Source of the DNA: Halanaerobiales bacterium
GTDB taxonomy: Bacteria > Bacillota > Halanaerobiia > Halanaerobiales > M55B127
Assembly (NCBI GenBank): GCA_018334565.1
Contig: JAGXLU010000016.1
Location: forward strand, 1 to 37,124
Length of the DNA stretch: 37,124 bases
Reading direction: 5' to 3'
Shown: positions 1-37,124 of the stretch, piece after piece
Layout: the number at the start of each line of letters is the position of its first letter
Numbering within the stretch: position 1 is the stretch's first letter
Program-made: the position numbers and the translations under genes
Notes under the pieces: model-generated
What the model was told of the DNA's origin: nothing
Databases searched by the model: none
The model's input: only the letters and a program-made list of their open reading frames with translations

Positions 1-54
1 TTTTTCTAACTCAGATGTGACTTTTTTGTGAAATTGTTGTATAATAATATCCAT
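1..54 (-). CDS. 5' end of an unidentified gene, cut by the left edge
   Basis: Reading the minus strand from 54, an ATG opens a frame that stays open for all 18 codons to the window edge (MDIIIQQFHKKVTSELEK). A good ribosome site, AAAAGGGAGT, ends 6 nt before the ATG, which is why I call a real gene start here. The fragment is too short to name: it is polar and lysine-rich, with no signal peptide or membrane segment. It is divergent from the branching-enzyme gene, with about 220 bp between the two starts. Confidence 0.5.
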   Translation of the reverse strand, partial: MDIIIQQFHKKVTSELEK

Positions 55-158
55 AAGAAGACTCCCTTTTCTTTTTTGTTTGTTTTTGTTATTAAAAACA
101 TTTTATCAGAAAGGGAATCTTCTTTCTATTTTTTTATCAATAATCTCCAAAAGTTATT

Positions 159-187
159 TTACACTAAGTAGGACAAACTCTTAATAT
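159..187 (+). promoter_or_regulatory. possible sigma-A promoter of the branching-enzyme gene
   Basis: TTACAC (159-164), a 17-nt spacer and TAATAT (182-187) sit about 90 nt before the ATG at 275. Each hexamer matches only 4 of 6 consensus positions, so this is a weak call. The same intergenic stretch has a 6-bp inverted repeat AGAAAG/CTTTCT (108-127) followed by a T-run on the plus strand. No riboswitch is recognisable. Confidence 0.3.
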
Positions 188-274
188 CATAATAAGTTTT
201 TATAAAGATTATTAAAAGGATATTAATTATCCTTATTGAATATATATAAAAGCATCTATTTGGGGGAATTAATA

Positions 275-2164
275 ATGTCTGAACCGATTATCAGTGATTA
301 TGATAAATATCTTTTCAATAAAGGCGAACATTTTCAAATATATAACTTTATGGGAGCCCAACTTATAACAAAAGATGGGCTAAAGGGTGTTAGCTTTGCT
401 GTTTGGGCACCCGCTGCCCGTAAGGTTTCCGTAGTAGGAGAATTTAATAATTGGAATAAATATGCCAACCAAATGAAAAAAATTAGTGGCAGTGGGATCT
501 GGACGGCTTTTATCTCCAATCTCACAGAAGATACTATTTATAAATATTCCATCACAGGACATCATGGTGACACATTTTTAAAATCTGATCCTGTTGCCTT
601 CTATTCTGAAAAAAGCCCTCAAACAGCCTCAATTGTTACTTCTCTAGAAAAATATCAATGGAATGATAAACAATGGATTGAAAAAAGAAAGAATAAGAAA
701 CCTCATATAGATCCTATCAATATCTATGAAGTACACGCTGGTTCATGGAAAACTAATCAGCAAGGTACTCCTTATAGTTATAGGGAGTTAGCAGATGAAT
801 TAATCCCTTATGTCAAAAATATGGGGTATACTCATATAGAATTAATGCCCCTAACAGAATATCCTTACGGGGGTTCCTGGGGTTATCAGACAACAGGTTA
901 TTTCTCTTTAACCAGCAGATATGGTAGACCAGAAGACTTTATGTATTTTGTTGATAAAGCTCACAGGGCAGAACTGTCTGTATTAATGGACTGGGTGCCC
1001 AGCCATTTCTGTAAAGATAACCATGGACTCAGATATTTTGACGGTACCCCTCTTTATGAAAATGCCGATCCTAAAAAAGCTGAAAATAAGCAGTGGGATA
1101 CCTTAAACTTTGATTTTTCACAACCAGAAGTATGGAGTTTCTTGATTTCTAGCGCCAGGTTCTTTTTAGATAAATACCATATAGATGGAATTAGGGTGGA
1201 TGCTGTCAGTAATATGCTCTATCTAGATTACAACAAAAAGGAAGGTGAATGGACCCCTAATAAATATGGTGGAAATGAAAACTTAGAAGCAGTTGATTTT
1301 TTAAAGACTTTAAACAAAGTGCTCTTTAAAGAATTCTCCGGAATTATGATGGTTGCTGAAGAATCTACAGCATGGCCCATGGTTACAGGAACTGTTGAAC
1401 AGGGAGGGCTCGGTTTTAATTTTAAATGGAATATGGGTTGGATGAATGATATTTTAGAATATATGGAGGAAGACCCCCTTCTAAGAAAGGGCAGGCATAA
1501 TTTACTAACTTTTTCAATGATGTACAATTACTCAGAAAATTATATATTGCCCCTTTCACATGATGAAGTAGTTCACAGCAAGAAATCTTTATTAGACAAA
1601 ATGTCCGGTGACTACTGGCAAAAATTTGCTAACCTGAGATTATTATTCGCCTATATGTTTGCTCATCCCGGCAAAAAACTCATCTTTATGGGAGGAGAGT
1701 TTGGGCAATTTATTGAATGGAACTACAAAAAAGAGTTGGACTGGCTACTTTTAGATTACACAAAGCACCAACAATTACATAAATATGTGAAAGAATTAAA
1801 TCATTTTTATCAAAAAAATGAGGCTCTCTGGATCAAAGATTATCAACAAGATGGTTTTGAATGGATTGAAGCAGATGACTACAAACATAGTTTGATAAGT
1901 TTTACCAGATCGGGACGAACTCTAGATGATTTAAGGGTTATCATCTGTAACTTCACACCTGTTGTTAGAAATAACTATAAAATAGGAGTACCAATTAAGG
2001 GTAAATATGAAGAAGCTTTTAATTCTGACCAAAAAAAATATGGCGGGTCAAACATCTGCAATGATCAAACCATTCACAGCACCAAGGATAAGTACCACGG
2101 ATTTGAACAATCAATAGAACTCACCGTTCCCCCTCTGGCTGCTATATTTTTAAAACTATTATAA
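275..2164 (+). CDS. glgB: 1,4-alpha-glucan branching enzyme
   Basis: Cytoplasmic GH13 enzyme that cuts alpha-1,4 chains and re-attaches them through alpha-1,6 bonds during glycogen synthesis. The 629-residue product has an N-terminal CBM48-like domain (roughly residues 20-110, with the 'VWAPAARKVSVVGEFNNW' block) and then a GH13 barrel. The catalytic set is intact: MDWVPSHF (region I), GIRVDAV with nucleophile D309, VAEES with acid/base E362, and LSHDEVV with H429-D430. A TTG in the same frame at 236 would add 13 residues. I prefer the ATG at 275 because TGGGGG lies 9 nt before it and homologs start near MSEP. The gene converges on the pullulanase gene with only 2 bp between the stop codons, so there is no room for a terminator between them. 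Length is normal for the shorter bacterial GlgB type. Confidence 0.95.
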   Translation: MSEPIISDYDKYLFNKGEHFQIYNFMGAQLITKDGLKGVSFAVWAPAARKVSVVGEFNNWNKYANQMKKISGSGIWTAFISNLTEDTIYKYSITGHHGDTFLKSDPVAFYSEKSPQTASIVTSLEKYQWNDKQWIEKRKNKKPHIDPINIYEVHAGSWKTNQQGTPYSYRELADELIPYVKNMGYTHIELMPLTEYPYGGSWGYQTTGYFSLTSRYGRPEDFMYFVDKAHRAELSVLMDWVPSHFCKDNHGLRYFDGTPLYENADPKKAENKQWDTLNFDFSQPEVWSFLISSARFFLDKYHIDGIRVDAVSNMLYLDYNKKEGEWTPNKYGGNENLEAVDFLKTLNKVLFKEFSGIMMVAEESTAWPMVTGTVEQGGLGFNFKWNMGWMNDILEYMEEDPLLRKGRHNLLTFSMMYNYSENYILPLSHDEVVHSKKSLLDKMSGDYWQKFANLRLLFAYMFAHPGKKLIFMGGEFGQFIEWNYKKELDWLLLDYTKHQQLHKYVKELNHFYQKNEALWIKDYQQDGFEWIEADDYKHSLISFTRSGRTLDDLRVIICNFTPVVRNNYKIGVPIKGKYEEAFNSDQKKYGGSNICNDQTIHSTKDKYHGFEQSIELTVPPLAAIFLKLL

Positions 2165-2166
2165 AT

Positions 2167-4068
2167 TTAGTCAACATATAAAACCATTGCAGATATTGGT
2201 GGTACTTTGACGTTGTCCGACTTGAAACTGTGCAGAATATCTGTCCCGGCTTTACCATTGACTACGATATTAAATTTCTTTTGTTTCTTAAACCAAAATC
2301 TACTCCAATGGTGCTGAGGATTATATACAACATATATCTCTTTCCAATCATCCCCATTAGCATAATCTTTAAGTACAAATCCAATAGCAGCATCTCCACT
2401 ATCTAAAAAATGTATTTTTTCTTTGATCATCTGAGGATCATTCATCCGAAAAGCAGGGTGTTCTCTCCTGAGTTTAATCAATCCCTTATAATATAAGAAA
2501 GTATCATAATACAGGGTTTTCCTTTCCCATTTAATCTGATTTATATGATCACCAGCATTGTAGCTGTTATGATTTCCATATTTAGTTCTTAAAAACTCTT
2601 CTCCGCCGTGTATAAACGGCACTCCTTGAGAAGTCAAAACAATTGCCTGAGCCAGGTGGTTCATTTTTATTCTGTCTTTTAAAGAAGCACTACTTACCGA
2701 CTTATTTATTTTGTCCCACAGAGTTAAATTATCATGTGCGCTCACATAGTTAATGGTTTCCTCTGGCTTATAAGTAAAATCTTTAATATCAAAGCTATAA
2801 TTTATACTGCCTACTGTACCTCTTTTAATATCATTAGTGGTTTCATATTTCCCATTTATATAACCGGTTACAAAGCCATCAGTATCTCCCTTAATAGCAT
2901 CTCTAAACCGATCATTAAAAAATCCTATTTTATGATCTTGCTGAATACCTTTATATATTTTCTGATAATCCTCTAAATTAGGTGGTTCAGCCGCCCAGGG
3001 TTCTCCATATAAGATTAAGTTTGGATTTATATTGTGTAATACCTTTTCTATAGTGAAAAATGTTTCTTTATCCATTAAACCCATTAAATCAAATCTGAAA
3101 CCATCTATATGATATTCTTTGACCCAGTATTTTAAAGAGTCAATGATAAACTTTCTGACCATCGGCCTTTCTGTAGCAATCTCATTGCCGCAACCCGAAC
3201 CATTAGTTAAATAACAATTATTTATTAATCTGTAAAAATAGCCGGGGGCTGTTTTCTGAAAAGAAGATTCCTTAGTGTAATAAGTATGGTTATATACAAC
3301 ATCCATAATAACACCTATATTATGATCATGAAGGGTTTTAACCATTTGCTTAAATTCTCTAATCCTATGGTAAGTATCTGGTTTATTTGCATAAGAACCT
3401 TCTGGTACATTATAAAAATGTGGATCATAACCCCAGTTATATTCATAACGGCTCTGCTCATCAACAGAGGCATAATCAAAAACAGGTAAGAAATGTACAT
3501 GAGTTATACCTAATTCTTTTAGATGATCAAGTCCAGTACTTAAACCCTGATTATTAACACTCCCTTGTTCAGTAAAAGCCAGATAATCACCTCGATTTCT
3601 CAAGCCTGACCTGGCAGACATGGAAAAATCCCTGACATGGACTTCATATATAACTGCATCCACAGGGCTATTTATGGCCTTCCCTTTATCACTTTCCCAG
3701 CCTTTAGGATTAGTCTTTTTTAAATTAACAATAAGACCCATCTGGCTGTTGGGAGCTAATCCTTTGGCATAAGGATCAATGGTCTCTTCTATTCTATCCC
3801 CAAAATTGATGGCAAATAAATAATATTTGCCAGCATAATTTCCTTTCAATTTAATTGTCCAGGTTCCATTAATATCCTTAAACATGTCGAATGTTTCCTG
3901 GGGTTCATTATTTTTATAATAATTATAAAGCTCTATTTCAACATTTTGAGCTGTTGGCGCCCACAACTTTATGATGGTTTCTTCTCTAGAATAATTGACA
4001 CCTAAATCTTCTCCGTGATAAATGTATTCGGGTCTATAAACACTTTCCTGCAATTCGATAATATCCAT
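2167..4068 (-). CDS. pulA: type I pullulanase / glycogen debranching enzyme
   Basis: Hydrolyses alpha-1,6 branch points of pullulan, limit dextrin or glycogen. The 633-residue protein has an N-terminal CBM48-like domain (about residues 15-110) and a GH13 subfamily-14 barrel. The pullulanase signature YNWGYDP is at 210-216. Catalytic residues are D327 (FRFD), E356 (YGEPW) and D446 (SAHDN), with region I DVVYNH at 256-261. There is no signal peptide, so it should act on intracellular glucan, which fits its place opposite glgB. The ATG at 4068 follows AAAGGAGAT with about 8 nt spacing. The upstream HD-GYP gene ends only 29 nt before it on the same strand, so the two may be co-transcribed. Length is at the short end for type I pullulanases, with no extra surface-binding modules. 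Confidence 0.93.
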   Translation of the reverse strand: MDIIELQESVYRPEYIYHGEDLGVNYSREETIIKLWAPTAQNVEIELYNYYKNNEPQETFDMFKDINGTWTIKLKGNYAGKYYLFAINFGDRIEETIDPYAKGLAPNSQMGLIVNLKKTNPKGWESDKGKAINSPVDAVIYEVHVRDFSMSARSGLRNRGDYLAFTEQGSVNNQGLSTGLDHLKELGITHVHFLPVFDYASVDEQSRYEYNWGYDPHFYNVPEGSYANKPDTYHRIREFKQMVKTLHDHNIGVIMDVVYNHTYYTKESSFQKTAPGYFYRLINNCYLTNGSGCGNEIATERPMVRKFIIDSLKYWVKEYHIDGFRFDLMGLMDKETFFTIEKVLHNINPNLILYGEPWAAEPPNLEDYQKIYKGIQQDHKIGFFNDRFRDAIKGDTDGFVTGYINGKYETTNDIKRGTVGSINYSFDIKDFTYKPEETINYVSAHDNLTLWDKINKSVSSASLKDRIKMNHLAQAIVLTSQGVPFIHGGEEFLRTKYGNHNSYNAGDHINQIKWERKTLYYDTFLYYKGLIKLRREHPAFRMNDPQMIKEKIHFLDSGDAAIGFVLKDYANGDDWKEIYVVYNPQHHWSRFWFKKQKKFNIVVNGKAGTDILHSFKSDNVKVPPISAMVLYVD

Positions 4069-4097
4069 AAGCTATATCTCCTTTGTGAATATAATGT

Positions 4098-5411
4098 TTA
4101 GATTGCTTTATTTCCCTGACTCAATATTTTAATAAACACTTCTACAATTTCGGGATCAAACTGTTCTCCTGCATTATTTTTTAATTCAATTTTAGCTGCT
4201 TTTTGATCTAAGGCTTGATGATAGGCTCGTTTGGAAGTCATAGCTGAATAAGAGTCTGCCACTGCAAGTATTCTAGATATTAACGGAATATTTTTACCTA
4301 CAATCCCTTCAGGATAACCTTTGCCATCCCATCTTTCATGATGATAAAGCACATATTCAGCTATTGTATCTAATCTTTTAGATTCTTTTAGTAACTCATA
4401 AGCCCAGCGTGGATGTTTCTTTATTAACTCATAATCTTTTTGGGTAAATTTGCTTTCTTTATTTAAAATAGTTTTTGGTATAAGCAATTTCCCAATATCA
4501 TGGACCAAACCCGCCCAATAGGCATCAATAATTTCATCTTCTTTAAGCCCTAATTCTCGTGCTATTTGTTGAGAAAGCTCAGCCACCTCTTCAGAATGAC
4601 CGCCGGTGTATCTATCATGTATCTCTAGAAATTTAATCATTGATAAGATTATATCACGTTGAAATTCACCCTGCAATTTATTATATCTTTGAAAGGTATA
4701 AAAAGATTCAGCCAGGTTGTTAAATGCTTCCAATGTTTCTACACTACTCTTGCGGAAATTTAAATCACTTTCTTTAGCAATATCTAAAGAAACACCTGCT
4801 AGTATTTGATCATCCACAACTAATGAAAAAGCCAAGGACTGTTTTATGTCTTTGGAAGCCTCTTTTAATAATTTAAATTGCTCTTCATTTAGATACTTTT
4901 TATCGTATAAAATTATATTATCTATAATTTTGGGTTTTTCACCAATAATCTGCAAAATGTCTTTATCATCTAAATTGAGTTCCTTCATTTTTTTTAAATC
5001 ATGTCCTATAGAATCAACAAAAACCACCTTATCTTCTTTAATCGTATAAATAATGCCATAATCGCTTTTTGGTACCAACTTATAGGCTGTCCTTAACAAT
5101 ACACTCAGAAATTTATCAACATCTGTAAATGTCTCTTTATTAATATTATTTATGAAATCAATCATTATTTTTAAATCTTCTGTCTGTTCATATAGGTTTT
5201 TATAAGAAGCCTCCAGGGCTTCATTGCCACTTTCAAGCCATTCTGTATATACTTGCAACTTCTTATTTTTTTTCTTTAATTCGTCTTTTGCACTCCTCAG
5301 TTTTTCAAAAGATCTTTTAAGTAGCAGATAAAAAATAGTACCTGTAATAAGCACATAACCGATACCCTTAAAGGTCTGTACCTGAGTTATTGCTGTCTGA
5401 TCATTTAACAT
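4098..5411 (-). CDS. HD-GYP domain protein (cyclic-di-GMP phosphodiesterase type), probably N-terminally truncated by a nonsense codon
   Basis: As it stands the open frame encodes 437 residues: a membrane segment near residues 13-30, a coiled-coil linker (about 35-80), a GAF-like sensor region (about 85-245) and a C-terminal HD-GYP domain. HD-GYP hallmarks are clear: RYTGGHSEEVA, the HDIGK metal motif, HHERWDGKGYP and the DSYSAMTSKRAY block. Such domains hydrolyse cyclic di-GMP. The start is doubtful: the ATG at 5411 has no convincing ribosome site. A well-placed ATG at 5499-5501 opens the same frame but meets TAG at 5442-5444. The pre-TAG and post-TAG residues read as one continuous membrane-anchor domain, so the gene is likely damaged or expressed only from an internal start. 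It lies 29 nt upstream of pulA. Confidence 0.8.
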   Translation of the reverse strand: MLNDQTAITQVQTFKGIGYVLITGTIFYLLLKRSFEKLRSAKDELKKKNKKLQVYTEWLESGNEALEASYKNLYEQTEDLKIMIDFINNINKETFTDVDKFLSVLLRTAYKLVPKSDYGIIYTIKEDKVVFVDSIGHDLKKMKELNLDDKDILQIIGEKPKIIDNIILYDKKYLNEEQFKLLKEASKDIKQSLAFSLVVDDQILAGVSLDIAKESDLNFRKSSVETLEAFNNLAESFYTFQRYNKLQGEFQRDIILSMIKFLEIHDRYTGGHSEEVAELSQQIARELGLKEDEIIDAYWAGLVHDIGKLLIPKTILNKESKFTQKDYELIKKHPRWAYELLKESKRLDTIAEYVLYHHERWDGKGYPEGIVGKNIPLISRILAVADSYSAMTSKRAYHQALDQKAAKIELKNNAGEQFDPEIVEVFIKILSQGNKAI

Positions 5412-5441
5412 AGCAACCAGGAACTCATCAGAAAAGTAAAT

Positions 5442-5501
5442 CTAAAGCACACCTAATACAAAATATATAAATATGATTTTTGCTTCATCTTTAATGTTCA
5501 T
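5442..5501 (-). pseudogene. detached N-terminus of the HD-GYP gene, ending in an in-frame TAG
   Basis: The ATG at 5501 is preceded by AAGGATG about 8 nt upstream and reads MNIKDEAKIIFIYFVLGVL, then TAG at 5442-5444. Ten sense codons follow in the same frame (IYFSDEFLVA) and lead straight into the downstream frame that starts at 5411. The pattern 'VLG-VL-W-IYFSDE' is what I expect for a membrane-anchored sensor N-terminus, so a TGG-to-TAG change is the simplest explanation. With the stop repaired the protein would be 467 residues. Confidence 0.65.
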
Positions 5502-5629
5502 TTCAAATCATCCTTATAAGTACCCACATGTATTTATAAATTCAAGATAGATGACAGTTTTCCTTTGAAGCAGGTAATAATATTTTTTTGTTGAATATTC
5601 AAATTAAGAGATAAAAGAGGTGCAAATTT

Positions 5630-6610
5630 ATGTCTAATCTTAATTGTTATTATAAATTTTCTAACTCTAAGATTGATGTAGTTAGTTTTGGTGAAATGCT
5701 TGTTGATTTTATTTCTCAAAAAAATGAAGTGCTCCTTTCAAAAGCAGAAGAATTTACACGACATTTTGGGGGATCAGCTGCTAATGTGACTGTAAACTTA
5801 AGAAGGCTTGGTGTTAAGACAAGATTAATTACCAGAATTGGTGATGATGCCTTCGGCCATTTTTTACTCGATGTGTTAAATAAAGAAAATATTAATACTA
5901 ACGGGATTCAAATTGATCAAAAAAGAAAAACCCCTTTAGTATTTATCAATAAAACGGCCGGGACACCTGCCTGGGTAGCCTACAGAGCTGCTGATAAATA
6001 CCTTGAATTTAATGAAAAAGTTGAATATCTTATCAAAAATGCTAAGATATTATATTTAACTACCTTTATCATCTCACAAAACCCAGCCCGCAAAGTGGCT
6101 TTAAAAATTTTAAATATGATCAAAGAAAATCCAAAAAAATTACTGGCTTTTGATCCTTGCTATAGACCCAGCCTGTGGTCTGACAGTAAGATGGGCAAGT
6201 CCCTGGTGAAAAAAATTATTGCGCTCTCGGATTTTATTAAACCTTCTTTAGATGATGCTAAAATTTTCTTTGGAACTGAATCTCCTGAAAACTATATAGA
6301 TAAATATTTGCAACTTGGAGCTAATATTGTTATATTAACTATGGGAAAAGATGGTGTCCTCTTTTCAGATGGAAAAACAAAAATACATCTTCCATCTTAT
6401 GCTGATGAGGTTGTTGATGTTACCGGTGCTGGCGATGCTTTTTGGGCTGGTTTTATTACAGCTATTCTTGATGGTATGAGTGTCAAAAAAGCAGTTGAAT
6501 TAGGTAATATAACCGCAGTCTTTAAGATCAGAGGGATCGGTGCTTTGTCACCAATCCCCAGCAAAAAACACCTTATTAAATTCATGAAAAAACAGGAGGC
6601 TTCTCAATGA
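5630..6610 (+). CDS. PfkB-family carbohydrate kinase, probable fructokinase
   Basis: ATP-dependent sugar kinase of the ribokinase/PfkB fold, 326 residues. Visible family marks are the N-terminal FGEMLVDF strand, the substrate-binding block FGGSAANVTVNLRRLG (about residues 45-60), and the C-terminal DVTGAGDAFWAGF signature with catalytic base D269. Fructokinase is inferred from context: the next gene is sucrose-phosphate synthase, whose acceptor is fructose-6-phosphate. 2-Keto-3-deoxygluconate or ribose cannot be excluded from sequence alone. The ATG at 5630 follows AGAGGTG with about 8 nt spacing. The stop overlaps the next start in an ATGA arrangement (6607-6610), which suggests translational coupling. 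Confidence 0.88.
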   Translation: MSNLNCYYKFSNSKIDVVSFGEMLVDFISQKNEVLLSKAEEFTRHFGGSAANVTVNLRRLGVKTRLITRIGDDAFGHFLLDVLNKENINTNGIQIDQKRKTPLVFINKTAGTPAWVAYRAADKYLEFNEKVEYLIKNAKILYLTTFIISQNPARKVALKILNMIKENPKKLLAFDPCYRPSLWSDSKMGKSLVKKIIALSDFIKPSLDDAKIFFGTESPENYIDKYLQLGANIVILTMGKDGVLFSDGKTKIHLPSYADEVVDVTGAGDAFWAGFITAILDGMSVKKAVELGNITAVFKIRGIGALSPIPSKKHLIKFMKKQEASQ

Positions 6611-8085
6611 AAGATTCGCATATAGAACACATATCTATCTTAAATCCACAGGGTAATTTTGATCCCAATGATAGTTACTGGACAGAACACCCAGATTTTG
6701 GCGGACAATTGGTATATGTAAAAGAACTTTCTCTGGCTTTGGCTGGATTAGGTATTGATGTTGATATAATTACAAGGCAAATTAAAGATGAAAATTGGCC
6801 AGAATTTTCTAAACCCATTGATAATTATTCAGAAAGCAACAGACTTAGAATAATCAGGGTTCCTTTCGGGAAAAATCTTTTTTTGAAAAAAGAAGATTTA
6901 TGGCCATTTCTTCATGAATATATAAAAAAAATTATAAATTTTTATAAACAGGAAGACAACTTCCCTGATTATTTTTCAACTCATTATGCAGACGGTGGTT
7001 TAAGTGGTGTACTATTGAAACAAAAATTAAATATTCCTTTTGTTTTTACTGGACATTCTTTAGGTGCTCAGAAAATGGATAAACTGGATGTAAATAAGAT
7101 AAATTTTACAGAATATAATACTAAATTTAATTTTCACAGGAGGATAATTGCTGAAAGACTTGCAATGAATCATGCCGATGGTATAATTACATCTACATCC
7201 CAGGAAAGATTTGAACAGTATTCTCACTATCTTTATGGAAAAGCGATTGACATAAGTCAAGATAAAAAATTTAAAGTTATACCTCCAGGTATTAATACCA
7301 ATATTTTTAATGGTCAATATAGCAAAAAGATAAAAAACAAGATAGATCATTATATTAATAGAGATATAAAAACAAATCGGACTGACCTTCCATTAATTAT
7401 AGCATCAAGCCGCCTTGATCAGAAAAAAAATCATTTGGGCCTGGTCACGGCTTTTGCTGAAAATAATAAAATTCAAAAACATGCAAACCTTGCAATAGCA
7501 TTAAGGGGTATTGAAAATCCTTTTGAAGATTATTCAGAAGCTAACAAGGAAGAAAAAAACATACTTGACCAAATAATCAAGATTATTTATAATAATAACT
7601 GTATAGGCAAAGTCACAATGTTTTCTCTCAACAATCAAAAACAATTAGCAGAAACTTATTCATATTTAACCAGCAAAAATTCAGTGTTTGCTTTAACATC
7701 ATTTTATGAGCCATTTGGGCTAGCACCTATTGAAGCTATGGCCTGTGGCTTACCGGCAGTAGTTACCAAAAATGGTGGTCCTCATGAAATTATGAAGAAG
7801 GGGAAATATGGTATCCTAGTTAATCCGGAAGATCCCGATGATATTGCACAAGGGCTATTAACGATTTTAACTGATAAAGAAACATGGAATAAGTATCATA
7901 AAAAAGGTAAAAAAAGGGTATTATCAAAATATACCTGGGAACAAACTGCTGAAAGCTATTTAAAATTTATGGAAAACATCTCTGAAAATAATGCTAATAA
8001 AATGGAGATTCCCGCTTATTTTAAAAAACCGGACAGTAAAAATGATTCACGATTACTAAATATATTTTTACACCTATGGAGATAA
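6607..8085 (+). CDS. sps: sucrose-phosphate synthase (GT4 family)
   Basis: Transfers glucose from UDP- or ADP-glucose to fructose-6-phosphate to give sucrose-6-phosphate. The 492-residue protein begins with the SPS pattern LNPQGNFDP, DSYWTEHPDFGGQLVYV, followed by THYADGG and FTGHSLGAQK in the N-lobe. The C-lobe has SSRLDQKKNHLGL (about 264-276) and the donor-site block SFYEPFGLAPIEAMACGLP (about 360-378), as in retaining GT-B enzymes. I recognise a strong resemblance to the Halothermothrix orenii enzyme. There is no C-terminal sucrose-phosphatase (HAD) domain, and no separate phosphatase gene lies in the window. The start is fixed by the 4-nt overlap with the kinase gene, whose last codons (AGGAGG at 6594-6599) provide the ribosome site. 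Confidence 0.93.
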   Translation: MKDSHIEHISILNPQGNFDPNDSYWTEHPDFGGQLVYVKELSLALAGLGIDVDIITRQIKDENWPEFSKPIDNYSESNRLRIIRVPFGKNLFLKKEDLWPFLHEYIKKIINFYKQEDNFPDYFSTHYADGGLSGVLLKQKLNIPFVFTGHSLGAQKMDKLDVNKINFTEYNTKFNFHRRIIAERLAMNHADGIITSTSQERFEQYSHYLYGKAIDISQDKKFKVIPPGINTNIFNGQYSKKIKNKIDHYINRDIKTNRTDLPLIIASSRLDQKKNHLGLVTAFAENNKIQKHANLAIALRGIENPFEDYSEANKEEKNILDQIIKIIYNNNCIGKVTMFSLNNQKQLAETYSYLTSKNSVFALTSFYEPFGLAPIEAMACGLPAVVTKNGGPHEIMKKGKYGILVNPEDPDDIAQGLLTILTDKETWNKYHKKGKKRVLSKYTWEQTAESYLKFMENISENNANKMEIPAYFKKPDSKNDSRLLNIFLHLWR

Positions 8086-8137
8086 AACATACGTTTGAAC
8101 ATTTATGTAATAAACTTATTTGGGAGAGTGATAAACT

Positions 8138-9760
8138 TTGATTCAAAATAATAAGCAAAAAAAAGTTGCATATTTTTGTATGGAATATGGTATAAATAGT
8201 AATTTACGAATATATGCAGGCGGCCTGGGAATTCTCGCCGGAGATATTTTAAAAACCGCTCATGAATATGATTACCCCATTTTTGGCATTGGTATGCTCT
8301 GGCTGGAAGGTTATACAAAACAACTTATTGATGAAAATGGCCGTCCTTATGATAAATATCCTATAAATGAATATATTTATGATTATTTAGAAGATACAGA
8401 TGTAAAAGTCAATATTAAGGTTAAGGGTAAAGATATCAAGTTAAAGGTGTGGAAGCTAAAAACTGATTATATGAATACCCTCTACCTTCTTGACTCAAAT
8501 TTAGAGGAAAATGGTAAATATGGCTGGATAACTAAAAGATTATATGCCTGGGGAGAAGAAGAAAGAATTGCTCAGGAAATCGCGCTCGGTATTGGCGGAA
8601 TAAGGGCTATTAGAGCTCTTGGTTTAGACGTTGATGTCTATCACTTTAATGAAGGACATGCTGTGTTTGCAGGTACTGAAATAATTAATGAAAAAATGAA
8701 TAAAGGATTAGATTTTGCACAGGCCTTGACTGCTACTCAAAATAAAGTGGTGTTTACAACACATACTCCTGTTAAAAAAGGTAATGAAGAACATGAACAC
8801 AGCTTATTAAAAAGTATGGGGGCCTATAATGGGTTAACAAAAAGACAGATGATAAAAATTGGCAATGACCCTTTTGGTAATACAGTAGCCGGCTTGAAGT
8901 TAGCTAAAATATCTAACGGAGTAGCTCAGCTACATGGTGTAACAGCCAGACAGATGTGGGAACACATAGAAGGTAAATCTCCCATTAAAGCCATAACAAA
9001 TGGCATTCATCGTAAAACATGGGTGGATTCGCGTATATATAAAGCCTTTGAAGATGGTGATGATTTACTGCCTATACATCAACAATTGAAATCAGAGTTG
9101 ATTAATTACGTAAAGGATAAAACCAACAGTCAACTTGATAATGATAAACTTTTGATTGGCTTTGCCAGAAGAGCAGCTCCTTATAAAAGAGCAAATTTAA
9201 TATTCAGAAAGATGGATCTTGTAGATCCATATCTACGAGAAGGCAAAATACAGATAATTTTTTCTGGAAAAGCTCATCCTTTAGATGATAAAGGAAAAGA
9301 CTTAGTGGAAGAAATAGTTAATATCTCAAAAAAATATCCCAATAGTGTTGTGTTTTTAGAAGATTATGATATGGAAATTGCCAAGATGATGACCAGAGGT
9401 GTGGATGTTTGGTTGAATAATCCACGTAGGCCGAAAGAAGCCAGCGGTACTTCTGGTATGAAATCAGCTATGAACGGTGTCTTAAATTTGAGTATTCTAG
9501 ATGGTTGGTGGCCTGAGGCTTGTCAGCACGGTATGAATGGCTGGCAATTTGGTGATGGTTATATGGGTGATAATCAAGACAAACATGACCTTGATTCCCT
9601 TTATAGAGTGCTGTTAAAAGAAGTATTACCTACTTATTATGATCATAAAGCTAAATGGGAAGAGATGATGAACAACAGTATTGAGAGCACCTATGAAGAC
9701 TTTTCAGCCCGTAAAATGTTAGAAAATTATTATTTAAAGATGTACAGAAAAATTAAATAA
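8138..9760 (+). CDS. glgP: alpha-glucan phosphorylase, short form (GT35)
   Basis: PLP-dependent enzyme that releases glucose-1-phosphate from alpha-1,4-glucan ends. At 540 residues it belongs to the short 'alpha-glucan family phosphorylase' group rather than the roughly 800-residue glycogen phosphorylases. Marks seen are ACTIVE-site style blocks: YFCMEYG at the N-terminus, AGGLGILAGD (about 28-37), HFNEGHA (about 171-177), GFARRAAPYKRA (about 346-357) and the PLP site EASGTSGMKSAMNG with the Schiff-base lysine K442. The start is a TTG at 8138 with GGGAGAG about 10 nt upstream. No ATG fits the conserved N-terminus. It is 52 nt downstream of the SPS gene on the same strand and is followed by a strong terminator, so it is the last gene of the kinase-SPS-phosphorylase operon. 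Confidence 0.92.
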   Translation: MIQNNKQKKVAYFCMEYGINSNLRIYAGGLGILAGDILKTAHEYDYPIFGIGMLWLEGYTKQLIDENGRPYDKYPINEYIYDYLEDTDVKVNIKVKGKDIKLKVWKLKTDYMNTLYLLDSNLEENGKYGWITKRLYAWGEEERIAQEIALGIGGIRAIRALGLDVDVYHFNEGHAVFAGTEIINEKMNKGLDFAQALTATQNKVVFTTHTPVKKGNEEHEHSLLKSMGAYNGLTKRQMIKIGNDPFGNTVAGLKLAKISNGVAQLHGVTARQMWEHIEGKSPIKAITNGIHRKTWVDSRIYKAFEDGDDLLPIHQQLKSELINYVKDKTNSQLDNDKLLIGFARRAAPYKRANLIFRKMDLVDPYLREGKIQIIFSGKAHPLDDKGKDLVEEIVNISKKYPNSVVFLEDYDMEIAKMMTRGVDVWLNNPRRPKEASGTSGMKSAMNGVLNLSILDGWWPEACQHGMNGWQFGDGYMGDNQDKHDLDSLYRVLLKEVLPTYYDHKAKWEEMMNNSIESTYEDFSARKMLENYYLKMYRKIK

Positions 9761-9790
9761 ATTTTAAAAATCTTATAAATTCACACAACA

Positions 9791-9819
9791 AAAAAGGCCT
9801 CTGATATCAGGGGCCTTTT
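9791..9819. terminator. bidirectional rho-independent terminator
   Basis: AAAAGGCCTCTGA and TCAGGGGCCTTTT form a 13-bp stem with one G-T wobble and a 3-nt loop. Both flanks are A/T tracts. It lies between the convergent ends of glgP (+, 9760) and yggS (-, 9908) and can serve both. Confidence 0.88.
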
Positions 9820-9907
9820 AGAATCATTTTTCCCATTTATGTTTTTAAAACGTTTTTTAACTGTGTATTAATACCTGTATAAAATTTGTTATTAGACTCT
9901 GTTTAAT

Positions 9908-10603
9908 TTAATTTCTTGTTCCATATATTTTACTGCCAATTCGGACCATATTGGCTCCCTCTTTTAAGGCTATCTTATATGAATTACTCATTCCCATAGA
10001 GAGGTATTCCATCTTTACATTGCTCAGCTGCATTTTTTTTATATCATCAAATAATTCTTTAGTCTTTTGAAAACACTTCCTTGCTCTTTTTCTATCTTCT
10101 TTTGCTTGCATTGATTGATGGGGGGTAGAACCCATAGTCATTAAACCCATTATCTCTAGATTATCAAACTCCGCAATCCTTTTTATAACATCTATTAGCT
10201 TATTTGGTAATATACCTGATTTTTGTTCTTCTTCTCCACTATTGATTTCAATCAATACAGGCATACTTATATCAATCTGTTCACATTTTTGATTTATTTC
10301 ACGTGCAATATCTACAGAATTAATTGTTTCAATCATATCGAACATGTTAAGATTGGTCTTTCTTAATAAATCATGTTTTGCTTTATCAGGTATACCAATA
10401 AAATGCAACTGTGCCCTTCCCTGAATTTGACTATAAACCTTCTTTGCATCTTTAATATAGTTTTCACCAATAATTTTTATCCCCGCTTTAACCGATCTGA
10501 CAACATTTAAGGTTGACTGCCCCTTAGCAGCTGCAACTAATTTAACTTCAGGAGGTAAAACCTCAAGTATTTCATAAACGTTCTCCTTAACTTTTGTTCC
10601 CAT
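9908..10603 (-). CDS. YggS/PROSC-family PLP-binding protein
   Basis: Member of the alanine-racemase N-terminal-like barrel family involved in PLP homeostasis; no enzymatic reaction is established for the family. The 231-residue protein shows the PLP lysine K27 in LVAAAKG, GENYIKDA, HFIG, GLMTMG and the phosphate-binding C-terminal pattern LSMGMSNSY with VRIGSKIYG. Several blocks differ from the usual family text: VAVSK is replaced by VAAAK, and the segment after HFIG lacks the usual LQxNK. It is thus a divergent member. The ATG at 10603 follows AAAGGAG with about 8 nt spacing. The ferredoxin gene ends 50 nt upstream on the same strand, so the two probably form an operon. Confidence 0.85.
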   Translation of the reverse strand: MGTKVKENVYEILEVLPPEVKLVAAAKGQSTLNVVRSVKAGIKIIGENYIKDAKKVYSQIQGRAQLHFIGIPDKAKHDLLRKTNLNMFDMIETINSVDIAREINQKCEQIDISMPVLIEINSGEEEQKSGILPNKLIDVIKRIAEFDNLEIMGLMTMGSTPHQSMQAKEDRKRARKCFQKTKELFDDIKKMQLSNVKMEYLSMGMSNSYKIALKEGANMVRIGSKIYGTRN

Positions 10604-10653
10604 ATTAAAAACTCCTTTATTCGGTTTTTTAAATATTTTTCAATATAAATAAT

Positions 10654-10986
10654 TTAACTTCTGTTTTTCTTTTTTCTACCTCTTTTGCCTTGGCCTCTGC
10701 CCATTTTAGTTCTCCCCCTGTTTCTATCTTTATTAAATCCTCTGTCTGAGATGGGATCGGAACAATCTCTACGCATATTCGTAGAAAAACTAATTTGGGA
10801 ATCTTTATTCTTAGTATCATCAATATAAATAGCATTTTCCGGACATACCCGGGAGCAAATCCCGCATTCCCTGCATTTAACTTGATTAATCTCCACCTTT
10901 TTGTTAACAATTTTTATAGCAGAAGAGGGACAGGCCTCAATGCACTTCTGACATCCAACACATTTACTTTGATCTATTTTAAACAT
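10654..10986 (-). CDS. 2[4Fe-4S] ferredoxin with a basic Gly/Arg/Lys tail
   Basis: Small electron-transfer protein of 110 residues. Two classical cluster motifs are present: C9-x2-C12-x2-C15-x3-C19 followed by P, and C38-x2-C41-x2-C44-x3-C48 followed by P. The ferredoxin domain ends near residue 58. The rest is low-complexity and strongly basic, with repeats such as MGRGQGKRGRKKKNR at the C-terminus. The ATG at 10986 has GAGAGGAG about 7 nt upstream. It is followed by the YggS-type gene on the same strand. The redox partner is not identifiable from this window. The tail could be a docking or nucleic-acid-contact element, but that is speculation. Confidence 0.88.
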   Translation of the reverse strand: MFKIDQSKCVGCQKCIEACPSSAIKIVNKKVEINQVKCRECGICSRVCPENAIYIDDTKNKDSQISFSTNMRRDCSDPISDRGFNKDRNRGRTKMGRGQGKRGRKKKNRS

Positions 10987-11095
10987 TTCTTTACTCCTCT
11001 CAATATTAATAAATCCATTAAATAAAAAAATACTATGTTAATATATTAAGAAATATTTATTATATATCATCAGGTCAACTTCTTACTTTCTACTT

Positions 11096-11410
11096 TTAAG
11101 TTTCTTCTGCAATTATTAAAGCTAATCTACAGATGCCTTCAACAACTGTATCAAATTCAGGCAAAGTTCCATATTGGGCAAATACCGTCACCGGCCTACC
11201 CTGATTAAGTAGTATACCATCAACTTTTATCTTCTTTTCATAAGCTTGAATATCTATTCTCCAGCCTTTTTTTAGTAAGCTAGTAACTATGAGCCAAACT
11301 TGTGATAAACTCTCTTGATCTGTTAAACTTCGCAATTTAACATCATGTTTTTGATTTATTAATTTCAAAAGACTCTTATTGTCCAATTTAAATATCTCAG
11401 CTCTATTCAT
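11096..11410 (-). CDS. uncharacterised 104-residue protein in the fur-like operon
   Basis: I do not recognise this protein. It is soluble, with no signal peptide, membrane segment or cysteine pair. Visible blocks are QVWLIVTSLLKKGWRIDIQAY (about 37-57) and a C-terminal VEGICRLALIIAEE. The spacing of W, G and 'ICR-AL' faintly recalls the small ABA-sandwich domains found in phage proteins, but this is too weak to name. The ATG at 11410 is preceded by GAGGTATC at a usable distance. It begins 33 nt after the Fur-family gene on the same strand, so it is probably co-expressed with it. Confidence 0.7.
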   Translation of the reverse strand: MNRAEIFKLDNKSLLKLINQKHDVKLRSLTDQESLSQVWLIVTSLLKKGWRIDIQAYEKKIKVDGILLNQGRPVTVFAQYGTLPEFDTVVEGICRLALIIAEET

Positions 11411-11443
11411 TTTGATACCTCCTCAACATGGGATTTTCAATCC

Positions 11444-11875
11444 TTATTTATCATCTTTTTTACATTGATGACAAATTCCATAAACTGTCAATCTATGATC
11501 TGTAACTTCATAATTATTTTTCTTTTCTAATTTATCTAAATAGTCATCAAATGGACATTCAATATCTTGAATATGCCCACAACTTATGCATATTAAGTGA
11601 TGATGATGATTCTCCTTTATTAACTCAAAATAACTTTCTGTGACATTATTGATATTTAATTTCCTGACTATATTATTTTTCTCAAACACATTTAGATTTC
11701 TGTAGATGGTCGATAATTTCAAATGTGGGTTATTATCTTTGATCTTATAGTAGATTTCTTTGGCTGAAAGTGGCATATTTTCTGCAGACATTAATTTTAA
11801 AATTGCCCTTCTCTGCCTGGTGTTTTTAAGCTTTCTTTTTTTTAATATTTCTCTAGGAAAAAGAAAATCATGCAT
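11444..11875 (-). CDS. Fur-family metal- or peroxide-responsive repressor
   Basis: DNA-binding regulator of the Fur/PerR/Zur group, 143 residues. The N-terminal winged helix has NTRQRRAILKLM and the recognition-helix block LKLSTIYRNLNVFEK. The C-terminal dimerisation half has a run of histidines (90-93), then two Cys pairs, C96-x2-C99 and C135-x2-C138, the usual structural zinc site. Which signal it senses (iron, zinc or peroxide) cannot be read from sequence. The ATG at 11875 follows AAAGGAGTG with about 8 nt spacing. A strong promoter with a palindrome at its start point lies about 120-170 nt upstream, which suggests autoregulation. Confidence 0.9.
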   Translation of the reverse strand: MHDFLFPREILKKRKLKNTRQRRAILKLMSAENMPLSAKEIYYKIKDNNPHLKLSTIYRNLNVFEKNNIVRKLNINNVTESYFELIKENHHHHLICISCGHIQDIECPFDDYLDKLEKKNNYEVTDHRLTVYGICHQCKKDDK

Positions 11876-11986
11876 GTTAATTACACTCCTTTATAAGTTT
11901 TTATTGGTTCTAAAATTAACTGAGAAAACTGAATCTAATCAAGATATTAACAGCCGCTGTGTTTCTATATAAATATCCAGTATTAA

Positions 11987-12010
11987 ATGCAATTGATTTG
12001 CATTATCAAT
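11987..12010 (-). promoter_or_regulatory. putative Fur-type operator (two overlapping palindromes)
   Basis: ATTGAT-7 nt-ATCAAT (11992-12010) overlaps ATGCAA-5 nt-TTGCAT (11987-12003); both have perfect 6-bp arms. The first resembles the TGAT...ATCA skeleton of Fur-family boxes. It covers the expected transcription start (about 12012) of the promoter at 12019-12047, a classic position for repression. Confidence 0.55.
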
Positions 12011-12018
12011 ATGTAAAT

Positions 12019-12047
12019 AGTATATTGTACAACATAGATATTGTCAA
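12019..12047 (-). promoter_or_regulatory. strong sigma-A promoter of the fur-like operon
   Basis: On the minus strand TTGACA (12047-12042), exactly 17 nt, then TATACT (12024-12019). This is the best consensus promoter in the window. It predicts a leader of about 135 nt before the ATG at 11875. Confidence 0.8.
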
Positions 12048-12060
12048 GTTAACCCTCCAT

Positions 12061-12374
12061 CCAAATCAAAAACAAGATCTAAATAAAGTTGCTTTTTTGT
12101 TGCACTTACAAAGTTAAAATTTAACCTTTTTCCAAACAGCTTTAAACAAAATTCCGTATTTAAGTTATGCGCCTATTAATAGGCACCGCTTATTCTTTTT
12201 GTAAGCATTCACAACTTCATTACGCATCACTTATTCCATTTTGCTCATTTACACTAAGAAAAGGAAACAGTAATATATCGACACTTGAATCATAATTTTA
12301 AATAAGATATTCTTACGGAACTTTAATTAAATAACTGTATTTTTTCGCAAATTATTTACAAAACTGATTTAAAT
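12061..12374. other. gene-free stretch with a 14-bp palindrome
   Basis: No gene or RNA is recognised here. It contains a perfect 14-bp palindrome GCCTATTAATAGGC (12171-12184) and GTTAAA-A-TTTAAC a little upstream. On the minus strand, one frame reads like a short broken coding sequence (for example VMRNEVVNAYKKNKRC before several stops), which may be a decayed remnant. Confidence 0.4.
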
Positions 12375-13625
12375 CTATTTGTTACTCACTGATTTGATAT
12401 CTGACAAGCTTATTATTATATATAAAATTATCATGGTAATAAATGCTATCTCAAACATAATCCATAAACCCCACAAATCCGCAGCTGCTCCTAAGATGGG
12501 AGCTAATATTATGATGATTATAGTGCGAAGCTGGGCCTCTATCGATAACATTGTTGCTCTATTATCACTTTTTATTACTGAACTTAGATAATCTAACATG
12601 AAGGGACGCCTCAAATTTCTCACAATGTAATAAAAAATAAAAAATAATATTATAAACAAAGGAGAATCTATTAAATATAATACACCAATACTGCCTATCA
12701 AAAATCCACTAAATATATATATATAATTCAATACCTTAAAAGAACCCACAAAGTATTTTTTTAATCTAAAAGAATTGCGAGTGGTAAAAGAGGTAATTAT
12801 ATTGATCATAAAATATGAAATGCCCAGCAAAATAGATAACTTCTTCTCTTCAGTAGCAAATAAGTATCCTATAGAAAGCACTGCTAACTGAGTTTTCAAA
12901 AGGGGCTGCAGATAATCTTTCAAAACCTTAAAATAACCATCATATATGCCGGAGTTAATTAGGCCCATCCTAAGATGAAAAATATTTTTGATGTTAACAA
13001 AACTCTCTTTTACTTTCTTCAATAACTCTGAAAATTCGATTTTTTTATTTTTCACACCTTCTAGATAGTCTGGATAAGAACTAATTAAAAGAAAGTCGAT
13101 TATATAAGGAATAATAGAAAAGAGAAAAATAAAGCGATAACCTGATTCAATAAATACTATTGCAGCACCTAAAAGGGCAGACAAAGAAGAGCCGAGTAAC
13201 GAATATGATTTCGTCCTTCCATATACTTCTACCTTTTGGTCGCTTATATTCTTATAATCAAGATAGGAAAAAATAATTGCCTTATGAGTCCCGCTTCTAA
13301 AAGCTTCTCCTGCTCCAAAAAACACCATGGCTATAACTACAACAATAAAATTAAACCCAAAATAAAAAAATACAAATGAAATAATATAAAAAATGAAACA
13401 TATTTTCAAAGAACTTTTCCGACCATAATTATCTGCAAAAATTCCAGAAGGTATCTCAAATACATTTTTAATAATTTCTCTAATAGATATAACTGTACCG
13501 ATCTGAAAGTATGATAGTCCAATTGATAAAAAAAATATATACAAAAATGGCTCAAAAAATTTTAAGTTTTTAAAAAATCCATAAAAACTAAATTTCCAAA
13601 TATTTTTATCTTTTTTGATATCCAT
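12375..13625 (-). CDS. MFS-family transporter
   Basis: Integral membrane protein of 416 residues with about 12 hydrophobic segments, of the major facilitator superfamily. The loop between helices 2 and 3 carries GIFADNYGRKSSLK, matching the MFS motif A (G-x3-D-x2-GR+x+). The substrate is unknown. The best start is the ATG at 13625, with GAGGTG 7 nt upstream; a GTG at 13643 in the same frame lies within that ribosome site and is rejected. It is a single gene on the minus strand, divergent from the HIT gene. Upstream (13691-13710) is a short inverted repeat ACAGT/ACTGT of unknown meaning. Confidence 0.85.
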   Translation of the reverse strand: MDIKKDKNIWKFSFYGFFKNLKFFEPFLYIFFLSIGLSYFQIGTVISIREIIKNVFEIPSGIFADNYGRKSSLKICFIFYIISFVFFYFGFNFIVVVIAMVFFGAGEAFRSGTHKAIIFSYLDYKNISDQKVEVYGRTKSYSLLGSSLSALLGAAIVFIESGYRFIFLFSIIPYIIDFLLISSYPDYLEGVKNKKIEFSELLKKVKESFVNIKNIFHLRMGLINSGIYDGYFKVLKDYLQPLLKTQLAVLSIGYLFATEEKKLSILLGISYFMINIITSFTTRNSFRLKKYFVGSFKVLNYIYIFSGFLIGSIGVLYLIDSPLFIILFFIFYYIVRNLRRPFMLDYLSSVIKSDNRATMLSIEAQLRTIIIIILAPILGAAADLWGLWIMFEIAFITMIILYIIISLSDIKSVSNK

Positions 13626-13884
13626 CAAAAAACACCTCAACACTTTATTAAGTCATTTTAAACGCAGAAAATGTTGTCTTTTTATAATTTTAACAGTTAC
13701 ATACTACTGTAAAAATTTATTTAATATGTATTTCCAATCAAAAACATCTAAATCGTTAATTAATCAAATAAACCAAAGATAACAAGCTACAAGTTTATGA
13801 AGTAATATATAAATGAACAAGGTTTTCTATTCTTTTTGCCAAAGTATATATACATAAAATATATTTTTAAATGAGGTGATTGAT

Positions 13885-14256
13885 GTGGAGTGCCCATTTT
13901 GCAGAAACTTAGATACCGTAAAGGAGAGCGAATTATCTTTTGCAATTTTTGATAAACACCCTGTTAGTAGGGGCCATCTTCTTATTATTACAAAAAGACA
14001 TATCAGTAGTATTTTTGAAGCTAGCAGTAAAGAAAAAAAAGATCTTTTTAAACTATTAGAAAATTGCAAAGACTACTTAGATGAACAATACAAACCCTCT
14101 GGTTACAATATAGGAATCAATCAGGGTAAACATGCAGGACAAACCATACGCCATCTCCATATTCACTTAATTCCCAGATATAAAGGTGATATCGAGGATC
14201 CAACTGGAGGAATTAGAGGGGTGATTCCTCAAAAGAGAATCTATCCAGCCAAATAA
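13885..14256 (+). CDS. HIT-family nucleotide-binding protein
   Basis: Small nucleotide hydrolase or transferase of the histidine-triad family, 123 residues from the GTG at 13885. The catalytic triad HLHIHLIP is present (H90, H92, H94). An N-terminal CPFC pair (C3, C6) together with the RHIS histidine gives the zinc site of the Hint-like branch. GAGGTGAT lies just before GTG 13885. The GTG at 13876 in the same frame falls inside the ribosome site, so I do not use it. It stands alone on the plus strand, convergent with the flippase gene. The physiological substrate of such proteins is often unknown. Confidence 0.9.
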   Translation: MECPFCRNLDTVKESELSFAIFDKHPVSRGHLLIITKRHISSIFEASSKEKKDLFKLLENCKDYLDEQYKPSGYNIGINQGKHAGQTIRHLHIHLIPRYKGDIEDPTGGIRGVIPQKRIYPAK

Positions 14257-14297
14257 ATTTTCAATTTTAATCAGTTATTATATTGGCCAGCTTACTT

Positions 14298-15635
14298 TCA
14301 AATATCTTTCGCTTGTGTTTTGATTAATATAGTTTCCAAAAACTCACCGATTGTAAATGCAATAGCCCCCAATACTGCCGGCTCTATATTAAAATATACG
14401 TTAAGTAATCCCAAAACAATCAATAAAAATAATATAACTCCAAAAAGATTTAAACTCTTTGCCTTGGCAATAATTGTCGTAGTCCTCCTTTTCATCATTA
14501 CCCCCCAGTAGGTTTCTCTGAATGCGCGGGCTAATGGAAAAACTGAAAAAGCCAAGATAACCTTGTTAGACAATAATGCTATCTCATGTGATACAGAAAT
14601 TAAATTATATAAAACAAAATAACCAATAGGACTTAAAGCAAAAATAACTGTAATTATAGAGCTTAAAAGTCCCAGAGATAAATTGAATATTTTAATTACT
14701 TTCATATTATCAGCATTATTATGATAAACCAGTGATATTTGATGAAGCATTCTTAAAGGGCCAGAGATCATCGTAATCAATGTCCAGCCAACACCGTAAG
14801 CTGCTAATGAACTTACTGGGGAACTGCTGCGAGCTAGTCCACTTTGGATAACAGGCTGAATCGACATAGTAATCATAGTTGTAAACCCAAGTGGTATAAA
14901 AAATTTTAATATTTTATAATAATTTAAGTCTTTTTTATCAAAACAAGAAGGTGGTAACTTCTTAACAGCATTTAATATGCTTTTAAACCTATATTTTAAT
15001 CCCCCTAATATAAATAAACCCTCTAGCCCAATTCCTGCCACAAAAGCAATACAACCAGCCATAACACCGCTAATAACATTGTTTTTTGAAATCCACCATG
15101 AAAAAATAATAATTGCTATAACTCTTATAATCACACCAGGTACAATTAAAAAAGTCTTTTTCAAACTGGCAGCTAAACCTTGATAGGCATTTCTTAAACT
15201 CACTACTATCGGTAAAAAGGCTGTAATCATAATTGCAGAAGTAGCCAGATCAATTTCTTTTTTGTTCTGCAAACCAATAATGTTTCTAAAAACAATATCC
15301 CCCAACGGGGTAATGCCTATCATCATTAATATAATAAAAAGAAGCAAAACTAATAATAATGTAAAATTTCTAACAAGATGATAACTATTTTTATCTTCAA
15401 CTATGGAAGTAAATAGGGGTCTTGTCATAATTGAAGGGCCATTTATAATACCGCTAACACTTTTAACCACTGTATAAATAGCTATATTTAACTCGGGCAA
15501 AGGCATCCTAGCCAAAGCTCCATTAATAACGGTATGAGATAAAGAAACTAAAATAGGAAATACAGCTAGAGGGAAAAAAAATTTAATTAAAATATTATAA
15601 TCTAATTCACTTCTGCCTTCATCCACTTTTGCCAT
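14298..15635 (-). CDS. MOP-superfamily flippase/exporter-like membrane protein with internal duplication
   Basis: Polytopic membrane protein of 445 residues with about 12 hydrophobic helices. The two halves clearly repeat. FFFPLAVFPILVSLSHTVINGALAR near the N-terminus matches FFIPLGFTTMITMSIQPVIQSGLAR after residue 240. SVSGIINGPSIMTRPLF matches TLITMISGPLRMLHQIS. LRNAYQGLAASLKKT matches FRETYWGVMMKRRTT. This 6+6 layout fits the MATE/polysaccharide-flippase superfamily or its ANK-like relatives, but the substrate is unknown. The start is uncertain: the ATG at 15635 sits 1 nt after GGAGG, so the GTG at 15626 (10 nt spacing) may be the true start. It is the last gene of the minus-strand cluster beginning at 18240. 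Confidence 0.78.
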   Translation of the reverse strand: MAKVDEGRSELDYNILIKFFFPLAVFPILVSLSHTVINGALARMPLPELNIAIYTVVKSVSGIINGPSIMTRPLFTSIVEDKNSYHLVRNFTLLLVLLLFIILMMIGITPLGDIVFRNIIGLQNKKEIDLATSAIMITAFLPIVVSLRNAYQGLAASLKKTFLIVPGVIIRVIAIIIFSWWISKNNVISGVMAGCIAFVAGIGLEGLFILGGLKYRFKSILNAVKKLPPSCFDKKDLNYYKILKFFIPLGFTTMITMSIQPVIQSGLARSSSPVSSLAAYGVGWTLITMISGPLRMLHQISLVYHNNADNMKVIKIFNLSLGLLSSIITVIFALSPIGYFVLYNLISVSHEIALLSNKVILAFSVFPLARAFRETYWGVMMKRRTTTIIAKAKSLNLFGVILFLLIVLGLLNVYFNIEPAVLGAIAFTIGEFLETILIKTQAKDI

Positions 15636-15667
15636 ACCTCCATTTATAAATTGCTTATTGTCCTCAA

Positions 15668-16216
15668 CTAATTTTGTATTAACATCGATTTTCTTAAATC
15701 ATCTGCATATTTTTTTGATTCCAGATATTCTACAATAGTTAGAGCAAATTCTAAAGCAACTCCTGGTCCTCTTCCTGTAATAATATTATCATCTCTGACT
15801 ACCATCTCTTCTAAATAATTACATGACTGCATCTCTTTGGCAAAGCCAGGATAGCTTGTAGCGTCTTTGCCCTCCAGAAGGTCAGCTGCTTCCAGAACAA
15901 TGGGAGCTGCACATATGGCCGCTAAAAGTCCATCTTTTTCATTTAATTTTCTCAGATACTCTAAAACTTTTGAACTTTCAAGCAAATTATTAGCTCCAGG
16001 TATTCCTCCCGGTAAAACAATTCCATTAAATTCACTTATGTTAACTTCATCAATCAATTTATCTGCAGTAATTATTATACCATGACCTCCTTGTACTCGT
16101 AGGGAATCCAAGCCAGTTGTTACAACCTCTATGCTTGCCCTCCTAAGAACATCAATGTTAGTCACAGCTTCAATTTCTTCAAAACCAGGTGCTAAAGGTA
16201 TTAATACTTTACTCAT
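15668..16216 (-). CDS. DJ-1/PfpI family protein
   Basis: Small flavodoxin-like fold protein of 182 residues in the DJ-1/YajL branch. The conserved pair is visible: E16 in GFEEIE and nucleophilic C102 in AAICAAP, with VLPGG (about 67-71) and a TGRGPGVALEFAL block near 147-159. Reported activities for the family include glyoxalase and disputed deglycase or stress-chaperone roles, so I assign only the family. GGAGGA lies about 9 nt before the ATG at 16216. It begins 20 nt after the epimerase gene and ends 32 nt before the flippase gene, which fits co-transcription. Confidence 0.9.
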   Translation of the reverse strand: MSKVLIPLAPGFEEIEAVTNIDVLRRASIEVVTTGLDSLRVQGGHGIIITADKLIDEVNISEFNGIVLPGGIPGANNLLESSKVLEYLRKLNEKDGLLAAICAAPIVLEAADLLEGKDATSYPGFAKEMQSCNYLEEMVVRDDNIITGRGPGVALEFALTIVEYLESKKYADDLRKSMLIQN

Positions 16217-16236
16217 CTAATCATTCCTCCTTTATT

Positions 16237-17166
16237 TTAAAGTTTTTTATCTCTCTGATTTAAGTAATATTCAATAGTTTGTTTCAAACCTTCTTTAATA
16301 CTATATTCGGGTTCCCAGTCCAAATATCTATATGCGCTAGAATTATCTAATATACTGTGTCTTATATCTCCCTTTCTTTTTTCCTCATATAATGGACTTA
16401 AATCTATATCTAATAAGCCATTAATGATTTTAACAACCCTATTAATCGTTGTCTCAGATCTTGTGGAAATATTTATTTTTTTTCTGTTTGCTTTTTGTAA
16501 GGCATTAATATTGGCATTAACAACATCATAAACATGTATGAAATCTCTGCTCTGTTTACCATCTCCATATATTATAGGCCTTTTATTTTTCAACATCCTG
16601 TCAATAAATATTGCAATTACTCCTCCCTCTCCAATAGATGATTGGCGAGGTCCATATACATTGGAATATCTTAATATTGTATAATCTAAACCGTGTTCAT
16701 GATTATAATATCTTAAATATTTTTCAGGAGTGTATTTGCTTACTCCATAAGGTGACATTGCTCTAATAGGATGATCTTCATTAATTGGTAAATAGATAGG
16801 ATCTCCATATACTGCTGCTGAAGAAGCATATACAACTTTTATTATATTATATTTATTGCAGTTTTCAAATAAATTTATACTGCCTTGAATATTTGTTTTA
16901 CTATCTTTTATCGGATTATTAATAGAACTGGAGACCTCAACTTGGGCCCCCAGATGAATAACATATTCAATATCATTGGTTGCAAAGACCTCTTCTAAAT
17001 CGTTATCGATTAAATCAACATTATATAAAGTGGCTCTAGAATTTATGTTTTGTTTGTCTCCACTAGAAAGATTATCTACAACTATAACATCTTTATTTAA
17101 TTTAATTAACTTATCTACTAAATTGGAGCCAATAAAACCGGCTCCCCCTGTTATAAGTATGCTCAT
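16237..17166 (-). CDS. NAD-dependent nucleotide-sugar epimerase (extended SDR, GalE-like)
   Basis: Extended short-chain dehydrogenase of 309 residues. The N-terminal cofactor loop GGAGFIG (7-13) is followed by VVDNLSSG. The catalytic set is S115/S116 in YASSAAVYG and Y140-x3-K144 in SPYGVSK; RYSNVYGPRQ and the C-terminal GDGKQSRDFIHV block are typical of UDP-sugar 4-epimerases and related enzymes. UDP-glucose/UDP-galactose is the likeliest substrate, but other NDP-sugars are possible. GGGGGAAA lies about 7 nt before the ATG. It could supply a sugar nucleotide for a surface glycan moved by the flippase downstream; that link is inference from gene order. Confidence 0.9.
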   Translation of the reverse strand: MSILITGGAGFIGSNLVDKLIKLNKDVIVVDNLSSGDKQNINSRATLYNVDLIDNDLEEVFATNDIEYVIHLGAQVEVSSSINNPIKDSKTNIQGSINLFENCNKYNIIKVVYASSAAVYGDPIYLPINEDHPIRAMSPYGVSKYTPEKYLRYYNHEHGLDYTILRYSNVYGPRQSSIGEGGVIAIFIDRMLKNKRPIIYGDGKQSRDFIHVYDVVNANINALQKANRKKINISTRSETTINRVVKIINGLLDIDLSPLYEEKRKGDIRHSILDNSSAYRYLDWEPEYSIKEGLKQTIEYYLNQRDKKL

Positions 17167-17217
17167 ATGATTTCCCCCAGACCTATTTAAAGCTAAGATA
17201 ATTAAGTTTTGTATAAA

Positions 17218-17433
17218 TTAAAAGTTTTCATCTTTTTTGTCTTTGAGTCTTTCCTTGACAAGACCAATTATGATAATAATCGTCCCAAAAATTACTCCAT
17301 ATATACCCAATCTAACTAACAAACTTAAATTCGTATTCTGTAAAAACCCAATAAACAAATTATAGATACCATTACCAATCAACAAAACCGCTCCAATTAA
17401 TAAAATAGCGAGACCAACATTTTTTATTTTCAC
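17218..17433 (-). CDS. small two-helix membrane protein
   Basis: Unknown 71-residue protein with two hydrophobic helices (about residues 6-28 and 38-58) and a charged C-terminal tail ending KERLKDKKDENF. I place the start at the GTG at 17433 because GGGAGGG lies 7 nt before it. An ATG at 17490 in the same frame would add 19 residues but has no ribosome site. It lies between the alpha/beta hydrolase and epimerase genes on the same strand, with 63 and 51 nt gaps. Confidence 0.65.
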   Translation of the reverse strand: MKIKNVGLAILLIGAVLLIGNGIYNLFIGFLQNTNLSLLVRLGIYGVIFGTIIIIIGLVKERLKDKKDENF

Positions 17434-17496
17434 TACCTTACCCTCCCTCTTTGATTTTAAAAACCAAACTGATGTAAGGATAATTTTCATACACTT

Positions 17497-18240
17497 TTAT
17501 TCAAATTTTTTTATGAAATTTACAATTAGATCAACAGTCTGCTCCCATTGTTCTTTTTTTGTTATATCAGCATCTCCATCTCCTTTTTGTGGGCCATAGT
17601 TACCAAAGCCAGCATGATTACCACCTTTAATAATATTAAATTGCGTATCAAATGGCAAATACTTTTTTGCTTTTTTTAGTTTGTTTTGATCAATCACCTC
17701 ATCTTGAGAGGCTGTAATAGAAAGTACCGCTATATTTTTTTTGGATAAATTAGAACTTTCAGCCGGATAAGCAGCCAGAAATATAAGACCTTTAAAATTA
17801 TTTTCTTCATTTTCTATTTGTTTTGAAATATAGTCAGCCAACATGGCACCACCCAAAGAATGTCCTGCTAAAAACCAATTATCATAGTTATTTCTATATT
17901 GATCCAAGACGAGAGAAGCTCTGTCAATATCAAAAACTGACAAATTAAAGGGCATTTTAATCAAAAATATAGTATAACCCTCCTGGCTGATCAAATCACA
18001 GAGGGGAGCATAGGCAGTCTCTTGCACTTTCCCTCCCTGATAAAATATTAAAGCAGAATTTTTCTCACTATCTTCATTGATCAGATAATACTTGTCATAT
18101 TCGGTCACATAATCCTTGTTAAGAAAAATATCATTGCCCTCTAGAGGTTCATAACTTTGATTTATATAAAAAAATCCGCCGGTTATTATAATCAATAAAA
18201 CAACTAGTATGATAATGATGGTTTTTCTTTTATTAAACAT
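17497..18240 (-). CDS. membrane-anchored alpha/beta hydrolase
   Basis: 247 residues with an uncleaved-looking N-terminal anchor (residues 7-26), so the catalytic domain should lie outside the cytoplasmic membrane. The alpha/beta hydrolase triad is visible: nucleophile S128 in GHSLGG, D180 in TASQDEV and H209 in GGNHAGFG. The pattern with LCDLISQEGYTIFLIKMP resembles the short alpha/beta-hydrolase-5 group. The substrate is unknown. AAAGGAAA precedes the ATG at 18240. It is the first gene after the clpB terminator and heads the five-gene minus-strand cluster. Confidence 0.85.
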   Translation of the reverse strand: MFNKRKTIIIILVVLLIIITGGFFYINQSYEPLEGNDIFLNKDYVTEYDKYYLINEDSEKNSALIFYQGGKVQETAYAPLCDLISQEGYTIFLIKMPFNLSVFDIDRASLVLDQYRNNYDNWFLAGHSLGGAMLADYISKQIENEENNFKGLIFLAAYPAESSNLSKKNIAVLSITASQDEVIDQNKLKKAKKYLPFDTQFNIIKGGNHAGFGNYGPQKGDGDADITKKEQWEQTVDLIVNFIKKFE

Positions 18241-18330
18241 GAAATATCATTTCCTTTATTTGTTTTAATATTTACTTTATTACTCATTTCTATATAGTTT
18301 TCAAGATACCTTTAATTAAAAACTTAAAAA

Positions 18331-18349
18331 CCCCGCTTTAAAAGCGGGG
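18331..18349 (-). terminator. rho-independent terminator of clpB
   Basis: CCCCGCTT and AAGCGGGG form an 8-bp GC-rich stem with a 3-nt loop, followed on the minus strand by TTTTTAAGTTTTT. It lies 10 nt past the clpB stop codon. Confidence 0.9.
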
Positions 18350-18359
18350 AGACCTTTTA

Positions 18360-20936
18360 TTAATTTGTCTTGAATATAAATTTATTTCTGTAGTCAATAG
18401 TTACTTTATCACCTTCATTAATAATACCTTCTAACATCTTCATTGCCATTGGGTCTTTTAAATACTTTTGAATTGCCCTATTTATAGGTCTTGCTCCAAA
18501 AGTCGGATCATAGCCTAATTCCATTATTTCTTCTTTAGCCTCTTTTGTTACTTCTATCTTTAAATCGCGTTCAGATAATTTTTTTCTAAGATCATTAATC
18601 TTTATTTCGACTATATCCAACAAGTTTTCTTTGCTTAAGGAATGGAATATTATTTTTTCATCTACTCTATTTATAAACTCGGGTCTGAAATTAGACTTAA
18701 GAGCTTCAGTAACCCTTTTTCTCATCTCTTGTTCATCATCCAGATCCTGGATATAATCAGAGCCTATATTGGAAGTCATAATAATTACTGTATTTTTGAA
18801 GTTCACTTCATTACCCTGACTATCTGTTAATATCCCATCATCTAAAATCTGAAGTAAAATATTGAATACATCCTGATGAGCCTTTTCAATCTCATCAAGT
18901 AATATTACTGAATAAGGCTGCCTCCTTATTCTTTCTGTTAATTGACCACCTTCTTCAAAACCCACATAACCAGGAGGTGAACCAATTAATTTGGCTACAG
19001 CATGTCTTTCCATATATTCGGACATATCAAGTCTTATCAGGTTTTTTTCATCATCAAACAAATATGCAGCAAGCGTTTTAGCCAGTTCGGTTTTTCCAAC
19101 TCCGGTAGGTCCCATAAATATAAAAGACCCTAAGGGCCTATCAATATCTTGTAGACCTGTTCTTGACCTTCTAATTGCATTGCTGACAGCTGTTATAGCT
19201 TCATTTTGACCCACAACCCTCTTAGCAAGCTCTTCTTCAAGATGAACTAATTTCTCTCTTTCATCTTTTATAAGCTCCTGCACAGGGATATCTGTCCAGG
19301 AGGAAACTATACCAGCAATATCTTCAGATGTTACTTCTTCTTTAAGAACATTGAATTCTTTTTCCATATTCTCAATTTTTTCTTTTGTTTTTTCTAACTT
19401 TTTTTCCAAATCATTTAACTCACCATATCTTAATCTGGCTGCTTTTTCATAATCTGCTTCTCTTTCTGCATTTTCTGCCTTTACCTTGATTTTGCCAATT
19501 TCTTCATTTAATTTTTGCCTTTTTTGGATGAGCTCTTTTTCTTGATCCCAACGAGCTAAAAGTGGATCTCGTCTTTCTTTTAATTCGTTAATCTTTTCTT
19601 TTAATTCTTCCAATCTCTCCTGTGATTCTTTATCTTCCTCCTGTTTTAAGGCTTCTTTTTCAGTTTCAAGCCTTCTAATTCTTCTATTTAACTCATCAAT
19701 CTCTAAAGGCATCGAATCTATATCGATTCTCAATTTTGAGGCTGCTTCATCCACTAAATCTATTGCTTTATCAGGTAAAAATCTCTCTGTCAAATATCTT
19801 TCAGAAAGTTCAGCTGCAGCAACTAAAGCGCTGTCCTGAATCCTTACACCGTGATGGATTTCATATTTTTCTTTAAGTCCTCTTAATATTGAAATAGTAT
19901 CTTCTACAGATGGTTCAGCTATTTTTACAGGTTGAAATCTCCTTTCTAATGCTGCATCTTTTTCAATATACTTCTTATACTCATTTAAGGTGGTAGCGCC
20001 TACACAGTGCAGTTCACCTCTGGCCAATGCGGGTTTCAGTAGATTAGATGCGTCCATGGCTCCTTCTGCAGCTCCGGCTCCAACTATTGTATGCATCTCA
20101 TCAATAAAAAGTATAATCTGACCTTCTGCTTTTTTTATTTCTTTTAATACTGATTTTAATCGGTCTTCGAATTCACCCCTGAATTTTGTACCTGCAATTA
20201 ATGAACCCATATCTAATTTAATAACTTTTTTATCTTTTAGTGTTTCCGGCACATCACCATTCACTATTCTCTGAGCCAATCCTTCCACAATAGCAGTTTT
20301 GCCAACTCCAGGTTCACCTATTAAAACAGGGTTGTTTTTTCTTCTTCTAGAAAGAACCTGCATAATGCGTCTAATCCTCTCATCTCTACCTATAACTGGA
20401 TCTAGTTTCCCTTCTCTAGCCAGTTCGGTTATATCTATTGTAAATTTCTCTAGAACCTGATACTGCTGTTCGGCTTCTTGAGAAGTCACCTTTGCTCCTT
20501 CTCTTATGCTTTCTATTGCATCTTTTGCTTTTTTGAGATCAATGTTTTTTGAATTAAGATAATTATATGTCTTGCTTTTTTTTGCTGATAGCAGTCCTAA
20601 TAAAAAATGCTCCGTAGAGATATACTCATCATTAATTTTTTTGGCTTCCTGTCTGGCTTTTCTAAGTACATCATTTAATTTTTGAGACATATATAGTTGT
20701 CCCTGATCTGAATATACTTTGGGCAAATTTTCTATAATTTTATTCAAATCTTTTTTAAAAACAGATAAGTTTATTCCAAGTTTTTCTAAAAGAGGAATCA
20801 TAATGCCCTGATCATCTTTGATTAGAGATAAAAATAAATGGGCAGGATAAATCTCCTGATTACCTCTGTCTTCAGCAATATGTTGGGCTTCGGCTAAACC
20901 TTCTTGTGCTTTGCGTGTAAAATCTTCCATTCTCAT
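18360..20936 (-). CDS. clpB: ATP-dependent disaggregase ClpB
   Basis: Hexameric AAA+ chaperone that works with DnaK to solubilise aggregates; cytoplasmic. About 858 residues, normal length. Domains in order: Clp N-domain (about 1-145), first AAA+ module with Walker A GEPGVGKT (about 207-214) and Walker [10 protein letters not shown], a long charged coiled-coil middle domain (about 400-525) that distinguishes ClpB from ClpC/ClpA, then a second AAA+ module with GPTGVGKTE and [11 protein letters not shown], and the ClpB C-terminal domain. Three in-frame ATGs lie at 20942, 20936 and 20930; the one at 20936 has the best distance (8 nt) from GGAGGG. A CtsR box overlaps its promoter. The gene appears monocistronic, with its own promoter and terminator. 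Confidence 0.97.
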
Positions 20937-20981
20937 CTTCATATCCCTCCAAAATGGTTAATATCTTTTCATTCTCTTTAT

Positions 20982-21021
20982 ATTATACAATATAATTTAA
21001 CCAAAGTCAAAGAAGGTCAAA
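20982..21021 (-). promoter_or_regulatory. clpB sigma-A promoter overlapped by a CtsR operator
   Basis: Minus strand: TTGACT (21010-21005), 17 nt, TATAAT (20987-20982). On the plus strand AGTCAAA-GAA-GGTCAAA (21005-21021) matches the CtsR direct-repeat consensus (A/G)GTCAAA-NAN-(A/G)GTCAAA at every defined position and covers the -35 hexamer. No CIRCE (HrcA) element is seen. Confidence 0.88.
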
Positions 21022-21030
21022 TTATTCATA

Positions 21031-21054
21031 AAAAAACACACCAGCAGTCTGTGT
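21031..21054 (-). terminator. possible weak terminator after the cupin gene
   Basis: Minus strand ACACA, 9-nt loop, TGTGT, then a run of seven T. The stem is only 5 bp, so this is tentative. It lies between the cupin stop and the clpB promoter. Confidence 0.35.
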
Positions 21055-21079
21055 CAATTAAAGTAATTGCTTTTATTAA

Positions 21080-21397
21080 CTATAAAGATGGCGTTTTTAT
21101 ATTTAATACACTAAATTTCACACCCTTATCAGCCATCACTTTCATTGGAGTATTAGGAGGACAGCTTATAAAATCTTTTGCTTTCAGTCCATAGACCTCT
21201 TCTCCTATCATAATGGAACCTTGCCCTTCTATTACATGAAATAATACATCAACTGAAACCTGGTGAGCCACGATAACATCACTCTGTTCTAAAATTAAAT
21301 TTTTAACTGCTACATTATCATTCTTAATTATATTTTTTATTTTTATCCCTCGCTTATTTTTTTCTGTTTCTATATTCTCTAATCTAATAATACTCAT
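21080..21397 (-). CDS. small single-domain cupin protein
   Basis: 105-residue beta-barrel protein of the cupin-2 type. The family blocks are VAHQVSVDVLFHVIEGQGSIMI (two stretches of about 10 residues forming motif 1) and DFISCPPNTPMKVM (motif 2). Metal-ligand histidines are partly present (AHQ and FHV). Function cannot be assigned: such proteins range from isomerases to storage or sensor proteins. GGGAGGT lies about 7 nt before the ATG at 21397. It is a probable single-gene unit between lysA and clpB. Confidence 0.82.
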   Translation of the reverse strand: MSIIRLENIETEKNKRGIKIKNIIKNDNVAVKNLILEQSDVIVAHQVSVDVLFHVIEGQGSIMIGEEVYGLKAKDFISCPPNTPMKVMADKGVKFSVLNIKTPSL

Positions 21398-21699
21398 TTT
21401 AATTACCTCCCTCTTGTTATAATAATCTTCGGTTTATTTAAAAATATTTTCTCTTCTGCTATTATTCCACATTTTTTTAATAAACTGACCTTTAAGTTAT
21501 GAATCATACTTCTTAAAAACTCTTTTTATTTTGCCGTTAAATTAACTTAACTTTTATAGTTATAAATATTATTTTTGTCTGTATTATATATTATATAGTG
21601 ATATATTTATAATATCTATGATATATATCATATAAAAATAAAAAAACTCCTGCTAATAATATTAATCAGCAAAAGCTTTATAAGTATCAAATCTGTATA
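21398..21699. other. 302-bp intergenic stretch between the cupin and lysA genes
   Basis: Very AT-rich. It contains the likely lysA terminator (21634-21673) and a 14-bp palindrome ATGATATATATCAT (21618-21631). I cannot identify a consensus promoter for the cupin gene, and I see no gene or structured RNA. Confidence 0.5.
21634..21673 (-). terminator. probable terminator of the aspartate kinase-lysA operon
   Basis: On the minus strand TGCT...AGCA encloses a self-complementary TAATATTA with an internal loop, followed by GGAG and a T-rich tail (TTTTTTTATTTTT). It lies about 30 nt past the lysA stop. Confidence 0.5.
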
Positions 21700-22962
21700 T
21701 TATTGTTTGAATTTTTTAAACTTTTCAAAATCTAGAGTTCTAAAATAATCATCAACTGTTTCTGCTCTTCTTATTTCAATAACCTGGCCATCTTCTCTTA
21801 AGAGCAGTTCTCCTCCTCTTAACTTGCCGTTGTAATTAAAGCCCATCGCATGTCCATGGGCACCAGTATCATGTATTACAAAAGTATCACCAACATCGAT
21901 TTTGGGTAATTTCCTATCAACTGCAAACCTATCAATTGATTCACAAAGAGATCCGGTTACATCATAGGTCTCTGCCTTTGCCTCCTCTTCTTTACCCATT
22001 ACTGTAATATGATGATAAGCATCATATATACCTGGTCTCATAAGATCATTCATGCTGGCATCCAAACCTATATGCTTTTTATAAATTTCTTTTTTGTGAA
22101 TTGCTTTTGAAACTAAATAACCATAAGGACCAGTAATCATCCGCCCACATTCCATATATACAGCCAGGGGATGAAGGTTGTTCTCCTTTATTATTTCGTC
22201 ATACTTTAGTTTTATACCTCTACCCACAAATTCTAAATCTACCGCTTCTTCTTCCGGGTGATAGGGGATACCTATGCCCCCACCAATGTTAACAAATTCC
22301 AAGCTTATATTTAATCTTTCTTTAACTTCTACTGCTAATTTGAACATCATCTCAGCAGTATCAATAAAGTATTGAGGATCAAGTTGATTGGAAGCAATAA
22401 AAGTATGTAGTCCAAACCTTTGTACGCCTTTGGAGTCAAGTTCTTTTAAACCGATAAAAATTTGTTTTTTTGTAAAACCATATTTGACTTCAGAAGGATT
22501 ACCCATAATAAAACTTCCTTCTCTTCGACTGCCAGGATTATATCTAAATGATATTAAATTTGGGATGCCACCATGTTCTGCTAAAAACGAAATATGGGAT
22601 ATGTCATCGAGGTTAATTATCGCGTTTAACTCTCTAGCCTTTTCATATTCTTCTGCAGGTGTATTATTGGAAGTAAACATTATCTCTTCACCTGTAATAT
22701 CTGTTTTCTCTGCTAGTAATAATTCTGTCAACGAGCTGCAGTCAGCTCCAAATCCAACTTCCTTTAAAATTTTTAAAATAAATGGATTAGGAGTTGCTTT
22801 TACAGCAAAGAATTCTTTAAAATCTTTATTCCATTCAAAGGCTTTTAAAAATCTTTTGGCATTTTCAATAATACCTTTTTCTTCATATATATGAAACGGA
22901 GTGGGATATCTTTCTAAAATTTTATCTAGTTTTTCTTTACTAAAAGGAAGTTCTTTTGTCAT
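21700..22962 (-). CDS. lysA: diaminopimelate decarboxylase
   Basis: PLP enzyme of the alanine-racemase fold (group IV decarboxylases) that converts meso-diaminopimelate to lysine. 420 residues, normal length. K55 in FFAVKATPNP is the PLP lysine. GADCSSLTELLLA, FVNIGGGIGIPY (glycine-rich phosphate site), MECGRMITGPYG and the substrate-binding GSLCESIDRF are present. The segment after strand 'GLH' reads TFIAS instead of the common HIGSQ, a variant subtype, so a related substrate cannot be wholly excluded. It starts 24 nt after the aspartate-kinase gene on the same strand, which supports a lysine or diaminopimelate role. Confidence 0.88.
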   Translation of the reverse strand: MTKELPFSKEKLDKILERYPTPFHIYEEKGIIENAKRFLKAFEWNKDFKEFFAVKATPNPFILKILKEVGFGADCSSLTELLLAEKTDITGEEIMFTSNNTPAEEYEKARELNAIINLDDISHISFLAEHGGIPNLISFRYNPGSRREGSFIMGNPSEVKYGFTKKQIFIGLKELDSKGVQRFGLHTFIASNQLDPQYFIDTAEMMFKLAVEVKERLNISLEFVNIGGGIGIPYHPEEEAVDLEFVGRGIKLKYDEIIKENNLHPLAVYMECGRMITGPYGYLVSKAIHKKEIYKKHIGLDASMNDLMRPGIYDAYHHITVMGKEEEAKAETYDVTGSLCESIDRFAVDRKLPKIDVGDTFVIHDTGAHGHAMGFNYNGKLRGGELLLREDGQVIEIRRAETVDDYFRTLDFEKFKKFKQ

Positions 22963-22986
22963 TATTTAAAATTCACCATCCTGTAA

Positions 22987-24375
22987 TTATTGATTAAATA
23001 TCAATTCATCATTTAATAATATAATAGACTTTTTGTAATTATTTCTATTTACTACAAACTGTATATTAACCTGACTTAAAGAGATCGACATACAGTTTAT
23101 ATTTATCTCATTCTCTCCTAAAACTTTAGCTGCTCTAGCTAATATATTTGGTTTGCTAATATTGGAACCGATCAAACAAACCATAGCAACTTCTTTAATT
23201 TTTATACTTTTGTATCTGTCTTTAAGTTCTTTAAGTAGTTCTTCATTAAGATCCTTCTCCCAAATTACCTGAGATATACTGTTAGCATTAGTTGCTTTCA
23301 TAACATAACTAATATTATTTTTTTTAAATATTCGCATGATATCATAATCAAAACCAACTTCCCCAACCATAGAGGTATCATGAACTTCTAAAACAACCAA
23401 TTTATCTGAGCCGGCTATTATTTCTATTTTTGAATCTTTAACAACATAATCTTTTGTGATGATAGTTCCTACATGGCCTGGTTCAAATGTACTTTTTACA
23501 ATAAGCTTTATGCCTGCAATCTCAAGTGGCTTTGAAGCTTTAGGGTGAATTGCTTCCATGCCAATATCCGCCAATTGATCAGCTACATCATAATTAGTTC
23601 TCCCTACAGGAATAGCTTTGTTTTTACCAACAATTTCCGGATCTGCTGAAGATAGGTGATGCTCTTTATGTATAATTGCCTGATCAGCATTTAAAAAGGT
23701 TGCAAGCTGAGAAAATGTTATCTCAGAATATCCCCTGCCATATTTTGTGATCATGCCGGCTTTATCTTTAGTATAACCAGGGGTTATAATAAGCTTATTT
23801 GATAAATCTATGGATCGGAATGATTGTTCAATACGTTTCTCAATAGAAAGTTGTCGTCTATCAAAAAACCCGGTTAGGTCTATAAATTCAGTATTTATAC
23901 CTCTATTTAATAGTATGTTATATGTGTTATAAGCTGAGTGAGCTTCACCCAGAGAAGCTAATATCTCACGCGCTGCAGAATAAATATTAGCCTCTCCAAT
24001 ATAACCTGAAGACAATATTTCTTCCATACTATCCAGATATCTTTTAGTGTGTTCTATTCTTTTTTCAATAAAGCAATCTGCTTTTTTTACATCCAATCCT
24101 AATTTATAAAGAGACTTATTAATTTCTGAGAACCTATTTGATATTTCATCAAGTTTCTCCTTATAAGAATTGTCATCATCAATGAACATCTTATAAATGC
24201 CCGGTTCATTGGACTTTTTATCTTCAAGCAATATATCTGTGACCCCGGCATAAGCCGACACCACAAAAACTCGATTATAACAAAAAGTGACGTCCTCAGG
24301 CTTTTTAATGATATTATTTAATACAACCTCAAACTCAGCCATAGAGGTTCCACCTATTTTCTCTACTGATAACAA
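22987..24375 (-). CDS. aspartate kinase
   Basis: Phosphorylates aspartate, the first step to lysine, threonine and methionine. 462 residues: an N-terminal amino-acid-kinase domain starting with EKIGGTSM (K6) and containing VVSAYAGVTD and TPGYTKDKAGMITKYGRGYSE, then two C-terminal ACT domains (about 325-460) for allosteric control. This monofunctional form resembles LysC/ThrA-type class enzymes more than the short alpha-beta type. The start is a TTG at 24375, about 9 nt after GGAGGAG; no ATG fits the conserved N-terminus. It leads a two-gene operon with lysA and has a strong promoter with a leader of only about 33 nt, so no lysine riboswitch controls it. Confidence 0.9.
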   Translation of the reverse strand: MLSVEKIGGTSMAEFEVVLNNIIKKPEDVTFCYNRVFVVSAYAGVTDILLEDKKSNEPGIYKMFIDDDNSYKEKLDEISNRFSEINKSLYKLGLDVKKADCFIEKRIEHTKRYLDSMEEILSSGYIGEANIYSAAREILASLGEAHSAYNTYNILLNRGINTEFIDLTGFFDRRQLSIEKRIEQSFRSIDLSNKLIITPGYTKDKAGMITKYGRGYSEITFSQLATFLNADQAIIHKEHHLSSADPEIVGKNKAIPVGRTNYDVADQLADIGMEAIHPKASKPLEIAGIKLIVKSTFEPGHVGTIITKDYVVKDSKIEIIAGSDKLVVLEVHDTSMVGEVGFDYDIMRIFKKNNISYVMKATNANSISQVIWEKDLNEELLKELKDRYKSIKIKEVAMVCLIGSNISKPNILARAAKVLGENEININCMSISLSQVNIQFVVNRNNYKKSIILLNDELIFNQ

Positions 24376-24414
24376 TGTGCCCTACTCCTCCTTTAAAGTA
24401 TAATATATTATGTT

Positions 24415-24443
24415 ATTATAATACTCACTTTAATCTTTTTCAA
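24415..24443 (-). promoter_or_regulatory. sigma-A promoter of the aspartate kinase-lysA operon
   Basis: Minus strand TTGAAA (24443-24438), 17 nt, TATAAT (24420-24415). The predicted start is near 24408, leaving a very short leader. Confidence 0.72.
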
Positions 24444-24611
24444 ATATATTTCCAATTTATTTATATCTATAACATAAATTTATAACTCTTTTTAGAAAAA
24501 TTGATTCCTTTTTAATATAATTTTTGGTGAAATCAGTTTTTTATACAGAATTAATTAAATTATTAATAATAAAGTTATAACCTCGGCTTTATTTTAATAC
24601 TTATAAGTTTT

Positions 24612-24803
24612 TCATGAATTGTTAGCTTTTATTAATTTTGCGTCGCCTCCTTTTTTACCAGTTCATTTTCTGAACATAAACCCTATAATTCTTCTCTGTA
24701 AGACATTACTTTCTTTCTGTATTGATTATTATTCAATATCTGCTCTGTCAATTATTTCAAAAATCTTCTACCTATCCTTATTATTGTTATCTAATTTAGA
24801 CAT
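24612..24803 (-). pseudogene. possible decayed small gene (63 codons with internal stops)
   Basis: After AGAGGAA, an ATG at 24803 opens a frame with protein-like codons: MSKLDNNNKDR, stop, KIFEIIDRADIE, two stops, SIQKESNVLQRRIIGFMFRK, stop, TGKKGGDAKLIKANNS, stop at 24612. Internal stops are TAG (24768-24770), TAATAA (24726-24731) and TGA (24663-24665). The good ribosome site and hydrophilic, lysine-rich composition suggest a former gene. I do not recognise the family. The plus strand here gives a hydrophobic open frame with no ribosome site, which is its shadow. The rest of 24444-24896 shows no other gene. Confidence 0.3.
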
Positions 24804-24896
24804 AATAAATTCCTCTTACCTAAAATTTCTTTCCTTTTATTTTACTATAATTTCTTGTATAATTTAAAGTGTAACTACGAAAGAGGTGATCAAATA

Positions 24897-25568
24897 ATGG
24901 ATTTATCATCCGTCCCTTATTTCTCTCATTTAAATGATGACGAATTGAAGATGATCAATCAAATAACAACATTAAAAAAATATAAAAAAGATGAAATCAT
25001 ATTCTTCGAAGATGAGCCAGGAAAAAAAGTATACATCATAAAAAAAGGGAAAGTCAAAGTCCTGAAGATGAATAAAAATGGCGACCAACACATCTTAAAT
25101 ATCTTTGAAAAAAATGATATCTTAGCAGAAGTTATAGTTTTTGATAGAGAGAACTATCCAGCAACCGCCATAGCAATTAGTGATGTGGCCTGTTATTCTC
25201 TTAACAGAGACAATTTGTCGCAAATGTTTTTAGAACATCCACAAATCACTATCAAAGTGATGAGAGTGATCAGTGCTCGCTTAAGAAGAGCTCAGCAAAA
25301 TATACGCGATCTCGGGCTTAAAGATAGTCAAAGTAGATTGGCAAGTTTGCTTTATCATTTAGCCTTAAAACACGGTGATAAAAACAAGAGTAATCAAATT
25401 TCTATCTCCGTGTTATTAACACAACAAGAATTAGCCAATATGATAGGTACCACAAGAGAAACTGTATCAAGAATATTAAAAAGTATTGAAGGTAAAAATA
25501 TAATAAAAATCTCTCGTAAAAATATCATCATTAATAATATAAAGAAATTAAAAAAACTTATGGAATAG
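24897..25568 (+). CDS. Crp/Fnr-family regulator, HcpR-like candidate
   Basis: Transcription regulator of 223 residues: an N-terminal cyclic-nucleotide-binding-like beta-roll (about 5-115), a dimerisation helix (about 118-150) and a C-terminal HTH (about 172-198). The recognition helix reads TTRETVSRIL with E188, S191 and R192, the E-x2-S-R pattern that FNR uses to read TGAT half-sites. Only one cysteine (C99) is present, so it has no FNR-type N-terminal iron-sulfur cluster; a haem, NO or other signal is possible. I start at the ATG at 24897 because AGAGGTGATC lies about 8 nt upstream. Two FNR-like boxes flank the locus, before the tetR-like gene and before hcp. Confidence 0.88.
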   Translation: MDLSSVPYFSHLNDDELKMINQITTLKKYKKDEIIFFEDEPGKKVYIIKKGKVKVLKMNKNGDQHILNIFEKNDILAEVIVFDRENYPATAIAISDVACYSLNRDNLSQMFLEHPQITIKVMRVISARLRRAQQNIRDLGLKDSQSRLASLLYHLALKHGDKNKSNQISISVLLTQQELANMIGTTRETVSRILKSIEGKNIIKISRKNIIINNIKKLKKLME

Positions 25569-25611
25569 TGTGATATAGTTCATATTAAATTTTTGCAATG
25601 AATATTATAAT
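25569..25611 (+). promoter_or_regulatory. class II Crp/Fnr-type promoter of the tetR-like gene
   Basis: TGTGATATAGTTCATA (25569-25584), then 21 nt, then TATAAT (25606-25611). If transcription starts 7 nt after the -10, the box is centred at -41.5, the standard class II activator position. The box shares 14 of 16 bases with that before hcp, and the spacing is identical. It overlaps the end of the crp-like gene by none of its codons. Confidence 0.7.
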
Positions 25612-25674
25612 AGATATATATAATATAAAGGTGAGGATCCTCCCCTTGAGAATAACACAATAGGAGTAAATAAA

Positions 25675-26232
25675 ATGACTGAAAAAGAATTCATATCTCA
25701 CAAATTTATTAATTATATGGAGAAAAAGGACCCTGATGACATTGAAGTTAATGAGTTTAATAAAATAATTAGTCATGAAACAAAACAAAATTTTACTAAT
25801 AAATACGAAATAATTAACTATATATTAAAAGATATCTTAGACCAAAAAATAAAGGATATCAATAAATTAAAAGGAAAAGATATAAATTTTCAGAATAAAT
25901 TAATATTATTTTCTGATGACCACTTCAGATTTTTAGATAATCACCCAAAAAAAAGTAATCTTTTAATAAAAATTTCTTTTATCAGTAAATATAATAATAA
26001 AATAACAGCAATAAAATCATATATAAATAATTTCAAATCTATATTTACTCAATTGATTAAAAAAGAGGTGGAAAAGGAGAAAGTCAGAAATGTGGACACT
26101 AATGTTATAGTAGATGCAATCCTTTATACATTGCACGGAGTAACTATGCAACTAAAATATGAAAAATCATATAACTATGCCCGGGCAAAAAAAGAGTTGG
26201 TTAACTTTATTTATCTGGGTTTAAATAAATAA
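25675..26232 (+). CDS. divergent TetR/AcrR-like protein
   Basis: 185 residues, all-helical in appearance. The C-terminal half (IKKEVEKEKVRNVDTNVIVDAILYTLHGVTMQL...) has the layout of TetR ligand-binding domains. The N-terminal part (about 5-55) lines up in spacing with a TetR helix-turn-helix, including TNKYEIINYIL in place of the usual F-x-NKxxLl, but its recognition-helix text is poorly conserved, so DNA binding is uncertain. The ATG at 25675 has AGGAG about 9 nt upstream. It follows the Crp/Fnr gene by about 105 nt but has its own predicted Crp/Fnr-dependent promoter. An imperfect element GAGGATCCTC lies in the leader. Confidence 0.65.
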   Translation: MTEKEFISHKFINYMEKKDPDDIEVNEFNKIISHETKQNFTNKYEIINYILKDILDQKIKDINKLKGKDINFQNKLILFSDDHFRFLDNHPKKSNLLIKISFISKYNNKITAIKSYINNFKSIFTQLIKKEVEKEKVRNVDTNVIVDAILYTLHGVTMQLKYEKSYNYARAKKELVNFIYLGLNK

Positions 26233-26233
26233 A

Positions 26234-26260
26234 GAGCCGGGATTCCCGGCTCTCCTTTTT
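26234..26260. terminator. bidirectional terminator between tetR-like gene and hcp
   Basis: GAGCCGGG (26234-26241) and CCCGGCTC (26245-26252) form an 8-bp stem with a 3-nt loop, followed by TCCTTTTT on the plus strand and TTTATTTATTT on the minus strand. It separates two convergent genes. Confidence 0.92.
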
Positions 26261-26272
26261 CAGACAATCTTT

Positions 26273-27943
26273 TTAATTTCCTTCCATTATTTTTTCCACA
26301 TCTTCTTTGACTTCTCCAATCGGTTTAATATCAAAGTTTTCTACAAGCACTTTAACAACATTTTTTGAAAGAAATGCCGGAAGTGTTGGTCCCAGACGAA
26401 TTCCTTTAATCCCTAGAGATAACAATGCAAGTAAAACAGTAACAGCTTTTTGCTCATACCAAGCAATATCATAAGAAATAGGCAGATCATTGATATCATC
26501 TATTCCCATAGCTTCTTTTAGTTTTTGTGCTATAACAACCAGTGAATAAGAGTCATTACACTGGCCTGCATCTAAAACCCTAGGTATACCCTCGATATCT
26601 CCCAAATCAAGTTTGTTATATCTGTACTTAGCACAGCCCGCAGTTAAAATTACTGCTTCCTGAGGTAATTTTTGGGCAACATCTGTATAATATTCTCGAG
26701 TTTTATGTCTTCCATCACAGCCAGCCATTACTACAAATCTCTCTATATCACCATTTTTTATAGCTTCGATAACTTTATCGGCCACATCTAAAACCGCCTT
26801 ATGGGCAAATCCACCAGGTATTGTACCAGTTTCTATTTCAGTTGGTGCTTTACATTTTTTTGCATGTTCAATTATTTGAGAAAAATCTTTTTGTTCACCT
26901 TTAGATCGGTCTTCTATATGGCTGACTTCAGGAAAACCAGCCAATCCAGTTGTATAAACTCGATCTTTATAGGAATCTTTAGGTGGAACTATACAATTAG
27001 TTGTCATTAAAATAGGCCCATTAAACTTTTCAAACTCTTCCTTCTGCAACCACCAAGAGTTTCCATAATTACCTATAAAGTGATCATATTCTTTAAAAAC
27101 AGGATAAGAGTTAGCGGGCAGCATTTCTCCATGTGTGTAAACATCCACACCATTATCTTCGGTCTGTTTTAAAAGCTCTTCTAAGTCTTTTAGATCATGC
27201 CCACTGATTAAAATTCCCGGTCTGTCATTTACACCAATATTTACTTTAGTTGGCTCTGGATGTCCATAATGTTCAGTATTCGCTTTATCCAACAAAGCCA
27301 TAGTTTGAACTGCATAATCTCCAGTTTCTAAAACTAAGTTAACCAGTTCATCAACTGAAAGACTATCATCTAAGGTAGATTTGAGGGCCCTCTGTATAAA
27401 TGAAAATATATCCAAATTACTTTCATTTAAAATATAGGCATGATCAGCGTAAGCTGCCATTCCCTTTACACCATATGTTACAGTTTCTCTAAGTGATCTT
27501 ATGTCTTCATCTTTTGTACTTAAAACTCCAACTTCTTCTCCTTTTTTATAATATTTTTTTATGTCTTGTGCCTTCCAGGTGGCTGCATCAGGCAACTCAT
27601 CTTCATACTCTTGGCCATGCTCTTTTTTATATGCTTTAAAAAATTCCTTTTTAATATTTTCCCTAAATTCAATAGCTTCTCCAACCATCTTTTCAAATTT
27701 ATCAGTATCAAAATTAACATTGGTAATAGTCGCAAATAATTTTTTTATAATAAACGGTCCGGTTCTTTTATCCAGATTTATATTGACCTCTTTTGCCTTT
27801 TCTGCATAAAAAGAAATACCTTTTAATATATAGATTAACAAATCCTGCAAATTAGCTACATCTTGTGTTTTACCACAGACACCTCGCACAGTACATCCTT
27901 CATTTTTAACTGTTTCCTGACATTGATAACAAAACATTGACAT
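26273..27943 (-). CDS. hcp: hybrid cluster protein (Hcp, 'hydroxylamine reductase')
   Basis: Iron-sulfur-oxygen cluster enzyme linked to NO detoxification and protein S-nitrosylation control; hydroxylamine reduction is the older assignment. 556 residues, usual length for the class found in strict anaerobes. The N-terminal cluster ligands are C5-x2-C8-x8-C17-x5-C23. Further hybrid-cluster blocks are [42 protein letters not shown] and [10 protein letters not shown], all intact. GGGGGT lies 7 nt before the ATG at 27943. A predicted class II Crp/Fnr promoter precedes it. No hcr reductase gene is adjacent, so its electron donor is elsewhere or a ferredoxin. Confidence 0.95.
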
Positions 27944-27972
27944 AAAATTACCCCCTTCATATTATACGTTTT

Positions 27973-28015
27973 ATTATAATAAATTAGATCATTCTTCTCT
28001 ATGATTTATATCACA
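27973..28015 (-). promoter_or_regulatory. class II Crp/Fnr-type promoter of hcp
   Basis: Minus strand TGTGATATAAATCATA (28015-28000) has a perfect TGAT-4 nt-ATCA core, then 21 nt, then TATAAT (27978-27973). The centre is at -41.5 from the predicted start. A second TATAAT at 27966-27961 is further off-register, so I prefer the first. Confidence 0.75.
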
Positions 28016-28039
28016 TAAGCCTGGATTCAAAGTAAATGA

Positions 28040-28094
28040 CTATCTTTACTAACTGTTAATTTATTATATACAATATATCTAACAGTAAAGATAG
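28040..28094. repeat. long inverted repeat upstream of hcp
   Basis: CTATCTTTACT (28040-28050) and AGTAAAGATAG (28084-28094) are perfect 11-bp complements around 33 nt. Four more bases pair inside after a small bulge (GTTA/TAAC). It lies between the terminator of the DUF6765-like gene and the Crp/Fnr box. Function unknown. Confidence 0.6.
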
Positions 28095-28095
28095 C

Positions 28096-28127
28096 AAAAA
28101 AACAGGAACAATAAGGCCCTGTTTTTT
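28096..28127 (-). terminator. terminator of the GNAT/DUF6765-like unit
   Basis: AAAAAACAGG and CCTGTTTTTT form a 10-bp stem with an 11-nt loop, ending in a run of seven T on the minus strand, about 60 nt past the stop at 28189. Confidence 0.8.
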
Positions 28128-28188
28128 GATGTATATTTATTTATTGATATTATTATATTTTTTTGAAAATTATATCTTTTTACTTTTA

Positions 28189-29184
28189 TTACCACCTGTC
28201 CAATTCAAGTTGAGAATATTTATCCGTTTCGAATATCTTCCCAGCCACTCTTTGGTGTTTTTTAACCGCTTCAATAAAACAATAATAATTGGACTTTTTG
28301 TAGTTATTTTCTTTCCAGACATACTTGGTCCGATCATAATTTAAATTGGGTAAAAACATACTATCATTATTTTGTATTGCAACCGCTTCTCTAAACCAGC
28401 TAAATTGATCGTACTTTGGTATTTGCTTTCCTGAAAGTCTACAACTAAACTTATTATACATATCTTTTCTCTTTTGTTTGTGATAATACGAACATCCTGC
28501 AAGAGAAAAAATACTGTCTATTGTTTCTAAAAATAAGTCGCGGTTTATAATTTTCTTTTCCGTATATCTAAGAAAATATTTTAACAAACAAGCGGTCGCT
28601 TCTAAAAAACGCTGATTATTATCAACAATTTCATTTTTTGAGATCAATCTTTCATCCTTCCAGATTAGTGAAACTAAATCCGGTTTGTGTCGAGCATCAG
28701 CATGGCCAATATTTGGAATCGCCTTTTCTAATACGCCCTGCAGACTGTTAAAATAGGAATAATAACCTATAAAGTTTTGATGAGCCCAGGTATCTGAATA
28801 AGTATGTGCAGCAATGCCAATCCTATATAAGTTTTTGGAATCCAGAGCTAAATTCATTAAATTCTGTGCCTTTTTACTATTAGGAGTTGTGTTTAAGACA
28901 TGCATAATCCCATCTTTTCTAAAAGTGCTAGAATTCATATATTCTCCCGGCACAAAATGAAATATGGGGTAAATTCTAAATAATTCATCATCAGGTTTTA
29001 ATATATTGGCAGTCTGGCTTATATATGTTTTATAAATCTCACCTGCATGATTTTCAATGTAATTGATCTCAGTATTATCATCAACCATCTGTGAAGAGGC
29101 CGCGATAATCTCTGCTTCTTCCTGAGCAAATCCAGCTTCTAAAGCAACCAAATATGTTATATAATAATGAAACTCAATATCCAC
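28189..29184 (-). CDS. DUF6765-like protein, unknown function
   Basis: 331-residue soluble protein. The N-terminus (DIEFHYYITYLVALEAGF, then EAEIIAASSQMVDDN) and the block IAAHTYSDTWAHQNFIGY (about 122-139) match my memory of DUF6765 proteins. The conserved H/D residues (H6, the 'SSQMVDDN' Asp pair, FHFVPG, HTYSDTWAH, GHADARHKPD) look like a multi-metal site similar in style to zinc-dependent phospholipase C, so a metal hydrolase is possible but unproven. There is no signal peptide. The start is GTG at 29184, 7 nt after GGAGG. It follows the GNAT gene by 39 nt on the same strand, so the two are probably co-expressed. Confidence 0.75.
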   Translation of the reverse strand: MDIEFHYYITYLVALEAGFAQEEAEIIAASSQMVDDNTEINYIENHAGEIYKTYISQTANILKPDDELFRIYPIFHFVPGEYMNSSTFRKDGIMHVLNTTPNSKKAQNLMNLALDSKNLYRIGIAAHTYSDTWAHQNFIGYYSYFNSLQGVLEKAIPNIGHADARHKPDLVSLIWKDERLISKNEIVDNNQRFLEATACLLKYFLRYTEKKIINRDLFLETIDSIFSLAGCSYYHKQKRKDMYNKFSCRLSGKQIPKYDQFSWFREAVAIQNNDSMFLPNLNYDRTKYVWKENNYKKSNYYCFIEAVKKHQRVAGKIFETDKYSQLELDRW

Positions 29185-29223
29185 ACAACTGCCTCCTAAA
29201 AAATCTACTGATAATATTCAGAT

Positions 29224-29640
29224 CTATTCAATTAGTGTCAGACTAAAATCTGTTAGATCAGTTCTTTCTTCAAAACCGATATTTTTATAAAATTTTTTAA
29301 CCGCTTTATTGTTTTCCTCAACAAATAAATGTATCTTTATTACCTTTAAATCTTGAAAACGGCTAATCAACTCCTCCATCATAATTCCGCCTAAACCCTG
29401 TTTTTGCAGTTCTTTTTTGACGGCCAGGTGATGAACATAACCCCTTCTGCCGTCAAAGCCTCCCATCACCACACTCACAATTACTCCTTCAATTTCACCC
29501 ACTAAACAGGTATATGGATTCCTTTTTAACATACGGTCAATTTCCTCTTTTTGATCTGATCTTTTTAAGATTATATCGGTTTTTTCCCATAATCTATAAA
29601 CATCTTCATAATCAGCTAACTTCATTTCCCTGATATCCAT
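29224..29640 (-). CDS. GNAT-family N-acetyltransferase
   Basis: Acetyl-CoA-dependent transferase of 138 residues. The GNAT core is visible: the central strand YVHHLAVKKELQ, the acetyl-CoA pyrophosphate loop QKQGLGG (about 86-92), and the C-terminal VEENNKAVKKFYKNIGFEER block. The overall text resembles AAC(3)-I/RimI-like small acetyltransferases, but the substrate is unknown. I start at the ATG at 29640, which follows GAGGTGG; a TTG at 29658 would place that ribosome site inside the gene. It is transcribed with the DUF6765-like gene downstream. Confidence 0.88.
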   Translation of the reverse strand: MDIREMKLADYEDVYRLWEKTDIILKRSDQKEEIDRMLKRNPYTCLVGEIEGVIVSVVMGGFDGRRGYVHHLAVKKELQKQGLGGIMMEELISRFQDLKVIKIHLFVEENNKAVKKFYKNIGFEERTDLTDFSLTLIE

Positions 29641-29692
29641 TTTAACCACCTCAAGCAATATATCTACTTATTATTGTAAAATTTTTTATATA

Positions 29693-29722
29693 ATATTATA
29701 TTTAGAGTATAATTTGTTTCAA
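29693..29722 (-). promoter_or_regulatory. possible promoter of the GNAT gene
   Basis: Minus strand TTGAAA (29722-29717), 18 nt, TAATAT (29698-29693), about 50 nt before the ATG at 29640. The -10 is imperfect. Confidence 0.35.
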
Positions 29723-29750
29723 ATAGAATTAAATTATTTTAAAAATTATA

Positions 29751-30923
29751 CTACCCTATTATTCTAGACCATCTTTTTATAATATTGTCTGCAGAAAAAG
29801 CAACGGCTCTGCGGGCAGATTGTTCCATATACTTATCATAAGTTTCATAATCGTTCAACAATGTAAATATAGCATCAGAAAGAACAATTTCTTTTTTATT
29901 TAATACTTTACTATTGGCATTAAAAGGATTAGTAGCTGTTGGTACTAATATTCCATATTCTGCAGAAAAAGCCTCATCTATATCTTTTATGTAATTATTA
30001 GGACTTAATAATCTTATAATATCATCAAAACAGGTTGTAGAAATTACCGGGCGAGCACAGGCCATTGCATCCAAAAGAGAGTTTGTATTATTTTCTTTTT
30101 GTGAACTCAATACGAAAACATCTGATCTGATTAGATATTTATATGGATTTTCAATATTTTTAATAATCTTAATCTGCTCTTCCATCTTCATGCTGCTAAT
30201 TAATTCATTTAATTCATCATATAAAGGTCCATTGCCGATAATGAGCAATTTCAAATCTTCCATTTTTTCTTTCAATCTAAAAAAAGCTTTAATTAAGTGC
30301 CACTGTCCTTTTTCTGCTATTAAATCCCCTTTGTTTACAATAACTTTATACTCAAAAAATTTACTTAATTTATCATCCACTTTTTCTGCTGCCATTTCAC
30401 TGATCTGATCAATAGGTAGAATATCTTCTATCAGAAAAACATTCTCTTTGTCAATATGATAATCTTTTTGCACAAAGATTTTTGCCTTTCTCGTATTAAC
30501 TATTATTTTGTCTGCTTTTTTATACATCCTCTTCACAAATTGATCCATGACAAAGCTATCATCGTAGGCTTCAGTTATATTTAAAATTGTAGTTTCATCT
30601 TCACTACTTAATGCGTTGAGTATATTCGCTTTTTTCCCAAAGCTGATACAACTATCAATATCGTGTTTTCGCTTAAAGTACTTCAACTTGTTAATTTTAT
30701 TATAATATTTCATTGGGAACTTTAATAAAGAATTAGAAATCTCCATATTCAAGAATACCAACTGATTCTTATCAAAATTTTTATTTTTTTCAATTTTATC
30801 AGATAATACAAATATTGTCATATTATATCTTTCATTTAACTTTTTTAATAATAATTCCTGCAAAATAAGCTGGCCATTATCAATAGTTGGAACTATTATA
30901 CCTAAACTTAATTTCTTTTCCAT
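29751..30923 (-). CDS. glycosyltransferase, family 4 type (GT-B)
   Basis: 390-residue cytoplasmic or membrane-associated glycosyltransferase. The N-lobe begins LGIIVPTIDNGQLILQELL. The C-lobe has KGDLIAEKGQWHLIKAFFRL (about 198-217), LLIIGNGPLYDEL and the donor-binding region FVLSSQKENNTNSLLDAMACARPVI, in which the usual E-G-x-x-x-x-x-E appears as E-N-N-T-N-S-L-L-D. The acidic second residue is therefore D rather than E, a mild deviation from GT4 norms. Donor and acceptor are unknown; cell-surface polysaccharide is likely. GGAGGT lies about 9 nt before the ATG at 30923. No other glycan genes adjoin it, apart from the decayed guanylyltransferase 5 kb away. Confidence 0.8.
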   Translation of the reverse strand: MEKKLSLGIIVPTIDNGQLILQELLLKKLNERYNMTIFVLSDKIEKNKNFDKNQLVFLNMEISNSLLKFPMKYYNKINKLKYFKRKHDIDSCISFGKKANILNALSSEDETTILNITEAYDDSFVMDQFVKRMYKKADKIIVNTRKAKIFVQKDYHIDKENVFLIEDILPIDQISEMAAEKVDDKLSKFFEYKVIVNKGDLIAEKGQWHLIKAFFRLKEKMEDLKLLIIGNGPLYDELNELISSMKMEEQIKIIKNIENPYKYLIRSDVFVLSSQKENNTNSLLDAMACARPVISTTCFDDIIRLLSPNNYIKDIDEAFSAEYGILVPTATNPFNANSKVLNKKEIVLSDAIFTLLNDYETYDKYMEQSARRAVAFSADNIIKRWSRIIG

Positions 30924-31094
30924 TAATGTTAACCTCCATTATTATAAAAGCAACTTATTACTTGTTACTATATTTATTCAACAGAATTGTTTATTTTCCT
31001 TGAATTTTATTTCAGGAATTACATAATTATATTTTTTTTACTAATAATTCATAAATTTAACCGGCAATACCTTCTTTTAACATTAAAAATTTAA

Positions 31095-31117
31095 AAACTC
31101 TCTGATTCAGAGAGTTT
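31095..31117 (-). terminator. terminator of the iron-sulfur flavoprotein gene
   Basis: AAACTCTCTGA and TCAGAGAGTTT are perfect 11-bp complements with a 1-nt centre (effective loop 3-5 nt), followed on the minus strand by TTTTTAAATTTTT. It is about 80 nt beyond the stop codon. The rest of 30924-31199 holds a bulged inverted repeat TTCCT/AGGAA (30996-31018) and no gene. Confidence 0.75.
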
Positions 31118-31199
31118 AAATAATTTACAGTATATAGATTGATAAAGTTGAATCTCCACCAGGCAAACCAATCCGGTTTTCTACTGACAAAATCTATAA

Positions 31200-31766
31200 T
31201 TAACCTTTTGTAGAACATTTATTAATTTTTAATGATAATTCTTTTGCTTTTTCAACAACTTCCTTATTTTTTGATACAGGCACCTGGTCTGTATTAGAAA
31301 CATATATATGACCGGCTAGTTCGGTATTTAATTCTTTGAGAATACTTTTAAGTATAATATCTGCAGCTGCAAACTGTTTATTAAAAGAAGGTGCTCCTCC
31401 ACATAACAGCAAAACAGATTTTTTCTTTTTTAACTTTTCCTCCCCCGGCCTGACCTTTGAAGACCAAAAAGTCTGGCATCTATCGATAATAGCTTTTAAA
31501 GGAGCAGGAATACCACTAAAATATATTGGGCTAGCAAAAATTATATTATCCGCTTCATCAATTAAAGGATATATAGACTGCATATTATCTTTTATGGAAC
31601 AACCCTGGTTCTCCCAGCAGTATCTGCAGTCTATACAGGGTTCAACCTTTGATTTATATGCATTGATTACTTTGATTTCACCATTTAGTTGTTCTAAAAA
31701 TTTGTTTAAGAGATTTTTGGTGTTTCCCTGTTTTCTAGCAGAACCAAAAAATACAAGTGTTTTCAT
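31200..31766 (-). CDS. iron-sulfur flavoprotein / NADPH-dependent FMN reductase family
   Basis: 188-residue flavodoxin-fold protein. The FMN phosphate loop is GSARKQGNTK (8-17), and ASPIYFSGIPAPLKAIIDR is the second flavin-binding block. A compact cysteine motif C44-x2-C47-x2-C50-x5-C56 is typical of the [4Fe-4S] site in archaeal and clostridial iron-sulfur flavoproteins, which transfer electrons and respond to oxygen or peroxide. I start at the ATG at 31766 because AAGGTGG lies just upstream; an in-frame GTG at 31775 falls in that site. It follows the dpp terminator and looks monocistronic. Confidence 0.88.
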   Translation of the reverse strand: MKTLVFFGSARKQGNTKNLLNKFLEQLNGEIKVINAYKSKVEPCIDCRYCWENQGCSIKDNMQSIYPLIDEADNIIFASPIYFSGIPAPLKAIIDRCQTFWSSKVRPGEEKLKKKKSVLLLCGGAPSFNKQFAAADIILKSILKELNTELAGHIYVSNTDQVPVSKNKEVVEKAKELSLKINKCSTKG

Positions 31767-31812
31767 AAAAACCACCTTAAAATTTTCTTGTAGAATTATA
31801 ATCTAAACAACA

Positions 31813-31838
31813 AACCCACCTCTTTTAACAGGTGGGTT
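31813..31838 (-). terminator. terminator of the dppABC-type operon
   Basis: AACCCACC and GGTGGGTT form an 8-bp stem with a 10-nt loop, just past the permease stop at 31847; the downstream minus-strand sequence is TTTGTTGTTT. Confidence 0.78.
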
Positions 31839-31846
31839 AGATTCTA

Positions 31847-32719
31847 TTAAACATTTTTCATTTTCGGATCAAGTGCATCTCTTAAACCATCACCCAATAA
31901 ATTAAATCCTAAAACACCAAAAATAATTGCCAACCCAGGGAATGTTGCTACCCAAGGTGCCTGCTGCAGTGAACTTCTGGCATCAGTTAACATTGCTCCC
32001 CATTCTGGGGTAGGAGGTTGTGCTCCCAGACCAAGAAAACTTAATGCCGCTGCTTCTAAGATAGCAGTAGCAATACTTAAAGTAGTCTGTACAATAAGAG
32101 GTGCCATCGCATTTGGTAAAAGGTGAAAAAATATTATTCTTACATCGCTAGCACCCATCATTTTAGCTGCAAGAATATATTCGCTTTCTTTTATAGAAAT
32201 AGCAGATGAACGGACAACCCTGGCAAATCTGGGTATATTAATAATACCTATCGCTAACATCGCATTTCTTAACTGTGGACCTAAAATAGCAACTATAGCA
32301 ATAGCTAGTAATATAGCCGGAAAAGCCAACATTATATCCATAATTCTCATTATCAACATATCCCAAAATCCGCCATAATAACCTGCTAAAAGTCCTAAAA
32401 ACACACCTGTTATCAATGCTATGGATATTGAGAACAAACCAACCTGTAGAGAAATCCTCGAACCATAAATTATTCTACTTAAAATATCTCTCCCCATTTC
32501 ATCCGTACCTAAAAGATGTTCAGAAGAAGGTGCTTTGTAACGCCCCATTATATTTTGAGCTAAAGGATCATATGGAGCTATTAGAGGGGCAAAGATTGCA
32601 ATAAAAAGTAAAATTCCTATAAATACTATTCCTAAAAGACCAATTCTATTTTTTAGTAATCTTCTACCTGCTTCATACCAAGGATTACTGGGGCGCCTTT
32701 TGATTTCTTCATTTGTCAT
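31847..32719 (-). CDS. dppC: ABC transporter permease, DppC/OppC type
   Basis: Inner-membrane permease of the peptide/nickel importer family, 290 residues. The N-terminus has the OppC-type short cytoplasmic stretch and first helix (about 22-45), then HLLGTDEMGRDILSRIIYGSRISL, and five further helices. The permease-ATPase contact motif (EAA loop) is ESEYILAAKMMGASDVRIIFFHLLPN. GGGAGTGAG precedes the ATG. It starts 17 nt after dppB and ends before a strong terminator. The usual ATPase genes dppD and dppF do not follow. Confidence 0.93.
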   Translation of the reverse strand: MTNEEIKRRPSNPWYEAGRRLLKNRIGLLGIVFIGILLFIAIFAPLIAPYDPLAQNIMGRYKAPSSEHLLGTDEMGRDILSRIIYGSRISLQVGLFSISIALITGVFLGLLAGYYGGFWDMLIMRIMDIMLAFPAILLAIAIVAILGPQLRNAMLAIGIINIPRFARVVRSSAISIKESEYILAAKMMGASDVRIIFFHLLPNAMAPLIVQTTLSIATAILEAAALSFLGLGAQPPTPEWGAMLTDARSSLQQAPWVATFPGLAIIFGVLGFNLLGDGLRDALDPKMKNV

Positions 32720-32736
32720 TTAACTCACTCCCACCA

Positions 32737-33741
32737 TTATTTATATTCAATTCTAGGATCAATTGCCGCATAAGAAATATCCACCAGTAAATTTACAATA
32801 ACAAAAGCAATTGCGAAAAACAAAATTCCTCCCTGTACCACAGGAAAGTCCCTGGAATAAATAGCATCAACAAGATATTTACCGAGACCGGGCCAAGAAA
32901 AAATAGTCTCAGTCAGTACAGCACCACCCAATAAAACACCAAACTGCAGTCCAACAACAGTAATTATAGGTATAAATGCATTTTTTAAAGCATGTTTATA
33001 AACGACCATCCTATCTTGTAATCCCTTTGAATAAGCAGTTCGAATATAATCTTGTTTTAGTACTTCTAACATACTAGATCTTGTCATTCTTGCTATGATA
33101 GCAAGTGGTATAGTTCCCAAAGCAACTGATGGTAAAATTAGATGACTGAAGACATTCTTAAAAGCATTCCAGTTTAACTGTATAATGCTATCTACTAATA
33201 AAATATTTGTTATATAATCTAACTCAACACCCACACTCAATCTGGAAGAAGGGGGCAGCCATCCCAATATCACAGCAAATAACCAAATCAACATTAACCC
33301 CAACCAAAAAATCGGCATGGAAACTCCTATTAAAGCAATTAACATGCTAGCATTATCAAAAAATGAGTTCTGATGAGTCGCAGCAAAAATACCGGCCGGA
33401 ATTCCCACTCCCACAGCAAAGATCATGGCACAAAAAGATAATTCTAGGGTTGCTGGAAAGCGAACAGATATCTCATTTAAAACGGGATTATTGCTCATGA
33501 CTGAGCGTCCCAAATCACCACTCAATAAACCCTTGAAAAAACTAATAAACTGGATATATAAAGGTTCATTTAAACCCATAGACTCTCTTAATTGTTCAAT
33601 TGCTTCAACAGTTGCTCTTTCTCCCAACATAGTTTGGGCAGGGTCGCCAGGTATTAAGTGGATAATTAAAAAAACCACCAAGGCTACTCCAATTATAACA
33701 GGAACGAGTGCAAGTAATCTTTTTATAATGTAACTTGTCAT
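32737..33741 (-). CDS. dppB: ABC transporter permease, DppB/OppB type
   Basis: 334-residue inner-membrane permease with six predicted helices. The first helix and IHLIPGDPAQTMLGERA (about 26-42) are typical of DppB, as is LKQDYIRTAYSKGLQDRMVVYKHALKNA (EAA loop) near residue 230 and the C-terminal DPRIEYK. It pairs with DppC to form the translocation path. GGGAGA lies upstream of the ATG at 33741 with long (12 nt) spacing. The 86-nt gap from dppA holds a hairpin. Confidence 0.93.
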   Translation of the reverse strand: MTSYIIKRLLALVPVIIGVALVVFLIIHLIPGDPAQTMLGERATVEAIEQLRESMGLNEPLYIQFISFFKGLLSGDLGRSVMSNNPVLNEISVRFPATLELSFCAMIFAVGVGIPAGIFAATHQNSFFDNASMLIALIGVSMPIFWLGLMLIWLFAVILGWLPPSSRLSVGVELDYITNILLVDSIIQLNWNAFKNVFSHLILPSVALGTIPLAIIARMTRSSMLEVLKQDYIRTAYSKGLQDRMVVYKHALKNAFIPIITVVGLQFGVLLGGAVLTETIFSWPGLGKYLVDAIYSRDFPVVQGGILFFAIAFVIVNLLVDISYAAIDPRIEYK

Positions 33742-33773
33742 ACCCTATCTACATCTCCCTTCTAATATCAAAA

Positions 33774-33803
33774 ATATGCGGCCATAGATTCATGACCGCA
33801 TAT
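33774..33803 (-). terminator. intra-operon hairpin between dppA and dppB
   Basis: ATATGCGG and CCGCATAT pair over 8 bp, with 3 more pairs after one mismatch and a short loop. The minus-strand exit sequence is TTTTTGATA, so it can act as a partial terminator or a 3' stabiliser that keeps binding-protein mRNA in excess over the permeases. Confidence 0.65.
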
Positions 33804-33827
33804 ATAGTACTTAAATTTTACTCTTAA

Positions 33828-35393
33828 TTAATCATTCAGCCATACTCTATGAAGTTTTTCAGTACTTGTAGGATTAGGTATATAATTTTTCACCATTGTT
33901 TTCTTGACCAATGGTGGAGTTGAGTGAGCAATAGGTACCCATGGTACATCTTCATGTATTATTTCTTGTGCTTCTTTATATAGAGCAATTCTTTCTTCTT
34001 TATCAACAGATTTTTGAGCTTCTATTAAGATCTCGTGGAGCTCTTCACTTTCATATCCACAATTGTTTTGTGTTTGATCTAAAAGCACATATAAGAAGTT
34101 ATCAGGGTCACCATTGTCTCCTGTCCATCCTAGGATATAGGTTTGGAATTGATCATCATAATATTTGTCTAGATAAGTACCCCAATCATATGATAGTAAA
34201 TTAGCTGTTACGCCAATTTCACTCAAATAATACTGAACTGCTTGAGCAATCATCTTTGGTTGTGGGAAATATGGTCTTGGAACAGGCATGTAATAGAAAT
34301 CAAATTCAAATCCATCTGGATAACCTGCTTCAGCCAGAAGTTCTTTTGCCTTCTCTAAATCATATGGATAATCTTCTATTTCATCATTGTAACTCCAAAT
34401 TGAAGGTGGTAGGGGATTTTTAGCTGGTTCAGCTAATCCGGCATAAAAAGCACCAATTAAAGCTTCCTTATTAATCGCATGTGCAAAGGCTTTTCTTACC
34501 AGAACATTATCAAATGGTTCAAAATCTTGATGCATTGCAAAATAACCAACATTAAAACTAGGACGTAATATTAAATCTAAATCTTCATTCTCTTTTACAC
34601 TTTGTACATCTTCTGGGTTAATATAGTCCATCATGTCTATAGAACCAGATCTTAATTCCATATAACGTGCTCCGTTATCAGGAATTGATCTAAATATAAC
34701 TTTATCTAGATATGGACGTCCGTCCCAATAATCTTCATTAGCTTCCAATACAACCCTGTCTCCCTGTTTCCATTCAACAAATTTGAAGGGACCACTGCCT
34801 ACTGGGTGTTTGAAGTAATCTTCTCCCCATTTTTTGACAGCTGCCGGGCTTGCAATACCAAAGGAAACCATAGCAAGGTTATTTAAGAAAGGACCCTGCG
34901 GATTTTCAAGTACGAATTCTACTGTATATTCATCTACAGCATTAACCTCTTTGATTACACCGGGGAAATCCTGGAACATATACGCATAATAGGTGAATTC
35001 TCCACCAATATGGTAAGGATGATCTTCATAGCCCCAACGCTCAAAATTCCATTTAATCGCTTCAGCATTTACGGGATTACCATCATGAAACTCAACGCCT
35101 TCTCTTAAATGAAAGGTCCAAGTTTTACCATCTTCCGATACTTTCCAGTCCTTAGCAAGACCTGGAATCACTTCTGTTGTTCCCGGTTTAAACATTACAA
35201 TAGTATCATAAACCTGCTGAGTTACTTTAAAGGATTCACCATCAGTAACCTGAATAGGATCCAGGCCAACGGAGTCTCCACCTCGTCCAAAAACAAAAGT
35301 TCCGCCATATTCTTGCGCATATACTGAAAAACTAAATAAAGCTACAACCAGTGCTACTACCAATAACAAACTTAATTTTTTCACATAATTCAT
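33828..35393 (-). CDS. dppA: periplasmic substrate-binding protein, peptide/nickel family (SBP 5)
   Basis: 521-residue extracytoplasmic receptor for an ABC importer. A type I signal peptide runs to VYA at residue 26, with no lipobox cysteine, so the mature protein (QEYGG...) should be free in a periplasm rather than lipid-anchored. The SBP-5 layout is clear: EYGGTFVFGRGGDSVGLDP, GLAKDWKVSEDGKTWTFHLREGV and AFAHAINKEALI, then DPDNFLYVLLD near the end. The ligand is not readable from sequence; di- or oligopeptides are the default and sugars are possible. GGAGGA precedes the ATG at 35393. It is the first gene of the operon. Confidence 0.93.
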   Translation of the reverse strand: MNYVKKLSLLLVVALVVALFSFSVYAQEYGGTFVFGRGGDSVGLDPIQVTDGESFKVTQQVYDTIVMFKPGTTEVIPGLAKDWKVSEDGKTWTFHLREGVEFHDGNPVNAEAIKWNFERWGYEDHPYHIGGEFTYYAYMFQDFPGVIKEVNAVDEYTVEFVLENPQGPFLNNLAMVSFGIASPAAVKKWGEDYFKHPVGSGPFKFVEWKQGDRVVLEANEDYWDGRPYLDKVIFRSIPDNGARYMELRSGSIDMMDYINPEDVQSVKENEDLDLILRPSFNVGYFAMHQDFEPFDNVLVRKAFAHAINKEALIGAFYAGLAEPAKNPLPPSIWSYNDEIEDYPYDLEKAKELLAEAGYPDGFEFDFYYMPVPRPYFPQPKMIAQAVQYYLSEIGVTANLLSYDWGTYLDKYYDDQFQTYILGWTGDNGDPDNFLYVLLDQTQNNCGYESEELHEILIEAQKSVDKEERIALYKEAQEIIHEDVPWVPIAHSTPPLVKKTMVKNYIPNPTSTEKLHRVWLND

Positions 35394-35983
35394 CTAATCT
35401 ACTTCCTCCTCGTTTTTTTAATGTCAATGAACTCTACTTCTCTCTTCTCTAATACTTCACCCCCCCTTATATTTTTTTATTCATTTTTATGATATATAAC
35501 CCCCTAATTTATAGGGGCTATAACTTTAATATCTTTAAGTTAAAATATCGTTTTATAAAAAACAAAATATCTGTGATTATTTGTTTTGAATTAACTTTTT
35601 AATCAATGGATATTAAACAATCAAATCATTTTTTAAAAAAATATTTTAATAAATAGGGTGTTATAGATGATATAATTATAAGATATAAAAATGTTAAAGT
35701 CAAAATTATCAATGACAAATAGCCTACTTAAATATTTTTAGATATTTAATGAAACAGGTCTTTCCTATGGATAAAGAGCTAAAATGCTTATATATTTATA
35801 TTCACTATAATTACATATTCTCCTGTATAAAAATCTAATATTTATTTTCGCCCAACTATATAATAAAGCTGGTCTAAACAATTTACTAATTATTTGCGCA
35901 TTTAAATATCAAGGTTCAATATGAAAAAATATTTTGCTTATCAAAAAAATACGCAATAATTTTTTTGCACTTTACTCTATTTT
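35394..35983. other. 590-bp gene-free stretch upstream of dppA
   Basis: Very AT-rich. A hairpin CCCCTA/TAGGGG (35501-35517, 5-nt loop) lies about 110 nt before dppA and could be an operator. On the minus strand a run of seven G follows about 35 nt later (35460-35466). No consensus promoter stands out. A 23-codon frame with ATG at 35767 has no convincing ribosome site. No RNA gene or repeat is recognised. Confidence 0.5.
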
Positions 35984-36355
35984 TTAATCAAGCAGCCCAT
36001 TTAAAAACCAAGTTACGATACTTAATAAAATAGCAGCAAAAATTGCATTCCAAAAACCCGTAATAAAAAAGCCAGGAACTATAGCAGCAGACATCCAGAG
36101 CATCAGCCCATTGATTACTATCAAAAATAATCCCAAAGTCATGATTGTTAAAGGCAGAGTTAAAATGATGAAGATTGGTTTTACTACTATATTTGCCAAC
36201 CCTAGAATTAGTGCCGCCACAAATCCTGCAAATAGACCATCAATATACATGCCCGGTAGAATATAAGCGGTGATCAACAAAGCAGCCATTGTTATTAATA
36301 ATTTAATAAATAAACTTTTCTGTTTTGTTCTAAATTCATAGTGATGTCTTGACAT
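35984..36355 (-). CDS. YvlD/phage-holin-IV family membrane protein
   Basis: 123-residue integral membrane protein with four hydrophobic helices. The pattern FVAALILGLANIVVKPIFIILTLPLTIMTLGLFLIVINGLML is diagnostic of the chromosomal 'phage holin family 4' or YvlD group, proteins common in bacteria and not necessarily phage-derived; some are linked to envelope stress. No phage genes adjoin it. GGGGG lies about 7 nt before the ATG at 36355. It starts only 16 nt after the end of the decayed guanylyltransferase gene, so the two were probably one operon. Confidence 0.85.
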   Translation of the reverse strand: MSRHHYEFRTKQKSLFIKLLITMAALLITAYILPGMYIDGLFAGFVAALILGLANIVVKPIFIILTLPLTIMTLGLFLIVINGLMLWMSAAIVPGFFITGFWNAIFAAILLSIVTWFLNGLLD

Positions 36356-36371
36356 CGAATACCCCCTTTTT

Positions 36372-37124
36372 TTATAGTTGTTTATGCAGTTCTTTCTTTT
36401 TTAATAGCTCTCTTAACTTCTTTACATCCTGAGCATTATCCTTGTTACAAACTAATACTGTATCTTCAGTATTAACAATAATTAAATTGTCAATACCTAT
36501 AATAGTAATCATTTTATCTTTGCTATATATAATAATTTTTTTGTATAAACTCCTAAATGATTAACATTTTTTATTATCTATACAACTACCTTCTTTTATT
36601 TCTGACAAGGCTGTCCACCTTCCCACATTATTTAAGACAAAATCAACTAATACAGGAAAAATCTCATTATCCTTTCTAAAATACCATAGTCAATTGAAAT
36701 GCTATCCATGTTTTTAAATTTCTCTTTGATTACCCTTCTTTTATTTTCCCATAATTGTAGAACTTTTCCAAATAAGCATCCCACTATTCTAGTAATAATC
36801 ATCACCTTTAAAAAATACACTAGCTGTTTTTAAGTTAGGTGTTTCTGTAATTTTTTTCACCTTGAATATATCAATACCTTAACTTCTTCCAGTCTTTTTC
36901 TTCAATTGAATATATCCATATCCTGTTTGTGAATAGTCCGGTTTTATAACAGGAATAACCATATTTGTACCTTTTTGAACAAAATCAATTGCACTGTCTA
37001 AAAATTAGGCAATCCTTAATCTTGAAGGAGGCTTCACAACCCCATTATCCCTGGCTTGATTAACAAGTTCAGGAATACATTTTTTTATCCAAAAACTTAC
37101 ACATTATATTTAACGAACCATTGA
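36372..37124 (-). pseudogene. decayed mannose-1-phosphate guanylyltransferase, running off the right edge
   Basis: The minus strand encodes recognisable pieces of a GDP-mannose pyrophosphorylase spread over several frames. In order: FIPELVNQARDNGVVKPP; IPVIKPDYSQTGYGYIQLK (normally P-x-x-PETGYGYI); a segment with DDYY, TAG (36789-36791), NSGMLIWK, where the family has YxWNSGMFIWK; SIDYGILER; VDFVLNNVGRWTAL (normally GWxDVGSWxAL); and a clean C-terminus with IIGIDNLIIVNTED and VCNKDNAQDVKKL up to TAA at 36372-36374. At least several stops and frameshifts separate them, so no full enzyme can be made. The 5' end lies beyond the window. Loss of this enzyme would remove a GDP-mannose source for glycans unless a second copy exists. 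Confidence 0.82.

Follow-up and report, generated by a model that had tools for sequence, protein, structure and literature searches.

The closest described system is that of Halothermothrix orenii, in which the genes for a fructokinase and a sucrose-phosphate synthase (SPS) form a pair in the same order as here, and both proteins have solved structures (SPS, 2R60/2R66/2R68; fructokinase, 3HJ6). This SPS was crystallised with fructose-6-phosphate and sucrose-6-phosphate (PMC11046441). Sucrose as a solute of H. orenii was proposed with the genome in 2009 (PMC2626281), and a statement in a 2013 review holds that sucrose at high concentration in the order "remains to be ascertained" (PMC3817357). 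Salt-induced sucrose in cyanobacteria also involves SPS, and the sucrose and glycogen pools are linked under salt (PMC6753628). Unlike the system described here, cyanobacteria possess a dedicated phosphatase, with a TIGR02471 match in Synechococcus elongatus; their salt response has been measured. In the methanotrophs Methylocaldum and Methylococcus Mc7, SPS also lies in a sugar gene cluster, for which a tie to salt tolerance has been suggested, but there its neighbours include genes for a dedicated phosphatase and for sucrose synthase, and Mc7 lacks a fructokinase (PMC8527097).

The window, i.e. the whole stretch of DNA that was analysed (37,124 nucleotides of contig JAGXLU010000016.1, Halanaerobiales bacterium, assembly GCA_018334565.1), harbours a block of six genes (Table 1). 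The branching enzyme, pullulanase, PfkB kinase, SPS and short phosphorylase genes named in the original prediction were recovered at their positions by family profile matches, and the coordinates bear out the 4-nt overlap of the kinase and SPS genes. The list had missed an HD-GYP gene that separates pulA from the kinase gene. Since pulA and the HD-GYP gene are oriented against the other four genes, the block is not one transcription unit. Neither promoter-like sites (49 against 48.0 in shuffled sequences) nor terminator-like sites (6 against 5.3) were in excess. Relatives of the HD-GYP protein are 466-476 aa long, longer than the protein in the window; reading its frame from 5501 gives TAG as codon 20, a position occupied by Trp in relatives of its own genus. 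The kinase-SPS pair and the osmolyte idea are already known, and the block is otherwise ordinary.

Table 1. Genes of the block and the matches that support their assignment.
Product	Coordinates	Strand	Length (aa)	Supporting match
GlgB, branching enzyme	275..2164	+		TIGR01515, 887.3 bits (cut-off 463.95)
PulA, type I pullulanase / debranching enzyme	2167..4068	-	633	TIGR02104, 752 bits (cut-off 504.5)
HD-GYP domain protein, hydrophobic N-terminal part	4098..5411	-	437	PF13487, E 3.7e-40
PfkB-family sugar kinase, probably fructokinase	5630..6610	+	326	PF00294, E 1.8e-65; 3hj6, E 1.1e-110
SPS, GT4, GT-B fold, without phosphatase domain	6607..8085	+	492	2r60, E 7.1e-217
GlgP, short alpha-glucan phosphorylase	8138..9760	+	540	TIGR02094, 625.8 bits (cut-off 191.7)

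By its content the block belongs to a glycogen gene cluster: it encodes GlgB, PulA and GlgP, while the genes for GlgC and GlgA lie at other places in the genome, and all five proteins score above curated cut-offs. As stated in the original prediction, the block itself contains no phosphatase gene and no nucleotidyltransferase gene; for the nucleotidyltransferase, GlgC and also GalU, likewise over its cut-off, were found elsewhere in the same genome.

The window SPS matches the solved structure 2r60 over its full length (query 4-492) and shares 62.6% identity with its H. orenii counterpart in an alignment of 494 columns. In TeSPS, H158 and E331 are catalytic, and E339 and R249/R253 lie on the UDP side (PMC7264703). 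The window SPS retains such catalytic and UDP-side residues as H150, R269, K273, E368 and E376, assigned by motif and spacing rather than by residue-by-residue alignment to TeSPS; the position of TeSPS R253 is occupied by Lys. His150 was present in 27 of 28 loci, and the donor-site Glu368 in all 25 loci covering that site. The window SPS scored below the curated SPS cut-off of TIGR02472 (329.2 bits against 576), as did the solved H. orenii SPS (322.5 bits), and this cut-off does not discriminate here.

The best solved relative of the kinase is 3hj6, annotated "Fructokinase", and identity to the H. orenii kinase is 53%. The window kinase belongs to the PfkB family but missed the cut-off of the curated fructokinase model PRK09434 (151.6 bits against 450) and that of its top curated model, IolC (197.9 bits against 300); the H. 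orenii kinase misses both as well (162.4 and 210.7 bits, respectively). Because the H. orenii proteins miss the same cut-offs, the missed SPS and fructokinase cut-offs were rejected as an argument against these names. Judged by sequence, the window SPS and kinase are close relatives of the H. orenii proteins of solved structure, and the kinase is probably a fructokinase. In one relative (G004), a decayed kinase gene lies beside an intact SPS gene.

An SPS-family gene was found in 26 of the 38 examined genomes of Halanaerobiales, and the gene order is conserved, in keeping with the original prediction. At 24 of the 27 loci of the order, the kinase gene immediately precedes SPS, with gaps from -65 to +22 nt. 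In two families (f1 and f3), all 18 genomes have glgP as the next gene 3′ of the SPS-family gene. Counted by loci this is 19 out of 19, including two with acceptor-domain-only genes; one genome (G001) carries the block twice, on contigs C11 and C7, and was counted as two loci but one genome. With this recurrence, the arrangement is more than chance, and the linkage of SPS to glycogen genes is conserved in the two families. Similar to the window, the clusters of Halanaerobium (H. congolense, H. saccharolyticum, H. kushneri and H. polyolivorans) have pulA opposed to kinase-SPS-glgP, and some have glg genes nearby. Unlike in the window, no HD-GYP gene separates pulA from the kinase gene in these clusters, and a sucrose phosphorylase-type gene is close by in some of them. 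At two loci (L050 and L062), the cluster continues past pulA with glgD, glgC, glgB and glgA in a row. The glycogen tie is not general to the pair, however: glgP follows SPS at none of six testable loci of two other families, and no glycogen gene accompanies the pair within the fetched stretch in family f5 or in H. orenii, where the pair follows a LacI-type gene and 20 kb were fetched.

The close association of SPS with glycogen genes in families f1 and f3 would also suit sucrose or sucrose-6-phosphate as a carbon-flow buffer for overflow or storage turnover, which would be neither an osmolyte nor governed by salt. LacI-type regulators adjoin the pair in H. orenii, Halanaerobacter jeridensis and genome G039, which suggests regulation by sugar, not by salt, and the 2013 review finds no grounds for doubting that internal ion concentrations are high in the order (PMC3817357). 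Nevertheless, SPS-type systems act in cyanobacterial salt acclimation (PMC6753628), and the 26 genomes with an SPS-family gene belong to an order known for halophiles. We consider a buffer of this kind possible but rather unlikely. Ectoine synthase, for a rival osmolyte, was over the cut-off in none of 41 genomes, with one weak match, which is a weak negative as no control genome matched either.

The original prediction called for a search for a HAD-type sucrose phosphatase outside the block. The dedicated sucrose-phosphate phosphatase family, TIGR02471, had no match in any of the 41 genomes at E 1e-10, whereas B. subtilis and S. elongatus matched among the 14 control genomes, one of them over the cut-off. 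What the genome of the window does encode is a single full-length Cof-type HAD hydrolase, not near SPS. Matches to PF05116 were found in 40 of the 41 genomes, with at most 45.4 bits for a single piece and up to 53.9 bits for joined pieces, and most of the matching proteins match in split pieces. The three such proteins scored against NCBIfam were Cof-type HADs; HADs of other genomes were compared by BLAST only. Given these weak, split matches, the Cof-type identity of the proteins followed up and the lack of TIGR02471 matches, PF05116 matches were rejected as evidence for sucrose-phosphate phosphatases. Two Cof-type HAD genes follow SPS in H. jeridensis, which fits such an enzyme as the phosphatase; the Cof-type HAD of the window's genome is only 31-33% identical to them. 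As TIGR02471 had no match in the 41 genomes, sucrose as the end product is still a proposal.

Sucrose-6-phosphate itself could be the end product, as a charged solute or a signal, with no dedicated enzyme for removing the phosphate. The TIGR02471 result would agree with this, and a charged solute would presumably suit a potassium-rich cell. The window's genome has no GH32 match at E 0.001 and no sucrose phosphorylase match at E 1e-60, so two usual routes of sucrose reuse are missing, which would also agree. Set against it are the general Cof-type HAD in the genome and the two next to SPS in H. jeridensis; moreover, we know of no precedent, and we regard this outcome as highly improbable.

Alternatively, the pair may serve in breakdown, with SPS reversed on sucrose-6-phosphate and the kinase rescuing fructose; a sucrose PTS would supply sucrose-6-phosphate. 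At the loci of G039 and L201 (MAG labelled Halothermothrix), the pair occurs with a LacI gene, GalT, beta-phosphoglucomutase and GH65, and with genes resembling a sugar ABC transporter. Five f3 loci possess a sucrose-phosphorylase-type gene over the cut-off, together with a LacI-cluster gene, within the fetched 20 kb. A sucrose-6-phosphate phosphorylase (GH13_18) is a possible partner in some Halanaerobium genomes; as the missing partner in the window's genome it was rejected, for want of a match at E 1e-60. The window's block lacks a transporter gene, and with neither a GH32 nor a sucrose phosphorylase match in its genome, breakdown is very unlikely to be its role.

The most unusual by-product of the analysis is the acceptor-domain-only proteins at the SPS site in two relatives, G006 and G017. 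In both, the ORF between pulA and glgP (288 and 283 aa, respectively) is intact but comprises only the SPS acceptor domain and the C-terminal segment; the donor domain has been lost along with the kinase gene, and neither genome yielded a full SPS at another site. For G006, the matching record is that of Halanaerobium sp. MA284_MarDTE_T2; the ORF of G006 was present in two collections, probably as one assembly and hence not independently. Assembly errors or decaying pseudogenes were rejected as an explanation: the G006 ORF lies on a 156-kb contig, both ORFs are stop-free with the same tail, and under substitution-only drift, whether to 60% or to 34% identity, none of the 400 simulated copies per case stayed stop-free. 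On the other hand, G017 has lost the HPDFGGQ loop and the catalytic His, which counts against kept function there. In the tree, G017 has a very long branch and G006 a fairly long one, and the two do not group. Structure prediction and fold search covered the acceptor-domain-only protein. This protein may sense sugar phosphates or partner GlgP, and the full-length SPS encoded in the window might do the same, yet a second, non-catalytic job of the acceptor domain tied to glycogen phosphorylase seems unlikely to us. If functional, the protein would be a natural counterpart of the SPS fragment deliberately made for crystallography (PMC7264703).

We modestly favour a two-gene sucrose-6-phosphate module within a glycogen cluster, whose product a general Cof-type HAD probably dephosphorylates to sucrose. 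One locus would then serve to build and to break down glycogen and would also offer a branch towards sucrose-6-phosphate. GlgP and PulA would release glucose-1-phosphate from glycogen, GalU would convert it to UDP-glucose, and SPS would join UDP-glucose with fructose-6-phosphate. Glycogen-derived fructose-6-phosphate would be reached through phosphoglucomutase and glucose-6-phosphate isomerase; the other predicted source is free fructose via the kinase. The original prediction that glycogen feeds both halves of sucrose-6-phosphate is partly upheld, in its gene identities, their order and the presence of GalU, GlgC and GlgA, but not in the part of the kinase, which is not on the glycogen-to-sucrose route and is predicted to need free fructose. 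Invertase as a source of free fructose was rejected for the window's genome, which has no GH32 match. Besides the LacI-type regulators, several points speak against the favoured module: the lack of TIGR02471 matches, the missing GH32 and sucrose phosphorylase routes in the window's genome, the pair without glycogen genes in H. orenii and family f5, the kinase scores below curated specificity cut-offs, and the position of the lone Cof-type HAD away from SPS with its low identity to those of H. jeridensis. The role of the module would be a glycogen-linked supply of sucrose-6-phosphate and perhaps, after dephosphorylation, of sucrose, which could act as a small solute or buffer carbon. With a conserved glycogen linkage and an unrecognised phosphatase, for which the single full-length Cof-type HAD makes a short list of candidates in the window's genome, the sucrose question in Halanaerobiales becomes plainly testable.

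The gene block in the window is real and conserved, and is mostly accounted for by known families. It comprises six genes (table); the five named in the original prediction were all present, and the HD-GYP gene had been overlooked. The expected 4-nt overlap between the kinase stop and the start of the sucrose-phosphate synthase (SPS) gene was also borne out.

Genes of the block and their assignment
Gene	Position	Strand	Assignment
glgB	within 275-9760	+	GlgB above curated cut-off
pulA	within 275-9760	-	PulA above curated cut-off
HD-GYP gene	within 275-9760	-	
PfkB kinase	within 275-9760	+	
SPS	within 275-9760	+	
Short alpha-glucan phosphorylase (GlgP)	within 275-9760	+	curated cut-off passed

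At codon 20 of the HD-GYP frame (4098-5501, reverse strand), TAG stands in place of the Trp seen in own-genus relatives, so that the usable start becomes 5411 and the first hydrophobic segment is lost. The window is one of 94 contigs of a 2.16-Mb genome, and glgB starts 275 bases from its edge. Because glgA adjoins glgB in three own-genus loci (L038, L040, L041) and contig C73 of the same genome carries a full-length GlgA gene close to its start, the glycogen cluster probably extends beyond the contig edge. At the other end of the contig, broken frames (36355-37122, reverse strand) that contain stops and weakly match the sugar nucleotidyltransferase family PF00483, at 24.5 bits, look like a remnant gene.

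SPS-family genes were found in 26 of the 38 Halanaerobiales genomes, several of which are incomplete, namely in families f1 (5/5), f3 (13/14), f5 (7/8) and f6 (1/1); none was found in f2 (0/1), f4 (0/1) or f7 (0/8). Synteny was compared in 27 loci from these 26 genomes, together with G039, a genome from outside the order. The kinase lies immediately 5' of SPS in 24 of the 27 loci. Among the three exceptions, genome G004 (L042:1-1054) shows a decayed kinase before an intact SPS, its pieces in different frames and recognised by eye, and G006 and G017 have no kinase beside the gene at the SPS site. All 19 loci of f1 and f3 (18 genomes), including those of G006 and G017, possess glgP immediately 3' of the SPS-family gene, and none of the six testable f5 and f6 loci does; two further f5 contigs stop at SPS and were left out. 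An opposed, adjacent pulA is present in 13/13 f3 loci, and pulA and the kinase are separated by the HD-GYP gene in f1. Five f3 loci (L044, L046, L051, L052, L053) also harbour, near pulA, a LacI-cluster gene and a sucrose phosphorylase-type GH13_18 gene above cut-off, whose product could act on sucrose or sucrose-6-phosphate.

The 80 top-ranking stretches out of 265 matches included the same gene order from named genomes of Halanaerobium congolense, H. saccharolyticum, H. kushneri and H. polyolivorans. Halanaerobacter jeridensis (L163:8004-12239) has the order LacI-kinase-SPS-HAD-HAD, where the two Cof-type HAD genes are candidates for the missing phosphatase. G039 (L059:5116-16187) and a metagenome-assembled genome labelled Halothermothrix (L201) encode LacI, kinase, transporter-like genes, SPS, GalT, beta-phosphoglucomutase and GH65, a setting for SPS that differs from that in the window and may be catabolic.

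The window SPS matches structure 2r60 across 489 residues (E 7.1e-217) and shares 62.6% identity with the Halothermothrix orenii SPS. Counterparts of the Thermosynechococcus key residues H158, E331, E339 and R249/R253, as given in PMC7264703, are kept by motif and spacing as H150, E368, E376 and R269/K273. The closest solved relative of the kinase is 3hj6, annotated as fructokinase, which by homology suggests fructose as substrate; the structure paper on the H. orenii kinase reportedly contains no assay. Both window proteins fall below the curated SPS and fructokinase cut-offs, which are uninformative either way since the H. orenii proteins, used as control, fail them too.

UDP-glucose and ADP-glucose could be supplied by GalU (contig C20) and GlgC (contig C93). 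Conversion of glycogen to fructose-6-phosphate requires a mutase and an isomerase, so the proposed role of the kinase as source of glycogen-derived fructose-6-phosphate did not hold. The suggested search for a sucrose phosphatase elsewhere detected the dedicated family TIGR02471 in 0/41 genomes at E 1e-10; among 14 controls, those of B. subtilis and S. elongatus matched, one above the cut-off. PF05116 matched 40/41 genomes weakly (best single piece 45.4 bits, joined pieces up to 53.9), and PF08282 recovered one full-length Cof-type protein (contig C76) and three weak partial matches in the window's genome. The same genome gave no match to the sucrose phosphorylase-type model TIGR03852 at E 1e-60 or to GH32; 9/41 genomes possess a TIGR03852 protein above cut-off and 16/41 a GH32 match.

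A 2009 paper proposed that sucrose may serve H. orenii as a compatible solute (PMC2626281), sucrose accumulation was termed unascertained in 2013 (PMC3817357), and in 2014 the H. hydrogeniformans SPS was tied to osmotic protection (PMC4237134). The available portion of a survey published in 2026 and covering 31 Halanaerobium genomes describes glgBC and pulA as conserved and leaves SPS unmentioned (PMC13340142). In the corresponding portion of a 2024 H. congolense salt study the osmolytes named are others (PMC11637423), which does not favour sucrose. No description of this block was found in the literature, mainly open-licence papers, on SPS, glycogen and these organisms.

Between pulA and glgP, in the position that SPS occupies in other genomes, G006 (L062:9094-9960) and G017 (L063:9097-9948) encode intact ORFs (288 and 283 aa, respectively) consisting of the acceptor domain and then the C-terminal segment; some 200 residues of donor domain are gone along with the kinase, and neither genome yielded a full SPS at another site. 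The G006 protein recurs at L144:9001-9861 (Halanaerobium sp. MA284_MarDTE_T2), probably the same assembly as G006. The two proteins share 35% identity and still match the SPS model (131.9 bits for G006, 55 bits for G017), and within the acceptor domain G006 reaches 65% identity with the full-length SPS of G020, from the Halanaerobiaceae side. Simulated drift to similar divergence left 0/400 copies stop-free in both settings, so that chance retention of these ORFs is unexpected. The predicted G006 structure (pLDDT 78.5, pTM 0.81; substrate loop of low confidence) best matches 2r60, and also 6ldq (TM 0.83, target length), a man-made TeSPS acceptor-domain fragment whose construct is described in PMC7264703. 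G006 keeps the catalytic His, with NGQ replacing GGQ; G017 has lost both loop and His, which argues against a shared sugar-phosphate site, and in the tree it stands on a very long branch, not joined to G006. The interest of the block lies in its unproved end product and in these acceptor-domain-only relatives.
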